This document shows positions 1-64,000 of a stretch of DNA of 64,000 bases, one piece after another. Positions within the stretch are counted from its first letter, which is position 1, and each line of letters opens with the position of its first letter. Made by a program: the position numbers and the translations under genes. A model generated the notes under the pieces. That model was not told the DNA's origin. It worked only from the letters and a program-made list of their open reading frames with translations, and did no database searches. Source of the stretch: Brooklawnia cerclae (GTDB lineage: Bacteria > Actinomycetota > Actinomycetes > Propionibacteriales > Propionibacteriaceae); NCBI RefSeq assembly GCF_011758645.1, contig NZ_JAAMOZ010000001.1, positions 1,674,001 through 1,738,000 of the forward strand. Reading direction: 5' to 3'.

Positions 1-1
1 C

Positions 2-1612
2 TCGGATCGCGACACCGCTTTGATAAAAGCGTCGGTAGGGGATCAGGATGACAGAGGACTCCCGCAGATGCCTATCAAATTCATCTTCCGAGAGGAATCG
101 CGAATCAACCTTCCACCCGGACACCTTTGGCCAGTTTCGTCCGAAAACGCGAAAATCCCACTTACCGGACGACCTCGCCGCAAGGACTTCCATGAGTTCG
201 ACGTCTCTGTCCGGTTTGTATTGCCCCATGACGGATATGACTCCAGGGAGATGAGCGGCACGGACACTCTCGGTTCCCACCGATATCGGGTGAGGCAGGA
301 AGACAATGGCCTTTTCAGGTTCGCCGCCTCTCTGAAGTTCCCGCGCGGCCTGTTTGCTGTGAACGACTATGGAGGTTCTACCAAAGCTCCTTCCTATTCT
401 CCGCGCAAGCGAACCGTATCCGACCGCAGCGACTAGAGGGAGTGGGTCGTGGATGATAAGGTAGCTTCGTCCGGCGAGGAGCGAGAGAACTACGCGATCG
501 AGGTGCCCAATCACAGGCCAGACTGAGACAATCGGGGTCGATCCCGCGATTCTCTTCGCACGCCAGATAGCCGACAGATAGCTACCGAGCCAGCCAAATC
601 GAGATCTCCCCGATGCTGATGGCTCCATGAGTCCAATCTCATCAGCTGCGATGTTGCTCTCTGAGCAGATCTGTCGCACCTCAGTTCCGTAGTGAGCCAG
701 TGCAGCACCAAGCGGGTTAACGATGACTAGACGCTCTTCGCGCGAGGGAAGGGGTTCAAGACAACCAGCAATTAACTGACGAAGCTCGTAAGGACGACGG
801 TGCACAACCAGGCTCAGCGCTCGCCGGGTGACAATTACGGGTACGGCCCAAAGACGCCATACAAATGAATGATGCTTGCGGGCAAGCAAGCGCGTGTTAC
901 GTCCGAAGTATCTTGGCGGTACTCCATCCGAGCTTTGCCACACTCTGGCCTCAGGAACCCAACCTAGTTTCCCCCCGGCATAGCCGAGCCTCCGGTGCAG
1001 ATCCACTTCTTCCATATACATAAAAAAGCTCTCATCGAAAGGTTTCGAAGGAAGAGCAGATGCTCGATACAGCACAAAGGCTCCATCAAGCCATTCGCGA
1101 TGTTCGATCGGATGACCCGTCCATGCACTGGAAGACCGGTGTGCGTAATGCCGCAGAGTTCCGGTTCGCGTCGAATACCCGCCCGCCGACCAGATAAAGG
1201 TCGAACCGTCTTTCTCGGATGATAAGAGAGTGGGCCCAACTGCCGATAAGTTATTGTCTTGTACAAGAGCCGCTCGAAGCTTGCGAACGCTCCCGCGCTC
1301 TACACGAACTTCGTGAGTCGCTACAAGCAAATATTGGGGCACCGTCCCACGCAGGCGAAGCTTACGGAGGCCATCATTTACTGCTGCCCCATATCCGCGA
1401 TTTGCTACATCGACCACGACAACCCCTTCCGGCAGCCCTGCCTGAAGCGCCGCAAGCACAGTTTCATCATCCGAGTTGTCTACGACCATGAGATGACCGG
1501 GGGGGATCCCCTCGTCGAGTAGTACCCGGACGACTGAGCCGATAGTATCTAAGCGCTTGTGGTGAACAACAATCGCCCATACGTCGTCAATCAGTTCAGA
1601 TTTTTCAACCAC
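2..1612 (-). CDS. Fused GT2 + GT-B glycosyltransferase (3' end cut by window edge)
   Basis: The frame is open from a GTG at 1612 to the left edge (537 codons, no stop). An AGGAGG sits 8 nt before the GTG, which overlaps the end of the upstream glycosyltransferase gene by 22 bp. Residues 1-240 are a GT-A/GT2 domain of the rhamnosyltransferase type: VVDNSDD at 43-49, ANRGYGAAVNDGL at 70-82, and FDESFFMYMEEVDLHRRLG at 192-210. The usual DxD metal site is replaced by ATHEV near 98-102. From about residue 296 (LVIVNPLGAALAHYG) a second Rossmann domain begins that looks like a GT-B enzyme (VVHSKQAARELQRGG, then VISVMGQYKPDRDVELMEVLAAR-type phosphosugar-binding half). It probably adds two sugars to an exported polysaccharide at the cytoplasmic face. 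A missed stop between two genes is unlikely because the frame is continuous. Confidence 0.8.
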   Translation of the reverse strand, partial: MVEKSELIDDVWAIVVHHKRLDTIGSVVRVLLDEGIPPGHLMVVDNSDDETVLAALQAGLPEGVVVVDVANRGYGAAVNDGLRKLRLRGTVPQYLLVATHEVRVERGSVRKLRAALVQDNNLSAVGPTLLSSEKDGSTFIWSAGGYSTRTGTLRHYAHRSSSAWTGHPIEHREWLDGAFVLYRASALPSKPFDESFFMYMEEVDLHRRLGYAGGKLGWVPEARVWQSSDGVPPRYFGRNTRLLARKHHSFVWRLWAVPVIVTRRALSLVVHRRPYELRQLIAGCLEPLPSREERLVIVNPLGAALAHYGTEVRQICSESNIAADEIGLMEPSASGRSRFGWLGSYLSAIWRAKRIAGSTPIVSVWPVIGHLDRVVLSLLAGRSYLIIHDPLPLVAAVGYGSLARRIGRSFGRTSIVVHSKQAARELQRGGEPEKAIVFLPHPISVGTESVRAAHLPGVISVMGQYKPDRDVELMEVLAARSSGKWDFRVFGRNWPKVSGWKVDSRFLSEDEFDRHLRESSVILIPYRRFYQSGVAIR

Positions 1613-2640
1613 CGATCAGCCTCCTCTCGACCTTCCACTGCGGGTAGGCTCGCTTGCACCACACCCTGATCAAGCGGTGCGGACATAGCTCGCATAAGTG
1701 CAATGCTCAACGAAGCCGCAACATCCTCGACAACCATATGGCCGTTCGCCTGCAGCCAAGAAGCGAGCCCCGTCTCTGCGGAAGATACAACCGTAAGCCC
1801 GTAGGAAAGAGCTTCCTTGACCGGCAGCCCAATTTGCTCACGCCACCGACCGGACCTAATAGAGGGAGCAACGAGAATCCTATTAGATGAATACCAGGTG
1901 ATGAGGTCCCCGTGCTCGACATGCCCAACGAATCTGCGCTGTTTGGGGGCACCCTCCACCCATTCTTCAATGGTTTCACGCAGAGGACCCGAACCCACAA
2001 TCGTCAGGACTGCGTCGTCGTCAAAACGTACTATCTGTTCCCAAGCCATCATTAGTTCCTTAACGCCCTTGCGCGCTTCCAAACGGCCGACGAAAAGTAC
2101 ATGTTTAGGATCCCCAGAGGTCCGTGTTGGGGCTGCAGCTGGCAGTTCCAAGATCACACGGGTGCGTACACGTTGGGGGAGCGATAACGACTCGTAGGTC
2201 TGTTGTGCACCGCAGCTGCCATATGCCAACCGGTCAACCGTGAGCCCTATACACCACCTCATTAAAAGGACGATCGGTGAAGTAAGAAGTTGTCGGAATG
2301 GATCTGGGAAACCCAGAATATTCGCAACTTCGTTATTCTCGATGCAATATGCGACAATTTGCGTTTTGGGCTTTAAGATTCGCACAATAAAAGCAGAAAT
2401 AAACGTCCTTACTGATTCACGAATCCAGAGTGGCTCGGGAATCTCAACGACACGGATCTCGGAGCGATAGAGGAAACGGATGAGGGTGGGAAATGAGAAA
2501 GGTATAAAGTTTCTCGAAATCGGAATTCTGGTCAGATCCCAATTAGTCTTGTAATACATCACCACCTCGTCTATACCCCAACTATCATGACGCTCAACAT
2601 GGGCTGAACGAAGCTCGGGTATCATCCTCAAAGTAGTCAA
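1591..2640 (-). CDS. Glycosyltransferase family 4 (GT-B)
   Basis: A 349-residue GT-B glycosyltransferase. The C-terminal half carries the family 4 signature: KHVLFVGRLEARKGVKELMMAW (read as separate blocks), LTIVGSGPLRETIEEWV and the acceptor/donor loop APSIRSGRWREQIGLPVKEAL, where the E of GLPVKEAL corresponds to the conserved EX7E second glutamate. It should transfer a nucleotide-activated sugar to a growing lipid-linked oligosaccharide. The TTG start overlaps the stop of the preceding gene by 4 nt (TTGA), so translation is probably coupled; an in-frame ATG at 2625 is an alternative start because no strong Shine-Dalgarno precedes either. The acceptor and sugar cannot be read from sequence. 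Confidence 0.85.
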   Translation of the reverse strand: MTTLRMIPELRSAHVERHDSWGIDEVVMYYKTNWDLTRIPISRNFIPFSFPTLIRFLYRSEIRVVEIPEPLWIRESVRTFISAFIVRILKPKTQIVAYCIENNEVANILGFPDPFRQLLTSPIVLLMRWCIGLTVDRLAYGSCGAQQTYESLSLPQRVRTRVILELPAAAPTRTSGDPKHVLFVGRLEARKGVKELMMAWEQIVRFDDDAVLTIVGSGPLRETIEEWVEGAPKQRRFVGHVEHGDLITWYSSNRILVAPSIRSGRWREQIGLPVKEALSYGLTVVSSAETGLASWLQANGHMVVEDVAASLSIALMRAMSAPLDQGVVQASLPAVEGREEADRWLKNLN

Positions 2641-3752
2641 CTCTGCCGCCTACTAGCCTCGCGAAGCGTCGTTTCGTAAGAGTGATTGATCTTCTCCCAA
2701 GAGTATTCCTTATGCGCTCGTTCTTGAGCCCCTCGCGAAAGAACTTCCGCGCGACCAACATTGCTTAACAAGGCAAGCACGGCTTCTTGAATCTCATTGG
2801 CGTTAGGCTGCACGAACTCAGCATGCTCTGCTAATACTTCACGATTGAACACCGTGTCACGCGCCACCGTCGGCGCTCCGCACGCCATAGCCTGAACCAA
2901 TGCGGGGTTCGTTCCGCCGACGCTATGCCCATGGAAGTACACACCGGCATGTTCCCAAAGTCCGAACAGCAGATCGTCGTCGCTCACTTGTCCAAGGGCA
3001 TGCACGCGGGGATTGGCAGCGGACAAGGCCTGGACTTGCTCGTCGACCACTCCCCCGTAACCAGAGCTTCCAACGATGACGACATCGGCCTGCTTGGCGA
3101 TGGCTGGAACCGCCTCGAGAAATTGCTGCACAGAGTTTTCAGGAACAAAACGCGCGACAAACAAGACATAGCGTCGCGATGGAAGCCCCAGTGGGGGTAG
3201 CGCGCTTCGTGGACGGAACGTTCCGCCATAGGCAATGATGACGCTCTCGCGTCCGAACTCTTCTCGCCACCGGCGAGCGATCTCAATGGAGTCGCATACG
3301 ATCACCTTGGCGAAGCGAGCTGTCATCCGCGCCCCCAGCTTGAAAACCGCCCGCCCTAGTCTGTTCCATTTCTCACGTTCCCACTCTATCCCGTCGACGT
3401 TTACAACGGTCGGGATACCTCGCAGACGCAAAAGCGGCAACCAATAGCCATTTGCAACGTTCATAACCAAAGCAACAGAAGGCTTCCTCCACATTGCATG
3501 GAGAACAGAAGTTAGACCGAAAGAAAGAGTACTCGCTGACTTGCTCTCCACGCCACGAGTGAATACTGACCTGACACGCCGGTCACGCGTTGGGTCGTCC
3601 CGTCTCACACTCTTTTCACGGCCGTAGACGGTCACATCCCAGCCCGCATCCACAAGAAATGGCGCCAACTGACGCACGGCAGTCTCGAAGCCCCCGTAGT
3701 AGCTCGGATACCCCCGTGTTCCGATGATGACCGCAGTTGGATTAGTTTTCAA
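2637..3752 (-). CDS. Glycosyltransferase with DUF1972-type N-terminus (rhamnosyltransferase-like)
   Basis: A 371-residue GT-B protein. The N-terminus AVIIGTRGYPSYYGGFET is the hallmark of the DUF1972/family 4 rhamnosyltransferases of capsule and exopolysaccharide clusters. The C-terminal half has YVLFVARFVPENSVQQFLEA and a HGHSVGGTNPALVQAMACG loop, the equivalent of the EX7E donor-binding region. The chosen start is TTG at 3752 (a GAGAAGG-like sequence lies about 10 nt upstream); no better start exists without cutting the conserved motif. It is followed directly by the next glycosyltransferase with a 4-nt overlap, so the three glycosyltransferase genes form one transcription unit. Sugar specificity is unknown. 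Confidence 0.85.
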   Translation of the reverse strand: MKTNPTAVIIGTRGYPSYYGGFETAVRQLAPFLVDAGWDVTVYGREKSVRRDDPTRDRRVRSVFTRGVESKSASTLSFGLTSVLHAMWRKPSVALVMNVANGYWLPLLRLRGIPTVVNVDGIEWEREKWNRLGRAVFKLGARMTARFAKVIVCDSIEIARRWREEFGRESVIIAYGGTFRPRSALPPLGLPSRRYVLFVARFVPENSVQQFLEAVPAIAKQADVVIVGSSGYGGVVDEQVQALSAANPRVHALGQVSDDDLLFGLWEHAGVYFHGHSVGGTNPALVQAMACGAPTVARDTVFNREVLAEHAEFVQPNANEIQEAVLALLSNVGRAEVLSRGAQERAHKEYSWEKINHSYETTLREASRRQS

Positions 3753-3785
3753 CTTCTCAGCCTTCTCGCAGAATCAAATTTTGTC

Positions 3786-4072
3786 TCATACCTGAATATT
3801 CATTTCAGCATAACCTTGATCCTCGCATGATGCGTGCCTGTCCCCGCCGGTACATGAGAAAGATGGCGTGGAGCATGCCTCCCGGTGCCGCCCAGTGATT
3901 CGATATACCCAAGCTGACGGCTCAGACACGCAGCCATCAACGCGACAGGAAACACCGAAGCGAATCCGTGACTTATGACGCACTCGCGCCCGCCATATTG
4001 GGCAACCTTCAGCCTCGCTCCGTAGCATAGATCAACTACGAGGCCCTGAGCTCGTCGGCTTCTGACGCACAA
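3786..4072 (-). pseudogene. Possible remnant of an Alg14/PssD-type transferase subunit
   Basis: This 352-bp gap between the autokinase gene and the glycosyltransferase operon has no intact gene. In one minus frame the sequence GGRECVISHGFASVFPVAL then LGYIESLGGTGRHAPRH resembles the C-terminal part of Alg14/PssD proteins (a VISTG...P, then YIES...TGR pattern), but it lacks the N-terminal GGH region and ends after a few degenerate residues. I infer a decayed fragment of a polysaccharide UDP-sugar transferase subunit. The match is by eye and short; it could be chance. Confidence 0.35.
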
Positions 4073-4104
4073 AGATCGCTCAATTCCTTTTGAGAGCAGG
4101 CGCG

Positions 4105-5646
4105 CTACGCCGAGTGACTGCCCCGCCGTAATGATGCTTCCATTCGCGTCGAAGTGTCAGGATGACTTCCGTTGATCGAAGCCGAACTCCCAACAACATC
4201 TATGTGTTCGTCGAAGTGCCTAGGTTCATCGCCGTTCGGCCCCGATCCTGGTTGCGATGACTTTTTCGCTTCTGTTGCTCGATACTCACCATACCGGTCA
4301 TAGTGAAGCCCATACCCATACTCTGGGTCTCCATACTTGAGCCGCGAGAACCTCCCGGAGGCTACGCCGTTCAGGACGATACCGAGCACATGCCCTTGAA
4401 CCTGTTCAACATTGCTGATAGCACGATGAAGTTGCTCTGTGCCGGTTTTACGTGCGGCAGCCACCACCAACGCACCATCAGAGTTTTTCGCAAGCAACGC
4501 CCCATCGGTCACTGGCAACAACGGCGGCGCGTCAACAATAACGAAGTACCACGAGCGCAGAAACTCCAGCAAATCCTTCATGCGCTGCGATCCGAGCAAT
4601 TCTGAGGGGTTTGGGGGCGTCTCACCAGCGGGCAGCACATGCAACCCCGTGGTCTCTGTTGATGCAACGGCGTCCTCAAGCGGAACGGCTCCTGCAAGTA
4701 CCTGAGTAAGCCCGATCTCCTTGGCGACCTGGAAGGTGCTGGCCACTGTCGGCCTGCGCAAGTCAGCATCAATCAGCAGCACCTCCTGACCGGCTAGCGC
4801 CATTACACGTGCCAGACTCGAGGCCACCGATGACTTACCTTCACCAGCTAGCGGCGATGTAACAACGATGCAACGTAGCTCTTGATCGATGTTGACGAAC
4901 CTTAAGTTGGTACGAAGTTTACGGAGCGCCTCGCTAGCGCGGAAATCCCCCTGCAGGTCGGGGTGCGCGCGACTGAGCACCTTCGACCGCGGCAATACCC
5001 CCAACACCGGCTCGTTGAATCCTCGTTCGACGTCCTCTGCTGTGCGCAGCGTTGTGTCTAGCTGGTCCCGCACAACAGCGATGCCGATTCCTATCACAAG
5101 ACCAACTAACAAGCCTATGCCGACGTACAGCATAGGCTGTGGTTTCACTGTGACTGACGATAGTGCTGCCGAAGCCATAGGCACGACCTCAACCGGCGAG
5201 GAGTCGCCTTCCAGTACCTTGACTTGTTCACCCGCAGCCTTAACGACCGCGTCGGCGATTGATTGGGCGAGGTCGGGGTCCGACGCGCTCGCAGATACTT
5301 CAATTGTGAGGCTGTCTGTGGCTCTCGTTGCCGAGACCCGGGATGCCAGCGCTGCCGGAGTCTCGCTCAAAGAAAGCTCATTGATCACAGCCTCCGCAAC
5401 CGGAGTCGAAGTGAACACTGGCACAAATGCCTTCGCTTTCGACAGTGCGAGCTGCGATGCGCTGTAGTAGGCGGACGTCGAGTCGTCCTCAGGCAGCGAC
5501 ACCCGTACATAGGCAGTCGACTGCGCGGTATAGGTGATCGGGGTGATCTTCAGCACCCCGACGCCTACAAGCCCACCGACGAAGGTACACAGCAGAATGG
5601 TCCCAATGTTGCGAAGGGCCAGCTTCAGGAAGTCCTCAAGCGTCAC
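4105..5646 (-). CDS. Wzz-type chain-length protein fused to BY-kinase (polysaccharide tyrosine autokinase)
   Basis: A 513-residue membrane protein for control of polysaccharide polymerisation and export. The layout is a transmembrane helix at about 15-33, an extracytoplasmic Wzz-like domain, a second helix at about 172-192, then a cytoplasmic kinase. The kinase has Walker A AGEGKSS at 267-273, Walker A' LLIDADLRRP at 290-299 and Walker B FVIVDAPPLLPVTD at 368-381. A tyrosine cluster (YGDPEYGYGLHYDRYGEY, about 438-455) is the expected autophosphorylation region. The GTG start has GGGAGG 4-5 nt upstream. Fused kinase-Wzz proteins are usual in actinobacteria. It lies upstream of the glycosyltransferase genes on the same strand, separated by a 352-bp gap, and heads this polysaccharide cluster within the window. 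Confidence 0.92.
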   Translation of the reverse strand: MTLEDFLKLALRNIGTILLCTFVGGLVGVGVLKITPITYTAQSTAYVRVSLPEDDSTSAYYSASQLALSKAKAFVPVFTSTPVAEAVINELSLSETPAALASRVSATRATDSLTIEVSASASDPDLAQSIADAVVKAAGEQVKVLEGDSSPVEVVPMASAALSSVTVKPQPMLYVGIGLLVGLVIGIGIAVVRDQLDTTLRTAEDVERGFNEPVLGVLPRSKVLSRAHPDLQGDFRASEALRKLRTNLRFVNIDQELRCIVVTSPLAGEGKSSVASSLARVMALAGQEVLLIDADLRRPTVASTFQVAKEIGLTQVLAGAVPLEDAVASTETTGLHVLPAGETPPNPSELLGSQRMKDLLEFLRSWYFVIVDAPPLLPVTDGALLAKNSDGALVVAAARKTGTEQLHRAISNVEQVQGHVLGIVLNGVASGRFSRLKYGDPEYGYGLHYDRYGEYRATEAKKSSQPGSGPNGDEPRHFDEHIDVVGSSASINGSHPDTSTRMEASLRRGSHSA

Positions 5647-5898
5647 TGTGCCTCCCGGATCGTGGCCCCCTTAAGTACAGCGAGCGGGTGGGGGCATCTT
5701 GCTTTATCAAGGTCAGCTTAGCTTGTGAGCCCGACTTTTCATGTAACAGTACGCAGACACCCGCGATGGGAGGCTAAGCCGTCCCGGACAGTTCCCGCCT
5801 CTTCTGGCTAGTCTCGTACTGCGCGTCGAAGCAGCTTTGGCAAGCTCATCCGCTGTTGAACACCACACAGCCGCCCTGTTGGCGCTGCTCAGACACAG

Positions 5899-6732
5899 CT
5901 AACCAACCCCCAAGACGTTCTCGATCGCGGAGGCGATCACCGTGTACCCCTCCGCATTCGGGTAGACGCCCTCGGTCGCGATGAGCTCGGGATGATCGAG
6001 CAGGGGCTGGCCGATGTCGGCGTACTCCCCTCCCGACGTCGTCACCGAATATCTCACGTCCTCCTCGAGGGTTACCAGCCAGTCCGGGGTCGGTTCGCTG
6101 TCCCACAGGGGCGAGACCGCGATGATCCGCGCGTCCGGCACCGCGGCGCGCAGGGACGAGTAGAAGGTGCCTATGGCCTCGCGGTCGAACCCGGAGCCGT
6201 CGTTTCGTCCACCCGAGACCACGACGATGTCGGGGTCAGCGGCGGCCACCTCGGGAATCATCTCCTGGTAGCTCGGGCAATAGTCGAGTGCGCAGGTGGA
6301 GCCGTTCGATCCCGTGGTGTAGCCGGTGCCGCCTCGTGCCAGGTTCACCTCGGTCCAGCCCGCTGCCGCAGAGAGCAGGGTTGTCCAGTTGGTCCCGTCT
6401 CCCCCGGCGCCGAGGCTGTAGGAATCGCCCACGAACACGGCCACCGGCAGCGTGGTGGACGGTGCGGCCGCCGAGGAGGCCTGCGTCGCCGGCGAGACCG
6501 ACGACGCCGACGGGTAGTGGGACGACGCCGGCGCCGAAGCCGACGTCGTGGAAGTCACCGATGTCTGTGCGCGTGCGGTCACCGATGCCTGCTGAGACCT
6601 CTGCATCTGGAACGCCATGACGACCAAAGCGATGATCGCCACCACAAGCACCGGGACGCCGACCAAGCCGATATTGGCGCGCAGATCGTCCGTGAACCAG
6701 TCACGAGGGTTCCACCTGCGGGCCATGGCCAC
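5899..6732 (-). CDS. SGNH/GDSL-hydrolase-like membrane-anchored protein
   Basis: 277 residues: a short basic N-terminus, one membrane helix (about 20-42, NIGLVGVPVLVVAIIALVVM), a Ser/Ala/Thr-rich linker (about 50-95), and an SGNH domain outside the cell. Block I VFVGDSYSLGAG carries the nucleophile Ser; block II-like LARGGTGY and block III SGGRND are present. In block V, where the catalytic Asp-x-x-His should be, the protein reads TEGVYPNAEGY, so Asp is Glu and His is Tyr. Such domains deacylate or deacetylate polysaccharides and lipids; here activity may be altered or lost. It is beside the polysaccharide cluster on the same strand, which suggests a role on that polymer. Confidence 0.8.
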   Translation of the reverse strand: MAMARRWNPRDWFTDDLRANIGLVGVPVLVVAIIALVVMAFQMQRSQQASVTARAQTSVTSTTSASAPASSHYPSASSVSPATQASSAAAPSTTLPVAVFVGDSYSLGAGGDGTNWTTLLSAAAGWTEVNLARGGTGYTTGSNGSTCALDYCPSYQEMIPEVAAADPDIVVVSGGRNDGSGFDREAIGTFYSSLRAAVPDARIIAVSPLWDSEPTPDWLVTLEEDVRYSVTTSGGEYADIGQPLLDHPELIATEGVYPNAEGYTVIASAIENVLGVG

Positions 6733-6831
6733 GATACTAACAAGCCTCCGGGAAGCACCGACACCATACGGCGAGGCTGCTGACAGGCGCGAGCTTTCAC
6801 TCGGGGCGGTGCTCGGTCCTCTCAGGCCACA

Positions 6832-7107
6832 TCACCGATAGACGTCCCGGCGGTGATCAATCTTGATGACGACAGCTTCGCGGGCATCATCGTTGATGCG
6901 GTAGAGGATCCGGTATGTGCCCCGCCGCGCTGACCACAGCCCAGAAAGCTCCCTGCGCAGCTGTCCGCCCACTCGATACGGATCGTCGACGAGCGGCCCT
7001 GTCATGAACTCGATCGCTGCTGCTGCGACGGCTTCCGGGAGCCGAGTTTGGATCACCCGGACCGCGGGTGCGGTGAGAACAAGCTCGAATGCAGAGCCTT
7101 CGCTCAC
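6832..7107 (-). CDS. RelE/ParE-family toxin
   Basis: 91 residues starting at a GTG that overlaps the stop of the upstream antitoxin remnant (GTGA). The core LPEAVAAAAIEFMTGPLVDDPYRVGGQL, the RRELSGLWSARRGTYRILYRI strand pair and the terminal VIKIDHRRDVYR are typical of RelE mRNA interferases and ParE-like toxins (the R-G-x-Y-R-I-x-Y and H-R-x-x-V-Y signature). RelE enzymes cut mRNA on the ribosome. The gene looks intact, but its antitoxin partner is broken, so the toxin may be inactive, weakly expressed, or neutralised by another locus. It sits at the left edge of the accessory island. Confidence 0.8.
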   Translation of the reverse strand: MSEGSAFELVLTAPAVRVIQTRLPEAVAAAAIEFMTGPLVDDPYRVGGQLRRELSGLWSARRGTYRILYRINDDAREAVVIKIDHRRDVYR

Positions 7108-7260
7108 TTGCGGAGGTTCCTGACCGCGTCGACACCCCGCAGGACGTCGCCGCGAGCGTACGCATCGTCTGCTTCTCTGATATCGGCCAGCGCTTCGGGA
7201 TCGCTGAGAATGTCGAGGGTCTCCTCGACCCGACATCGCCTGCTGCGGGCTGATCGTGCG
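7104..7260 (-). pseudogene. Truncated Phd/YefM-type antitoxin remnant
   Basis: Directly upstream of, and overlapping, the RelE toxin start. The minus strand reads EETLDILSDPEALADIREAD then AYARGDVLRGVDAVRNLRK and stop, which is the toxin-binding tail of YefM/Phd antitoxins. The N-terminal DNA-binding half is missing: going upstream the frame gives only low-complexity Arg/Ser residues and then a TGA about 15 codons before the tail. No usable start codon with a ribosome-binding site is seen. I infer a 5' deletion of the antitoxin. Confidence 0.6.
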
Positions 7261-7516
7261 CGATCGTCTCACTCGTGCTCCAGCAGCCAATCCGGTGGCC
7301 ATAAATGAGGCATTCCCTATACCATGCGAGGGGGTCACTTCCGCTATGTCTCCGCGAGCGGTCGAATGGCGGACGAGCCCCGTTGGGCATCACGAACGAC
7401 GCGAGTTGGCTGACCAGCCCGCATCGTCGTTCACCAGAGTCTCGCTTGCATCAAGCCACCCCGTGCAGCTGGCGTCGCCCAAGCACTGTGGACGACGAAG
7501 GGATGGCCATACCGCG

Positions 7517-8968
7517 ATGCCACCAGCCGATGAGATCCGCGAAGCGATCCTCGCCGCGGATCTCACATCGCGCGCTGCCGAGCAACCCATGCAGCCCGGA
7601 TCGATCTACGTACCGCACAGCTACTCCCAGGCACTGCGCCTCGACGCCACGTTCGTGGTCGGCGGGTGCGGATCGGGGAAGTCTGTCCTGCTGTCGGCGC
7701 TCAGCGATCCGCTCCTGCGAGTACGCCTCGAAAGCGTCGAACCTGTTCTCACCCGCACAGACGTACGAATCGGATACGAGAGGTGGCCCCGGACACCGGC
7801 ACAGCCCGACCATGAGACGCTCACCAAATTGTTGGGCACCTCCTCCCCCTTCCAGCCGATCGATGTGTGGCGGACGATCATGCATCGCATGTTCCTGCAG
7901 CCGTTCGGGCCGAGCACCTATGCCCCGTTAGGCAGCTGGCCCATGGCCGTGGACTGGACGCGCAACCACTCCCAGCAGGTCACGATCGACATCGAGCGGG
8001 TGCAGGAGCGATACCGCAGGTCTGGCCGGCATGTGCTTGTGGTGTTCGACGACACGGATTCGATCGTCAGAGACCGCCGGCTCTCCGATGTCATCGTCCG
8101 CGACCTGGTGATTGCCGCGCTGTTCGTCCGTTCGTACTCCAACCTCCATATGAAAGTGCTGCTGCGCGACGATCAGTTCGAGCGCGTCGTGGCGAGCCTT
8201 CCCCCCACTTGGCGGCCCCTCATCCCACGAGCTGACCTCACGTGGGCTCCCCCAGACCTCCATGGACTGCTCTGGCAACGCCTCGGAAACGCTCCGGACG
8301 CAGCCGGCGCCACGATTCGGGCGCTCACCCGGGGCGTGCTCCCTTTCCCCGCGTACTCGCACACCGGCGGCGTCTGGAACCTGGCGCAGCCGCTCAACTC
8401 CGACGAGACGCTTCAGCGCTACCTGTTCGGCGCACTTGCCGGTCAGACGATGGCGGCGACGCCTCGACGCGGCACGGCATGGAACCGGGGCGTCCCCTAC
8501 ACCTGGATCCACAGCCACCTGACCGATGGCAGAAGACGGACGTCGCCACGGTCGTTCCTGACAGCGATCGACTCGGCAGCCCTCGACTCGTGGCGGCGGC
8601 ACGACGACGTTCCGCTCCCGCGGGCTCTGCACAGCGACAGCATCCGAAAGGGTGTTCTGACAGCGTCCATCCAGGCGGCCGACGACATCGCCGAGAACCA
8701 TCCCTGGGTGCCGACGATAATCAAGCCGCTCACCGATCACCACACGCCGATCAGGGAAGACCAACTGATCGCGATCTGGCAGCATGCCTTGCCCGGAGGC
8801 CCTCCCGAAGCCCAGTTCGGTCGGTCGACCGGGCCGCGGCCACTACTACCGCATGTCAGTTCGAGCTGGAACGCCCCGATACAGGAGCTCGCGGGCATCG
8901 GCGTCCTCGAATACCGCCGCGACGGCCGCATCGATCTTCCCTGTCTCTACCGGGCGGGGTTCAGGTGA
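7517..8968 (+). CDS. P-loop ATPase with C-terminal winged-helix-like region
   Basis: 483 residues from an ATG at 7517 (the frame extends upstream to 7256, but that part is low quality and antisense to the antitoxin remnant). Walker A GGCGSGKS is at 49-56 and Walker B LVVFDDTD at 174-181. The middle is rich in Trp/Pro motifs (WRTIMHRMFLQPFGP, PRSFLTAIDSAALDSW), and the C-terminal LAGIGVLEYRRDGRIDLPCLYRAGF resembles a winged helix with a conserved tail. From memory, relatives in actinobacteria usually pair with a ParA/MinD-like ATPase gene; none is here. AAA/STAND-like ATPases of this sort are common in defence islands. Function unknown. Confidence 0.65.
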   Translation: MPPADEIREAILAADLTSRAAEQPMQPGSIYVPHSYSQALRLDATFVVGGCGSGKSVLLSALSDPLLRVRLESVEPVLTRTDVRIGYERWPRTPAQPDHETLTKLLGTSSPFQPIDVWRTIMHRMFLQPFGPSTYAPLGSWPMAVDWTRNHSQQVTIDIERVQERYRRSGRHVLVVFDDTDSIVRDRRLSDVIVRDLVIAALFVRSYSNLHMKVLLRDDQFERVVASLPPTWRPLIPRADLTWAPPDLHGLLWQRLGNAPDAAGATIRALTRGVLPFPAYSHTGGVWNLAQPLNSDETLQRYLFGALAGQTMAATPRRGTAWNRGVPYTWIHSHLTDGRRRTSPRSFLTAIDSAALDSWRRHDDVPLPRALHSDSIRKGVLTASIQAADDIAENHPWVPTIIKPLTDHHTPIREDQLIAIWQHALPGGPPEAQFGRSTGPRPLLPHVSSSWNAPIQELAGIGVLEYRRDGRIDLPCLYRAGFR

Positions 8969-9083
8969 GCGCTCGTCCGCGAGTGACCGGACGGCACCGG
9001 GTGCGCGTCCTTCGGTTTCTGATGTCGTGACGCATCGTGCAGCTGCTCTCGCGCACCCCGTGGTGCCGTCGTCCGCACCGCCA

Positions 9084-9165
9084 ACCCTGCTCCGTGCACA
9101 TCGACACGCCAGAGCAAGCGTTTTCCGGCCCGATTCGGAGCGACTGGTGTGCAGAAATCAGGGTT
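9084..9165. repeat. Dispersed repeat, copy 1
   Basis: About 82 bp between the ATPase gene and an HTH gene. It shares blocks with two other copies (27826-27938 and 29205-29325): CACATCGACACGCC, AGAGCAAGCG, then ACTGGTG, GCAGAAATCAGGG. This is the most diverged of the three copies. Confidence 0.75.
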
Positions 9166-9235
9166 GCGTCCGCGTGACAAGCCCCGCGAGAGGACGAGGG
9201 GTCGCAAACGACGTAAAGGTGACCGATCAACAGGG

Positions 9236-9562
9236 GTGGCTAAAGGGAGGGACACAAGCGTCCGCTTGCGGCCACTTTGGGTGGACCTGACCGAGCACTA
9301 CGGGAACAGGCGACAGCGCGTGGAGGGGCTTGCTTCCGCTTGGACTCAAGGCTCTGTCGCGGACAGCGGGCCTTCGAGCGAGTCGGATGATCCGCTCATC
9401 AGGGCGTCAGCGGAACCAAGGAGACGACCTCGAACACGACTCACGGATGAGGAAGTGGACGCTATGCGAACAGCCCGCGGGAATGGCGTCAGCGTGAACG
9501 CGCTGGCGAAGCAGTACGGGATTCACCGCGGAACGGTGTGGGCGAAGACGCGGGCCGTCTGA
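9236..9562 (+). CDS. Small helix-turn-helix protein (recombinase-like HTH)
   Basis: 108 residues if started at GTG 9236; the frame opens earlier at GTG 9149 inside the dispersed repeat, so the start is uncertain. The C-terminus RTRLTDEEVDAMRTARGNG then VSVNALAKQYGIHRGTVW is a clear resolvase/transposase-type HTH that would bind DNA. The N-terminal part has the block VRLRPLWVDL, which I cannot assign. It may be a regulator of a mobile element or the surviving C-terminus of a recombinase. It lies 12 nt from the 3' end of the convergent Abi gene. Confidence 0.5.
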   Translation: MAKGRDTSVRLRPLWVDLTEHYGNRRQRVEGLASAWTQGSVADSGPSSESDDPLIRASAEPRRRPRTRLTDEEVDAMRTARGNGVSVNALAKQYGIHRGTVWAKTRAV

Positions 9563-9574
9563 ACGTGGCCGGCA

Positions 9575-10285
9575 TCAGGGACGCTCGGTCAGCATCGCGG
9601 GGATCGCCGTGGTCGCGCGGACGTACTCGGCCAGTTCAGGCAGCAACAGGTCGAGCAGACGCAGCACCTCGCGGTGTGCGGCTGAAAGGTCTCGGCCGGG
9701 GCGCGTGCCGAACAGCGGTTCGTGATGCGACGCGCGGTTGCGTGCGGTGTTGATCGTCGCCAATGCGCGGTCGAGCGCTGCCCGGTCGGTCTTCCTCGGC
9801 CAGGCGCGGTGCAGATAGGGCACCCACAGGGTCTTCTCGTGCGCTGGATCGGTGCAGTGTCGCCAGAACCCGAACGACAGCTCCGCGATCACCGCGTCCG
9901 GTTTCGCGTGCGTGCCGCCGCAGCGGGCGACGGCGTCGCCGATGTTCGCCCTGTTGCGAGTGTTCAGGTCGACTCGCCGCCCGCGCAGGGTGCGCCACAA
10001 CGGGGCCTGTACGGGGGAGGTTGGGTCGAGCAGCCAGTGTTGCGCTCCGCGCCAGCGCTGTTGCATCGTGCGATCGTAGGCGTTGCGGACCGCGACCTCG
10101 ACGTGCGCGATGTCGCGCATGAGTGCCGCCCCGAGCTTCAGATTCCACTCGTACAGGGTCAGCGCCCGAGTACGGTCCCCGTCGGTCTCGGTGAGGTAGC
10201 GGGCGAATCGCCGTGCGGATAGCCACTCCTCGACCCACACGCCCGCCGCGACCTCGCCGGAGGCGTCGGGGTTCGGGTCGGGCAC
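9575..10285 (-). CDS. Abi-family HEPN protein (AbiD/AbiF-like, phage abortive infection)
   Basis: 236 residues from a GTG with GGGAG 5-6 nt upstream. The pattern LSARRFARYLTETDGDRTRA, LTLYEWNLKLGAALMRDIAHVE (read as adjacent blocks), VAVRNAYDR, ELSFGFWRHC and INTARNRASHHEPLF matches the Abi_2 group. The last block holds the HEPN RNase signature R-x4-H (RNRASH). HEPN proteins of this group are ribonucleases that halt growth of phage-infected cells. It is divergent from a large unknown gene, and the shared region is 238 bp if the neighbour starts at 10524. The head-to-head layout suggests co-regulation. No adjacent protein antitoxin is visible. Confidence 0.8.
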   Translation of the reverse strand: MPDPNPDASGEVAAGVWVEEWLSARRFARYLTETDGDRTRALTLYEWNLKLGAALMRDIAHVEVAVRNAYDRTMQQRWRGAQHWLLDPTSPVQAPLWRTLRGRRVDLNTRNRANIGDAVARCGGTHAKPDAVIAELSFGFWRHCTDPAHEKTLWVPYLHRAWPRKTDRAALDRALATINTARNRASHHEPLFGTRPGRDLSAAHREVLRLLDLLLPELAEYVRATTAIPAMLTERP

Positions 10286-10523
10286 GGCACTCCCTCGGGC
10301 TCAACGGGGTATGTCAAAGCCCCGGCGAGATGTAGACCTGTCGCCAGGCCCAGCGCTCCACCGGGGCATTACCGTAATCATACCCGACGACTCGAAGCGT
10401 CGCCCTCTGCTGTGGAGAACTCGAACGCTCGACATCGCTACAGAGCACTTCGCCTCGGTCATTCGGCTGTCGTCGGATCCGGACCGGGCCGCGGGATGTC
10501 GCCCACGCGACGATACTTGGAGC

Positions 10524-12164
10524 ATGAGTGTCCTCTACCGCGCGCTGTGGGCTTCGAAGTCCGATAGCCCCTCCGAGCATCTCGCTCGCACACGTCAACT
10601 GTTCTCGGCGTGGGCAGTAGAGGAATCCGATGGTCATAGCCTCGAAGACGGCACTGCTGCCGTCACCTTGACCCGGACACGGCTCATCGACGGGGATGAG
10701 CAACACTACGCCGTCGAGCGCTCCGTCAGCCTGCGGGCCGTTGGCGACGCCGACTCACCAAAAGGCTTCGAAGGAACCACACGCGAGACATCGGATGGCA
10801 TGACATGGACGACCCTGGTGCGCGTGGTTTCTTCCGATGGCACGGCTCGTGTGTGGGTTGAGAATCAAGCCGAATCCGACCGGGCTATCGGGGTACGGTT
10901 GTCAGTGGGACGGCCGCGCGTCGTGGACGATCTACTTGGCGCGAGCCCTGACGCGCACCTCGGTGGTAGCCGCTTGCAGATCGAATCCCTGAGCATCCCC
11001 GCCGATGGCGTGCCGATCCTCGTCGAGCACTTGCGCTCCGCAGATCGGACCTTGCCGACCATCGTCGTGAGTCAACCGAACAGCGAAGACGGTGGAGCAT
11101 GGCGGCGCCGGGCCAACCGAGTCGCTCGTCGCGTCGTCGGAGTAGCGACGGTCATGACGATCGATCGTCAGGCCGTGAAGGCGTTCAGCCACGAGCTCGG
11201 CCAGTTGGCGGCATGGGATGGCAGCATCCGCGTTTACGCGCCTATACCAGTGGTGGACGGCGAGGGTTACCGGCACCGCTATACGCTGCGCAACTTGTTC
11301 GATGACGAGGCAAGCGAGTCCGTGCAGATCGACCGGATCGTCTACGGAGTGTGCTCGCTCTCGACCCGGCGCCGCCCCGACCCCGCGTTCGATGTGTTCG
11401 CGATGCCGACGCATGCTCCTGTCGATTTGTCGGAGTACCTGTCGATCGAGGACGCTGAAACGATCATTCGTGACCAGCAAGTGAAGCTGGACGCCGCCAC
11501 CGGGGACGCGCGCGCAGCCATCGAGGACCAAGAAGAGCTGTCGCGTGAGCTGAGCATGAAGGTCGGGCATCTTGACCGCCTGCACCGCGCACTCGAGCAG
11601 CGCAGCATCTTCGACCTGTTCTACGAGACGCAGCACGATCCCGGCTCTGGGGTACCCGACGAAGCAGACAGTGTGGACACGGCGATCATCCTCGCGATGG
11701 ACTATTTGAGCGACTGGGTGGTCATCCACGACAGCGCACCGCAGGACTTGGACGGGATCAACACAGCACCGCAGTCGACAGCGTGGGGGAACACCATATG
11801 GCGAGGATTTCGCGCACTCGCTGCGTTCGCCGAGGCCCGAAGCACCGGTTTCGCTGGAAGCTTCTATGACTGGTGCAAAAGCGACCCGCCGATGGGCTGG
11901 CCCGCCACGCCCAAGAAGCTGTCAATGACCGAAAGCACTACCGTGCGGAACAACTCCTCGTTGTCTGACAAGCGCGTCCTGCCTGTCTCGACGGACGTCG
12001 ACTCGGCGGGACGAGTGCTGATGCTGTCGCACTTGAAGATTGCCGAGGGCGGTGGCAATCTCGCGCCACGCGTCTACTTCTACGACGACACCACAGGATT
12101 GACGAAGAAGATTCATGTTGGGTTCATCGGCCCGCACTACCTCATGCCGAATACGAAGTCATAG
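10524..12164 (+). CDS. Large unknown protein of the defence island, coiled coil plus conserved C-terminus
   Basis: 546 residues from ATG 10524 (GGAG just upstream); the frame is open from 10311 but that part would overlap the promoter zone and looks non-coding. Residues about 1-210 form a beta-rich region (TLVRVVSSDGTARVWVENQA). A Rossmann-like middle has RRVVGVATVMTIDRQAVKAF then GSIRVYAPIPVVDGEGYRHR. A coiled coil follows (YLSIEDAETIIRDQQVKL through LEQR, about 310-360). The C-terminal 170 residues end in SHLKIAEGGGNLAPRVYFYD then KKIHVGFIGPHYLMPNTK, a block that I associate with defence-island proteins of unknown role. No known nuclease motif is certain. It is head-to-head with the Abi HEPN gene. 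Confidence 0.6.
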   Translation: MSVLYRALWASKSDSPSEHLARTRQLFSAWAVEESDGHSLEDGTAAVTLTRTRLIDGDEQHYAVERSVSLRAVGDADSPKGFEGTTRETSDGMTWTTLVRVVSSDGTARVWVENQAESDRAIGVRLSVGRPRVVDDLLGASPDAHLGGSRLQIESLSIPADGVPILVEHLRSADRTLPTIVVSQPNSEDGGAWRRRANRVARRVVGVATVMTIDRQAVKAFSHELGQLAAWDGSIRVYAPIPVVDGEGYRHRYTLRNLFDDEASESVQIDRIVYGVCSLSTRRRPDPAFDVFAMPTHAPVDLSEYLSIEDAETIIRDQQVKLDAATGDARAAIEDQEELSRELSMKVGHLDRLHRALEQRSIFDLFYETQHDPGSGVPDEADSVDTAIILAMDYLSDWVVIHDSAPQDLDGINTAPQSTAWGNTIWRGFRALAAFAEARSTGFAGSFYDWCKSDPPMGWPATPKKLSMTESTTVRNNSSLSDKRVLPVSTDVDSAGRVLMLSHLKIAEGGGNLAPRVYFYDDTTGLTKKIHVGFIGPHYLMPNTKS

Positions 12165-12310
12165 CCACGAGTCCTTCGAGCCGCTTTGTCCGCGAGGAAA
12201 GTTCGACAGCGGCGGCACACCGGGAATCACTACTCTTCGCACTGAGCCGATCGGCCTGAGCAACATCAAGTGGGGCGCCGGTTGGAACGCACTGGCGTGC
12301 GTGACGATGT

Positions 12311-13531
12311 TCAAGCACTGGAGTTTGAGCCGTTCTTTGCTGCCCCCGCGAGAGCCGTCAGGCCAATAGCACCGACTACGAAACCGGCTCCGACGAGCGC
12401 CTTCTGTCCAACTTCCTTGCCCGCGGTCCTACGCTGTTGCGGGTCTCGGAACGCCTCGCGCCACGGGGTAGCAGTGAGCACGTCGCGAGTCGACTCGATA
12501 CCGAGTGGACTGTAGAAGTCGTCAACGATTGCGGCGGTGGAGTTGAGGGAGTCGATCACGGATCGTGCAGCTCTCGCGTGGAGGAGGATGTTCTCGTTGG
12601 CGATGCCACCGGCTGCATCCATCTGAGCCATCAACCGTTTCGTGTTTTCGAGTACGCTCGCCCGCCGCTTCTGGCGCGCAACCCCAAGTCCGTGCCGGTG
12701 ACCTTCGAGGTTCTCTGGCGCTGTGGCGAACACGTGGTCAAGTTCAACGACTCTGAACTCGTCCTGAAGTTCGAAGCACCGCGCGAGGATCGCCAACTGG
12801 ACCGCAACCTCGCGCTCGATCTCTTGCGTCACATTCTTCAGCTCTCCGGTGTTGCGCTTCCCGTCGACCTTGTCGGCGAGAGCACGGAGCGCGAGCAACG
12901 CCTCTTCCTGTACGTTCAAGATCGTCTCGGAGACGCCGCTCACCTTGTCCCACAGCGTTCTCGGGTCGCCGCCGTGCTCCCGGAGGGTCATGGCTTCCTC
13001 GATAGCATCCGCGGCGCTTTTCATTCTGGCGAGAACCGCGTCTCGTTGTGCACGACGCACGTCGTCGAGCTTCTCGTCAATCCTGACCAGCAGCGCCTTG
13101 AGTTCTTGCGCTTCGGCCTGTTGAGCGAACTGGCTCACGAGCCCGCCCACACCGGAGAGCACCGCCGGGTTCGTCAGCAACGAGGCCGGCCCGTCCTCAA
13201 CCTGGAGCCATTTGAGCGATTTCTTGCCCGTCTCACCGAGCATCGCGTGACTGATGCCCTTGGTCTTGGTCTTCATCAGACCGCCCGCGTCCTGGAGCCG
13301 CTTCGCAGACTCGGGCGTCAACTTCAGGTACAACGCCGACTGCTCAACGATGCCGGAGGCCGTCTCGAAGGCGTTAGCGCCGATCCTCAGTACGTCACCG
13401 AGCTTGCCCAGACTGAACTCCCGTGCCTGTATCAAGAGGCCAGCGTGATCCAGGAACCGTTCTACGACAGACCGTTCGCCGACCACGACGACGCCCTCGC
13501 CGTCGCTGATCAGCTCGATTTCACCTGCCAT
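12311..13531 (-). CDS. Unknown alpha-helical protein with C-terminal membrane-like segment
   Basis: 406 residues, mostly helical, with long amphipathic stretches (AQQAEAQELKALLVRIDEKL then DDVRRAQRDAVLARMKSAAD). The conserved-looking block KSLKWLQVEDGPASLLTNPA then VLSGVGGLVSQFA precedes the coiled coil. The last 30 residues contain KALVGAGFVVGAIGLTALAG, a Gly/Ala-rich hydrophobic segment that could insert into a membrane. The starting codons MAGEIELISDGEGVVVVGER define a small N-terminal domain. I do not recognise the family with certainty. Position inside the island and possible membrane insertion fit a defence effector, but this is inference only. Confidence 0.6.
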   Translation of the reverse strand: MAGEIELISDGEGVVVVGERSVVERFLDHAGLLIQAREFSLGKLGDVLRIGANAFETASGIVEQSALYLKLTPESAKRLQDAGGLMKTKTKGISHAMLGETGKKSLKWLQVEDGPASLLTNPAVLSGVGGLVSQFAQQAEAQELKALLVRIDEKLDDVRRAQRDAVLARMKSAADAIEEAMTLREHGGDPRTLWDKVSGVSETILNVQEEALLALRALADKVDGKRNTGELKNVTQEIEREVAVQLAILARCFELQDEFRVVELDHVFATAPENLEGHRHGLGVARQKRRASVLENTKRLMAQMDAAGGIANENILLHARAARSVIDSLNSTAAIVDDFYSPLGIESTRDVLTATPWREAFRDPQQRRTAGKEVGQKALVGAGFVVGAIGLTALAGAAKNGSNSSA

Positions 13532-13722
13532 CGCCTGCTCCCTCGTATTGTGGCGCCAGCCTATCGGGAACCGCCGACACCGCAGTGTTGAGTCGGACAG
13601 TCCAACATCGAGGCGCCCACGGGGCCGACAGGACGACCTGGAACGCGGTGGAGCTCCGTGGCATGGGACTGCTTCAGGCGAGCAGGCACACGTCTTTCAG
13701 ACGAGGCACCGGACTAGTCTGT

Positions 13723-14361
13723 ATGGAATTGCGGTCGAGGATCGGGATGGGGCCGGTGGTGGTGGAGAAGCGGCGGGGTCCGGGGCGTCCGGCGTATGAC
13801 TCGAAGCAGAAGCTCGTCGCCGCCGCGTGCGCGCTGCTGGCGGAGCGGGGGTTCGAGGCGACCAGTCCCACGATGGTGCTGCAACGCTCCGGGATGGGGC
13901 ACGGGAGCCTGTATCACCACTACCGGGGCAAGGAAGACCTCGCGCTCGACGCGATCAGCCACATGCGCGGCCACGCGATCGCGTTCCTCGAAGGCCAAGC
14001 TCCGCACAGCCCAGACGCCGACCCCGATGTGATTCACGCGGGCATCGCGGCGTCGCTGGATCGGCTGTTCGCACGCAGAGAGGGGCAAGCGTTGATCCGG
14101 CTGCTCGGTGACCCGGTGACCGGAGCGATCAAGCCGCTGGCGACCGCGATCCAGCAGTGGTGCGATGACGTCCGGGCCACGATCGTCCTCGGTCTTCGGA
14201 ACGATCAGCCCGACGATGACCTGGAGGTCGCGGACGCTGCGGCGCGTCTGCTGGCTCCCGAGTTCGAGGCGAGTGCGAACGAGTTGCTGACCGCGGCGCT
14301 CGGTCGCGGCCTGCTCGGGCTTCCGAGGATCGCGCTGTCGGATTCGGCGGGACCGCGCTAG
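13723..14361 (+). CDS. TetR/AcrR-family regulator
   Basis: 212 residues from ATG 13723. The N-terminal HTH is classic: KLVAAACALLAERGFEATSP, then MVLQRSGMGHGSLYHHYRGK and EDLALDAISHMRGHAIAFLE. The C-terminal ligand domain is not specific. The start codon is embedded in a sequence (GTCTGTATGGAATTG) whose inverted form occurs again just after the gene at 14374-14398, so the protein probably represses its own promoter and one further promoter reading into the small gene and recombinase downstream. The ligand is unknown. Confidence 0.8.
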   Translation: MELRSRIGMGPVVVEKRRGPGRPAYDSKQKLVAAACALLAERGFEATSPTMVLQRSGMGHGSLYHHYRGKEDLALDAISHMRGHAIAFLEGQAPHSPDADPDVIHAGIAASLDRLFARREGQALIRLLGDPVTGAIKPLATAIQQWCDDVRATIVLGLRNDQPDDDLEVADAAARLLAPEFEASANELLTAALGRGLLGLPRIALSDSAGPR

Positions 14362-14373
14362 CCTGGTTTCAGA

Positions 14374-14398
14374 ACAATTCCATACCTACAGGTCTGTA
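14374..14398. promoter_or_regulatory. Palindrome, candidate TetR operator
   Basis: TACAGGTCTGTA (14387-14398) is an inverted repeat with arms TACAG/CTGTA. It is preceded by CAATTCCATAC (14376-14386 region), the reverse complement of the sequence GTATGGAATTG around the tetR start codon (13721-13731). The half-site GTCTGTA is shared by both loci. The simplest reading is two operators for the TetR protein encoded between them. Confidence 0.5.
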
Positions 14399-14500
14399 CC
14401 TCGATCTGCAAGATGCGTGGTAGCTCGAAACAGGGCGATCCGCGAGGCAGTAATCCGGTGAGCGTGCGGCCTCGTGGGAGGGCGTGCGCACCTACCTGGC

Positions 14501-14698
14501 ATGAACGGCGATGCGAGGAACCTGCGGCTGCGGGTGACGCGGCGCGAGCAGCCCGACGTGGATCGCCTCCTGGAGTGGGTGCTGAACATCGCCGAGGTCC
14601 GGCACCGCGCCTACCTGAACGGCGAGCCTGACCCCTACGGGCTCCCGCGGCCCGACCTCGCCGAACGGTCCGATGGAGGAGACGATGGAACAGCGTGA
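14501..14698 (+). CDS. Small conserved-looking protein upstream of the recombinase
   Basis: 65 residues from ATG 14501: NLRLRVTRREQPDVDRLLEW then VLNIAEVRHRAYLNGEPDPY and GLPRPDLAERS. No domain recognised. It ends 21 nt before the recombinase start, in the same direction, behind the palindrome described at 14374-14398, so both probably share a promoter. Such small proteins are frequent ahead of large serine recombinases in actinobacterial elements; a role as accessory or directionality factor is possible but unproven. Confidence 0.5.
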   Translation: MNGDARNLRLRVTRREQPDVDRLLEWVLNIAEVRHRAYLNGEPDPYGLPRPDLAERSDGGDDGTA

Positions 14699-14719
14699 AC
14701 CGATTGATCGGAGCACGTC

Positions 14720-16615
14720 ATGAGCATCACCGCTCCCACGACCACCGCTGCCGAGGCAGACGCACCGCCGCTGCTGGCGGTGTCGTATCTGCGTGTCTCG
14801 ACGCGGGAGCAGGCGGAGCGCGGCGGCACCGAGGAAGGATTCTCCATCCCCGCCCAGCGCGAAGCCAACCAGCGCAAGGCCGACGACTTGGGTGCACGGG
14901 TGGTGCAGGAGTTCGTGGACGCGGGCGAGTCTGCCCGTTCCGCGGATCGTGACGGGCTCCAGGACATGCTCGCGTTCATCGCCGCCAGCCCGGTGAAGTT
15001 CTGCATCGTGCACAAGCTGGACCGGCTCGCTCGCAACCGCGCCGACGACATCGAGATACATCAGGCACTCCTGGCTGCCGGGGTCACCCTTGTCTCGGCT
15101 ACCGAGTCGATCGACCAGACGCCCTCGGGGATGCTCGTCCACGGGATCATGTCCTCGATCTCGGAGTTCTACAGCCGGAACCTCGCCACCGAGGTCACCA
15201 AGGGGCTCACGCAGAAGCTCGCCCAGGGCGGCACTCCGATGCGCGCCCCGGTCGGCTATCTCAACGTCCGCCGCACCGACGAGCACGGCCGCGAGGTCCG
15301 CACCGTCGAAGTCGATCCCGAACGCGCACCATTACTCGCGTCGGCGTTCGAGCAGTACGCCACCGGCGGCGTCTCCGTGGCCGAGCTGCTGCGCGACCTC
15401 ACCGCCCGCGGGCTGACCACGGTGCCGTCCCCGAAGCGGCCGTCCAAGCCGCTGGGAAAGGCGACGTTCTACGCACTGCTGACCAACCCGTACTACGCAG
15501 GCGTGATCCGCTACAAGGGCGCCCTGCACCCCGGAGTGCATGAGCCGATCGTGGAGCCCGCGCTGTTCGACAAGGTGCAATCGCTGCTGAAGGCTCGCAA
15601 CGCCCGGGCAACCCGGCACGTCCGCCACGCGCATCACCTGAAAGGGCTGCTGCACTGCGGCACCTGCGGATCACGCATGCTGCTGGACTTCGCCACCAAC
15701 CCCCGCGGCACCACCTACGCCTACTTCGTCTGCTCCGGGAGAGCCGCCAAGAAGACCCCCTGCACCCGCCGCGCCGTCCCCGTGCACCTGGCCGAACGCC
15801 TCGTCGCGGACTCCTACGCCTCCATCACGATCAGCGAAACCGACTACCGTGACCTCGCCGCCAAAGTGGACGCGGCGTTCGATGAGCGATCCACTGGGCG
15901 CGACCAGGAGTTCGCCGACCTGACCGCGAACCGAGCGCGCCTGGAAGCCGAGAGCGACAAGCTCCTCGCCGCGCACTTCGCCGACGCGATAGACCTCCCC
16001 ACCCTGAAACGGCACCAGGACAGGATCAGGGCCGGACTCGCGGACATCGACCGCCGCCTCGCCGAGCATGACCAGCACCACGCGGGAGGGCGTGCGTTCC
16101 TCCACGATTCCTTGCGGCTGCTCACCGACGCCCACCGCGCCTACGCGCACTCCGACGACGGCAATCGCAGGCTCGCCAACCAAGCCTTCTACACCCGGCT
16201 CGAAATCACTGGGGACGAACAACTACACCCGGTGCTGGCTGAGCCGTTCGCGACGATCACAGCCGCCGCACGAGGCAACGAGACGGAACACGAACACACC
16301 GCATCCTGCGATGTCGCGTGTTCCCGTAAGGATGTTTGGGTGGGCGATACTGGGATCGAACCAGTGACCTCTTCCGTGTCAGGGAAGCGCGCTACCGCTG
16401 CGCCAACCGCCCATTGTGTAGTTGTCATCCCGAAGGACAATCGAGGTGGGTACCGGATTCGAACCGGTGTAAACGGATTTGCAGTCCGTTGCCTCGCCTC
16501 TCGGCCAACCCACCAACGCCGGAGCGCTTCACGTGAGAGCCGTGGCCTGGGACGCGAGGCCCTCCCCGAGCGGACGACGGGACTTGAACCCGCGACCCTC
16601 ACCTTGGCAAGGTGA
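14720..16615 (+). CDS. Large serine recombinase (site-specific integrase), C-terminus reads into tRNA cluster
   Basis: The resolvase domain (about residues 15-165) has SYLRVSTREQAERGG with the catalytic Ser, then HKLDRLARNRADD and GIMSSISEFYSRNLATEVTK. A recombinase domain (LLTNPYYAGVIRYKGALHPG) and a zinc ribbon (LLHCGTCGSRMLL ... YFVCSGR ... CTRRAVP) follow, then a coiled coil. This order is that of large serine integrases of actinobacterial phages and islands. The natural end is probably near 16320; the remaining roughly 95 codons are antisense to tRNA-Val, tRNA-Cys and most of tRNA-Gly, and the stop (16613-16615) lies inside tRNA-Gly. This suggests that integration removed the original stop codon. 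Confidence 0.88.
   Translation: MSITAPTTTAAEADAPPLLAVSYLRVSTREQAERGGTEEGFSIPAQREANQRKADDLGARVVQEFVDAGESARSADRDGLQDMLAFIAASPVKFCIVHKLDRLARNRADDIEIHQALLAAGVTLVSATESIDQTPSGMLVHGIMSSISEFYSRNLATEVTKGLTQKLAQGGTPMRAPVGYLNVRRTDEHGREVRTVEVDPERAPLLASAFEQYATGGVSVAELLRDLTARGLTTVPSPKRPSKPLGKATFYALLTNPYYAGVIRYKGALHPGVHEPIVEPALFDKVQSLLKARNARATRHVRHAHHLKGLLHCGTCGSRMLLDFATNPRGTTYAYFVCSGRAAKKTPCTRRAVPVHLAERLVADSYASITISETDYRDLAAKVDAAFDERSTGRDQEFADLTANRARLEAESDKLLAAHFADAIDLPTLKRHQDRIRAGLADIDRRLAEHDQHHAGGRAFLHDSLRLLTDAHRAYAHSDDGNRRLANQAFYTRLEITGDEQLHPVLAEPFATITAAARGNETEHEHTASCDVACSRKDVWVGDTGIEPVTSSVSGKRATAAPTAHCVVVIPKDNRGGYRIRTGVNGFAVRCLASRPTHQRRSASRESRGLGREALPERTTGLEPATLTLAR
16341..16412 (-). tRNA. tRNA-Val (GAC)
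   Basis: The minus strand folds with acceptor GGGCGGT/ATCGCCC, anticodon stem CTTCC/GGAAG and loop CTGACAC giving anticodon GAC, and T-arm GGTTCGATCC. Discriminator A. It is last in the cluster Gly-Cys-Val, and its 3' end abuts the island. Confidence 0.93.
16444..16514 (-). tRNA. tRNA-Cys (GCA)
   Basis: Minus strand: acceptor GGTGGGT/ACCCACC, anticodon stem ACGGA/TCCGT around CTGCAAA (anticodon GCA), T-arm CCGGTTCGAATCCGG, discriminator U. Confidence 0.94.
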
Positions 16616-16641
16616 TGCTCTACCAACTGAGCCACGTCCGC
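16569..16641 (-). tRNA. tRNA-Gly (GCC)
   Basis: Minus strand: acceptor GCGGACG/CGTCCGC, D-arm GCTCAGTTGGTAGAGC, anticodon loop TTGCCAA (GCC), T-arm GCGGGTTCAAGTCCCGT, discriminator U. First gene of the Gly-Cys-Val transcript. Confidence 0.94.
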
Positions 16642-16869
16642 ATGCTGTCTTGGGGACTTACCCCCTCGATCAGGTGCATGGATCACCATAGCCTACGTGT
16701 CACACGGCGTTCAAATCCGATCTCGACCCTCTCCGACGCGTGTCGCGGAGCATCAGAACGTCTTCCTTTCACATGTTCCCGGGAGTACGCGGGAGTACTC
16801 GAAGGCGGTATGCCCAGCAGACCGGATTATGGGTTTCGCCGGGTCTTCCGCTATCGTTGACCCCCGCGA

Positions 16870-16944
16870 GGGCGATTGGCGCAGTGGTAGCGCGCTTCGT
16901 TCACACCGAAGAGGTCACTGGTTCGAACCCAGTATCGCCCACCA
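16870..16944 (+). tRNA. tRNA-Val (CAC)
   Basis: Plus strand: acceptor GGGCGAT/ATCGCCC, anticodon stem CTTCG/CGAAG with loop TTCACAC (anticodon CAC), T-arm CTGGTTCGAACCCAG, discriminator A and an encoded CCA. It is divergent from the Gly-Cys-Val cluster. Confidence 0.93.
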
Positions 16945-16945
16945 T

Positions 16946-16973
16946 CGAAATCCCCGCATAGCCAGGGATTTCG
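16946..16973 (+). terminator. Stem-loop after tRNA-Val (CAC)
   Basis: CGAAATCCC (16946-16954) pairs perfectly with GGGATTTCG (16965-16973) around a 10-nt loop, 2 nt after the encoded CCA. There is no run of T, so it may act in 3' processing or as a weak terminator. Confidence 0.55.
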
Positions 16974-17031
16974 TCATTCCTCGCGCTTCTGCCGGCCTTT
17001 CGTCCCCCACCGATGCGCGATACTCGATGCC

Positions 17032-18084
17032 ATGAGAAGCCTCCGTAACGTCGGCGTCCAGGCCGCCTTGGCGTCCGCAGTCTTGTTCGGTGCCGGCACC
17101 CCGTTCGCGAAACTCCTCCTCGGTGACGTGAGTTCGTGGCTCCTCGCGGGCCTCCTGTACACCGGCTCGGGGGTCGGCCTCACGGCCTGGCGTATCGTCC
17201 GCCGCGCTCCACGCGTGCACATCCGGCGCCGCGAGATTCCACCTCTGGTCGGGGCCGTGTTCTTCGGCGGGCTCGTCGCGCCCGTGCTCCTCATGGCAGG
17301 GCTGGCGAACATGCCCGCCTCGGGCGCGTCCCTGCTGCTCAACGGTGAGGCGGTGTTCACCGCCCTACTCGCCTGGTTCGTCTTCCGCGAGAACTTCGAT
17401 CGGCGCATCGCCCTCGGCATGGTGGCGATCGTCGCCGGTGCGGTGGTACTGAGCGTCCCGACCGGCGCCAGCTTCGGCTCCCCCTGGCCGGCCCTCGCCA
17501 TCCTCGGTGCCTGCCTGTGCTGGGGTCTCGACAACAATCTCACCCGCAAGATCGCACTGACCGACGCCACCTGGCTCGCCGCCGTCAAGGGGGCGGTCGC
17601 CGGACCGGTGAACCTGGTGCTCGCGCTCGTCCTCGGCGCGACCCTGCCCAGTGGCTGGACGATCGCCGGGGCCATGCTCATCGGCCTGTTCGCCTACGGT
17701 GTGTCGCTCACACTGTTCATCGTCGGCATGCGGCACATCGGCACGGCGCGAACCGGCGCCTACTACTCCGTGGCACCGTTCTTCGGGGCGCTCATCGCCG
17801 TGGCGCTCGGGGAGCCCGTGACCTGGCCCCTGGTGGCCGCGGCCTGCCTCATGGGCCTCGGGATATGGCTTCACCTGACCGAGCGTCACGCCCACGAGCA
17901 CACCCACGAACCGATCGTCCACGAGCACTGGCACTCCCACGACGAGCATCATCAGCACCGCCACCCCGAGCAGGTCCCGGCCGCCGTGCCGGGCTGGCAC
18001 AGGCACGAGCACACCCACGAGGCCCTGGAGCACTCACACGAGCACTACCCCGACGCGCACCATCGGCACTCGCACTCCCGATGA
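17032..18084 (+). CDS. DMT/EamA-family transporter with histidine-rich C-terminal tail
   Basis: 350 residues. About ten hydrophobic helices fill residues 5-285 in two EamA repeats (for example ASAVLFGAGTPFAKLLLGD, then LAILGACLCWGLDNNLTRKI), the drug/metabolite transporter fold. The last 65 residues (about 285-350) hold many His plus acidic residues, in HEHTHE, HEHWHSHDEHHQHRH and HEHTHEALEHSHEH patterns. His-rich tails bind Ni, Co or Zn in metal chaperones and cation diffusion transporters, so I infer a metal or metal-chelate transporter or metal-sensing tail. The known substrate range of EamA proteins is broad, so function is open. It stands alone, with a hairpin just downstream. Confidence 0.85.
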   Translation: MRSLRNVGVQAALASAVLFGAGTPFAKLLLGDVSSWLLAGLLYTGSGVGLTAWRIVRRAPRVHIRRREIPPLVGAVFFGGLVAPVLLMAGLANMPASGASLLLNGEAVFTALLAWFVFRENFDRRIALGMVAIVAGAVVLSVPTGASFGSPWPALAILGACLCWGLDNNLTRKIALTDATWLAAVKGAVAGPVNLVLALVLGATLPSGWTIAGAMLIGLFAYGVSLTLFIVGMRHIGTARTGAYYSVAPFFGALIAVALGEPVTWPLVAAACLMGLGIWLHLTERHAHEHTHEPIVHEHWHSHDEHHQHRHPEQVPAAVPGWHRHEHTHEALEHSHEHYPDAHHRHSHSR

Positions 18085-18102
18085 GGGAACCCGCGGCAGA
18101 AC

Positions 18103-18122
18103 CCTGCCGGTAGCCCGGCAGG
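18103..18122 (+). terminator. Stem-loop after the His-rich transporter gene
   Basis: CCTGCCGG, loop TAGC, CCGGCAGG: a perfect 8-bp stem with a tetraloop 18 nt after the stop. No T-run follows, as is usual in high-GC actinobacteria. Confidence 0.6.
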
Positions 18123-18361
18123 CAACCACGACAACCGGCGAATAGCAGCTACCAGAATCTGCCGTCTCGGACGATCCAGTGCTGCCGGACGCCGCAGGAT
18201 TTTTCGTGCATGCCCGCTCGCAGACTGACGCCGTCGGGGTCGTCGTCGCACGATCCTCCGAGACTCGGCATGCGCGCCCTGTGCCGCGACCGCAACGGCA
18301 TCTCGCACCACGGCCTCTTCCGAAACGGTCGCCGCCCCGAATCACCGCTAGTCAGACCGAG

Positions 18362-18380
18362 TTAGGTAAGCCTAACCGAC
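18362..18380. promoter_or_regulatory. DtxR/IdeR-type iron box
   Basis: TTAGGTAAGCCTAACCGAC matches the known 19-bp iron-box consensus at about 15 of 19 positions, with the arms TTAGG and CCTAA intact. A TAGGAT hexamer 21 nt downstream (18402) would be the -10 element of an iron-repressed promoter reading rightward, toward the CbiX-fold gene 340 bp away. Confidence 0.6.
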
Positions 18381-18741
18381 ATCCGGATTCACGACCGGCG
18401 GTAGGATCAGCGACAATGGTGTCACCAATAATGTGAAATCGTCACCGTGCTTGGCGATCAATGCCCGCGGATGATGCGTCAACCGCACGCTCCGCGCAAC
18501 CTCGTCCAACTGCTGGTCAGGCTCCTGGCCCCACACCGTCGGGAACGCGCCCACGCCGAAGAATCTATGGGGGTTCACCCCGGGGCCAATCGAACACGTC
18601 GGGTGCGGGACGCCCTCTTTTGCTGCATTGCCGTCTCGTATCGTGAGATCCGATTTGCATTGAAGGGGGCTTCAGGCGGAAAGTACGTGCAGAGACGCGG
18701 CAACGGCGCCGGGCCCTTTCGTCGGAACTGAAGAAAGGCAG

Positions 18742-19530
18742 GTGCTGTCGCCAATGGGTGCTCCCGCGTTGATTCTCCTTGCTGAGGGGTCGACCGAGTC
18801 GCGAGTCGAGCAGGTCTACCATCAGCTTCGACACGAGTTACAGGTGCAGCGCCCCTCCATTTCGGTGCACCTGGCATTCAGTGATCACTGCCCTCCCACC
18901 GGGCCCCAGGTAGTAGCAACCCTGGCGAACCGTGGCGTGGAGGAGATGGTGCTCGTCCCCCTCGACTTCACTCGGGTCTGCGACTCCTCGTCCCAGATGC
19001 AGGGCGTTCTCGAGGCGGTGCGTCACAACCGCCCCGAGGTGAAGATCGCCCTCGCCAACCCGATCGGGCCGGCCGTCGAGCTTCTGAACATCCTCGACAT
19101 CCGCCTGCGCAACGCGCTTTCGACCATCCACGCCACCGAGCTGGACGGCCTCGTGCTGTCGGTCCCCGACTGGGGTGACACCCGCGGCAGCGGTCTCATC
19201 GCTCGCCGCGCCCGTCAATGGGCTGCCCACCACAGGCTGCCTGTGCTCGTCGCCCACGCGGACGGCAGCGGTCCCGACGTCGTCACCTCGATCGACTCGC
19301 TGCGCGACATCGGTCGGCGCAGCATCGCCGTGGGCTCGCTGTTCGTGGCACCGACGGACGACTACCGCCAGCAGGCCGAGCTTGCCATGTCGGCCGGAGC
19401 CCTCGCGGTCGGAGCGCCCCTCGGCGCCGACCCCCGCATCGGTGAGTTGGCGATGGCCCGCTACGCCTTCGCCGCCATGGAGTTGCTGGACGACGAGTCC
19501 GAGGCGGTCACCACCTCCCAGGCTCTCTGA
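18742..19530 (+). CDS. CbiX-fold protein (sirohydrochlorin chelatase family), catalytic His residues missing
   Basis: 262 residues from GTG 18742 (AAAGG 4 nt upstream); ATG 18754 is an equally possible start. Two CbiX-like halves are seen: ALILLAEGSTESRVEQVYHQ ... MVLVPLDFTRVCDSSS, and LDGLVLSVPDWGD ... SIAVGSLFVAPTDDYRQQAE ... VGAPLGADPRIGELAMARYA. Sirohydrochlorin chelatases insert Fe or Co in siroheme/cobalamin synthesis. In this family the first half normally starts with an HGS/HGT motif and has a second His (GYHV); here these read AEGS and LDFT. So the metal-chelating histidines appear absent. The iron box upstream hints at iron control. It may be a regulatory or degenerate paralogue. 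Confidence 0.7.
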   Translation: MLSPMGAPALILLAEGSTESRVEQVYHQLRHELQVQRPSISVHLAFSDHCPPTGPQVVATLANRGVEEMVLVPLDFTRVCDSSSQMQGVLEAVRHNRPEVKIALANPIGPAVELLNILDIRLRNALSTIHATELDGLVLSVPDWGDTRGSGLIARRARQWAAHHRLPVLVAHADGSGPDVVTSIDSLRDIGRRSIAVGSLFVAPTDDYRQQAELAMSAGALAVGAPLGADPRIGELAMARYAFAAMELLDDESEAVTTSQAL

Positions 19531-19550
19531 TCTGAGGGGCGACCGAGCAG

Positions 19551-19940
19551 CCTTCGAGGTTGTCGATCCCTGAGGTTGTCGATCCCTGAGCCTGTCGAAG
19601 GGACCAGCCGAACCACCCAAAAGCTCCTTTCGACAAGCTCAAGGAACCTTCCGCCACTCCTGAGCTTGTCGATCCCTGAGCTTGTCGATCCCTGAGCCTG
19701 TCGATCCCTGAGCTTGTCGAAGGGACCAGCCGAATCACCCAAAGGCTCCTTTCGACAAGCTCAAGGAACCTTCCGCGATCCCTGAGCCTGTCGAAGGGAC
19801 CTGCCGAACCATCCAAAGGCTCCTTTCGACAAGCTCAAGGAACCTTCCGCTATCCCTGAGCTTGTCGATCCCTGAGCCTGTCGAAGGGACCAGCCGAACC
19901 ACCCAAAGGTTCCTTTCGACAGGCTCAAGGGGCCTTCCGC
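19551..19940. repeat. REP/BIME-like array of four units with internal 16-bp tandem repeats
   Basis: Four units (about 19551-19654, 19655-19776, 19777-19850, 19851-19940). Each has one to four copies of a 16-mer (ATCCCTGAGCYTGTCG), then AAGGGACCAGCCGAACCACC, then a block with TCCTTTCGACAAGCTCAAGG. The last block is the inverse complement of the 16-mer, so each unit can fold as a hairpin with an arm of about 17 bp and a loop of about 25 nt. It fills the space between two convergent genes (cbiX-like and ppk2), the usual home of REP elements. The core GAGCTTGTCGAAGG is a palindrome known from many high-GC genomes. Confidence 0.85.
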
Positions 19941-20809
19941 TATCCCTCGGGCAACGCCTGGACGCGGGCGAGTTCCGCGTCCAGGTCGAACTCGGCCGGC
20001 GGCCAACCGAGATCGAGGTCGCCCAGGGCTTCGATGAGCAGGTGCGTGATCGCCCAGTTGCGATACCACTTCTTGTCGGCGGGCACCACATGCCAGGGCG
20101 CCACCTCCGAGTTGCAGCGCGTCAACGCGACCGAGTAGGCATCCATGTACGCGTCCCACTTCGAGGCGACGTCCACATCGCCGGGGTTGTACTTGTAGTA
20201 CTTCTCGGGATTCTCCAGACGCTCGGTCAAGCGCTGCTTCTGCTCGGCCCGCGAGATGTTGAGGAAGCACTTGACGACCCTCGTCCCCGACTCCACGAGC
20301 CGGGTCTCGAACTCGTTGATCGCCCCGTAGCGGCGCTCGATCTCGTCGGCCGGCGCCAGGGAGTCGACGCGCTGCACGAGCACGTCCTCGTAGTGCGAAC
20401 GGTCGAAGATGCCCACCTGCCCGGGACGCGGCAGTTCCCGCTCGACGCGCCACAAGAAATCGTGGGCCAACTCCTCGTCCGTCGGCCGCTTGAACGAGTG
20501 GATGTGCACGCCCTGCGGATCCATCATGCCGATCACGTGGCGGATGGTCCCGCCCTTGCCGGCCGTGTCCAGCCCCTGCAGGACGAGCAGGACCCTCGGC
20601 GCGTTCGAGTCGTCGATCCCGGCGGCGAACAGTCTCTCCTGCAGATCGTCGAGGAGCGGCTCGACATCCGACCTGAGGTCGTCGCCGTCCTCCTTCTGCT
20701 TGTCCTTGGGGTATCCGGGTGTGGCGCCAGGGTCGAAGCCCGTCACGTCGACGGGGCCGGCCTGGCAACGCAGCAAAGGCGACAGCGACTTCGGTTCCTT
20801 CTTGCTCAT
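19940..20809 (-). CDS. ppk2: Polyphosphate kinase 2 family protein
   Basis: 289 residues from ATG 20809. The P-loop VLQGLDTAGKGGTIRHVIG, the lid region HSFKRPTDEELAHDFLWR and Walker B IFDRSHYEDVLVQRVD are typical of PPK2 enzymes, which move phosphate between polyphosphate and nucleotides in the cytoplasm. The C-terminus has AYSVALTRCNSEVAPWHVVP and KKWYRNWAI, the conserved PPK2 tail. Whether it is an NDP or an NMP kinase cannot be told without comparison. Its stop codon is the last base of the REP-like array, so the repeat lies right at its 3' end. Confidence 0.92.
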   Translation of the reverse strand: MSKKEPKSLSPLLRCQAGPVDVTGFDPGATPGYPKDKQKEDGDDLRSDVEPLLDDLQERLFAAGIDDSNAPRVLLVLQGLDTAGKGGTIRHVIGMMDPQGVHIHSFKRPTDEELAHDFLWRVERELPRPGQVGIFDRSHYEDVLVQRVDSLAPADEIERRYGAINEFETRLVESGTRVVKCFLNISRAEQKQRLTERLENPEKYYKYNPGDVDVASKWDAYMDAYSVALTRCNSEVAPWHVVPADKKWYRNWAITHLLIEALGDLDLGWPPAEFDLDAELARVQALPEG

Positions 20810-20856
20810 CGCCACAGTATGTCCCACCCTCACCGCCCGACGGGCGGGTTCCGGAC

Positions 20857-21927
20857 TCATACCGGGGGTGAGGCGTACTCGTCGTCCGGACGAGCCTTCT
20901 TGCTCGGCTGCACCCGGGGAGGCTCCCCCGGCATCTTCGGATATTCGGGGGGATACGGCATCTCGGCTCCACCGTCGCGATCGTCGGCGGCGTAGAGCGC
21001 CAAGGCCTCGCGGAGACTGCGGGGTTCGGACGCGTGCAACGGCGCCCACACATCACCCCGCTCGCGATACCGGTCGGGCATGGTCACGACGGTGAACTCG
21101 TCCGGGTGGGCGCTCGGCACCTCTTCCCAGGTCAGCGGTGCCGACACCCTCGCCTGCGGAACCGGCCGGATCGAGTAAGGGCCGGCCATCAGGCGATCAC
21201 GAGCCATCTGGTTGTAGTCGACGAAGACGCGCTCGCCCCGCTCCTCCTTCCACCAGTCCACCGTCACCCGATCGGGCATGATCCGGGCGAGCCGGCGGCC
21301 GATGGCGATCGCGGCATGCCGGGCGTCGACGAAGTCGACCGGCTCCACCTTCGCGAAGACGTGCAGGCCGCGTCCGCCGCTCGTCTTCGGATACGGATCG
21401 AGCCCGAGATCGACCATCACGCCCCGCAGCTCGAGGGCGGCGTCCACCGCGTCGGAGAAGTCCGTTCCCGGTTGGGGGTCGAGGTCGATGCGCAACTCGT
21501 CCACCTGCTCGGTGCGGGGTGCTGTCACCGGCCAGGGATGGAAGCGCAGCGTCCCGAGGTTGAGCGCCCACACGATCGTCGCGAGGTTGGACGGTGTGAT
21601 CGCGGTGGCGGTGCGTCCCGACGGATAGGTGACCTCGGCGGTGTCGACCCACGACGGCCGGCTCTGTGGTGCGCGTTTCTGGTAGAAGGCGTCCCCCTTG
21701 CCGTCGGTGCGCGTGGTGAGCCTCATGCCGTCGCGGACGCCGCCCGGCCAGCGCTCGAGCGTGGTCGGACGCAACCGGAGCCCGGCCAGCATGCCCTCCC
21801 CCACGGTGAGCACGTACTGCGCCAGATCGCCCTTGGTGATCCCCAGATCAGGGAAGTAGACCTTCTCGGGGCTCGACAGGCGCACGGGCAGCCCGCCGAC
21901 GTCGAGCTCGATCGCGTTGGTCGCCAT
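20857..21927 (-). CDS. LigD-type DNA polymerase/primase domain protein (stand-alone PolDom)
   Basis: 356 residues from ATG 21927. It is the archaeo-eukaryotic primase-like polymerase domain of LigD: LTVGEGMLAGLRLRPTTLER, WALNLGTLRFHPWPV, DELRIDLDPQPGTDF (metal-binding DxD), KTSGGRGLHVFA and VFVDYNQMARDRLMAGPYS. These enzymes add ribonucleotides at breaks during non-homologous end joining or gap repair. No ligase or nuclease domain is attached and no Ku gene is near. It precedes ppk2 on the same strand (47-bp gap) and is divergent from msrB. Confidence 0.9.
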   Translation of the reverse strand: MATNAIELDVGGLPVRLSSPEKVYFPDLGITKGDLAQYVLTVGEGMLAGLRLRPTTLERWPGGVRDGMRLTTRTDGKGDAFYQKRAPQSRPSWVDTAEVTYPSGRTATAITPSNLATIVWALNLGTLRFHPWPVTAPRTEQVDELRIDLDPQPGTDFSDAVDAALELRGVMVDLGLDPYPKTSGGRGLHVFAKVEPVDFVDARHAAIAIGRRLARIMPDRVTVDWWKEERGERVFVDYNQMARDRLMAGPYSIRPVPQARVSAPLTWEEVPSAHPDEFTVVTMPDRYRERGDVWAPLHASEPRSLREALALYAADDRDGGAEMPYPPEYPKMPGEPPRVQPSKKARPDDEYASPPV

Positions 21928-21982
21928 GAGGCAAGGGTAGGCGAGCCGAAGGTACGCTGGAAGAAGTTGAAAGGAGAACGAC

Positions 21983-22417
21983 GTGGCGACATCCCTGCCG
22001 GGTGACGGCTCATTCAAGCTGACCGACGAGCAGTGGCGCGTGCGACTCAACCCCCAGGAGTTCCAGGTGCTCCGGCGCGCGGGCACCGAGCGTCCCTTCG
22101 CCGGCGAATACACCGACACCCAGACCGTGGGCATCTACCGATGCCGCGCCTGCGGCGCCGAACTGTTCCGCAGCGAGACGAAGTTCGAATCGCACTGCGG
22201 TTGGCCCAGTTTCTTCGCTCCGCTCGCCGAGGAACGCGTCCGTTACCTTCAGGACGACTCCATCCTCGGGCACTCTCGCGTCGAGGTCCGGTGCGCCAAC
22301 TGCGACTCCCACCTCGGGCACGTCTTCGAGGGCGAGGGCTACCAGACCCCGACCGACCTTCGCTACTGCATCAACTCCATCAGCCTCACCCTCGAACCCA
22401 CCCAGTCGGCGTCCTGA
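21983..22417 (+). CDS. msrB: Peptide-methionine (R)-S-oxide reductase
   Basis: 144 residues from GTG 21983 with AAAGGAG 6 nt upstream. Two zinc CxxC pairs (CRACG and CANCD), the FESHCGWPSFF block and the catalytic Cys in LRYCINSISL identify MsrB, which reduces the R form of oxidised methionine using thioredoxin. Length is normal for the family. It stands alone in divergent orientation to the LigD-type polymerase. Confidence 0.95.
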   Translation: MATSLPGDGSFKLTDEQWRVRLNPQEFQVLRRAGTERPFAGEYTDTQTVGIYRCRACGAELFRSETKFESHCGWPSFFAPLAEERVRYLQDDSILGHSRVEVRCANCDSHLGHVFEGEGYQTPTDLRYCINSISLTLEPTQSAS

Positions 22418-22494
22418 TCGCATGAAATCCGTTCCGGCGCGCCTGCCTCTGCGGTGGGAATGCGATGCGTAGGCTCCGACGTGTGCCTTCGGGA

Positions 22495-23073
22495 ATGTCG
22501 ACTCTGATGAAGACGAGCCCCTTCGAGCGCGTCGATGACACAGTCGCCTCGTTTCGATGGCGCCCCGAGCTCGACGTGGAACGGATCCCCGCGCCGCAGC
22601 GTATAGCGCCATCCTCACTTGCCATCGAGGCGTCTGTCGTGACCACCACGGGATCCGAAGTGGGAAGCGGGCGACTGATCGTCCTGCACGACCCAGACGG
22701 GAACCCGGCCTGGGACGGAACCTTCAGGTTCGTGAGCTTCTGCCGCGCCGATGTCGACTTCGACATGGTCAACGATCCCCTGTTGTCCGAGGTCGGCTGG
22801 ACATGGCTGACCGAGGCGCTCAACGATGCGGGGGCCGACTACCACGACGCCTCGGGCACCGTCACGGCCGTCTCGAGTCGAAGCTTCGGCCAGCTCGCGA
22901 CGGAGGCCGACCGCGCCGAGGTGGAGATCCGCGCGTCCTGGACGCCCGTCTTCTCCACCGACGACGAGGTCGCCTCCCACATTGCCGCGTGGCAGGCGCT
23001 GCTCTGTACGACCGCGGGCCTGCCTCCGCTGCCCGACGGCATCATCCCCCTGTCCGGCCGGCTGGATCATTGA
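22495..23073 (+). CDS. DUF3000 family protein
   Basis: 192 residues from ATG 22495 (ATG 22507 is an alternative; the frame opens at 22465). SPFERVDDTVASFRW, then ELDVERIPAPQRIAPSSLAI, GRLIVLHDPDGNPAWDG and LLSEVGWTWLTEAL are the DUF3000 core, an actinobacterial protein of unknown function always placed before the RNase D/HRDC gene. Its stop overlaps the next start (TGATG), so both are translationally coupled, which hints at a shared RNA-related role. Confidence 0.85.
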   Translation: MSTLMKTSPFERVDDTVASFRWRPELDVERIPAPQRIAPSSLAIEASVVTTTGSEVGSGRLIVLHDPDGNPAWDGTFRFVSFCRADVDFDMVNDPLLSEVGWTWLTEALNDAGADYHDASGTVTAVSSRSFGQLATEADRAEVEIRASWTPVFSTDDEVASHIAAWQALLCTTAGLPPLPDGIIPLSGRLDH

Positions 23074-24347
23074 TGGCGGACGACACCAGCCGCGATCCCC
23101 AGGACGAGCCGGACGACCTGCCGATCCTGCGGCTACCGCACGAGGGCCTGACGCCGGTCGTCAGCTCCCCACCGACCTGGCACGAGACCGTGTCGGCGCT
23201 CGCCTCGGGGACGACTCCGATAGCGGTGGACGTCGAGCGCGCGCAGAGCTACCGCTACTCGTCCAAGGCATACCTGGTGCAGGTACGGCGAGAGGATGCC
23301 GGCACCCACCTCATAGACCCCGTCGCCCTGGAACGCCCGTGCGAGGAGGTCGCCGACCTCAGCGAGCTGGCTCGTGCCGTCGGCGACGCCGAATGGATCA
23401 TCCACGCCGCCACCCAGGACCTGCCCAACCTCGTCCAATTGGGGCTCGCGCCACAACGCCTGTTCGACACCGAGCTGGCGGGACGTCTGCTCGGGCTTCC
23501 CAAGGTCGGGCTCGGCCCGATGGTCGAGCGCTACTGCGGGGTGCGGCTGCTGAAGGAACACGCCGCGGTCGACTGGTCGATACGCCCCATACCGGACGAC
23601 TGGCTCGCCTACGCCGCCCTCGACGTGGAACTGCTCACCGAGCTGCGCCAACGCCTCGTGGACGACCTGACTGCTGCCGGCAAGGACGAATGGGCCCGGC
23701 AGGAGTTCGACTGGCTGATCACGTGGGCGCACCGGCCGCGTCCCGAGCGCGTCGACCCATGGCGGCGCACATCGGGGACGCACACCGTCCGCACCCGCCG
23801 GGGGCTCGCCCTCGTCCGCGAGTTGTGGCTGGCGCGCGACGACGTGGCCCGAGCCGACGACCGTGCCCCCAGCAAGATCCTGCCGGACGCGGCGATCACC
23901 GAGCTGGCCGCGCTCGTCCCCCGCCAGAAGCCGGAGGTTCCCACAGCGGCGCAGTTGCGCCAGATCGAGGGATTCAAACGCCGTCGCGCACGCCAGTACC
24001 AGTCGACATGGATCGACGTGCTCGACCGCGTCGCGGCCGTCCCGACGTCCGACCTGCCCCCGCTTCGGCTGCCGGGCACGGGCATACCCGCACCCCGCAA
24101 CTGGGAGAAGTCGAATCCCGAGGCGTGGCGGCGCTGGGAGAAGGTTCGTCCCGCCGTCGTCGCCCTCGCCGAGGAACTGTCGTTGCCCGTCGAGAACCTT
24201 CTGAGCCCCGACGCCCTCCGGCATCTGATGTGGGCACCCGACGGCCCGCTGACGGTCGAGGCGGTGTCGGCTCAGCTGGCCGGTTACGACGCACGGCCCT
24301 GGCAGCAGGCGCTCATCGCTCCCCTGGTAGTCGAACTGCTCGGGTGA
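23073..24347 (+). CDS. RNase D-like 3'-5' exonuclease with HRDC domain
   Basis: 424 residues from ATG 23073, overlapping the DUF3000 stop. The DEDD exonuclease core is visible: PIAVDVERAQSYRYSSKAYL (motif I), EWIIHAATQDLPNLVQLGL (motif II) and WLAYAALDVELLTEL (motif III Y-x3-D). HRDC-type helices follow (RGLALVRELWLARDDVARAD then DRAPSKILPDAAITELA). Such enzymes trim stable RNA 3' ends. It is convergent with dxs, 3 bp apart, the arrangement conserved in mycobacteria and relatives. Confidence 0.92.
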   Translation: MADDTSRDPQDEPDDLPILRLPHEGLTPVVSSPPTWHETVSALASGTTPIAVDVERAQSYRYSSKAYLVQVRREDAGTHLIDPVALERPCEEVADLSELARAVGDAEWIIHAATQDLPNLVQLGLAPQRLFDTELAGRLLGLPKVGLGPMVERYCGVRLLKEHAAVDWSIRPIPDDWLAYAALDVELLTELRQRLVDDLTAAGKDEWARQEFDWLITWAHRPRPERVDPWRRTSGTHTVRTRRGLALVRELWLARDDVARADDRAPSKILPDAAITELAALVPRQKPEVPTAAQLRQIEGFKRRRARQYQSTWIDVLDRVAAVPTSDLPPLRLPGTGIPAPRNWEKSNPEAWRRWEKVRPAVVALAEELSLPVENLLSPDALRHLMWAPDGPLTVEAVSAQLAGYDARPWQQALIAPLVVELLG

Positions 24348-24350
24348 GGA

Positions 24351-26324
24351 TCACCTGGTTGGACGACGGGGCTCAGTGACGGTCTCGGCGGGCCGATACC
24401 GGACGGCACCAGGCAACCGATCGTCAGGCAACCGATCGTCGGCGGAATCGTTCTCGTCGACAGCGACGGCCTCGATGATCGACCGCGCCACGGCGCCCGG
24501 GGTCAGGCCGATGTCGGCCAGCACCTCGGCACGGCTGGCCGTCGGCAGGTACTCCTGCGGCACACCGAAATGGCGTACAGGCACGTCGACACCCGCGTCC
24601 GACATGGCCAACGCCAACCGAGAGCCCAGGCCACCGACGATCAGATCGTCCTCGATCGTGGCCACCATCCGATAACCGGAGCACAGTTCGACCAGCGCGT
24701 CGCTCACCGGCAACCCCCAGACGGGATCGACGACACCCGCCGCGATTCCCTCGCGTTCGAGCAGCTTGGCAGCTTCGACGGCGACCTGGCACATCGAGCC
24801 CCAGGCCACGATGAGGACGTTCTTCTGCTCGGTGAACACGAGGTGATCGAGGCCCTCGCGGGTGGTGACCGCGGGCAACGGGTCGGGCAGCCTGCCCTTG
24901 GCGTAGCGGATGAGCGTAGGCCCGTCACGCCTGGTGGTGGCCGCTTCCAGAGCAGCATGCAGGCGCGGTTGATCGCGTGGGGCCGCCAATCGGAGGCCGG
25001 GCACGATCCCGGCCAGCGCGACGTCCCACACACCGTTGTGGCTGGCACCGTCAGACCCGGTCACCCCGGCCCGGTCGCAGACGATCGTGACCGGCAGGTG
25101 ATGCAGTCCCACGTCCATGACCAACTGGTCGAGGGCGCGGTTCAGGAATGTCGAGTACACGGCGAACACCGGATGCAGGCCGGTCCTGGCCAGGCCCGCC
25201 GCGTATGTCATTGCGTGCTGCTCGGCTATGCCGACGTCAAAAACGCGCTCGGGATACATTGCCGCGAATCGCGCCAGCCCCACGGGATGCAGCATCGCGG
25301 CGGTCAGGGCGACGAGCTTCGGGTTGCTCTCGCCGAGCTCGACCATCTCCTGGCCGAAGGCCTCCGTCCAGGTGGCGTGGGACGAGGGGTTGATCGGCGC
25401 CCCGGTGACCGCGTCGATGGGCCCGATGCTGTGGAACAGGTCGATCTCGTACTGCTCGGCTGCCCGGAAGCCCCTTCCCTTCTGGGTGATGGCGTGGACG
25501 ACGACCGGACCGCCGAATCCCTTCGCCTGCCGGAGCGCCAGCACCAGGGCTCCGATGTCGTGGCCGTCGACGGGACCGACGTACTTGATGTCCAGGTCGG
25601 AGAACAGCCCTTGCGGGGCGAGCACGTCCTTCAGCCCGGCCTTGACCCCGTGCAGCAGCTCATACGCCGGACGCCCCACCACCGGTGTGCGGCGGATGGA
25701 CGTGCGGATCGTGTCCAGCGTCGGCTCGTAGCGGGGACTCGTGCGAATCGCCGACAGATGCGCCGAGAGCCCGCCCACGGTCGGCGCGTACGACCTGCCG
25801 TTGTCGTTGACGACGATCACCATCGGCAGTTCGGTGACGGCGATGTTGTTGAGGGCTTCCCAAACCATCCCCCCGGTCAGGGCACCGTCCCCGATCACGG
25901 CGACCACGGTTCGGTCGCTCGCCCCCTGCAGACGGAACCCCTGGGCGAGTCCGTGGGCCCACCCGAGGGACGCCGAGGCGTGCGAGTTCTCGACCCAGTC
26001 GTGCCCGGACTCGGCTCGCGACGGATAGCCGGACAGCCCGTCCTTGCGGCGCAACGTCGGAAACCCCCCGCGACGGCCGGTCAGGATCTTGTGGACATAG
26101 CTCTGGTGACCGGTGTCGAACACGATCGGGTCATGGGGTGAATCGAACACCAGATGCAGGGCGATCGTCAGTTCGACCACTCCCAGGTTGGGCCCCAGAT
26201 GCCCACCGGTTCGGCTCACGTTCGTGATGAGGAACCGGCGGATCTCGGCCGCCAGGCTCGTGAGCTCATCGGACGACAGCCGGCGCAGATCGTCCGGACG
26301 ATTGATGGAATCCAACAGGGGCAT
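24351..26324 (-). CDS. dxs: 1-deoxy-D-xylulose-5-phosphate synthase
   Basis: 657 residues from ATG 26324 (starts MPLLDSINRPDDLRRLSSDE). It makes DXP from pyruvate and glyceraldehyde-3-phosphate with thiamine diphosphate, the first step of the MEP isoprenoid route. Visible motifs: GGHLGPNLGVVELTIALH, the TPP site VAVIGDGALTGGMVWEALNN, DLKYVGPVDGHD-type (here DLDIKYVGPVDGHD), and the pyrimidine-domain DVGIAEQHAMTYAAGLA followed by AVYSTFLNRALDQLVMDVGL. Length is normal. The gene is convergent with the RNase D gene. Confidence 0.96.
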   Translation of the reverse strand: MPLLDSINRPDDLRRLSSDELTSLAAEIRRFLITNVSRTGGHLGPNLGVVELTIALHLVFDSPHDPIVFDTGHQSYVHKILTGRRGGFPTLRRKDGLSGYPSRAESGHDWVENSHASASLGWAHGLAQGFRLQGASDRTVVAVIGDGALTGGMVWEALNNIAVTELPMVIVVNDNGRSYAPTVGGLSAHLSAIRTSPRYEPTLDTIRTSIRRTPVVGRPAYELLHGVKAGLKDVLAPQGLFSDLDIKYVGPVDGHDIGALVLALRQAKGFGGPVVVHAITQKGRGFRAAEQYEIDLFHSIGPIDAVTGAPINPSSHATWTEAFGQEMVELGESNPKLVALTAAMLHPVGLARFAAMYPERVFDVGIAEQHAMTYAAGLARTGLHPVFAVYSTFLNRALDQLVMDVGLHHLPVTIVCDRAGVTGSDGASHNGVWDVALAGIVPGLRLAAPRDQPRLHAALEAATTRRDGPTLIRYAKGRLPDPLPAVTTREGLDHLVFTEQKNVLIVAWGSMCQVAVEAAKLLEREGIAAGVVDPVWGLPVSDALVELCSGYRMVATIEDDLIVGGLGSRLALAMSDAGVDVPVRHFGVPQEYLPTASRAEVLADIGLTPGAVARSIIEAVAVDENDSADDRLPDDRLPGAVRYRPAETVTEPRRPTR

Positions 26325-26390
26325 GGTGCGAATCCTAGGCCCGGTACCGCACAAGGACGTATGACCCGGGTCCCCGGTTTCATCCCGCAC

Positions 26391-26927
26391 CTACGGCCTG
26401 CGGATGAACACCTTTCCTCGAAGAGCCTCCTCGACCAGCGCGATCGCCCGTCGGAGACGGACCAGTCGCCGCTCGTCGGCCTCGAGCATCGCCGTCGCGG
26501 CGTCGAGCGTCTGCGGCCCTGGCTGATCGTCCGAACTCGAGCGGGCCCTGGCCAGCGCCCGGCGGTTCGATCTGATCCGGCCTTCGACAAAATCGGCTGC
26601 GAACCTGGCCAGCACCGTCGGATGCCGGTGCAAGACGGGATACGCGCGATAGCCGGACGGGCAGCAGTCGAACAACCACGCCGAAGCGCTCTGCTCCCAG
26701 TCGGGCGCACCGGGCGGGAGAACCGCCTCAGGCCATCCGGTGGGCAGACCGAGCCGGCCGAAGCCGGTGCCGCCGGCCTGCCCCGCGGAATGCCCCGCCG
26801 TGGTATGGGCCGACCCGCCGGTCTGGTGCACGGGGGCTGCGCTCACCCCGCCGGGCCGGAACTGACGAAAAACCAAGACCGGGGCCATGTCGTCCCCAGA
26901 CCCACGTCGATATGCGACGGCAGTCAT
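26391..26927 (-). CDS. Conserved actinobacterial unknown protein behind a LexA box
   Basis: 178 residues from ATG 26927, with GGAGG 5 nt upstream (AGGAGG region), which fixes the start inside a longer open frame. The N-terminal half is Gly/Ala-rich and probably disordered. The C-terminal half WEQSASAWLFDCCPSGYRAY, PVLHRHPTVLARFAADFVEG, then DAATAMLEADERRLVRLRRA is helical and conserved-looking. I recall similar WLFDxCPxxYRxYxVLRRHP proteins in many actinobacteria, without a function. A 16-bp SOS box lies 37 nt upstream of the ATG, so expression is probably induced by DNA damage. Lies just upstream of dxs, same strand. Confidence 0.75.
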   Translation of the reverse strand: MTAVAYRRGSGDDMAPVLVFRQFRPGGVSAAPVHQTGGSAHTTAGHSAGQAGGTGFGRLGLPTGWPEAVLPPGAPDWEQSASAWLFDCCPSGYRAYPVLHRHPTVLARFAADFVEGRIRSNRRALARARSSSDDQPGPQTLDAATAMLEADERRLVRLRRAIALVEEALRGKVFIRRP

Positions 26928-26963
26928 GACGTCCTCCTGTGCGTCTCGCTGGAGTTCCAACGT

Positions 26964-26979
26964 TCGAACATGTGTTCGA
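26964..26979. promoter_or_regulatory. LexA (SOS) box
   Basis: TCGAACATGTGTTCGA fits the mycobacterial/actinobacterial LexA consensus TCGAAC-N4-GTTCGA exactly. It lies 37 nt before the minus-strand gene ending at 26927 and 117 nt before the plus-strand HIT gene, so the minus-strand gene is the likelier target. Confidence 0.85.
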
Positions 26980-27095
26980 TTGGTTCCAGTGTGCACGCCT
27001 GCACTGACAAAATCCAGTACCCCGCGCCGGTCGACGGATTTGGGCCCAGAGCGGACACCGCCCGCACATTCGGCCCCGCGCGCAACACTGGACCA

Positions 27096-27509
27096 GTGGA
27101 TGTCTTCGACCAGATCGTCGCCGGTGATGTGCCCGCGGAGGTGATCGCCCGCAACGACCGGGCCATCGCCTTCCTCGACACCCGCCCGCTCTTCCCCGGC
27201 CACGCACTGGTGTGCCCCGTCGATCACTACGAGACCTTCTACGACCTGCCGGCCGATCTCTACGCCGCGATCTGTTCGCTGGCGCGCCGAGTCGCCCTCG
27301 CGCAGAGGGACGCGCTCGACGCCGAGGGCACGTTCCTGGGGAACAACAACATAGTCAGCCAGTCGGTGCCGCATTTCCATCTGCACGTCGTACCCCGGCA
27401 CCGGGGCGACGGCCTGCGAGGATTCTTCTGGCCACGCACACGCCCGTCGTCCGACGAGCTTCATGCCGTGGGCGACCGGCTACGCGCCGTGATCGAGGAG
27501 CAACGATGA
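27096..27509 (+). CDS. HIT-family protein (nucleotide hydrolase/transferase)
   Basis: 137 residues from GTG 27096. The histidine triad is HFHLHVVPR, preceded by LFPGHALVCPVDHYETFYDL and a NNNIVSQSVPH segment. HIT enzymes hydrolyse nucleoside phosphoramidates or dinucleoside polyphosphates in the cytoplasm. The GTG was picked because VFDQIVAGDVPAEVIARND is the usual HIT N-terminus. It overlaps the next small gene by 4 nt (ATGA). The upstream region carries the LexA box of the divergent gene. Confidence 0.92.
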   Translation: MDVFDQIVAGDVPAEVIARNDRAIAFLDTRPLFPGHALVCPVDHYETFYDLPADLYAAICSLARRVALAQRDALDAEGTFLGNNNIVSQSVPHFHLHVVPRHRGDGLRGFFWPRTRPSSDELHAVGDRLRAVIEEQR

Positions 27510-27817
27510 GCGACGTCTTCAATATCTTCATGCCCGGCGCCAAGCACTGGGACGAGGTCAAACGCGCCGAGAAGATGCTCCTCGTCGAATCCCAGAAGGG
27601 CGGCGAGGGCCCCGGGCGCCTCGACCTCGACGAGGGTTTCCTGGTGATGCGCGACCGCACCGGTCAGGCCACCGAGACCTCCACCGACGTCGGCAACCCC
27701 AATCGCCTGCGCCCCCAGGCGGCTCCCGAGGACGAGCACAAGACGGCGTCCGACGACATCACGGGAGCGTCGCGCGACGCTCAGGCCGACGATGGGTCGG
27801 GCCCGGACGCCGACTGA
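27506..27817 (+). CDS. Small acidic protein, possibly DUF6191-like
   Basis: 103 residues coupled to the HIT gene by an ATGA overlap. The N-terminus MSDVFNIFMPGAKHWDEVKR then AEKMLLVESQKGGEGPGRLD and LDEGFLVMRD resembles DUF6191-type proteins (a FxPGxKH then VDLDxG pattern); the last 40 residues are acidic and disordered. No membrane segment or catalytic motif is seen. Function unknown. Confidence 0.6.
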   Translation: MSDVFNIFMPGAKHWDEVKRAEKMLLVESQKGGEGPGRLDLDEGFLVMRDRTGQATETSTDVGNPNRLRPQAAPEDEHKTASDDITGASRDAQADDGSGPDAD

Positions 27818-27825
27818 GGCCTCCG

Positions 27826-27938
27826 CCGGGTGCCGGACCCTGCCCAGCGCACATCGACACGCCAGAGCAAGCGCTCTCCAGGCATTCTGAGGAGCACTGG
27901 TGCGCAGAAATCAGGGCGGACGCCGACCTCGGCCGACA
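27826..27938. repeat. Dispersed repeat, copy 2 (left direct repeat around the DUF559-like gene)
   Basis: About 113 bp, near-identical to copy 3 (29205-29325): CTCCGCCGGGTGCCG, CAGCGCACATCGACACGCC, AGCAAGCGCTCTCC, TTCTGAGGAGCACTGGTGCG, CAGAAATCAGGG, ACCTCGGCCG. Inside, AGAGC-AAGC-GCTCT forms a small hairpin. Starts 8 nt after the DUF6191-like gene. Confidence 0.85.
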
Positions 27939-28037
27939 GTGAGCTTCCCGTCAGCCAGCGGTCCCCGTCGGCCAGTGGCCCCCGGTCAGGGAGCGGCCGG
28001 CTGAGCCACCCATCCCGCGTCCGCACACAGCCGACGG

Positions 28038-28943
28038 CTACAGCTGGAGTTGCCGCCGCCTCATCTCCGCGATCATGCGTACAGAATCCGCGAAACCGGG
28101 TGGGTCCGCGAGCACCCGCCGCACGGCGAATCTGACCATCTGCCAACCGAGCACCGCCAGACGCTCGTCCCGCAGACGGTTGGCAACGAACGCGTCCGGA
28201 CGATCGTGGTACTCGGCGCCGTCGATCTCGAATCCCAGTCGCAGCGCGACCATGGCGATGTCGAGGACGGCCAGCGGCGGGCCGTCGGGCGAGTCGATCA
28301 CCGGATGGTTCGCGACCCAACCGCCCACGCCCGCCTCACGCAACGCGCAGTGCGCCACCCGCTCGGCGTACGACCATGGTTGATCCCGGGCGTCGTCCAG
28401 AACCGACCGGCGCAATGCGTTCCCAGGACGATTCGGTGTAGCCGCCAGGGCCGCGCGAAGGTCGTCCAACCGGACGCGTCGACGCAGCGCCTCGTCCACG
28501 ATCGCGGGGCCGCATTCGGGAATCAGGTCGACCGTGGTCAGCGCCCTCGACGTGCACCTGACCAGGCCGACTCGGCGCGTCAGCCATGCGGGCACCGTCC
28601 GACGGGTTGCCAAGAGCCAGTCCCGCGACCGAAGCCGTGCCGTGGCCACCTCGATGGGGTCGCCGTCCGCGACCAGCCAGTCGTGCAGCACTGCGGCCGC
28701 ATGGCCCGCGATGATCGCGTCCGGGTCCGCGAGGGCAACCGCCCGTGTTCTGACGGCGAAACCCGATGCCTCGTCCGGACGCGCATGGACGCCGGGCAAC
28801 ACTCGCACCAGCTGCCCGCTGCGCAGCGCCCAATCGATCTGCCCACCCAGCGCCGGCAATGCCGCACGGCTGATCACGCCGCCATTGCCCGCGAGTTCTT
28901 CTTCCAGTCGTCGATGCACGAACAGATGGTGGGAGCGAACCAC
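28038..28943 (-). CDS. AbiEi/DUF559-like protein (Vsr-fold endonuclease-like C-terminus)
   Basis: 301 residues from GTG 28943. The N-terminal quarter GVISRAALPALGGQIDWALR then SGQLVRVLPGVHARPDE is the winged-helix of AbiEi-type antitoxins (type IV toxin-antitoxin). The C-terminus has EREAGVGGW-like (REAGVGGWVANHPVID), then LDIAMVALRLGFEIDGAEYH, DRPDAFVANRLRDERLAVLG and WQMVRFAVRRVLADP, the DUF559/Vsr-like endonuclease pattern (the D of the LD pair, the E of FEIDG, H, R). Proteins of this architecture are frequent singletons in actinobacteria; no AbiEii toxin is next to it. The gene and its upstream gap are bracketed by copies 2 and 3 of the dispersed repeat. Confidence 0.75.
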   Translation of the reverse strand: MVRSHHLFVHRRLEEELAGNGGVISRAALPALGGQIDWALRSGQLVRVLPGVHARPDEASGFAVRTRAVALADPDAIIAGHAAAVLHDWLVADGDPIEVATARLRSRDWLLATRRTVPAWLTRRVGLVRCTSRALTTVDLIPECGPAIVDEALRRRVRLDDLRAALAATPNRPGNALRRSVLDDARDQPWSYAERVAHCALREAGVGGWVANHPVIDSPDGPPLAVLDIAMVALRLGFEIDGAEYHDRPDAFVANRLRDERLAVLGWQMVRFAVRRVLADPPGFADSVRMIAEMRRRQLQL

Positions 28944-29535
28944 GGCGGCGGATCATCCGGACAACAACCTGTGGACAATCCGGCCGAGGCCAGGACGCCG
29001 CGTATCCGGAACGAGGCCCCCGGTTCGCTCGCCCAGCGCCCGCCACGCCGGGAGACACAGCGCCCCCTGGTGTGCCCGCCAAGCACGATTGGGCCACGGC
29101 TCGGGCAACCCGCCCCTACACGCGTCCGCCGAGCGACGCCCCGCCCTTCGCCGGGGGCCGAGCTCATGGCCAGGGCGACGTCACGCTCGGCCTGGGCACC
29201 CCGCCCTCCGCCGGGTGCCGAACCCTGCTCAGCGCACATCGACACGCCCAAGCAAGCGCTCTCCAACCCTTCTGAGGAGCACTGGTGCGCAGAAATCAGG
29301 GTGGACGCCCACCTCGGCCGGCATTGGGCTCCCGAGCCGGGACGATCAGGCCCGGCGAGGCGGCGGTGGCGCGGATGCTCGCCGACATCGGGTTCCCGAC
29401 CCTGGACGATCACGCCTCCCTACGGTGTTCACGTCGATGCGATCGAGACCCCGCCCACGCCGAGCAAGACCTTTCCCCGCGCCCACGGACGGCGAACGAC
29501 CCTGACACGCCGCGTCGCTCGGGACGTCCTGCCGC
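28944..29535. other. 592-bp non-coding gap with repeat copy 3
   Basis: No gene supported. Contains repeat copy 3 (29205-29325) and a second, shorter direct repeat of about 22 bp (CCCCGCCCTTCGCCGGGGGC near 29141, CCCCGCCCTCCGCCGGGTGC near 29199). Long minus-strand frames here are Arg/Gly-rich and have no family features. Confidence 0.6.
29205..29325. repeat. Dispersed repeat, copy 3 (right direct repeat around the DUF559-like gene)
   Basis: Same orientation as copy 2. It differs at a few scattered positions; the hairpin arm AGAGC is changed to CAAGC here. With copy 2 it brackets 1.27 kb that holds only the DUF559-like gene. Confidence 0.85.
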
Positions 29536-30192
29536 TCAGGACGCCACGCGAAGCGCCGTCACGATGTCGCGAGCGGGCATGGCGACAGCACCCAGCCCGA
29601 GGGCGTCGGCTAGCCGGTCGGATGTCACCTGCGATATCGCGTCCTCCGCTACGACGACCCGAAGGTCTCGCTCGCTGGCATCGAAGATCGTTGCCCGCGG
29701 GCAGTTCGGGAAGTTGCATCCCGCGATCACCACGGTGTCCGCGCCCCAATCGGCCAGGCTGCGCTGCAGTGTGGTGCGGTAGAACGCGCTCCAGCGCGGC
29801 TTCCACATGATGTGTTCGCGATCGCCGATCGGTTGGAGGGCACCGGACAGGAGCAGGGCGGCATCCACCTGCACATCGGGGCTCGGCAGCAGTTCTCGCG
29901 CGATCTGCGCGCCACCGGAATCCGGCTTCACGATCGGCGCGCCGGCGAGCAACGCCGCCCGACGGACGAGATCGACGTCGGCGCCCTCGTACAGCCGTAT
30001 CACATGGACGATCGGACACCGGGCTGCTCGGAACGCCTCGATCAGCGTCCGCATCGTCGTCAGCCGGTCCGAGGTGCCCGGGACCGGGCTGGAACCACCG
30101 TCGAGGAAGTCGTTCTGGACGTCGATCACCACGAGCGCCGCACTCTCGAAGTGCGGCGTGGTGAACGCGTCATCGCGCGGTCTGTCGCTCAC
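29536..30192 (-). CDS. Isochorismatase-like cysteine hydrolase
   Basis: 218 residues from GTG 30192 (GTG 30216 is possible). The cysteine-hydrolase triad is present: Asp in ALVVIDVQNDFLDGG, Lys in IMWKPRWSAFYRTTLQRS and Cys in VIAGCNFPNCPRATIFDASE. A cis-peptide-type VIAGC precedes the Cys. The family hydrolyses isochorismate, N-carbamoyl amines or nicotinamide; the NFPNCPRAT sequence is of the general cysteine-hydrolase branch and does not define the substrate. It is monocistronic, downstream of the repeat region on the opposite strand from the core genes. Confidence 0.88.
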   Translation of the reverse strand: MSDRPRDDAFTTPHFESAALVVIDVQNDFLDGGSSPVPGTSDRLTTMRTLIEAFRAARCPIVHVIRLYEGADVDLVRRAALLAGAPIVKPDSGGAQIARELLPSPDVQVDAALLLSGALQPIGDREHIMWKPRWSAFYRTTLQRSLADWGADTVVIAGCNFPNCPRATIFDASERDLRVVVAEDAISQVTSDRLADALGLGAVAMPARDIVTALRVAS

Positions 30193-30294
30193 GTGATGAT
30201 GTTCCCATCCGCGCACCGCCGCCGTGGGCTCGTCCGGCCGACGCGCTCGGCAGACGCCACTGCTGACGGGGCAGCAAGCCTGCTCAGTGCACGT

Positions 30295-30717
30295 TCACTG
30301 CGGAGTGACGATCTCGAGCCCGTCGAACCGCCGGAAGTCACGGTCGAACGTCGCGACCGGGCAGCCGTGTTGGACTGCGACCGCGGCGAGGTAGGCATCC
30401 GGGATCAGATTGGCAGATGCCTCGGCATCCGCAGCGAGTTGAAGAAAAGGCTCGATCCCGTCGACGAGTCCTGCGACGTGACGGTAGCCTCCCGCACCCG
30501 CCACCGCACGTACGAACGTAAGCGCATCCGCAAGCGTCGACGGAATTTCGAAGATGCGTGTGTTCGTGACGATACGCAGAAACCCCGACCAGACCGAGTC
30601 TGGGACGACGACCGTGTCCTCGGAAAGACTGCGCTGAAGAAACATTCTCGCTCGGTCGTGATGAGGATGCTCACCGAAGTACGCAGCGACAAGCACGTTG
30701 ACATCGACGACGATCAC
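30295..30717 (-). CDS. vapC: VapC-type PIN-domain toxin
   Basis: 140 residues. PIN-domain acidic residues are visible in MIVVDVNVLVAAYFGEHPHH, in the central SVWSGFLRIVTN block (where Glu is often found), in NLIPDAYLAAVAVQHG and in VATFDRDFRRFDGL. VapC enzymes cut specific RNAs, often tRNA or the sarcin-ricin loop, and stop growth. The ATG overlaps the stop of the upstream antitoxin gene by 4 nt. The TNTRIFEIPSTLADAL segment is the typical second helix of the actinobacterial TA-system VapC. Confidence 0.92.
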   Translation of the reverse strand: MIVVDVNVLVAAYFGEHPHHDRARMFLQRSLSEDTVVVPDSVWSGFLRIVTNTRIFEIPSTLADALTFVRAVAGAGGYRHVAGLVDGIEPFLQLAADAEASANLIPDAYLAAVAVQHGCPVATFDRDFRRFDGLEIVTPQ

Positions 30718-30962
30718 GAGCGCCCCCGCGTCACCTCGTCGAGCATGTCGTACAAGGAGCGGTTCGACGACGGGTCGACTCCCGATCGCGGACGACCCCC
30801 TGGGAAGACCGGCAGGTCCACCGGTGCTGCCGAGTGGTGCGGCGCGGACAGATAGTCGCGCAGAGCCTCTTCGACGAAACCACCCAGCGTCAGCCCCTGC
30901 GCACTCGCGCGTTGTTTCGCGCGCTTGAGAAGCGCCTCATCGATCGAAAGCGTGGTGCGCAT
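30714..30962 (-). CDS. vapB: VapB-type ribbon-helix-helix antitoxin
   Basis: 82 residues from ATG 30962 (an ATG 9 nt upstream is in frame). MRTTLSIDEALLKRAKQRAS then AQGLTLGGFVEEALRDYL is a ribbon-helix-helix domain; the tail LPVFPGGRPRSGVDPSSNRS followed by LYDMLDEV is the toxin-binding part. It represses its own operon and neutralises VapC. A TAAAAT hexamer lies about 8-13 nt upstream of the ATG, so the mRNA may be leaderless or nearly so. Confidence 0.92.
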   Translation of the reverse strand: MRTTLSIDEALLKRAKQRASAQGLTLGGFVEEALRDYLSAPHHSAAPVDLPVFPGGRPRSGVDPSSNRSLYDMLDEVTRGRS

Positions 30963-31115
30963 GATGCACATTTTACAGCATCACTCGCATCAACCAGGAC
31001 GAGAGGACGAGCCGGGCCGGCGTCCCACCACCGCGCGACCAGACGCGCAATGCCGGGACGCCGCCCTCGCCCGACCAACTCCGCTCAGCCCGGGCCCGCC
31101 AGGGGCCGGCCTCGA

Positions 31116-33788
<2,673 letters not shown>

Positions 33789-33803
33789 TCACTCTCCTGG
33801 AAT

Positions 33804-33821
33804 TATCTTGATGTCAAGATA
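33804..33821. promoter_or_regulatory. Palindromic operator upstream of aconitase
   Basis: TATCTTGATGTCAAGATA: two perfect 8-bp arms with a 2-bp spacer, 16-33 nt upstream of the aconitase ATG. The CTTGA-N2-TCAAG form is that of MarR-family operators; a MarR-type regulator (TamR) is known to control aconitase in Streptomyces. No marR gene is in the window. Confidence 0.65.
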
Positions 33822-33948
33822 CCATGCGATCGTTCCTCCCCGTCATCCTCCCATTGCTGCGGCGGACTCACTGACGAAGCACATATGCGGACGAAGTTCG
33901 TGCCACCGCGCCCGACGCGCGGCGAGCCCGGTTGCTACCGTCGGATGC

Positions 33949-34233
33949 ATGGTCAACGACTCGCACAGCGCCGACGGCCGGCGCAGTTTCGTCGAACGCG
34001 TGGAGGTCGCCGGCGAACAGCTGGTGAGCACCGTCAAGTCGCTCTTGGAGGACACGTCAGCCAAGCGCGTCATCGTCAAGAGTTCCGGCGGCAGGACGCT
34101 GATCAGTGTCCCGTTGTCGTTCGGCCTGGCGGGCAGCGCGCTGGCCGTGATCCTCGCCCCCACCTTCGCCGCCGTCGCGGCGATCGGTGCCGCGTTCGCG
34201 AAGGTCAGCCTCGAGATCGAGCGCGAGGGCTGA
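33949..34233 (+). CDS. DUF4342-family small protein
   Basis: 94 residues from ATG 33949. FVERVEVAGEQLVSTVKSLL, EDTSAKRVIVKSSGGRTLI, then SVPLSFGLAGSALAVILAPT is the DUF4342 pattern: a small helical N-terminus, a beta hairpin ending in GRTLIxVPL, and a hydrophobic C-terminal segment that may associate with membrane. Function is unknown. It is divergent from the aconitase gene. Confidence 0.75.
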   Translation: MVNDSHSADGRRSFVERVEVAGEQLVSTVKSLLEDTSAKRVIVKSSGGRTLISVPLSFGLAGSALAVILAPTFAAVAAIGAAFAKVSLEIEREG

Positions 34234-34263
34234 GTTCCGCGCCGGCGAGCCCCGGCCGCGAAC

Positions 34264-34479
34264 TCAGGACAGGCTGGTCGCCGTCCCCCGCTGCGCGGCC
34301 CTGTGCGCCGTGTGCTGAGCGACGTACAGTTCACGCAACTCGGGGTCGTCCATCACCAGATAGACCAGGCCGCAGTCCTGCGGGCCGCTCGCGCCGGGTT
34401 GACACAGGCTGCACGGATCGCCGGGACGAAGCGGGCAGCGCGGCGTGGCCGCATGTCGCTGGTTCATCGTCGTGGTCAC
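34264..34479 (-). CDS. Small Cys-rich protein, DUF6767-like
   Basis: 71 residues. The core RCPLRPGDPCSLCQPGASGP then QDCGLVYLVMDDPELRELY has four cysteines that could bind a metal and fits the pattern I recall for DUF6767 proteins. The flanks are disordered. No operon partner; it is convergent with the DUF4342 gene. Function unknown. Confidence 0.65.
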   Translation of the reverse strand: MTTTMNQRHAATPRCPLRPGDPCSLCQPGASGPQDCGLVYLVMDDPELRELYVAQHTAHRAAQRGTATSLS

Positions 34480-34581
34480 GTCCTACTTCCCGAGCACGGG
34501 ATCCCCACTGGATCCCGCCCTCCACGATAACCACGGCCGCAACGGCTCTCCGCCTCGGCGGACGCTCCCCGAGCGCCACTC

Positions 34582-35361
34582 CTACGACGTCGTCCACCCA
34601 CCGTCGACGACGATCATCTGGCCGGTGATGTAGCTGGACGCATCACTGGCCAGGAACAGCGCCACGGAGGCCATCTCCGCGGGCTCGGCCAGCCGCCCCA
34701 TGGGAATGCGCGACAAGATCCCATCGGCCTTCTCCCGGTCGCTGAACAACGACTCGGTCAGTTCCGTGCGCACCCAACCGGGTGCCACGCCGTTGGCGCG
34801 TATGCCGCGTCCCGACCACTCCTTGCTGATCGCCCTCACCAGGGCACCCACCCCCGACTTGGCGGCCGCATAGGCCGGGATGTCGGGAACCACCGACTGG
34901 AAGTTGTTGAGCGAGCCGATGAAGACATGGCTGCCCGGGCGCCCGTCGGCGAGCTGACGCCGCCCCAGCTCCTGGCTGATGCGGAACGGGGCGGTGAGGT
35001 GGACGCTCAGGATCCGATCCCACTGCTCGGGTGGGAAGTCGACGATCGGCTGACGATGCTGGAACCCGGCCGCGTGGACGACCACGTCGACCGCGCCGCC
35101 CAGCGCGTCCTGGCAGTCGTCCAGAAGGCTCACCGGGTCCACCGTCATCACGTCGGCGGGCACCGCGACCGAGTTCGGAACGCTGCCGACGGCGGCGTCG
35201 AGCTGCTCCCTCGTCCGCGAGACCAGCGCCACGTCGGCCCCCGCCTCACCCATCGCCTGGGCCATCGCCCGGCCGATACCTCGCCCGCCCCCGGTGACGA
35301 CCACCCGCCGTCCGTCGAGGCGGAAGAGGTCGAGGACGCTACGGTTGTCCTTGTCATTCAT
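34582..35361 (-). CDS. SDR-family oxidoreductase (catabolic locus)
   Basis: 259 residues from ATG 35361. NAD(P)-binding TGGGRGIGRAMAQAMGEAGA, structural VVHAAGFQHRQP (NAG-equivalent), Ser in IGSLNNFQS, catalytic Y-x3-K in AYAAAKSGVGALVRAIS and the terminal ITGQMIVVDGGW are classic short-chain dehydrogenase motifs. It resembles gluconate-5-dehydrogenase-like members. It is the last gene of the minus-strand operon E1-E2-ADH-VOC-GntR-SDR (34-bp gap after the gntR stop), so it probably oxidises or reduces a hydroxyl of the same pathway intermediate. Confidence 0.88.
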   Translation of the reverse strand: MNDKDNRSVLDLFRLDGRRVVVTGGGRGIGRAMAQAMGEAGADVALVSRTREQLDAAVGSVPNSVAVPADVMTVDPVSLLDDCQDALGGAVDVVVHAAGFQHRQPIVDFPPEQWDRILSVHLTAPFRISQELGRRQLADGRPGSHVFIGSLNNFQSVVPDIPAYAAAKSGVGALVRAISKEWSGRGIRANGVAPGWVRTELTESLFSDREKADGILSRIPMGRLAEPAEMASVALFLASDASSYITGQMIVVDGGWTTS

Positions 35362-35395
35362 GGGTCTGCCTTTCATTCGAGCCCGTGGATGGCGA

Positions 35396-36118
35396 TCAGC
35401 CGAGATCGGCGCGCGATGCCTCGGAGGTATGTGAGGAAGCATCAGGGGCCCACATCTCGACCGCGTAGTCCGACTCCAGCAATGTCAGCCGCGTCCGGTG
35501 GATGTGCAGCTGGACGACCCCTGCGCCTGCCCGCACGTCACGGCGCTGCAGCGCGTCGACGATGAGCGCGTGCTCGGCGCAGGTGGCACGGAACGAGTCC
35601 TCCGGCATCTGCCGGACGAGCTCACGCCGGTACGGCTGTGTGGTGTTCCACAACCGCGTGACCAGCTCGTTCAGGTACGACCAACCGGCTCCGGCGTAGG
35701 TCAGCAGATGGAACTCGCGGTCGAGCCGCATGAACGCGTTGAGGCCGCCGGCCCCTCCCGTCCGCTCGATCTCGTCGGCCAACCGTGCCGCCTCCCCGAT
35801 CTGGTCGTCCGTCAGCCGGGGGATGGACTCGATGATGACCATGGGCTCCACCGCCTCGCGCAGCCGGTAGACCTGCTCGAACTCCTCCTCGTCCAGACCG
35901 GTCACCCAGGCCCCCGAATGGGACTTGATGGTCACCAGCCCCTCGGCCTCCAAGGCGCGCAGGGCCTCGCGGACCGGCATGCGGCTGGCACCGAACTCCG
36001 CCGCGAGTACTTCCTGGCCCAGCCGCGAACCCGGAGCCCGTTCGCCGCTGAGAATCTGCTCGCGCAGCTCACCTGCCACGCGTTGTCCCTGAACCGTACG
36101 TACGCTCAACTCGTCCAT
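35396..36118 (-). CDS. GntR-family regulator, FCD (FadR) subfamily
   Basis: 240 residues from ATG 36118 (GTG 36130 is possible). The winged helix is GQRVAGELREQILSGERAPG, then SRLGQEVLAAEFGASRMPVR and EALRALEAEGLVTIK. The FCD ligand domain carries metal-binding His/Asp residues (MRLDREFHLLTYAGAGW, AEHALIVDALQRRD, VVQLHIHRTR). These proteins repress catabolic operons until a small acid or sugar acid binds. The gene lies inside the operon it probably controls; a candidate operator is at 41305-41316 in the divergent promoter region. Confidence 0.9.
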   Translation of the reverse strand: MDELSVRTVQGQRVAGELREQILSGERAPGSRLGQEVLAAEFGASRMPVREALRALEAEGLVTIKSHSGAWVTGLDEEEFEQVYRLREAVEPMVIIESIPRLTDDQIGEAARLADEIERTGGAGGLNAFMRLDREFHLLTYAGAGWSYLNELVTRLWNTTQPYRRELVRQMPEDSFRATCAEHALIVDALQRRDVRAGAGVVQLHIHRTRLTLLESDYAVEMWAPDASSHTSEASRADLG

Positions 36119-36133
36119 GTCACCACCCACCTG

Positions 36134-36658
36134 TCACCGCTCGGGGTGCACAGGGCTCCACAAACGGACCTGCGAGGCCTGCTCGTACACCTTGCCCTGC
36201 GGATACGACACCAGCTCCATCTGCATGCCCCATGGGGCCAGAAAGTACACCCATCGCTGGCCCGTGGCCGGGCCGCTGCTCGACGTCGGCTCGCCGAGCA
36301 CCTCCACCCCGCGAGACCTCAGGTATTCGATCGCGGCATCGATGTCGTCGACGTAGAAGCCCAGATGGTGCCCGCCGACATCGCTGTTGAGGGGCTGCTG
36401 CTCGTCCCGCCCGTCGAGTTCGTACTCGAAGATCTCGAAGTTCGAGCCGTTCCCGCAGCGATAGTGCCGGTTGCGGAACACCGCCCGGTCATCGACGTTG
36501 ACGTGCTCGGACAGCCAGGTACCTCCCTTCGACTCGAAGGGACCGAGCTCGAAGAAGTACTCGCACCCGAGCACGTCGACGAAGAAATCGTGGGCCTGCT
36601 CAAGATCGGGCACGGTGAACCCGACATGGTCCATGCCCCTCATACCGGGAATGCTCAT
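36134..36658 (-). CDS. VOC-superfamily protein (glyoxalase/dioxygenase-like)
   Basis: 174 residues. Two beta-alpha-beta-beta-beta modules: MDHVGFTVPDLEQAHDFFVD then VLGCEYFFELGPFESK, and HHLGFYVDDIDAAIEYLRSR then QRWVYFLAPWGMQMELVSYP. Metal ligands would be His in MDHVGF, His in HHLGF and Glu in MQMELVSYP. The superfamily includes epimerases, lyases and extradiol dioxygenases. Position between the alcohol dehydrogenase and gntR genes suggests it acts on an intermediate (isomerase or ring-cleavage-like step), but the reaction is unknown. Confidence 0.85.
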   Translation of the reverse strand: MSIPGMRGMDHVGFTVPDLEQAHDFFVDVLGCEYFFELGPFESKGGTWLSEHVNVDDRAVFRNRHYRCGNGSNFEIFEYELDGRDEQQPLNSDVGGHHLGFYVDDIDAAIEYLRSRGVEVLGEPTSSSGPATGQRWVYFLAPWGMQMELVSYPQGKVYEQASQVRLWSPVHPER

Positions 36659-36707
36659 GGGTCGTTCCTCGCTTTCCTCGGGGCCTGCCGGCCCCGACTG
36701 TTCGTGC

Positions 36708-37703
36708 TCATCGCCTGGGGTCGATGAGCACCTTCATGGTCTTGCCGTCCGTGATCGCGTCCAGGGCCTGCTTCCACTCGCCGATCGGGAAGATCGTCCC
36801 GACGGCGGGACGAAGATCGATCACCTCGCGCCCCATGAGGTCCAGGGCCAGATCCCACGCGCGAGGCGAGTGCGAGAAGCCGGCCGTCATGACGAGCTCC
36901 CGGAGGATGAGGATGTCGAGCGGGACGGTGACGTCGCGCCCGAAGATCCCGACCTGGATGTACGAACCGCCGCGCTTGGTCGCCCGCATGGCGTTCCCCG
37001 CGCCCGGCCCCGATCCCGAGCACTCGATGGCCACGTCGTAGGCCATCTCGGGAGGTGTCTCGACGGTCGTCTCGATGCCCGTGCCCGCCAGCCCCGCCAG
37101 GCGCTCGGCATCCTTGGGGATCCCCGCCAGGGTCACCTGTCCCCCGCTCGCCCTGGCCACCTGTGCGGCCAGGTAACCCATCGGTCCCGGTCCGGTGACC
37201 AGTACCCGCGACCCCGCCTTGATGCTGCTGCGCAGGATCAAGGCATGGCAGGTGCATGCGAGCGGCTCGGCGAGAGCCGCGAGCTCGTCCGGCACGTTGT
37301 CGGGCACCGCATGCAGGTTCAGGGTGGGGACGACGAGCCGCTCGGCGAACCCGCCGTCGCGGAACGACCCGATCGACTCCCGGTTCTCACACATGTTCCT
37401 GCGGCCCGCACGGCACATCTCGCACCGTTCGCAGCACCGGAAGAACGTCTCGACCACGACACGCCTGCCGACCCACGCCGGGTCGGCGTCCGGCCCGACG
37501 CCGATGACGCGTCCCAGCACCTCATGGCCCATGACGACCGGCAGGTGCAGCTTGTACTCGTCGTGCATCACGTGCAGGTCGGTGCCGCACACACCGGTGT
37601 AGATGACCTCCAGCAGCGCCTGCCCGGGGCCGGGCGTGGGCTCCGGGACGTCCCGGAGCTCCACGTTGGCAGGCCCCGCAGCGAACTTCACCACGGCCTT
37701 CAT
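36708..37703 (-). CDS. Zinc-dependent alcohol/polyol dehydrogenase (MDR family)
   Basis: 331 residues. Catalytic zinc ligands are in GVCGTDLHVMHDEYKLHLPV then VMGHEVLGRVIGVG; structural zinc cysteines are in CCERCEMCRAGRRNMCEN. The Rossmann motif is LVTGPGPMGYLAAQVARASG. It looks like sorbitol/threonine/galactitol-type dehydrogenases that oxidise a secondary alcohol with NAD. It sits 13 bp after the E2 gene in the same operon and probably makes the keto compound that feeds later steps. Confidence 0.9.
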   Translation of the reverse strand: MKAVVKFAAGPANVELRDVPEPTPGPGQALLEVIYTGVCGTDLHVMHDEYKLHLPVVMGHEVLGRVIGVGPDADPAWVGRRVVVETFFRCCERCEMCRAGRRNMCENRESIGSFRDGGFAERLVVPTLNLHAVPDNVPDELAALAEPLACTCHALILRSSIKAGSRVLVTGPGPMGYLAAQVARASGGQVTLAGIPKDAERLAGLAGTGIETTVETPPEMAYDVAIECSGSGPGAGNAMRATKRGGSYIQVGIFGRDVTVPLDILILRELVMTAGFSHSPRAWDLALDLMGREVIDLRPAVGTIFPIGEWKQALDAITDGKTMKVLIDPRR

Positions 37704-37716
37704 GCCACGTCCCCCG

Positions 37717-39015
37717 TCACAGCGCCATGAGCGCCGGGTTCTCCAGACGGGCCTTGAGGGCCTGCAGGAGCTGGGCGGCCAGCGCGCCGTCCACGACGCG
37801 ATGATCGGACGACAACGTGACGGTCATGACGGTCGCGGCGGCGAGCTCACCGTCGATCACGACGGGCCGTTGCTCGGCGGCCCCCACGGCGAGGATTCCC
37901 GACTGCGGCGGGTTGAGGATCGCCGCGAACTCGCGCACCCCGTACATGCCCAGGTTGCTGATCGAGAACGACCCACCCTCGATCTCGTCCTGCTTCAGCT
38001 TGTTGGCACGGGCACGCTCGATCAACTCCTGCGTCGTGCGGGCAAGGGCCTCGAGGCCGAGCCGCTCGACCCCACGAACCACGGGCGTGACCAGGCCCTT
38101 GTCCGTGGAGACCGCGACCGACACGTCCACGGTCGAGTACTGCCGGATCGAGTCGCCGTTCCAGACGGCGTTGGCCGCCGGGAGCGCCTGGAGCGCGCCC
38201 GCGATCGCCTTGATGATCAGGTCGTTCACGCTGATCTTCACCGAGGCGACGGCGTTGAGCTGCTTGCGGTAGGCCAGCAGTGCGTCCATGCGCACGTCCA
38301 CCGTCACGTACCAGTGGGGCACGGTGGTCTTCGACTGGGTGAGGCGCCGGGCGATGGCCCGCCGCATTCCCGTGAGCGGGATATCCACGTAGGCCCCGCC
38401 GGCGCTCGGTGCCGGCTCGGCGGCAAACGTCGCCTGCGGCGTGGCAGCAGGCTGCGGGACGACGGCCGCCGATTGCGCCGCCGCAGCCACGGGGGCTTCC
38501 ACGGCCTGCGCGGAAGCTTCGAGATAGGCCTCCACGTCCGCGCGGATGACGCGTCCCCTGGGCCCCCGGCCCTGGACGAGCCCGATGTCGACGCCATGCT
38601 CGGCCGCTATCCGGCGAGCCAGCGGCGATGCGAAGACACGCGTCCCGTCGGTCCTGACGGGCTCGCCCCCCGACGTGGTTGCCGCGACGGCGACAGCGGC
38701 GGGCTCGGGAGGCGGCGCGGACTGCGCGGGGGCCGGCTGGGCGCCGAGTGCGACGTCGACGGCCGACGGGTCCTCCCCCGCGGCGAGGATCGCGCAGATC
38801 GGCGCGCCGACCGCGACCCGCTGCGAGGGGGTGGCCAGCAGCCGGCCGACCGTCCCCGCCACGTCGGAGGTGACCTCCACATTGGCCTTGTCGGTCTCGA
38901 TCTCGGCGAGTGCCTGGCCCTTCGTCACGGACTCGCCCGTGGCGACCAGCCACGACGTCAGCACCGCGTCCTCGGCATCGGCGACGACCGCCGGCATCTG
39001 GATGATGGTTGCCAT
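37717..39015 (-). CDS. 2-oxo acid dehydrogenase E2 component (dihydrolipoamide acyltransferase)
   Basis: 432 residues from ATG 39015 with AAAGGA 6-7 nt upstream. Order: one lipoyl domain (lipoyl Lys in EIETDKANVEV, about residue 43), an Ala/Pro-rich linker, an E3-binding domain (VFASPLARRIAAEHGVDIGL then VQGRGPRGRVIRADVEAYL) and the catalytic domain ending in SSDHRVVDGALAAQLLQALK, which holds the HxxxDG active site. It transfers the acyl group from lipoamide to CoA. It follows the fused E1 gene by 11 bp. No E3 gene is in the operon; E3 may be borrowed from elsewhere in the genome. Confidence 0.94.
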   Translation of the reverse strand: MATIIQMPAVVADAEDAVLTSWLVATGESVTKGQALAEIETDKANVEVTSDVAGTVGRLLATPSQRVAVGAPICAILAAGEDPSAVDVALGAQPAPAQSAPPPEPAAVAVAATTSGGEPVRTDGTRVFASPLARRIAAEHGVDIGLVQGRGPRGRVIRADVEAYLEASAQAVEAPVAAAAQSAAVVPQPAATPQATFAAEPAPSAGGAYVDIPLTGMRRAIARRLTQSKTTVPHWYVTVDVRMDALLAYRKQLNAVASVKISVNDLIIKAIAGALQALPAANAVWNGDSIRQYSTVDVSVAVSTDKGLVTPVVRGVERLGLEALARTTQELIERARANKLKQDEIEGGSFSISNLGMYGVREFAAILNPPQSGILAVGAAEQRPVVIDGELAAATVMTVTLSSDHRVVDGALAAQLLQALKARLENPALMAL

Positions 39016-39026
39016 TTCGCGTCCTT

Positions 39027-41237
39027 TCAGGCCTGCTGGCCGAGGTTGCGGCGGATGGCCTTGATGCCTTCGCGGATCTCGGGCTCATAGGCGAGCGCCG
39101 CCCGCTCGAGCGCCTTCGAGATCGTCGGCGTCGACTGCGACCCGTACACGCGCTGCACGGGCTGGTCAAGGTAGTCGAAGTAGCGTTCGGTGATCGCGGT
39201 GGCGATGCGTGCGGTGTAGCCCGGGCCGGGCGAACCCTGCTCGACGAGCAGCACGTTGTTCGTCTTCTTGATCGACTCGCCGATCGTGTCCCAGTCGAGC
39301 GAGGCCAGATCGAGCCAGCGCAGGTCGATGACCTCGGCATCGATCCCCTCCGCCTCGACGGCCTGGAGCGACAGCTCCACCATGTTGAGGTACGACAGGA
39401 TCGTGAGTTCGCTGCCGGTACGCCTGATCTTCGCGGTTCCCGGCGGGATGATGTAGTCGAGATCCCCTTCGGGGACCCGATCCTTCTTCTCGTAGAGGTC
39501 GACATGCTCGATCACCATGACGGGGTCTTCGAGCGCCAGGGCGGCGTTCATGAGTCCCACGTAGTCGAACGCGTTCGACGGCGCGACGATGCGCCAGCCC
39601 GGGTGGGCCGCATAGACCCCCGCGGGCTCCATGGAGTGCTGGGAGCCGTAGCCCGCACCCATGGCGCACTTCGACCGCAGCACCAACGGCACGCCGTGCT
39701 CGCCGCCGAACATGTGACGCGCCTTGCCGATCTGGTTGAACACCTGGTCTGCGGCGACCCACATGAAATCGGAGTACATGAACTCGACCACCGGGCGGCA
39801 TCTGCCGTCCATGGCCATGCCACCGGCCAGGCCCGCGAAGCCGTTCTCGCTGATGGGCGTGCCGAGGATGCGGTCGGGGAACTCCGCCTTGAGCCCGCGG
39901 GTGACACCGTTCGTGCCGCCCTTGAGCCGGTGGACGTCCTCCCCCATCGTCACGTAGCGCTTGTCGGTCTCCATGCGACGCTGCATGACGTCGGCGGCCG
40001 CATCGGCGAACTTCACCTCGCGCCAGGCGGTCACCTGATCGTCCTCGAGGGCCTGCCAGGACGCCAGTTCCGAGGCGTCCCCGCGAATCCCGTAGTCGAC
40101 GAACGACGGATCGGGCCACAGCTGCGGCTTGATGCGCTTGCTGGGGCGCTTGGAATCGGGATCGTCCTCGGTGAACTCGGTGATGAGGCTCTGCACGACC
40201 GCGTCGATCTTGTCGGTCATGGCCTCGACGGCGGCCTGAGTGGTGAGGTCACGAGCGATGAGTTCGGTGGCGACGCGCTTGATCGCGTCGCGCTCACGCC
40301 ACTGTGCCTCCTCCTCCTTGCTGCGGTACCCGAACGCGCTGCCGGGGAACGGGCCGTTCTGGTGGAAGTAGCGGTAGAGATCGGCCTCGACGACCACCGC
40401 GCCCTTTCCGGCGCGCATGTACTCGGCGGCCTGCTGCATCGCCAGGTACACGGCCAGCGGGTCCATGCCGTCGACCTTCCATGCGGGCATGCCGAAGCCG
40501 GACGCGCGCGCCGACAGCCGGGGCTCGTTCGTCGCCTCGAACACGTTCGTCGACACCGCGTACAGGTTGTTCTCGATGAAGAAGCACAACGGCAGATGCC
40601 ACGCACTGGCCAGGTTCATCGTCTCCAGCGTCGAGCCGATGTTGGACGCGCCGTCGCCGAAGTAGGTGACGGTGACGTCGGAGCCGCCCGGTTTGGGCTC
40701 GTCGGCCTGGGCGTGCTTCTGGCAGAACGCGCTGCCGTTGGCCAGCGGGACGCCGCCGCCGACGATGGCGTTGGTCCCGAGGTTGCCCGCCTCTTTCCAC
40801 TGCAGGTGCATCGAGCCGCCACGACCGTGGCTGAAGCCCTGATCGAGCCCGAGGATCTCGGCGAGGGTCTTCTTGATGAACGCGTGCACCTCGTCGTCGA
40901 TCGGGTTGTCGATGTCGAAGGACGTTCCACGCAGGTAGTTGAGCCCCTTGGCCAGGAACTGATGATGCCCGCGATGGGTGCCGTTGACGGCGTCCGTGGG
41001 ACGAAGGCCGATGATCGACCCCACGGCCCCGCCCTCCTGGCCGATGCTCGAATGCGCGGGACCATGCAGCGCACCGGCGCCGGCCAGTTTCAGGACCACC
41101 TCCTCGAACGATCGGATGATCTGCATCTGGACGAGCATCGCTCGCAGGAGCGCGGGATCAGCCGCGTCCCAGTCTTCCGGGGTCGTGCTGATCTGCTTCC
41201 ACGGTACGGCCGGAGAAAGCACTTCTTCGTGACTCAT
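39027..41237 (-). CDS. 2-oxo acid dehydrogenase E1, alpha and beta subunits fused
   Basis: 736 residues from ATG 41237 (GGAGAGG upstream). The first half is E1-alpha: IIRSFEEVVLKLAGAGALHG, HRGHHQFLAKG, FSHGRGGSMHL and the TPP-Mg site YFGDGASNIGSTLETMNLAS then LCFFIENN. The second half, from about residue 390, is E1-beta: VMQRRMETDKRYVTMGEDVH, LGTPISENGFAGLAGGMAMD and AAHPGWRIVAPSNAFDYVGL. E1 decarboxylates a 2-oxo acid and acylates E2. Fused E1 proteins occur in some actinobacterial acetoin- or branched-chain-type complexes. The substrate is not readable. First gene of the operon; its promoter faces the divergent SDR gene. Confidence 0.93.
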   Translation of the reverse strand: MSHEEVLSPAVPWKQISTTPEDWDAADPALLRAMLVQMQIIRSFEEVVLKLAGAGALHGPAHSSIGQEGGAVGSIIGLRPTDAVNGTHRGHHQFLAKGLNYLRGTSFDIDNPIDDEVHAFIKKTLAEILGLDQGFSHGRGGSMHLQWKEAGNLGTNAIVGGGVPLANGSAFCQKHAQADEPKPGGSDVTVTYFGDGASNIGSTLETMNLASAWHLPLCFFIENNLYAVSTNVFEATNEPRLSARASGFGMPAWKVDGMDPLAVYLAMQQAAEYMRAGKGAVVVEADLYRYFHQNGPFPGSAFGYRSKEEEAQWRERDAIKRVATELIARDLTTQAAVEAMTDKIDAVVQSLITEFTEDDPDSKRPSKRIKPQLWPDPSFVDYGIRGDASELASWQALEDDQVTAWREVKFADAAADVMQRRMETDKRYVTMGEDVHRLKGGTNGVTRGLKAEFPDRILGTPISENGFAGLAGGMAMDGRCRPVVEFMYSDFMWVAADQVFNQIGKARHMFGGEHGVPLVLRSKCAMGAGYGSQHSMEPAGVYAAHPGWRIVAPSNAFDYVGLMNAALALEDPVMVIEHVDLYEKKDRVPEGDLDYIIPPGTAKIRRTGSELTILSYLNMVELSLQAVEAEGIDAEVIDLRWLDLASLDWDTIGESIKKTNNVLLVEQGSPGPGYTARIATAITERYFDYLDQPVQRVYGSQSTPTISKALERAALAYEPEIREGIKAIRRNLGQQA

Positions 41238-41304
41238 TGGGACCTCTCCACCAGGGTGCCTGGGCTGTGGATGCACTTGCAGGTTGTGCATCAAACGTGG
41301 TTGT

Positions 41305-41316
41305 ATTGTATCCAAT
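41305..41316. promoter_or_regulatory. GntR/FCD-type operator in the divergent promoter region
   Basis: ATTGTATCCAAT differs by one base from the ATTGTATACAAT form seen for FadR-subfamily GntR operators, and it is part of a longer inverted repeat, TTGTATTGTATCCAATCCAA (41301-41320). It lies between the E1 and SDR/ALDH transcription units, where one bound GntR could control both. Confidence 0.6.
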
Positions 41317-41400
41317 CCAATCGACTTCTCGCAACGTGGAGCCACAGAATGGCAGCGAGAGCCACAGATGGATACATTTCGGCAAGGAGGCCTGAATCGT

Positions 41401-42150
41401 ATGCTGTTTGACTTCAAGGGACGCCGGGTGGTCATAACCGGGGCCGCCAGCGGCATCGGTCGCGAGACCGCCCTCCTCATGGCGCGGGAAGGTGCCCGGC
41501 TCGTCCTGTCGGACCGTGACGTCCCGCGCTTGGAGACGGTCGCCCAGGAAGTGACGGACGCCGGGGCCACCGAGGTCCACCACGTCGCCGGCGACGTGAC
41601 CAGTCTCGACTACATCCGCGAACTGGCCGGCGTCGTCCGGGAGCGGATGGACGGGCTCGACATCCTCATCCCCGCCGCGGGGATCTACCGGGGCCAGCCC
41701 TTCGAGGAAATGACCGACGAGCACTTCGACCTGACGATGGCCATCAACGTGCGCGCTGTGTTCCAGGTCACCCGTGAGCTCGTCCCCCTGATGGCCGACG
41801 GCGGCTCCATGGTGTTCTTCTCGTCCCGGGCCGGCAAGCGCGGCAGCGAGGGCAAGGCGGCCTACGCGACCTCGAAGGCCGCGCTCATCGGCCTGTCCCG
41901 CAGCCTCGCGCAGGAGCTCGGGCCACGCAACATCCGGGCCAACACCGTCTCGCCCGGCATCATCGAAACCCCCATGACCGCCCAGTCGGTCGCCCAGACC
42001 GGCCCCGAGCTCATCGCGCGCACCCCGCTGGGACGCAACGGCCGGCCCGACGAGGTCGCCAGCGTCGTCGCCTTCCTCTGCTCGGACGCCGCGTCGTTCG
42101 TCACCGGCGTGGACGTGCCCATCAACGGCGGCCTCTACATCGCCGGCTGA
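41401..42150 (+). CDS. SDR-family oxidoreductase (divergent arm of the catabolic locus)
   Basis: 249 residues from ATG 41401, with AAGGAGG 10 nt upstream; ATG 41368 is a weaker alternative. TGAASGIGRETALLMAREGA (cofactor loop), LIPAAGIYRGQP, SSRAGKRGSEGKAAYATSK (catalytic Ser, Tyr, Lys) and the VTGVDVPINGGLYIAG terminus are SDR hallmarks. An Asp in VLSDRDV after beta-2 indicates NAD preference. Followed by the aldehyde dehydrogenase gene in the same direction (47-bp gap). Confidence 0.9.
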   Translation: MLFDFKGRRVVITGAASGIGRETALLMAREGARLVLSDRDVPRLETVAQEVTDAGATEVHHVAGDVTSLDYIRELAGVVRERMDGLDILIPAAGIYRGQPFEEMTDEHFDLTMAINVRAVFQVTRELVPLMADGGSMVFFSSRAGKRGSEGKAAYATSKAALIGLSRSLAQELGPRNIRANTVSPGIIETPMTAQSVAQTGPELIARTPLGRNGRPDEVASVVAFLCSDAASFVTGVDVPINGGLYIAG

Positions 42151-42197
42151 CATCGGCGAACCACAGTTGCCCGAATCGAAATCAATCAGGAGAACAC

Positions 42198-43667
42198 GTG
42201 TCGACACAGATCGAAGAGCTTGAGAAGCAGGTGCTGGACGCCCTGCCCCACGGCCTGTTCATCGGCGGCGAGTGGGTGGAGACCGACGCCACCATCCCGG
42301 TGATCAACCCGGCCAAGGGCGAGGCATTCGCCGAGGTCGCCGACGCCACACCAGAACTGGCGAAGACGGCCCTGGACGCGGCCTGCGACGCCGCGAGCGA
42401 ATGGGCCGCCTGGAAGCCACGCGAACGAGCCGAACTGCTGCGGCGGGCGTTCGACCTGATCGAATCGCGCAAGCAGATCTTCGCCGCGCTGATGACCATG
42501 GAGATGGGCAAGACCTACAAGGAGTCGCTCGGCGAGGTCGCCTACGGCAACGAGTACGTCCGGTGGTTCTCGGAGCAGACCTGTCGCATCGAGGGCTACA
42601 ACGCGATCGCCCCCAGCTCCGGCAAGCGGATCCTCACCGAGAAGGTGCCCGTCGGCCCCGTGCTGGCGATCACCCCGTGGAACTTCCCGCTGGCCATGGC
42701 CACCCGTAAGATCGCGCCCGCCCTGGCGGCCGGCTGCACGGTCGTGGTGAAGCCCGCCAAGCTGACCCCGCTCACCACCCTGCTGTTCTGCAAGGTGCTC
42801 GAGGACGTCGGCCTGCCCGCCGGTGTGGTGAACTGCTTCACCACGAACCACTCGGGCGCGACCACCGGCCCGCTGATCGCCGATCCCCGCATGCGCAAGA
42901 TCACCTTCACCGGTTCCACCGAGGTCGGAGTGGGGCTGCTCCGGCAGGCCGCGGACCGGGTGCTGCGCTCGTCCATGGAACTGGGCGGCAACGCTCCCTG
43001 CGTCATCCTCGCCGACGCCGATCTCGATGTCGCGGTGCAGGGTGCGATGGACGCCAAGATGCGCAACCTCGGCGAGGCGTGCACCGCAGGCAACCGGTTC
43101 ATCGTCCATGAGTCGCTCGTGGGCGAGTTCACCAAGCGGTTCACCGAGCGCATGGCCGCGCAGAAGGTCGGCTACGGCCTCGACGACTCGGTCAACGTCG
43201 GTCCCCTGATCGACGACGAGCAGCGCTCCAAGGTGCTCGGGTTCGTCCAGGACTCCATCGACAAGGGCGGCAAGGTCGAGGTCGGCGGCAACCCGATCGA
43301 AGGGCCCGGCTACTTCATGGAACCCACGGTGATCTCCGGCATCCAGCCGGGCAGCCGCATCCTCACCGAGGAGATCTTCGGCCCGTTCGCGCCGATCATC
43401 CCGTTCTCGACCGAGCAGGAGGCGATCGACATCGCCAACGGCACCGACTTCGGGCTGGCCGCCTACGTCTTCTCACGCGACCTCAAGAACGCCATGCGTG
43501 TGGGTGAGGGCATCGAGACCGGCATGGTCGGCATCAACACCGGTGTGGTGTCGGACGCGGCGGCCCCCTTCGGCGGCGTCAAGATGTCGGGGCTCGGCCG
43601 CGAAGGCAGCCAACTGGGCATCGAGGAGTTCCTCGAGACCAAGTACTACGCCATCCCGCTCGACTGA
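42198..43667 (+). CDS. NAD(P)-dependent aldehyde dehydrogenase (succinate-semialdehyde dehydrogenase-like)
   Basis: 489 residues from GTG 42198 with CAGGAG about 5 nt upstream. Asn in ITPWNFPLAMATRKIAPALA, the cofactor loop FTGSTEVGVGLLR, general-base Glu in MELGGNAPCVILADADLD and nucleophile Cys in LGEACTAGNRF define the ALDH family; EIFGPFAPI and PFGGVKMSGLGREGS are the usual C-terminal blocks. It resembles the succinate-semialdehyde or glutarate-semialdehyde branch. It would oxidise the aldehyde made by a dehydrogenase of this locus. Confidence 0.93.
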   Translation: MSTQIEELEKQVLDALPHGLFIGGEWVETDATIPVINPAKGEAFAEVADATPELAKTALDAACDAASEWAAWKPRERAELLRRAFDLIESRKQIFAALMTMEMGKTYKESLGEVAYGNEYVRWFSEQTCRIEGYNAIAPSSGKRILTEKVPVGPVLAITPWNFPLAMATRKIAPALAAGCTVVVKPAKLTPLTTLLFCKVLEDVGLPAGVVNCFTTNHSGATTGPLIADPRMRKITFTGSTEVGVGLLRQAADRVLRSSMELGGNAPCVILADADLDVAVQGAMDAKMRNLGEACTAGNRFIVHESLVGEFTKRFTERMAAQKVGYGLDDSVNVGPLIDDEQRSKVLGFVQDSIDKGGKVEVGGNPIEGPGYFMEPTVISGIQPGSRILTEEIFGPFAPIIPFSTEQEAIDIANGTDFGLAAYVFSRDLKNAMRVGEGIETGMVGINTGVVSDAAAPFGGVKMSGLGREGSQLGIEEFLETKYYAIPLD

Positions 43668-43682
43668 TCACCGCGTAGGCAG

Positions 43683-43696
43683 ACCTGTCAGCAGGT
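43683..43696 (+). terminator. Small hairpin after the aldehyde dehydrogenase
   Basis: ACCTG-TCAG-CAGGT, a 5-bp stem 16 nt after the ALDH stop; first of three consecutive stem-loops. Confidence 0.4.
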
Positions 43697-43742
43697 ATTG
43701 GGGTGGATCGTGGGTCGACTATGACCCACGATCCACCCCAAT
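43697..43742. terminator. Perfect 20-bp stem-loop between convergent genes
   Basis: Arms 43697-43716 and 43723-43742 are exact inverse complements over 20 bp, with loop GACTAT. It lies between the convergent aldehyde dehydrogenase and RNA methyltransferase genes and probably ends transcription from both sides. A 20-bp perfect arm is unusually long for a terminator. Confidence 0.8.
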
Positions 43743-43744
43743 AA

Positions 43745-43777
43745 CGGTCCGCGGGTCGTATTACGACTCGCGGACCG
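43745..43777. terminator. Second long stem-loop, overlapping the methyltransferase 3' end
   Basis: CGGTCCGCGGGTCGT and ACGACTCGCGGACCG pair with one mismatch (15-bp arms, loop ATT). It covers the last codons and the stop of the minus-strand methyltransferase gene (43761). Confidence 0.7.
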
Positions 43778-44975
43778 CCGGGGTCAGGATCGCCACACAC
43801 TCGATGTGGTGGGTCATCGGGAACAGGTCGAACGCCCGGAGGCTCGCCAGTTCGTACCCCTCGTCGGCGAACGTCGCGAGGTCACGAGCCAGGGCCGCCG
43901 GGTCGCAGGCCACGTAGGCGATCCGCCGGGCACCGAGCCCGACGACATGGCGGACGACCGCCGCGCGCGCGCCGGTGCGGGGCGGATCGAGCACCACGAG
44001 GTCGGCACGCCGAGGCAGGCGACCGAGCGTCCGTTCGACGCGCCCGGTGTGGAATCGGGCCTCCGGAACGTTGCCCCGGGCCAACTCGACCGCCGCACGA
44101 TCGCTCTCCACCCCGGTCACCCGGCATCCCGCGTCCACCAGAGCGCCCGCGAACAACCCCACGCCGCAGTACAGGTCGATCGCGTGCTCCCCGGTCTCCG
44201 GACGCAGCCCGGCCATCACCGCTTCCACCAAGGCGTCAGCGGCCCCCGGATGCACCTGCCAGAATCCGTCGGCCCGCACCTTGTAGGCGCGGCCGGACGC
44301 CCGTTCCTCGACGACTGCCTTTCCCGCGAGCACCTCGCCGTCCCGGAGCACCGTCATGCCCGAGGAGGCGACGACCACCTGCAGTTCTCCGGTTTCCGAC
44401 GTGTGGGCGAACGGCTCGTCACGTCCCTCCGGACGGGCCAACAGGCATCCGCCGTCCGGCAGGGGGACGAGCCTGCCCGATCGCCAGGCCCGCATCCCCA
44501 CCCGGCCGTCGGCCAGCAGGTAGCGCATCCGCGTCCGCCACCCCAATCCGCCGTCGTCCCCGGGTACCGCCTCCACCGTGACGCTCCGGTGGATACCGGC
44601 CAGCCTCGACAGTTGCTCGGCCACCACGTCCGCCTTCAGGCCGCGCTGCGCGTCCACCCGGACGTGTTGGAAGTCACATCCTCCGCACACGCCGGCGATG
44701 GGGCACGGTGGCGACACCCTGTCGGGGGACGGCGCGATCACCGTGGCGGCGTCGGCCCACCAGAAGCGCTCGTGCGACGTGTCGGTGATCCGCACCGTGA
44801 CCGTCTCGCCCGGGAGCGCGTGGCGGACGAACACCACGCGCCCGTCGAGCCTGGCCACGCAGTGTCCCCCGTGGGCGATGGGCCCGACCTCGATCGGGCC
44901 CGCCACGGCACCCTCCACGATCGCAGGAGGCTCCGTCGCCCGGGCCTGGCGGTCAGTGCCCACGGTCGGCACCAC
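43761..44975 (-). CDS. TrmA/RumA-family RNA (uracil-5) methyltransferase with TRAM domain
   Basis: 404 residues. An N-terminal TRAM RNA-binding domain (IEVGPIAHGGHCVARLDGRV then VFVRHALPGETVTVRI), cysteines for an Fe-S cluster (CPIAGVCGGCDFQH), SAM motifs (AIDLYCGVGLFAGALVDAG), DLVVLDPPRTGARAAV and the catalytic-Cys loop AYVACDPAALARDLATF are present. In the family the nucleophile motif is usually SCNP or SCDP; here ACDP keeps the Cys. It methylates uracil in rRNA or tRNA. It overlaps the APC permease gene by 23 bp, the same pairing as in mycobacteria. Confidence 0.9.
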   Translation of the reverse strand: MVPTVGTDRQARATEPPAIVEGAVAGPIEVGPIAHGGHCVARLDGRVVFVRHALPGETVTVRITDTSHERFWWADAATVIAPSPDRVSPPCPIAGVCGGCDFQHVRVDAQRGLKADVVAEQLSRLAGIHRSVTVEAVPGDDGGLGWRTRMRYLLADGRVGMRAWRSGRLVPLPDGGCLLARPEGRDEPFAHTSETGELQVVVASSGMTVLRDGEVLAGKAVVEERASGRAYKVRADGFWQVHPGAADALVEAVMAGLRPETGEHAIDLYCGVGLFAGALVDAGCRVTGVESDRAAVELARGNVPEARFHTGRVERTLGRLPRRADLVVLDPPRTGARAAVVRHVVGLGARRIAYVACDPAALARDLATFADEGYELASLRAFDLFPMTHHIECVAILTPAVRES

Positions 44976-46953
44976 GAACCGCTGCGGCCTTCGCCCTGGC
45001 CGCGGTCGAGCGTCCGGACTTCAGCTGATAGGGCACGGAGGTGACCATCACACCGGTCATGAAATGCAGCCGCGTGCGGATGAGCAGCGCCGTCTGGTTG
45101 TGCAGGAGACTCTCCCACCAATGCCCCACCACGTATTCGGGGATGTAGACGCACACGACGTCGCGCGGGTTGTTCGACTGCACCTGCTTCACGTAGTCGA
45201 TGAAGGGTTGGGTGACCTGACGGTAGGGCGAGTCGATCACCTTGAGAGGCACGGGCATGTCCTCGCTCTCCCATCGCATGACGAAACGCGAGGTGTCCTC
45301 CGCGTCCACCGCCACGGTCACCGCCTCAACGGTACTGGCCTTCGAGGCGCGTGCGAACTGCACGGCCTTGACCGTCGGCTTGTTCACCGCGTTGACCAGG
45401 ACGATCGCTCGCACCCGGCTGGGAAGGGCCCGGTCGGACGAGTCGGTCAGAGCGGTCTCCTCCACCACGTCGTCGTAGTGCCGGTGGATGAGCCTCATGA
45501 GGACGAACAGCAGCGCCATCGCGAGGATCGCCATCCAGGCGCCCCGCAGGAACTTCGTCACGAGAACGATGATGAGCACCGTCCCGGTCATGGCCAGCCC
45601 CACCGCGTTGACCGTGCGGGCCCGGAACATCTTCGCGCGAGCCGACGGATCCGTCTCCGTGCGCAGATGGCGCGTCCAGTGGAGCAGCATGCCGGTCTGG
45701 CTGAGCGTGAACGACACGAACACACCCACCACGTACAGCTGGATCAAGGCAGTCACCGACGCGTTGAACGCCAGCACGAGCAGCACGGCAGCCCCTGCGA
45801 GCATCACGATGCCGTTGCTGTACGACAGCCTGTCGCCGCGCGAGTGCAGTTGGTGCGGCAGGTAGGAGTCGCGGGCCAGGATCGAGGCGAGGGTCGGGAA
45901 ACCGTTGAACGCGGTGTTGGCCGCGAGGAACAAGATGATCATCGTCACCGTGATGAGGAAGTAGAAGCCGGGCCGGAACGAGTCGTAGAACACCGCCTGC
46001 CCGAGTTGGCCCAGCACCGTGGTGGCCTCGGTGTGGATCTCCTGGCCGGTCGGCGTGACGAAGTACGCGCCCTCGTTCACGTCCACCATCTTCACGCCCG
46101 TGATCCGTGCCATCAGGATGATGCCGAGAAGCATGCTCACGGCGATCAGACCGAGCATCAACAGCGTGGTGGCGGCGTTCTTCGACTTCGGGGGGCGGAA
46201 GTTCGGCACGCCGTTGCTGATCGCCTCCACGCCGGTCAGTGCCGCGCAACCGGACGAGAAGGCGCGAGCGAGCAGGGCGATCATGACGAACCCGGCGAAG
46301 GGGTCGTATCCCGATGGGCCGACGACCGTGTAGTCGGCCGTCGGAGCCGCCAGGTGGCGGCCCAGGACGAGCACCTGGAACAGCCCCCACAGCACCAGCG
46401 AGGCGACGGCGACCATGAAGGCGTAGGTCGGAACGGCGAAGATGCCGCCCGAGTCACGGACGCCGCGCAGGTTGATGCCCATGATGAACACGATCACGAC
46501 GGCCGCGAACAGCCCCTCGTGCCCCGCGATGAAGGGCAGCATGGCCTTCGCGTTCTGGATGCCGGAGCTCACCGACACCGCGACCGTCAGCACGTAGTCG
46601 ACGAGCAGGGCACTGGCGACGGTCAGGCCCGCGGTCGGTCCCAGGTTGGTCGTCGCCACCTCGTAGTCGCCACCGCCGGACGGGTAGGCGTGCACCGTCT
46701 GCCGGTAGGACGCCACCACCGTGAGCATGACGGCGGCGATCAGCAGCCCGATCGGCAGCGAGAACGAGAAACCCGCCATCCCCGCCAGGGACAGCATGAT
46801 GAGGATCTCGTCGGGCGCGTAGCCGACCGAGCTCAGTGCATCGGACGCGAAGATCGGCAGAGCGATGCGCTTGGGCAGCAGGGTGTCGCTGAGACGTGTG
46901 CTGGCCAGCTTCCTCCCCACAAGCAGCCGTTTCACGGCATCCCACAGGTTCAC
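44953..46953 (-). CDS. APC-family amino acid/potassium permease
   Basis: 666 residues from GTG 46953 (the frame opens at 47106 but VVNLWDAVKRLLVGRKLAST is the usual N-terminus). PIFASDALSSVGYAPDEILI is the conserved first-helix motif of this APC subgroup; about 12 membrane helices follow, then a soluble C-terminal part (from about 480) with IVLVNAVNKPTVKAVQFARA and VVCVYIPEYVVGHWWESLLH. Members of this group are K+ or amino acid importers. It is divergent from two TrkA genes, which suggests a potassium role with TrkA gating. Confidence 0.88.
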   Translation of the reverse strand: MNLWDAVKRLLVGRKLASTRLSDTLLPKRIALPIFASDALSSVGYAPDEILIMLSLAGMAGFSFSLPIGLLIAAVMLTVVASYRQTVHAYPSGGGDYEVATTNLGPTAGLTVASALLVDYVLTVAVSVSSGIQNAKAMLPFIAGHEGLFAAVVIVFIMGINLRGVRDSGGIFAVPTYAFMVAVASLVLWGLFQVLVLGRHLAAPTADYTVVGPSGYDPFAGFVMIALLARAFSSGCAALTGVEAISNGVPNFRPPKSKNAATTLLMLGLIAVSMLLGIILMARITGVKMVDVNEGAYFVTPTGQEIHTEATTVLGQLGQAVFYDSFRPGFYFLITVTMIILFLAANTAFNGFPTLASILARDSYLPHQLHSRGDRLSYSNGIVMLAGAAVLLVLAFNASVTALIQLYVVGVFVSFTLSQTGMLLHWTRHLRTETDPSARAKMFRARTVNAVGLAMTGTVLIIVLVTKFLRGAWMAILAMALLFVLMRLIHRHYDDVVEETALTDSSDRALPSRVRAIVLVNAVNKPTVKAVQFARASKASTVEAVTVAVDAEDTSRFVMRWESEDMPVPLKVIDSPYRQVTQPFIDYVKQVQSNNPRDVVCVYIPEYVVGHWWESLLHNQTALLIRTRLHFMTGVMVTSVPYQLKSGRSTAARAKAAAVRGADRGH

Positions 46954-47089
46954 GACCCGCAACTGTAGTCCGCGGATGGCCTGCGAGCACCAACGCCGAA
47001 CAGTGACCAGATCACGGCCGAGTTCGGTGCCGGTCACCCCGCGCCGTTGATGTAGCGTTTCTCTGCAGTCCAAATCGGCGGGAGGTGTC

Positions 47090-47752
47090 ATGCACATCGT
47101 GATCATGGGGTGCGGCCGTGTCGGGTCGTCCCTCGCACGGGCGCTCGAGCGCCGCAGTCACGAGGTGTCGGTGATCGACGTGGACGTCGATTCCTTCCGA
47201 CGGCTGGGGCCGGACTTCACGGGCCGGACGGTCAAGGGCGTCGGCTTCGACAAAGGGGTGCTGATCAAGGCGGGCATATCCACTGCCGACGGGTTCGCCG
47301 CCGTCTCCAGCGGTGACAACTCGAACATCCTGGCCGCTCGCGTCGTCCGCGAGGAGTTCGGGATCGACAACGTGGTCGCCCGCATCTACGACCAGGGCCG
47401 CGCCCAGGTGTACGAGAAGCTCGGCATCCCGACCGTCGCCACCGTCCGCTGGGCCGCGGGTCAGGTGATGACCCGGCTGCTTCCCTCCGAGGCCGAGCCG
47501 GTCTGGCTCGACCCGTCGGGGCAGGTCGGGCTCGTCCAGATCCCGTTCCACGCCGGATGGATCGGCACACCGCTCCCCGCGCTCGAGGAACGCATCGGCG
47601 CACGGATCCCGTTCATGTTCCGGGTCGGACGCGGGATCTGCCCAGACCCCGAGATCATCCTCCAGGACGGTGACCTCATCTATGTGGCGACCGACCTGCC
47701 GAGGGTCGGGAGCGTCAAACGTCTCCTGGCCGTAGCGCCGGCGAAGCACTGA
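47090..47752 (+). CDS. ceoB: TrkA-family potassium uptake regulator (CeoB-like)
   Basis: 220 residues from ATG 47090 with GGGAGG 5 nt upstream. MHIVIMGCGRVGSSLARALE is the NAD-binding Rossmann motif of the RCK domain, VIDVDVDSFRRL its second strand; the C-terminal half (residues about 135-215) is TrkA-C (IGTPLPALEERIGARIPFMF then ILQDGDLIYVATDL). TrkA proteins bind nucleotides and gate K+ transporters. It is followed after 10 bp by a second TrkA gene and is divergent from the APC permease. Confidence 0.92.
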   Translation: MHIVIMGCGRVGSSLARALERRSHEVSVIDVDVDSFRRLGPDFTGRTVKGVGFDKGVLIKAGISTADGFAAVSSGDNSNILAARVVREEFGIDNVVARIYDQGRAQVYEKLGIPTVATVRWAAGQVMTRLLPSEAEPVWLDPSGQVGLVQIPFHAGWIGTPLPALEERIGARIPFMFRVGRGICPDPEIILQDGDLIYVATDLPRVGSVKRLLAVAPAKH

Positions 47753-47762
47753 GGAGCGGAAC

Positions 47763-48494
47763 ATGCGAGTGTGCATTGTCGGTGCCGGCAACGTCGGACG
47801 ATCGATCGCCCGAGAGCTCATCGCCAACGGTCACGAGGTGCTGCTGATCGAGCGCGATCCCCACGCGATCAAGTCCGACACCGTTCCCGAGGCGGAGTGG
47901 CTGCTGGCCGACGCCTGCGAGATGGACTCCCTGGAGGAGGCCGACCTGCAGACGTGCGACGTCTCGATCGCGGCCACGGGTGACGACAAGGCCAACCTCG
48001 TCCACACCCTTCTGGCGAAGACCGAGTTCGGCGTCCCGCGCACCGTCGCCCGGGTCAATCACCCCGGCAACGAATGGCTCTTCGACGATCAGTGGGGGGT
48101 CGATGTGGCGGTCTCCACGCCCCGCATCATGTCGGCCCTGGTCGAGGAGGCCGTGTCGGTCGGTGAGATCGTCCGGCTGCTGACGTTCAAGAAGGGCGCA
48201 TCCAACCTGATCGAGCTGCGTCTGCCCGACGACAGCCCGGCGGTCGGCAAGCGGGTACGCGACATCGAGTGGCCGATGCGGGCAGTGCTCGTCGCGGTCA
48301 TCCGCGACGGCACCCCGTCGAACCCCGAGCCGGACGCCGCGCTCGAGGCCGCCGACGAACTCCTGTTCGTGAGCGATCCCGAGGCGGAGGCGCTCCTGCA
48401 TGCCATGCTCGCGCCCAAGAGCGAGCCCCCGGTGGTCAGCCGCACGGCGGCTCCCAGCGCCGCGATCAGGCGAGCAGCTCGTAGGCAGGGTTGA
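47763..48494 (+). CDS. ceoC: TrkA-family potassium uptake regulator (CeoC-like)
   Basis: 243 residues. MRVCIVGAGNVGRSIARELI is the RCK Rossmann motif; SVGEIVRLLTFKKGASNLIE starts TrkA-C, ending near ALEAADELLFVSDPEAEALL. The two TrkA proteins probably form a heteromer controlling K+ entry, as inferred for mycobacterial CeoBC. Its last 29 bp overlap, in antisense, the 3' end of the OB-fold gene on the other strand. Confidence 0.92.
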   Translation: MRVCIVGAGNVGRSIARELIANGHEVLLIERDPHAIKSDTVPEAEWLLADACEMDSLEEADLQTCDVSIAATGDDKANLVHTLLAKTEFGVPRTVARVNHPGNEWLFDDQWGVDVAVSTPRIMSALVEEAVSVGEIVRLLTFKKGASNLIELRLPDDSPAVGKRVRDIEWPMRAVLVAVIRDGTPSNPEPDAALEAADELLFVSDPEAEALLHAMLAPKSEPPVVSRTAAPSAAIRRAARRQG

Positions 48495-48858
48495 ACACGG
48501 CGAGTCGCCCGTTGTAGTCGGCGATCATGCCGCTCACGCGCAGCTTGGTCCCGGGGTCCACTCCTGGGATCAGCCGCCGGCCCATCCAGATGAGCAGCAG
48601 CACCCCGGTGCCGTCGCGCAACTCGGCCTCCAGCCACGACCGCCCGTTGCGGGGGTTTATCGTCAGGACGCCCACCGTCCCCTGAACGACACCCCGGGTT
48701 CGCGGACGCAGGGACGCGATGGTGGTGGCTCCCGAGTCGATGGCCTCACGCGCCAGCTCCTCGTTGGCGAGTTCCTCGGACGACGCCAGCAGCCTGCGCA
48801 GTCTGCGCAGGCCGCCGGGCAGCGTGTCCGCGGCGGGACGCGGCCTAGTCCTGGGCAT
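48466..48858 (-). CDS. OB-fold nucleic-acid-binding protein
   Basis: 130 residues. EELAREAIDSGATTIASLRP is the start of the domain, then RGVVQGTVGVLTINPRNGRS, WLEAELRDGTGVLLLIWMGR and VSGMIADYNGRLAVFNPAYE form the five-strand OB barrel (a tRNA-anticodon-binding type). The Mycobacterium gene at this position is of the same kind. It starts 14 bp inside the end of the DUF3710 gene and is convergent with ceoC. The bound nucleic acid is unknown. Confidence 0.85.
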   Translation of the reverse strand: MPRTRPRPAADTLPGGLRRLRRLLASSEELANEELAREAIDSGATTIASLRPRTRGVVQGTVGVLTINPRNGRSWLEAELRDGTGVLLLIWMGRRLIPGVDPGTKLRVSGMIADYNGRLAVFNPAYELLA

Positions 48859-49687
48859 CGGCGGTCGGGGCTTCGGCGTCCCCGTCTCCCCCGGGAACCG
48901 AGGTCGCGAGCGACTTCGGCAGGGTCATGGGGATCAGGTCGCCGGGGACGCGGGGCTCGTTGTCGCGGCGCACGACCGTGTTGCTGAAGAACTCGTAGAG
49001 CAACTCGCTCGGCCCGTCGATCCCCTCCGCCTGGGCCGCATCACCCATGATCACGCCGCGGAGCAGCCACTTCGGCCCCTGGGCGAACCAGGTGCGTGAC
49101 ACGTGGTAGACCCTGTTGCCCTTCGGGTCGTTCAGCGGTATGACGCGGCGCACCTCGGTGCCGAAGGGACCTTCGACCAGTGTCACCGTCCCCCCGGCCT
49201 TCTCGGTGGCCGCGGACATCTCGTCACGGATCTGCCCGAGCGTCGAGGTGTGCGCAGGTGCCGCGAACAGGGCCACCTCGATGGCCGACGGCCCCGCCTT
49301 GACCAGCGCCGCCTGCACACGCCGTGTCTGCTGGTCGACCTGCAACTGCATCTGCATGCCCTCGAACGGGGTCAGGACGACGCAGCCGAAATCGAGCCGT
49401 TCGACCTCGTCGGCCTCGAGATCGACCTCGCTGATGTCGAACGGGCCGTCCTCACGCCAATCCTTGCCGGCGTCCAGGGCCTCCCACTCGTCGGCGGGTT
49501 CCGCCGCTGCAGGCTCGTCGTCGGTGGGGGTGTCCTCCTCGGCGGCCTCGTCGTCGGTGGCCTCGTCCAGCGCCCGTGCGGGTGATTCGTCGTCCTCGTC
49601 CGGGTCGTCCTGCGTGAGGTCCTCGTCCTCGACGAGGTCAGTGTCGCTCGATTCAGCCTTCTTGTGCCTGAAACGGCCAAAGATCAC
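48845..49687 (-). CDS. DUF3710 family protein
   Basis: 280 residues from GTG 49687, whose GTGA overlaps the dut stop. The first 75 residues are very acidic and disordered ([20 protein letters not shown]). The conserved DUF3710 domain follows: [56 protein letters not shown] and [16 protein letters not shown]. It is an actinobacterial protein of unknown function, always with dut and the OB-fold gene. Confidence 0.92.
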
Positions 49688-50220
49688 GATCTCTCCCCCT
49701 TGTCGGTCCCCTCAAGACTAGCGGGCGGCCGAACCTGTCCCGACGCGGCGGACCATGCCTGAACACCCCCCGTGGAACCATAGCCACCCGAGCCCCGGAC
49801 GGTGTCCGGCAGCTCGTCGACGGCGACGAACACCACCTGTTCCACGCGCTGGACGATCAGCTGGGCGACGAGGTCGCCGCGGTGCAACTCGATGGGAGTG
49901 TGACGATCGGTGTTGAGCAGGCAGATCCTGATCTCGCCGCGGTATCCGGAGTCCAATGTGCCGGGGGTGTTGACGATGGTCAGGCCGCTGCGCGCTGCCA
50001 GTCCCGACCTCGGATGCACGAACCCCGCGTATCCGTCGGGTAGGCCCAGAGCGATCCCTGTGGGGACGACCACTCGCTGCCCGGGCTCGATCACCACGTC
50101 GACGGCCGTCGCGAGATCGGCGCCCGCGTCGCCGGGGTGGGCGTACCGCGGAACCGGCAGTTCCGGGTCGATCCGCCTGATCTCCACCCTCACCGCAGTG
50201 GGCTGCTGCTGTTCGCTCAC
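49684..50220 (-). CDS. dut: dUTP diphosphatase
   Basis: 178 residues from GTG 50220. The five dUTPase motifs are present: [64 protein letters not shown] and [11 protein letters not shown]. The trimeric enzyme hydrolyses dUTP to dUMP. The glycine-rich last motif is followed by about 20 extra residues. First gene of the dut-DUF3710-OB fold unit, divergent from the DUF4235 gene. Confidence 0.95.
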
Positions 50221-50304
50221 GCACGCAAGGGTAGTGCACCCCTCCGGGCCGGTGCAGGGCCTAGGATGGCGCACGTGACACGCAACGCGGCCGAGGAGGA
50301 CCCG

Positions 50305-50565
50305 ATGGCCAACATGGAGTTCAAGATCGTCGCAGGTCTGCTGGGGGGCGTCGCGACGTTCGCGGCGCAGAAGCTCATCAGCCGCGGATGGACGACGATC
50401 ACCGGCCAGGAGCCCCCTGATCCCGACGATCCCGAGGCCTCGACGGTGTCCGCCGTGGCATGGGTGGCCGCGAGCGCTGTCGGCGTGGCCGTCGTCCAGG
50501 TGCTCGTCCGGCGATTCGCAGCGAAGCGGTACTCGGGAATCGGCCGGCACTCCGTGGGGCAGTAG
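50305..50565 (+). CDS. DUF4235 family membrane protein
   Basis: 86 residues from ATG 50305 with GGAGG 5-6 nt upstream, preferred over ATG 50266. [20 protein letters not shown], then [20 protein letters not shown] and [20 protein letters not shown] are the DUF4235 pattern with two hydrophobic helices. The PxDPxDP(E)-type loop between them is typical. Function unknown; conserved neighbour of dut in actinobacteria. Confidence 0.88.
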
Positions 50566-50595
50566 ACGGCCGGGGATGCCGGGACGGGCAACACA

Positions 50596-50655
50596 AAGGC
50601 CCCCTCGTCCGTGAGGCGCGCTTTCACCAGCGCCACTCCACGAACAGGAGGCCTT
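50596..50655. terminator. 60-nt composite hairpin between convergent genes
   Basis: AAGGCCCCCT pairs with AGGAGGCCTT (one mismatch); inside, CGTG/CACG and GGCGC/GCGCC can pair as an inner stem. It lies between DUF4235 (ends 50565) and DUF4193 (ends 50710) and probably terminates both. Confidence 0.6.
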
Positions 50656-50709
50656 CACTCGTCGCCCGGTCGCCCGCGACTCACATCGCGGCGTCCCGGG
50701 GCATCAGGT

Positions 50710-51006
50710 CTATACGCAATCCACGCAGTACTCCAGATCGCCGCGCTTCTCCGCGAGTTGGCTGCGGTGCTTCACGAGGAAGCAGCTCGCACACGTGAAC
50801 TCGTCGGCCTGCCGAGGCAGCACTCGCACGGTCAGTTCCTCGTGCGAGAGATCCGCGCCGGGTAGCTCGAACGCCTCGGCAGCCTCGACCTCGTCCTCGT
50901 CAACCTGGCCCGAGGCCTTGTCGTTCCGGCGAGACTTCAGTTCTTCGAGAGAGTCCTCGCTCATCTCCTCATCGGTCTTGCGAGGAGCGTCGTAGTCGGT
51001 TGCCAT
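50710..51006 (-). CDS. DUF4193 family zinc-ribbon-like protein
   Basis: 98 residues from ATG 51006. ATDYDAPRKTDEEMSEDSLE then ELKSRRNDKASGQVDEDEVE is the acidic N-terminal half; FTCASCFLVKHRSQLAEKRG then DLEYCVDCV holds two CxxC pairs for a zinc ribbon. The family is conserved across actinobacteria next to dut/sepH or sigA; a transcription-related role is only a guess. A GATAAT -10-like hexamer lies about 45 nt upstream on its strand. Divergent from the SepH-like gene. Confidence 0.92.
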   Translation of the reverse strand: MATDYDAPRKTDEEMSEDSLEELKSRRNDKASGQVDEDEVEAAEAFELPGADLSHEELTVRVLPRQADEFTCASCFLVKHRSQLAEKRGDLEYCVDCV

Positions 51007-51252
51007 CGTGCCCTTCCAAGAAGAATCAAGATTTCGCCGCAGGGCGCCGATTATCGCCCCCCGCGTCGATGCATGTTGTACCATACCCGCACACACAAGA
51101 CACCCAGGGGCTGGTTTATTCCCACCAGCAACGGCGCGGCTGTGGCATGGGTTTGCGGGGTGAGCGGTAGGTTACAGGCAAGGCCGTTCGGGCGTCCACG
51201 CGCCCCTCGGCCGAGAGGCATGAAGCACCAGGAATCACCAGGAGACCGGCAC

Positions 51253-52314
51253 ATGGAAAGCGCCTTGACGCCGCGCGAGATTCAGGCCCGGATTCGCGGA
51301 GGCGAATCGCTGGCCGACGTCGCGCAGGCGGCCGGTGTCCCGGTCGAACACATCGAACCCTTCGCGGGTCCCGTCCTCGCAGAGCGCGAACACGCCACGC
51401 TGCAGGCGCGGGGCGCTCAGGTCCGGCGCCGCAAGGAATCGTCCTCGCCGCGGACGCTGGGCGACACGGTCGAGGACGCCCTGGCGAAGGCACGCGTCGA
51501 GAGCGACCAGATCAGCTGGGACGCCTGGCGCGACGAGAACCGGCACTGGACCGTGCGCGCGACCTGGGCCGTGGACGCCACGTTGCACCATGCCGACTTC
51601 GACTTCGACCCACGGGGCCGCTATTCGGTCGCCCGCAACGCCGAGGCCCGTTCGATCATCGGCGATCGTCCTCCCACCCCGGTGCGCACCGCCGATCCGG
51701 ACGCCGAGCCCACCGTCGACCTCCACGACGAGTTGGCCATCGTCCGCGTCGTGCAGGACGAGACCGAGCCTCCGGCCGTCGTGCCGGACGTCCCCGCGGC
51801 CCGCATCATCAAGCTCCCCTCCCATTCGCAGAACCCAGCGGACGACGAGCACGAGCCCGACGACTACACCCCGGCCGAGCTCGAGAAGGTGGACGGGGTC
51901 TACGACATCGTCCCCAACCCCCACAGCGACATGGACGTGCTCTACGACATGCTCGCCGGTTTCAACGAGGACTCGGTCCGCATCTACACGGGCCTGACCC
52001 AGCCCATCGCGACCCAGCCGGACCCCCAGCAACAGGCGCCCGAGACGCGGCAGGAGGCTCCGGGCCCCGCCAAGCGCACGCGCACCCGGCGCAACCGCCC
52101 TGACAAGCAGGAGTCACTTCCCGCCGAGGCGGCCGCCGCACCCCACCCGTCCCCGGACGCGGCGCAGCCCCCCGCCGGGGACACCGAGCACAAGGCCCAG
52201 GACGACAACAAGCCGGACGACCACGAGCAGGGCCCTCGCAAGCACCGCAAGCGCCGGGCCTCGGTGCCCAGCTGGGACGAGATCATGTTCGGTGGTCCCC
52301 AGCCTCCCGACTGA
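51253..52314 (+). CDS. sepH: SepH-like (DUF3071) cell-division protein, N-terminally short
   Basis: 353 residues from ATG 51253 with AGGAG 8 nt upstream. The conserved HTH block is ESALTPREIQARIRGGESLA, DVAQAAGVPVEHIEPFAGPV then LAEREHATLQARGAQVRR. The long C-terminus is acidic and disordered and ends in a conserved basic/Trp tail (KRRASVPSWDEIMFG). SepH binds FtsZ through the HTH region and helps septum formation. Known SepH proteins have about 60 more residues before this block; upstream sequence (51073-51252) shows no match in any frame. Either the N-terminus is really lost or the gene is rearranged. Confidence 0.85.
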   Translation: MESALTPREIQARIRGGESLADVAQAAGVPVEHIEPFAGPVLAEREHATLQARGAQVRRRKESSSPRTLGDTVEDALAKARVESDQISWDAWRDENRHWTVRATWAVDATLHHADFDFDPRGRYSVARNAEARSIIGDRPPTPVRTADPDAEPTVDLHDELAIVRVVQDETEPPAVVPDVPAARIIKLPSHSQNPADDEHEPDDYTPAELEKVDGVYDIVPNPHSDMDVLYDMLAGFNEDSVRIYTGLTQPIATQPDPQQQAPETRQEAPGPAKRTRTRRNRPDKQESLPAEAAAAPHPSPDAAQPPAGDTEHKAQDDNKPDDHEQGPRKHRKRRASVPSWDEIMFGGPQPPD

Positions 52315-52341
52315 TCGGTCGCCGCCCGTCGGGCTCGCGAG

Positions 52342-53493
52342 TCAGGCGATCAGGAGCGGCACGCGCATCTCGACGGCGCTGAGCGAGGCATGCTGCCCCA
52401 CGAGGCTCAACTCCCCCGGACGCTGCCAGGTCATCACCGACCAGTCCCCTCGCATGGCGACGAGCACATCGCCGATACGGTTGACGACGGGCTCGTCCAG
52501 CGGCCCGAACCAACCCTGTTCGACAGCTTCCTCGCGACGCCTCACGATCGCCCGCTCCCCCAGCCGTTTGGCCCACTGGGCCGCCACGTCCGCGGGCCTG
52601 TCGGTGTAGAGCTGCCGGAACCTGCCCTCCCCGCCCACCAGGTCGACGCCGCTCGACAGGCCCGGGGTGTCCTCCAGCATGATGTGGTGGTGGCTGGGCA
52701 CGTCCAGCATCCCGTGGTCGCCGGTCACCAACAGGCGGGTGCCCGGGTCGAGGCTCGCGCGCAGCTGCTCGATCCAGGCATCGATCGTGTCGAGGGTGTC
52801 GCGCCACAGCGACGACTCACAGCCCGATCCGTGTCCCACATGGTCGAGCCGCCGCTCGTACGCGTAGACGAACGACCGATCGGCCCGGCGGGACGCCTCG
52901 ACGACCCGGGAGATCCTCGTGTCGGCGTCCGTCTCGTCGTCGAGCCCGACGAAGTGGCCGCCACGCAGCCCCGCGAGCGTCAGCCCCGAGTTCGCGAAGG
53001 TCGCCAACGACACGGTGGTGGACGCGATTCCCGCGGCCGCGAAGATCTCGAACCACGTCGGATGCGGTTGGAAGGCGACAGGGTCGAGCCTGTCGTCCCA
53101 CAGCAGGGCGTTGATGACCTCGCCGAGAGCCCGGAACGAGTACCCGACGATGCCGTGCTCGCCGGGGGGCAGACCCGTGCCCAGAGTCGTCAGGGAGGTG
53201 GCGGTGGTCGAGGGGACGGCACTCGTGAGCTCGGGCGAGCCGTGGAGCAACTGCGCCAGGAAGGGGGCGCGCTGACGATTCCGCTCCAGGAGCTCGCGCC
53301 CCAGGCCGTCCACCATGACGAGCACATAGCGTTCTGCCCGCGGCAACCCGAGCACGTCGGTCGTTCCGGCGTCCGGCAGGAGGTGGGCGGCGATCGAGGG
53401 CAGCAGATCTGCCAGGGTCGAGCGGCCGTACCCGGGCAGGACGATGCCGCCCGGCTGCTGAACGGTGGGCGACGGCTTGGCGATCACGCTCAT
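52342..53493 (-). CDS. Alkaline phosphatase/nucleotide pyrophosphatase-fold protein
   Basis: 383 residues from ATG 53493. AERYVLVMVDGLGRELLERN has the first metal Asp, then AVPSTTATSLTTLGTGLPPG the Thr nucleophile region (PSTTATS), GIVGYSFRALGEVINALLWD, and the later metal ligands RRLDHVGHGSGCESSLW and LLVTGDHGMLDVPSH. This is the phosphodiesterase (NPP-like) branch of the alkaline phosphatase superfamily. It overlaps the DUF5998 gene by ATGA. Conserved between sepH and the second topoisomerase genes in actinobacteria; the substrate is unknown. Confidence 0.9.
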   Translation of the reverse strand: MSVIAKPSPTVQQPGGIVLPGYGRSTLADLLPSIAAHLLPDAGTTDVLGLPRAERYVLVMVDGLGRELLERNRQRAPFLAQLLHGSPELTSAVPSTTATSLTTLGTGLPPGEHGIVGYSFRALGEVINALLWDDRLDPVAFQPHPTWFEIFAAAGIASTTVSLATFANSGLTLAGLRGGHFVGLDDETDADTRISRVVEASRRADRSFVYAYERRLDHVGHGSGCESSLWRDTLDTIDAWIEQLRASLDPGTRLLVTGDHGMLDVPSHHHIMLEDTPGLSSGVDLVGGEGRFRQLYTDRPADVAAQWAKRLGERAIVRRREEAVEQGWFGPLDEPVVNRIGDVLVAMRGDWSVMTWQRPGELSLVGQHASLSAVEMRVPLLIA

Positions 53494-54074
53494 CGCACCT
53501 TCTGCTGCAGAGCCGTGCCGAACCTGACCAGGCGAGCCACGTTCTCGGCACCATCGGCGGCCGAACTCATGCGCACCACCATGTCCTCGCCCACATCGGA
53601 GCCGGTGAAGCCGTGGTCGGCCTCGCAGGTCGGGTCGCCGCACGTCGCGGGTTCCAGGTCGATGCGGCGCATCGTCTCCCAGCTGAGCGTCAGCCAGGTC
53701 TCCACCACCTGGGAGGAGGACGTTCCGAAGCGCTCAGGGTTCGCGGCGACCCGCGTCAGGGCGACCGCGCCGAGCAGCCGGAGCGGCACGGACTCGGTCG
53801 AGCTGATCGCCGTGGCCCCCGCCGGGTCGTCGGTGTTCTCGTCGGTGTGGCTGACGATCAAGCGGGTCGGGGTCAGCACCAGCACCGACAGGTGGCGGCT
53901 GATCCCCTCGTGGGCGAACGTCGCCTCGTGGTGCACCAGATACTCGTCGACGCGCTCGTCGCCGAGCCCGAGGGCGACGGAGTCGGCGACCAGCTGGGGG
54001 AAGAACCCGCAATCGGTGATCTCCCGGGCCAGTTCCCGCGGCAACTGTCCCCACTCGGCCGGTGTGTCTCGCAT
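53490..54074 (-). CDS. DUF5998 family protein
   Basis: 194 residues from ATG 54074 (ATG 54086 possible). LPRELAREITDCGFFPQLVA then DSVALGLGDERVDEYLVHHE is the family N-terminus; ISRHLSVLVLTPTRLIVSHT resembles a PH-like strand set, and the C-terminus carries LEPATCGDPTCEADHGFTGS. Actinobacterial protein of unknown function, always paired with the phosphatase gene it overlaps. Divergent from the APP1-like gene. Confidence 0.85.
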   Translation of the reverse strand: MRDTPAEWGQLPRELAREITDCGFFPQLVADSVALGLGDERVDEYLVHHEATFAHEGISRHLSVLVLTPTRLIVSHTDENTDDPAGATAISSTESVPLRLLGAVALTRVAANPERFGTSSSQVVETWLTLSWETMRRIDLEPATCGDPTCEADHGFTGSDVGEDMVVRMSSAADGAENVARLVRFGTALQQKVR

Positions 54075-54167
54075 CACCCGCCCCATCCTGCCACCAGGAG
54101 GCGCATGTTGTCCGTACGCGAGCCCATGGTGCACCTCCGCCCGGTACTCCTCGCTAGTCTGGGCCTC

Positions 54168-55214
54168 ATGAGGTCTCGCCAGTTCGTCGGGCTGCGGATC
54201 GACGACTTCGTCACCCGGCACATCGTCCGGTTTCTCCGGCGTCGGGGCTGGCGAGAGACGATCGTCCCCTTCACCGGGTACGGAACCGCGGAGCACGTGC
54301 GCGTCATGGGCCGGCTGGTGTTGCGGCCGACGAAACCGCGCACCTATCTCGGCATGTACGCCGGGCAGTTCCTGAACCAACGCGGTTGGCGCAACTTCGT
54401 GAGCATCCCGGTTCCCCGGCGTCCGGCGACCATCCAGGTGGCCGGCAGGCAGTTGGAGGTCGTCACCGACCGGAGCGGCTACATCGACGTCGCCGTGCGC
54501 ACCGCAGGCCTGTCTGCGGGCTGGCAGGACGTCACGATCAGCACGGACGAGGCCTCCGCCACCCCGGCACCCGTCCAGGTGGTGTCGTCCGACGAGGGGT
54601 TCGGCCTGATCAGCGACATCGACGACACCATATTGTCGACATGGCTGCCGCGCGCGTTCCTCGCGGCGTGGAACTCCTTCGTCCTCACCGAGGGCAACCG
54701 GCAGGCCGTCCCGGGCATGGCACGGATGTACCAGCAGTTTCTCGCCGAGCATCCCGGGGCCCCCATCGTCTACGTCTCGACGGGATCCTGGAGCACCTTG
54801 CCGTTCCTCAACCGTTTCATGAAACGGCACGGCTTCCCCAAGGGCCCCATGCTCCTCACCGACTTCGGACCCACCGAGGCCAGCTGGTTCCGCAGCGGAC
54901 CGCAGCACAAGAGGCACTCTTTCGCCGAACTGGCCAGGGATTTCCCGAACATCCGCTGGCTGATGGTCGGCGACGACGGTCAGCACGACCCCGCGCTCTA
55001 CCGCGAGTTCGCCGAGTTGCGACCCGACCGCGTCCGTGCGATCGCCATCCGCCGGTTGTCGCCCACCGAGCAGATCCTGGCCCACGGCACGGCATCGCTC
55101 CTGCGCGACAACGCTGATCTCCGCTGGGATTCCCCGGTCGTCCCCGAGGTCCTCGGGGCCGACGGGGACGAGCTGGCGCCGCGCGTGAGCAGGGCCCTGA
55201 AGGAGCCCGACTAG
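54168..55214 (+). CDS. APP1-family phosphatase (DUF2183, phosphatidate phosphatase-like)
   Basis: 348 residues from ATG 54168 (ATG 54126 is an in-frame alternative; a TAGTCT hexamer 8-13 nt upstream may give a leaderless mRNA). The N-terminal beta domain RPTKPRTYLGMYAGQFLNQR precedes the HAD-like domain, whose motifs are GLISDIDDTILST (DxDxT), PIVYVSTGSWSTLPFLNRFM and WLMVGDDGQHDPALYREFAE. APP1 enzymes dephosphorylate phosphatidate; bacterial versions are little studied. Length fits the family. Confidence 0.9.
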   Translation: MRSRQFVGLRIDDFVTRHIVRFLRRRGWRETIVPFTGYGTAEHVRVMGRLVLRPTKPRTYLGMYAGQFLNQRGWRNFVSIPVPRRPATIQVAGRQLEVVTDRSGYIDVAVRTAGLSAGWQDVTISTDEASATPAPVQVVSSDEGFGLISDIDDTILSTWLPRAFLAAWNSFVLTEGNRQAVPGMARMYQQFLAEHPGAPIVYVSTGSWSTLPFLNRFMKRHGFPKGPMLLTDFGPTEASWFRSGPQHKRHSFAELARDFPNIRWLMVGDDGQHDPALYREFAELRPDRVRAIAIRRLSPTEQILAHGTASLLRDNADLRWDSPVVPEVLGADGDELAPRVSRALKEPD

Positions 55215-55340
55215 CGTCGGCCCACGGCCGTTTCCCGTGCCGCGCGGGTGTCGGAACACCCCGATCAGGTTGAAAGCGGCACAATTCCCTGAGGGCCCTT
55301 TCCTGGGATCCGCGACAAGAGCAGGAGATACGTTCGTCCG

Positions 55341-57791
55341 ATGGCCAAGAAGACACCCACCGACGTCGAGGAGATCGAGGAACGCATCATCGATGTCGAC
55401 GTCTCCGCCGAGATGGAGACGAGCTTCCTCGAATATGCCTACTCGGTCATCTACGCCCGGGCCCTGCCGGACGCACGCGACGGGCTCAAACCGGTGCAGC
55501 GCCGCATCCTCTACACGATGCACGACATGGGTCTGCGTCCCGATCGGCCCCACGTCAAGTGCGCCCGCGTCGTCGGGCAGGTGATGGGTCTGCTGCACCC
55601 CCACGGCGACTCCGCCATCTACGACGCGCTCGTCCGCCTCGGCCAGGACTGGTCGATGCGCCTGCCCACGGTCGACGGACACGGGAACTTCGGCTCGCTG
55701 GACGCGGGCCCGGCCGCCTACCGGTACACCGAGTGCCGGCTGGCTCCCGCAGCGCTGGCCATGGTCGACGGGCTGGACGAGGACACCGTCGACTTCCGGC
55801 CCAACTACGACGGGAAGGAGCTGGAGCCCTCCGTCCTGCCCGCGGCCTTCCCGAATCTCCTGGTGAACGGCGCGACCGGTATCGCCGTCGGCATGGCGAC
55901 GAACATCGCGCCGCACAACCTCGTCGAGGTGGTCGGTGCCCTGAAGCACCTTCTGCGCAATCCCGAGGCCGAGCTGGACGAGCTGATGCGGTTCATCCCC
56001 GGCCCCGATATGCCGACGGGCGGCACGATCATCGGCCTGGACGGCGTCCGCGACGCCTACGCGACCGGGCGCGGCACGTTCAAGCTCCGGGCGAGTGCCC
56101 GTATCGACCAGGTGAGCCCCCGCAGGCGCGGGATCATCGTCTCCGAGCTGCCCTACGGCATCGGCCCGGAGAAGATCATGGAGCAGATCAAGGACCTGGT
56201 GCAGCGCAAGAAGGTGCAGGGCGTCGCCGACGTCAAGGACCTCACCGACCTGACCAACGGGACGAGGCTGGTCATCGAGGTCAAGAACGGCATCAACCCC
56301 GACGCCCTGCTCGCCCAGCTGTACAAGCTCACCAAGCTGGAGGACTCCTTCGCCATCAACGCCGTCGCCCTGGTCGACGGGCAGCCGCGCACGCTCACCC
56401 TCAAGGAGATGCTGCAGGTCTACCTCGGCCACCGCCTCGACGTCACCTTGCGGCGCACCCGTTACCAGTTGGGGCGTGCGAACGATCGCCTGCATCTGGT
56501 CGAGGGCCTGCTCATCGCGATGCTCGACATCGACGACGTGATCGCGATCATCCGCAGTTCCGACGAGGTCGCCGAGGCCCGCGCACGCCTGATCGAGGCC
56601 TTCGAGCTCTCGGAGGCACAGGCGAACTACATCCTCGACCTGCAGTTGCGCAGGCTCACCAGGCTCAGCCGGATCGAGCTCGAATCCGAGCGCGACGAGT
56701 TGCGCAAGCGTATCGCCCACCTCACGCAGATCCTCGAGAGTCCCGAGGTGCTCCACCGGTTGATCAGTGACGAGCTGGACGAGGTGGTTCGCAAGTTCGG
56801 CACACCCCGGCGAACGGTGCTGCTCACCGACTCCGGGGCGGCCACGTCGGCCGCGGCGGCGGCCCCCCTGGAGATCCCCGACGACCCGTGCTGGGTGGTG
56901 CTGAGTTCGTCCGGGCTCATGGCACGCCTCGACGTGGACGGCGATCTCTCCGCCGCCCAGGGCCCTCGTTCGCGCCACGACGCCGTCGTCGCAGCGATCC
57001 GCACGACCGCCCACTCCGAGTACGGGGTGCTCACCTCGTCGGGACGGCTCATCAAGGCCAAGGCGATCGAGCTCCCGTCCCTGCCCGCCACGGCCACGTC
57101 ACCCAACCTCAAGGGGGGTTCGCGCGTCACCGAGTTGATCCCGCTCGACAAGCACGAACGTGTGCTCGGGCTCACGTCGCTCGGGGACGGGTCGCCGGGC
57201 CTCGCGTTGGGCACCCTCCGCGGCGTGGTGAAACGCGTGAACCCCGAGATACTGGCGAGCAAGGACTCCTGGGAGGTCATCAACCTCGCTCCCGGGGACG
57301 AGGTCGTCGGGGCCCTCGAGCTCAAGGACGAGTCCGACGAACTCGTCTTCGTGACCTCCGATGCACAGCTTCTGCATTTCCCCGCCGCCTCCGTGCGTCC
57401 ACAGGGACGCGGCGGCTCGGGCATGGCCGGCATCAAGCTCGGCCGGGACGCCCGCGTCGTCTGGTTCGGGGCGACGCCGGCCACCGACGCCGTCGTCGTC
57501 ACCGTCGCGGGCAGTTCGGACTCGCTGCCGGGCACGGAACCCGGCACCGTCAAGGTGACGCCGTTCGACGAGTTCCCAGGGAAGGGACGTGCAACCTCCG
57601 GCGTCCGCTGCCACCGGTTCCTGAAGGGCGAGGACGCGCTGATCCTCGGATGGGCCGGGCCCGCCCCCGCGATCGCCGCGGCGGCATCGGGCTCTCCTGT
57701 CGATCTGCCGCCCGCCGACGACAGGCGGGACGGCTCCGGGACACCGGTCGCCCAGCCTGTCGCCGCTGTGGCCAGCAGGCTGGTGAGGTGA
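55341..57791 (+). CDS. parC: DNA topoisomerase IV/second gyrase subunit A (ParC/GyrA2-like)
   Basis: 816 residues. EYAYSVIYARALPDARDGLK then PVQRRILYTMHDMGLRPDRP and HPHGDSAIYDALVRLGQDWS (quinolone region) lead to the active-site Tyr in GPAAYRYTECRLAPAALAMV. The tower and coiled coil (LDIDDVIAIIRSSDEVAEAR) are normal, and a six-blade beta-propeller follows. The GyrA-box equivalent is PQGRGGSGMAG, weaker than the canonical QRRGGKG, so wrapping and negative supercoiling may be reduced (ParC-like). Works with the subunit B gene at 62282, separated here by four genes on both strands. Confidence 0.93.
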   Translation: MAKKTPTDVEEIEERIIDVDVSAEMETSFLEYAYSVIYARALPDARDGLKPVQRRILYTMHDMGLRPDRPHVKCARVVGQVMGLLHPHGDSAIYDALVRLGQDWSMRLPTVDGHGNFGSLDAGPAAYRYTECRLAPAALAMVDGLDEDTVDFRPNYDGKELEPSVLPAAFPNLLVNGATGIAVGMATNIAPHNLVEVVGALKHLLRNPEAELDELMRFIPGPDMPTGGTIIGLDGVRDAYATGRGTFKLRASARIDQVSPRRRGIIVSELPYGIGPEKIMEQIKDLVQRKKVQGVADVKDLTDLTNGTRLVIEVKNGINPDALLAQLYKLTKLEDSFAINAVALVDGQPRTLTLKEMLQVYLGHRLDVTLRRTRYQLGRANDRLHLVEGLLIAMLDIDDVIAIIRSSDEVAEARARLIEAFELSEAQANYILDLQLRRLTRLSRIELESERDELRKRIAHLTQILESPEVLHRLISDELDEVVRKFGTPRRTVLLTDSGAATSAAAAAPLEIPDDPCWVVLSSSGLMARLDVDGDLSAAQGPRSRHDAVVAAIRTTAHSEYGVLTSSGRLIKAKAIELPSLPATATSPNLKGGSRVTELIPLDKHERVLGLTSLGDGSPGLALGTLRGVVKRVNPEILASKDSWEVINLAPGDEVVGALELKDESDELVFVTSDAQLLHFPAASVRPQGRGGSGMAGIKLGRDARVVWFGATPATDAVVVTVAGSSDSLPGTEPGTVKVTPFDEFPGKGRATSGVRCHRFLKGEDALILGWAGPAPAIAAAASGSPVDLPPADDRRDGSGTPVAQPVAAVASRLVR

Positions 57792-57883
57792 CGCGCGCCT
57801 CCATCGGCGGGCGCTCCTTCGCACCCGGTCGGTGTCGGTGCGCGCCTGCGCCGACGGACTCACCCGCTACATAGGCTGGAAAC

Positions 57884-58378
57884 ATGACCGGATTCAACGA
57901 CCTGCTGGACGCCAACGCACACTACGCGGCGAGCTTCACCGGACGTCCGCTCACGGGCAAGGCCCAGGCGGGCGTCCTCGTGCTCACCTGTATGGATTCC
58001 CGGATCGATCCGCTGGCGATCCTCGGGCTGCGGGTCGGGGACGCCAAGATCCTGCGCACACCCGGCGCCCACGTCACCCCGGACGCCCTGGCCGGATGCG
58101 TGCTCGGCGTCCACCTGCTGGGGGTCGACCGGGTCCTCGTCGTCGCCCACACGCGGTGCGCCATGGCATCGTCCGACGACGCCACCCTGCGCGAACGCGT
58201 CACCCGCGCCAGCGGCCTGGATGCCACAGGTCTCGGCTTCGGTGCCGACGTCGACCGACTGGGACGGCTGGGTGCCGACGTCCGCGAGCTCACAACCCAC
58301 CCGTTCATCGGATCGTTCGCCCAAGTCGGAGGTTTCGACTACGACGTCGACACCGGACGGCTGACTCAGGTGGTGTGA
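57884..58378 (+). CDS. Beta-type carbonic anhydrase
   Basis: 164 residues. Zinc ligands Cys and His/Cys with the Asp-Arg dyad are in VLVLTCMDSRIDPLAILGLR and VLVVAHTRCAMAS; GDAKILRTPGAHVTPDALAG is the conserved helix between them. It is a short (mycobacterial Rv1284-like) form that hydrates CO2. The C-terminus THPFIGSFAQVGGFDYDVDT then GRLTQVV is complete. Likely monocistronic, downstream of parC. Confidence 0.92.
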   Translation: MTGFNDLLDANAHYAASFTGRPLTGKAQAGVLVLTCMDSRIDPLAILGLRVGDAKILRTPGAHVTPDALAGCVLGVHLLGVDRVLVVAHTRCAMASSDDATLRERVTRASGLDATGLGFGADVDRLGRLGADVRELTTHPFIGSFAQVGGFDYDVDTGRLTQVV

Positions 58379-58421
58379 GCGGTCCGGGTAGGATCATCCG
58401 CGACCACGACGAAGGATGAGA

Positions 58422-59390
58422 ATGAGCGAATCGACCAGCCCGCAACACCTCGACCCGGCCACCGCACCCCCCACCAGTTACCTGGACGAGCCCCAGACGA
58501 TCGGCAACTGGTTCATCAGACTGGTCAAGGGCATCCTCGTGGGCATCGGGTTCATCCTTCCCGGCCTGTCCGGGGGCGTGCTGGCCGTGATCTTCCGGAT
58601 CTACGACCCCATCATCCGGTTCCTGGCGAAGCCTCAGCATCGTTTCATCCGCAACGTGATCTACTTCGTCCCGATCGGCATCGGGATGTGCATCGGCGTC
58701 GTCCTGTTCTCGGTGGTCGTCGACGCGGCCTTTGGCAAGTACGCCGCACAGTTCATCTGCCTGTTCATCGGCTTCGTCGTGGGCACCTTCCCCTCCCTGT
58801 TCCGGCAGGCGGGCAGGCATGGCCGAGGACCTCTTCACTGGGTGATTCTCGCCGTGGCAGCCGTTGTCATCTTCGTCATCATGCTCGTCGGCGGGCAGTC
58901 GCTCATCGACGTGACGCCCAGCTTCCTCGTCTGGCTCGCTTCGGGAGCCCTCATCGGCCTCGGCGTCATCGTGCCGGGCATGAGTCCCTCGAACTTCCTC
59001 ATCTACTTCGGTCTCTACGACAAGATGGCCGCGGGCATCAAGGACTTCGATTTCGGCGTCATCGTGCCGCTGGTCGTCGGCCTGGCCGTGTGCGTCCTGC
59101 TGTTCGCCAAGGCGGCAGCCTGGGCCTTCGACCGCTACTACGCGGGCATGTACCACTTCATCCTCGGCATGGTGGTGGGGTCGTCGCTGGCCATCTTCCC
59201 CACCGTCGTGTTTCCCGCGTTCACCGACGAGGGGCTTGCCACCAGCGGTCTGAGCCTTGGCGGGGCCGTGGCACTCGCCTTGGTGCTCTTCGTGGTCGGC
59301 ACCGTCGCGTCCTGGCTGTTCAGCAAGGTCGAGGACAGGGTTTCGGTGCAACGCGAGGCGCTGGAGGCCGCGGCCCAGGGCACCGATTGA
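58422..59390 (+). CDS. DUF368 (PopT-type) polyprenyl-phosphate transporter
   Basis: 322 residues from ATG 58422 (AAGGA upstream; ATG 58416 is in frame). About nine membrane helices. The two inverted-repeat signatures are GIGFILPGLSGGVLAVIFRI and GLGVIVPGMSPSNFLIYFGL, the PG-x-SGG/S motif of DUF368. Members of this family (PopT) carry undecaprenyl phosphate back across the membrane for cell wall and polysaccharide synthesis. A cytoplasmic N-terminus of 30 residues precedes the first helix. Confidence 0.9.
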   Translation: MSESTSPQHLDPATAPPTSYLDEPQTIGNWFIRLVKGILVGIGFILPGLSGGVLAVIFRIYDPIIRFLAKPQHRFIRNVIYFVPIGIGMCIGVVLFSVVVDAAFGKYAAQFICLFIGFVVGTFPSLFRQAGRHGRGPLHWVILAVAAVVIFVIMLVGGQSLIDVTPSFLVWLASGALIGLGVIVPGMSPSNFLIYFGLYDKMAAGIKDFDFGVIVPLVVGLAVCVLLFAKAAAWAFDRYYAGMYHFILGMVVGSSLAIFPTVVFPAFTDEGLATSGLSLGGAVALALVLFVVGTVASWLFSKVEDRVSVQREALEAAAQGTD

Positions 59391-59438
59391 CCCCTGTCGG
59401 GACGCCGGTCGAGCTCGCCGGAGCCGGCCGTGACAGAG

Positions 59439-59517
59439 CTTCCTCAAATTCTCTACGCCGAACGCGCGACTACGGGCGATACCGAATGGGAGCGTTCTGC
59501 AGCGCAATTTGAGGAAG
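59439..59517. other. Long inverted repeat between convergent genes
   Basis: CTTCCTCAAATT (59439-59450) and AATTTGAGGAAG (59506-59517) are exact inverse complements 55 bp apart; inside, GAACGC and GCGTTC can extend the fold. It is AT-rich at its ends, unlike the surrounding DNA. It could be a bidirectional terminator, a small structured RNA, or a MITE-like remnant. Confidence 0.55.
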
Positions 59518-59522
59518 ATCTT

Positions 59523-60122
59523 TCACGACACCGCCGCGTCACAGGGGCGGTGTCGTACCCTCGAACGCCATTCGTCGGCCAGCAGCGCGTAGGTCATGCC
59601 GTCATGCCAGTTCCCGTCCCGGTGAAGCGACTCCCGCACGTAGTGCGCTTCGCGGCGCAGGCCGATCTTCTCCATCACGTGCCACGACGCCGTATTGTCC
59701 GCGAAACACTCCGCGACCACGCGGCGCAGTCCGAGCCCATCGAAGCAGATCGCCAGAGCCTCGGTAGCCGCCTCTGTGGCGATTCCCTGGCCCTGGGCTT
59801 CTGGATGCAGCGTCCAACCGAGTTCGGCCTGGAGCCGACGGGCCTGGTCGGCGACCTCGGCCTGCGCCCACGCGTCCTGCTGGTCGATCTTGAGGTTGCC
59901 GACGACACGACCGTCGTACTCGATCGCCAGCCATCTCCGACGGCGCTGCTCGAACTCATCGGGGAACGATTCCCAGGGTGCCGGGATCGAGGTGAGCCAC
60001 CGATGGACCTCCGGCAGCCGTAGATAGTCGTGAATCGCCCTCGCGTCCGCGTCGACGACCGGACGCAACGTCAGCCGCTCGGTGCGGCGGGGCCAATCGA
60101 GGTCTGCCAGAGTGACGATCAC
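59523..60122 (-). CDS. GNAT-family N-acetyltransferase (RimJ/RimL type)
   Basis: 199 residues. TERLTLRPVVDADARAIHDY is the typical start, then EAQGQGIATEAATEALAICF (acetyl-CoA pyrophosphate loop, Q-G-x-G-I-A) and LRRVVAECFADNTASWHVME then KIGLRREAHY. RimJ/RimL-like enzymes acetylate protein N-termini or small amines; the substrate is unknown. Convergent with the DUF368 gene. Confidence 0.92.
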   Translation of the reverse strand: MIVTLADLDWPRRTERLTLRPVVDADARAIHDYLRLPEVHRWLTSIPAPWESFPDEFEQRRRRWLAIEYDGRVVGNLKIDQQDAWAQAEVADQARRLQAELGWTLHPEAQGQGIATEAATEALAICFDGLGLRRVVAECFADNTASWHVMEKIGLRREAHYVRESLHRDGNWHDGMTYALLADEWRSRVRHRPCDAAVS

Positions 60123-60157
60123 GCCGGAAGGCTACACCGGCCGCGAGCGTGGGGCGC

Positions 60158-60724
60158 TCACGCCCGCAGGCCCCGGGAAAGGCTGAGGACGGTGAGGCGG
60201 CACTCCTCCGAGTCCACGTCCGCCAGCCACCGAAGCGGCAGGATGATCGTCTGCCCCTGGGCCAGTGGCCCGATGTCGCGCACGGGCAGGACGCAGATGC
60301 TCACCATCCCCACCCCAGGAATCTGCCGGTTGACGGCGATGTCGTAGCACACATCGCCGAGCATCCCGATCGCGGATGCCTTCGCGGAGGTCTGATTCTC
60401 CCACTGCTGCATGATCGGCTTCGTGGTCCGCCGATGGTCGGCTTCCAGTTTTGTGAGTTCTCCCACAGCCGCGATGCTGGGCAGCGGCAATTCCCCCGCC
60501 GCCTGGATCGCCAGCAGCTCGTACCACCAGGCGACCCATTCCTTCTCGCCGATGACGATCGACGAGGCCGGCGGGGTCACGAGATCAAGCTCTCCGGGGA
60601 TCAGAAGGCCCGCCACGCGCAGCCCCGCAAGGCGCCGGTAGATCAACGCCAGGACGAGATAGAAGCACTTCGAATCAACTTGGAATCCGTCGCCCCGGAA
60701 CTGATCTCTTCCGTATTCGAACAC
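60158..60724 (-). CDS. Unknown 188-residue protein
   Basis: MFEYGRDQFRGDGFQVDSKC starts a protein with two hydrophobic patches (FYLVLALIYRRLAGLRVAGL and VSICVLPVRDIGPLAQGQ) that are too short for sure membrane helices. The middle KPIMQQWENQTSAKASAIGM then LGDVCYDIAVNRQIPGVG is not recognised. Composition is less GC-biased than in the neighbours, so it may be acquired. It lies between the GNAT and MFS genes, all on the minus strand. Confidence 0.5.
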   Translation of the reverse strand: MFEYGRDQFRGDGFQVDSKCFYLVLALIYRRLAGLRVAGLLIPGELDLVTPPASSIVIGEKEWVAWWYELLAIQAAGELPLPSIAAVGELTKLEADHRRTTKPIMQQWENQTSAKASAIGMLGDVCYDIAVNRQIPGVGMVSICVLPVRDIGPLAQGQTIILPLRWLADVDSEECRLTVLSLSRGLRA

Positions 60725-60809
60725 GAGAACTCCTCTCCCCCGCCTTTCGCGCGGCCCCGGGATCGGTCACGGAGCCCTCCGAAAAAAGATACCCGTGACG
60801 GGCCCTCGA

Positions 60810-62213
60810 TCAGCTGATCGCGTGATGCTCGGTGTGCTCCTTCACGGGGATCATGACGATCAGCCCGGCGAGCAGGACGAGCACGATGCCGAGGATTCCC
60901 CAGTACTGCGTGTTCTGGCCGCCCGTCACCGCTGCTCCCACGGTGATCGCCGCGCCAAACAGCAGGGGCGACAGGAACGACACCACTCGTCCGGTCGTCG
61001 CGTACAGGCCGAACACCTCGCCGGTCCTGCCGGCCGGCACCAGGCGTGCCAGGAAGCTCCGGGAGGCCGACTGGGCCGGGCCGACGAACATGCACATGAT
61101 CAGGCCGGCGACCCAGAACACGGTCGCTCCGCCGTCGTGGAAGGCGAAGATCACGATTCCCGACGCCACCAGGGCGATCAGCGAGATCATGATCACGCGC
61201 TTGGGGCCGAGCTTGTCGTCGAGCAGGCCGAGGGCGATCGTCGACAGGCCCGCCACGATGTTGGCCGCCGCCCCGAAGATCACCACCTCGCCGCTGCTGA
61301 AGCCGAATGTGCCGGCCGCGATCACGGCACCGAAGGCGAACACGCCCGCCAGGCCGTCGCGGAACAGCGCCGAGGCCAGCAGGAAGAAGACCGTGTGCCG
61401 GCTCACGTCCCACAGCCGCCGGACCGTGTTCCACAGTTCGGCGTAGGAGGCCACCACCGGTGCGAGCCAGCGCCAGATGACGGCGGGCTGCCGCGTGTTC
61501 CACCGATCGATCCCCGGGATCGGACGCCGCGTGGTCGCAGGACGGTCGTGCAGGGCCAGGAACGTCGGGATCGTGAACAACAGCGTCCACACGCCGCACA
61601 CGACCATCGACACGCGGATGTCCATGCCGTCTGCGCCCGTCACGCCGAACAGGCCGACCTCGGGCTGGATGAACAGGAAATACAGGACGAGCAGGACGAC
61701 GATGCCGCCCAGATAGCCCATCCCCCAGCCGAACCCCGAGACGCGTCCCACGTTGCGTTCGCCGGCGACCTCGTCCAACAGGGAGTTGTAGTTGACACCC
61801 GCGATCTCACTGACGACCGAGCCCACGGCCAGCAGCCCCAATCCCAGCCACAGGAACGCGGGTTCGGGCCGCACGAAGAACAGCGCCGCCGAGATCAGCG
61901 CCAGCGTCCAGGTGAGGGATCGCAACACGGTCACGGTGCGCCCGCTGCGATCGGCGGTCTGCCCGAGCACCGGGGCGGCCAGCGCGACGAAGAGCCCGGC
62001 GAGTGTGGTCGACAGGGACAGGGCCTGCGAGGTGGCGTTCGTGTCGCCGAACGCCGAGCCGGTGATGTACACGCTGAACACGAACGTGGTGATCACCGTG
62101 TTGAAGGGTTGGGTTCCCCAGTCCCACATCGCCCAGCTGACGATCTTCTTCCGGGAGATGTCCTTGGGGGCGGCCAACGCCGTGGCCGGGGCTTGCGCAG
62201 TGGTCTCGCTCAC
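60810..62213 (-). CDS. MFS transporter, UMF1 (Atg22-like) type
   Basis: 467 residues from GTG 62213. KIVSWAMWDWGTQPFNTVIT is the UMF1 signature at helix 1; GLLDDKLGPKRVIMISLIAL is the MFS loop motif, and GPAQSASRSFLARLVPAGRT then GEVFGLYATTGR the second UMF1 block. About 11-12 membrane helices. Substrates of this family are unclear (amino acid or peptide export/import suggested). It lies between the unknown gene and the topoisomerase subunit B gene, same strand. Confidence 0.9.
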   Translation of the reverse strand: MSETTAQAPATALAAPKDISRKKIVSWAMWDWGTQPFNTVITTFVFSVYITGSAFGDTNATSQALSLSTTLAGLFVALAAPVLGQTADRSGRTVTVLRSLTWTLALISAALFFVRPEPAFLWLGLGLLAVGSVVSEIAGVNYNSLLDEVAGERNVGRVSGFGWGMGYLGGIVVLLVLYFLFIQPEVGLFGVTGADGMDIRVSMVVCGVWTLLFTIPTFLALHDRPATTRRPIPGIDRWNTRQPAVIWRWLAPVVASYAELWNTVRRLWDVSRHTVFFLLASALFRDGLAGVFAFGAVIAAGTFGFSSGEVVIFGAAANIVAGLSTIALGLLDDKLGPKRVIMISLIALVASGIVIFAFHDGGATVFWVAGLIMCMFVGPAQSASRSFLARLVPAGRTGEVFGLYATTGRVVSFLSPLLFGAAITVGAAVTGGQNTQYWGILGIVLVLLAGLIVMIPVKEHTEHHAIS

Positions 62214-62281
62214 GACCGCAACGTACAGCCTCCCGGTGAACGGTGGGCAAACTCCCACATTTCTGGTCGGACAAGCCTGGT

Positions 62282-64000
62282 TCAGGCGTCGATGCGCTCG
62301 TCGTCCAGCTGGTAGGCACCCTCGATGATGAACTCTCGCCGTGGGCCGACCTCGTTGCCCATGAGCATCTCGAACGTCTGTTCCGCGATCATGGCGTCGT
62401 CGACGGTCAGCCGACGCAGCATGCGGCCGCGGGGGTCCATCGTCGTCCCCGCGAGTTGGTCGGCGTCCATCTCGCCCAGCCCCTTGTACCGCTGCGGTTC
62501 CTTGAACGCCTGTCCCTTCTTGGTCAGCTCGGCGAGTTTGCGCTGGTACTCGGGGTCCGAATAGGTGTAGACGAACTTCGGCGTCCCCTTCTTCGGGTTG
62601 ATCAGCTCGAACCTGTGCAACGGCGGCACCGCGGAGAACACGCGCCCGGCCTCCACCATGGGACGCATGTAGCGGAAGAAGAGCGTCGCGAGCAGGCAGC
62701 GGATGTGGGCGCCGTCCGAGTCGGCGTCGGCCATGAAGATGACCTTGCCATACCGGGCCGCGTCGATGTCGAAGGTCTTCCCGGATCCGGCTCCGACCAC
62801 CTGGATGATGGACGCGCACTCGGCGTTCTTGAGCATGTCGCCCACGCTGGCCTTCTGCACGTTGAGGATCTTGCCGCGGATGGGCAGCAGCGCCTGGAAC
62901 TCCGAGTTGCGAGCGAGGTTGGCCGTCCCGAGAGCCGAGTCACCCTCGACGATGAACAGTTCGGAGTGGTCGACCGAGCCGCTGCGGCAGTCCTTCAGCT
63001 TCGGCGGCAGCGTGGACGACTCCAGCGCGTTCTTGCGACGCTGGTTCTCCTTGTGGACGCGCGCGGCGACTCTCGTGCGGGACGCGTTCACCACCTTCTC
63101 CATGACCAGGCGCGCCTGCGGGCGCTCGTTGGCCTTGGTCGAGCCCAGGAACCTGCCCAGTTCACGCTCCACGACGCCCGCGACCAGGCGGGTCACCGGC
63201 GGGGTGCCCAGCACCTCCTTCGTCTGCCCCTCGAACTGCGGCTCGGGCAGCCGCACCGTGACCACGGTCGTCAATCCTTCGAGGACGTCGTCCTTGGTGA
63301 TCTCCTCGCCGCTCTTGAGCAGCCGCGTGCCCTCCAGGCCACCGACGAACGCCCTGAGCAGACCGCGTTCGAAGCCCTGCACATGCGTGCCGCCCTTGGG
63401 CGTCGCGACGATGTTGACGAACGAGCGCTCGACCGTGTCGTACCCGGTTCCCCAGCGCACCGCAATGTCGATGTCCAGTTGCCGCTCCACGTCGGTGGGA
63501 GTCATGGCGCCGTCCTCGTCCAGCATCGGGACGGTCTCGACGAAGCTCTCGGTCCCCTGGATGCGGACGATGTCGGTCACCGGCGGGTCGGAGGCCAGGA
63601 AGTCCGCGAACTCCGAGATGCCGCCCTCGTGCCGGAACAGTTCGGTGACCGGTTCCTCACCGCGGGCATCGGTCACGCGCAGTTCGAGCCCCGGCACCAG
63701 GAAGCTGGTCTGACGGGCCCGGTCGACGAGCTGGTCGACCGACAGCTGTGCGTCCTTGAGGAAGATCTGGCGATCCGGCCAGTACCGGACGCGGGTGCCG
63801 GTGACGCCCTTGGCCACCTTGCCGACCTTCCGCAGTCCGTGCGCGGTGGTGAACGGCGCATCAGGCCCCTCGCCGTCGAACACGCCCGGAGTCCCCCGGC
63901 GGAAGCTCATCGCCCAGGTGGCCCCGTTGCGATCCACCTCCACGTCGAGACGCGAGCTGAGTGCGTTCACGACGGACGCACCGACGCCGTGCAGGCCGCC
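62282..64000 (-). CDS. parE: DNA topoisomerase IV/second gyrase subunit B (ParE-like), 5' end outside window
   Basis: 573 codons in frame to the right edge, with no start in the window; the last readable residues GGLHGVGASVVNALS are the ATP-binding GHKL motif III. Downstream are the transducer (QTSFLVPGLELRVTDARGEE), the TOPRIM motifs LFIVEGDSALGTANLARNSE and VIFMADADSDGAHIRCLLAT, and the C-terminal GLGEMDADQLAGTTMDPRGR. The ATPase subunit pairs with the ParC-like protein at 55341. In the family the full protein is near 690 residues, so about 120 are missing here. Confidence 0.95.
   Translation of the reverse strand, partial: GGLHGVGASVVNALSSRLDVEVDRNGATWAMSFRRGTPGVFDGEGPDAPFTTAHGLRKVGKVAKGVTGTRVRYWPDRQIFLKDAQLSVDQLVDRARQTSFLVPGLELRVTDARGEEPVTELFRHEGGISEFADFLASDPPVTDIVRIQGTESFVETVPMLDEDGAMTPTDVERQLDIDIAVRWGTGYDTVERSFVNIVATPKGGTHVQGFERGLLRAFVGGLEGTRLLKSGEEITKDDVLEGLTTVVTVRLPEPQFEGQTKEVLGTPPVTRLVAGVVERELGRFLGSTKANERPQARLVMEKVVNASRTRVAARVHKENQRRKNALESSTLPPKLKDCRSGSVDHSELFIVEGDSALGTANLARNSEFQALLPIRGKILNVQKASVGDMLKNAECASIIQVVGAGSGKTFDIDAARYGKVIFMADADSDGAHIRCLLATLFFRYMRPMVEAGRVFSAVPPLHRFELINPKKGTPKFVYTYSDPEYQRKLAELTKKGQAFKEPQRYKGLGEMDADQLAGTTMDPRGRMLRRLTVDDAMIAEQTFEMLMGNEVGPRREFIIEGAYQLDDERIDA

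Follow-up and report, generated by a model that had tools for sequence, protein, structure and literature searches.

The window, that is the whole 64-kb stretch of DNA that was analysed, carries on its minus strand at 26391..26927 a gene encoding a protein of 178 amino acids (ATG at 26927-26925, TAG stop). A complete SOS box before this reading frame had been described in an earlier sequence-only reading and was borne out: the LexA box TCGAACATGTGTTCGA at 26964-26979 (no strand assigned) shows 0 mismatches to TCGAACN4GTTCGA and is the only perfect 16-mer of that pattern in the window, in which matches with up to three mismatches number 80, compared with a mean of 35.9 after shuffling. Its distance to the ATG is 36 nt and not the 37 nt given previously. 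The ribosome-binding site GGAGG (26933..26937, minus strand) lies 5 nt before the ATG and aligns with AGGAGG preceding the ATG in relatives of the same genus, which share both the start and the ribosome-binding site, in agreement with the earlier description of the start as well supported. The GC content by codon position (0.72/0.60/0.80) is moderately coding-like.

Just upstream of the LexA box is a second regulatory signal, overlooked earlier: positions 27010-26988 read TTGTCAGTG-CAGGCGTG-CACACT. Here TTGTCAGTG (27002..27010, minus strand) is a putative PafBC -26 element, separated by 8 nt from the putative -10 element CACACT (26988..26993, minus strand), after which a further 8 nt lead to the LexA box. 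The consensus of RecA-NDp/PafBC promoters given in PMC5656591 is tTGTCRgtg-8 nt-TannnT, and PMC11804915 describes the -26 motif as PafBC-specific and bound by PafB. The window sequence matches 11 of the 12 specified bases, its -10 element beginning with C where the consensus has T. A scan of 26200-27150 for sigma-70 promoters and terminators found none.

The gene is followed, 66 nt after its stop codon, by dxs (24351..26324, minus strand; start assigned by eye), which is not an evident LexA target. On the other side lies a divergent HIT-domain gene (27096..27509, plus strand; GTG start assigned by eye; Pfam HIT 7.1e-18 for 27099-27509), also not thought to be a target of the box. The surroundings hold several further genes. 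A 103-amino-acid protein with a sub-threshold match to DUF6191 is encoded after the HIT gene (27506-27817, plus strand), and the product of 28038-28943 (minus strand) weakly matches MTES_1575 (endonuclease-like) at its C-terminus and AbiEi_4 at its N-terminus, in each case below the Pfam cut-offs. At 30295-30971 (minus strand) a PIN-domain protein (Pfam PIN 5.5e-15) overlaps a small upstream ORF without a Pfam match; the two look like a VapBC-type toxin-antitoxin pair, the antitoxin being recognized by eye only. The ORF at 20857-22134 (minus strand) resembles, by eye, the LigD-type polymerase domain of non-homologous end joining.

LexA boxes and PafBC-type motifs in the genome

The core pattern CGAACN4GTTCG occurs at 20 places in the whole genome, compared with two for a reversed control pattern. 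Six of the 20 are perfect 16-mers: the window box, one inside a reading frame, and four that precede imuA'-imuB, lexA, a helicase-like gene (UvrD 7.9e-5, just under the cut-off), and a DUF222-HNH gene, while boxes short of the full 16-mer precede ruvC and recA. Classical LexA targets in this genome carry boxes of the window kind, with eight of the 20 core matches having been placed relative to genes or frames, and LexA itself is encoded, its domains being found at locus L159. At locus L162 a perfect SOS box (1492-1507) stands 13 nt before a helicase-like ORF with weak Pfam scores (1521-3001, the locus end), a further little-known candidate LexA target.

The genome also encodes PafC (PF19187 HTH_PafC, 1.4e-39) and, beside it, a WYL/WCX protein that is presumably PafB. 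A loosened PafBC motif has 29 matches genome-wide, of which 23 overlap a GC3-rich open frame; 11 of the 29 have a candidate start within 200 nt, and only four of these 11 genes are repair-like. Such motifs lie 7 nt before uvrB (above the cut-off) and before uvrA-like (71 nt), lhr-like (9 nt), and rmuC-like (7 nt) genes, the last three assignments being made from partial sequences and below curated cut-offs. It is also worth mentioning that at locus L201 (about 1501-2829) TTGTCAGTG-N8-TACGCT stands 7 nt before a gene with weak matches to sensor histidine kinases, possibly a PafBC-controlled kinase.

The box and the putative PafBC promoter across the family

The window protein belongs to an actinomycete family, which a 28-member profile detected within the class in 152 of 394 genomes and 69 of 138 sampled genera. 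Among 96 related genomes a family match was obtained in 47, one of which, G062, was weak and had no domain match on later reading. Ten loci on named contigs match, from Brooklawnia, an uncultured Propionibacterium, Nocardioidaceae, and Geodermatophilaceae; in a phylum sample of unstated make-up by class 9 of 246 genomes match, namely the window's own and eight of its class. Named relatives include Nonomuraea, Embleya, and Streptomyces chartreusis: the nearest row of group f20 is 86% identical to the copy of Nonomuraea gerenzanensis, and the nearest row of the Streptomycetaceae-like group f22 is 97% identical to an S. chartreusis protein. A phage or otherwise mobile origin was considered and rejected: viral contigs gave 69 pattern matches but no confirmed relative, and phage records contained no family member.

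The box was examined in 144 non-redundant loci, the best-scoring matches, obtained from 149 homologous loci by removal of five duplicates; at each, the best-matching box in the 300 nt preceding the domain was scored, and 2209 equally long windows from the same loci served as controls. This box has 0 mismatches in 48 loci, one in 26, two in seven, and three to five in 63, the control windows giving 0, 5, and 68 for zero, one, and two mismatches. A box with at most one mismatch is therefore present at 74 of the 144 loci versus 5 of the 2209 controls (Fisher p 9e-93, a value that treats related loci as independent), and none of 77 windows upstream of dxs contains one. Since the 144 loci were the best-scoring ones, a second set of 44 further loci was counted, G062 having given no domain match; both sets leave out about five genomes of the class, with weak matches or matches at contig edges. 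The second set holds three perfect, two one-mismatch, and four two-mismatch boxes, so that up to two mismatches are found at 81/144 loci of the first set and 9/44 of the second. The earlier proposal of a new DNA-damage-response gene, for which a search for the box in other actinobacterial homologues had been suggested and absence from all relatives named as refutation, was not refuted by this test and is supported, with boxes at 74 loci of the first set, to which the second adds five. A chance origin of the window box was rejected on the basis of its being a single perfect 16-mer, the genome-wide excess over the reversed pattern, and the homologue and dxs controls.

The boxes are unevenly distributed among taxonomic groups. 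With at most one mismatch they are found in f1 (Propionibacteriaceae; 23/28), f3 (14/15), f20 (26/30), Geodermatophilaceae (6/7), f50 (1/1), and f36 (4/6), that is in six of 29 groups, and in none of the other 23 nor in any of the four further groups of the second set. They persist without an adjacent dxs, which is found at 0/30 loci of f20 and 0/15 of f3. All boxes of the second set belong to the same f1, f3, and f20: two of two loci in f3, two of two in f20, and one of seven in f1 have at most one mismatch, four more f1 loci have two, and at the remaining 33 loci, f22 accounting for 17, there is no box within two mismatches. All 24 loci of f22 (7/7 in the first set and 17/17 in the second) are without a box within three mismatches. 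Judged from these upstream regions, the LexA box of the family is lineage-specific. Moreover, 63/144 loci of the first set and 35/44 of the second (no box within two mismatches) are box-less, though perfect boxes stand elsewhere in 48 of the 58 genomes whose homologue is box-less, and damage control of the family is on this comparison not universal. On a family tree of 141 rows (L029, L030, and L108 left out; L027, containing Ns, not in the state count) most of the larger groups form one clade each and the box state changes nine times, consistent with its having been gained or lost a limited number of times. Loss of LexA as the cause of lost boxes in f36 is not supported, as a LexA domain is present in all six genomes.

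The PafBC-type block of the window is found again in L005, L006, L039, and L024, 30-33 nt ahead of the box and with diverged flanks, and L032 carries a decayed copy. A strict motif, TGTCR-[11 nt]-[TC]ANNNT, was found in only 14 of the 144 loci: in 8 of the 63 box-less homologues (f28, f31, f33, f36, and f41; other gaps 0-2) and in 6 of the 81 boxed loci, all from f1 (other gaps 0-4). Regions drawn at random from these loci gave 9/2880 (other gaps 0-6), a comparison to be read with the region lengths, 83 nt for box-less loci and controls and longer for boxed loci, and with the facts that a gap of 11 is the commonest in the control too and that the control did not exclude true promoters. The looser PafBC core is present in 11/63 box-less and 10/81 boxed loci versus 86/4418 control windows; nine of these 11 motifs at box-less loci end 12-28 nt before the domain start, the position expected of a leaderless promoter. 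In the second set only 1 of the 35 box-less loci has a PafBC motif near the start, so a PafBC switch would explain a minority of them.

The predicted protein

The conserved part of the protein comprises residues 60-178 (26394..26750, minus strand), delimited by alignments and AlphaFold, with a PGWP segment, three short helices, and a long helical hairpin. The conserved helical C-terminus noted from the sequence reappears in the AlphaFold model of this domain (119 residues), which is all-helical with a mean pLDDT of 92.9, the helices spanning 18-29, 32-36, 38-42, 44-71, and 79-110 in domain numbering and the long hairpin being antiparallel. The N-terminal extension, residues 1-60 (26748..26927, minus strand), is poorly conserved and probably disordered (block pLDDT 47-54), and a large part of it falls outside the region alignable between taxonomic groups. 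The overall prediction is of a soluble protein in which a disordered tail precedes a helical hairpin.

An alignment of 97 sequences shows W6, P7, and P31 to be invariant and D28, R35, and R70 nearly so, few invariant polar residues, and no conserved set of typical catalytic residues. The window protein contains no hydrophobic segment (highest 19-residue hydropathy mean 0.67); its net charge is +7, that of its domain +4, and the mean among boxed members is 0.36. The absence of a typical catalytic set and of a hydrophobic segment, together with the low mean charge, weighs slightly against an enzymatic or a purely DNA-binding role.

That the protein has no known function, as was stated at the outset, agrees with the searches: no convincing match was found in Pfam, NCBIfam, PHROGs, PADLOC, or PDB, and the profile matches of the 97 members are scattered and weak, the best (E 0.00073) being obtained for 2/97. 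Foldseek found no structural match to the predicted fold at or below E 0.001, the best values being 0.58 in PDB and 0.60 in BFVD. The family is not named by any profile library or solved structure searched, and a search of the open-access literature, in which it has no name to search by, gave no paper tied to it.

Regulation and possible role

The consensus box at its promoter, in a genome encoding LexA, makes it highly probable that the window gene is under LexA control; control by PafBC is graded lower. Taken together, the two signals suggest PafBC as the probable activator of the gene and LexA as its probable repressor. Transcription would proceed from the PafBC-type promoter, with the -26 element at 27010-27002 and the -10 element at 26993-26988. 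The end of the latter at 26988 suggests a transcription start near 26981, and with the LexA box beginning at 26979 the repressor would occupy the start site of a promoter activated by PafBC; a LexA dimer on 26964-26979, next to the expected start, would block it. Single-stranded DNA would activate PafBC and, as a RecA filament, would also trigger LexA cleavage; the promoter would act as an AND gate, needing both PafBC activation and LexA removal.

Both signals are carried by the mycobacterial recA, uvrA, and uvrC genes according to PMC8223512, a RecA-NDp (PafBC) promoter being combined with an SOS box as at the window gene (PMC8223512 and PMC5656591). Mycobacterial recA has two promoters, P1 (PafBC) and P2 (LexA), whereas the window gene would have one of PafBC type, with the LexA box directly downstream of the -10 element; we infer this one-promoter arrangement. 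The window protein is unrelated to mycobacterial RecA, UvrA, and UvrC. The LexA regulon of Streptomyces venezuelae, as presented in PMC9380542, has the same kind of box and many targets of unknown function; in contrast, the f22 family members are without a box, and work on the Streptomyces regulon is not expected to show the family.

The reading that we moderately favour places the gene in an actinomycete family, itself unnamed, whose products are small, soluble, and helical; in the window lineage the protein would be made upon DNA damage through PafBC and LexA. The chances seem evenly balanced for the wider proposal that the family genuinely takes part in the response to DNA damage, with LexA as the regulator in some lineages, PafBC in others, and the two combined as an AND gate in the Brooklawnia-like genus of the window, its helical-hairpin protein acting on repair or replication by an undescribed mechanism. 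Its presence in 69 of the sampled genera, with boxes in six groups and PafBC-like promoters in several others, makes it a strong candidate for a repair or damage-tolerance factor. More tentatively, the protein may serve as a non-catalytic adaptor for a partner in repair, recombination, or replication, with binding proposed to occur through the helical hairpin together with the conserved PGWP segment.

Of the other explanations, the best placed, still rather unlikely in our estimate, is a housekeeping gene with a core job in the acnA/RNA-methyltransferase/dxs neighbourhood, which in some lineages later acquired LexA or PafBC promoters. A same-strand dxs begins no more than 400 nt downstream in 65 of the 144 loci, from 20 groups; its position next to the gene looks like old synteny, so that the sequence-only reading was right about the neighbour and wrong in calling the place unexpected. 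An aconitase-like gene (acnA) ends within 400 nt upstream on the same strand in 26 loci, 25 of them box-less, and a TRAM-domain RNA methyltransferase ends within that distance upstream in 10, eight of them box-less (both counted by BLAST to one representative each and confirmed by Pfam). Transcription probably reaches the gene from its upstream neighbour in many lineages, and at the acnA-linked loci it may be expressed with metabolism. This neighbourhood provides the best argument for damage control added to a gene with an older role, and the confinement of the box to six groups points the same way; it is countered by the two different damage-type promoters in separate lineages and by the boxes kept in f20 and f3, where the gene has left that neighbourhood.

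SOS regulons elsewhere include the division-delaying proteins YneA, SidA, DivS, and ChiZ, and division-checkpoint genes of this kind are often lineage-specific. A small protein of no known function behind an SOS box could likewise be a checkpoint protein delaying cell division; however, those proteins are mostly membrane or wall proteins, and neither a transmembrane segment (see the hydropathy above) nor LysM or another known domain, wall-binding or otherwise, was found in the window protein, so that such a role appears improbable. Still less can be said for an accessory subunit of the ImuA'-ImuB-DnaE2 mutasome, suggested by the LexA boxes common to the window gene and imuA'-imuB in this genome. 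Co-occurrence with ImuB does not support it: 26 of the 47 family-matching relatives (the unconfirmed G062 among them) are without an ImuB match at E<=1e-20, and within f1 ImuB is present in 13/36 carriers and 10/21 non-carriers of the family (Fisher p 0.42). The presence of the family does not depend on the ImuB mutasome. Finally, that the box serves the HIT gene, which starts about 116 nt from it, or the nearby dxs, the ORF being incidental, is scarcely credible and was rejected, because 50 of 73 boxes with at most one mismatch (an earlier table, with 73 and not 74 boxes) lie within 36 nt of the family domain start, the windows upstream of dxs gave no such box, and dxs is not adjacent in f20 and f3.

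The window promoter offers a compact place for testing PafBC activation and LexA repression together. Family members also occur in four plasmid-labelled records, from Nonomuraea, Embleya, and Streptomyces. The homologue OHA25_RS60570 (WP_327591388.1), on a Nonomuraea sp. plasmid, is annotated only as a hypothetical protein and is homologous over nearly the full domain (148 bits); its best box has two mismatches, compared with a single one in the box of the N. gerenzanensis copy, TCGAACATGAGTACGA.
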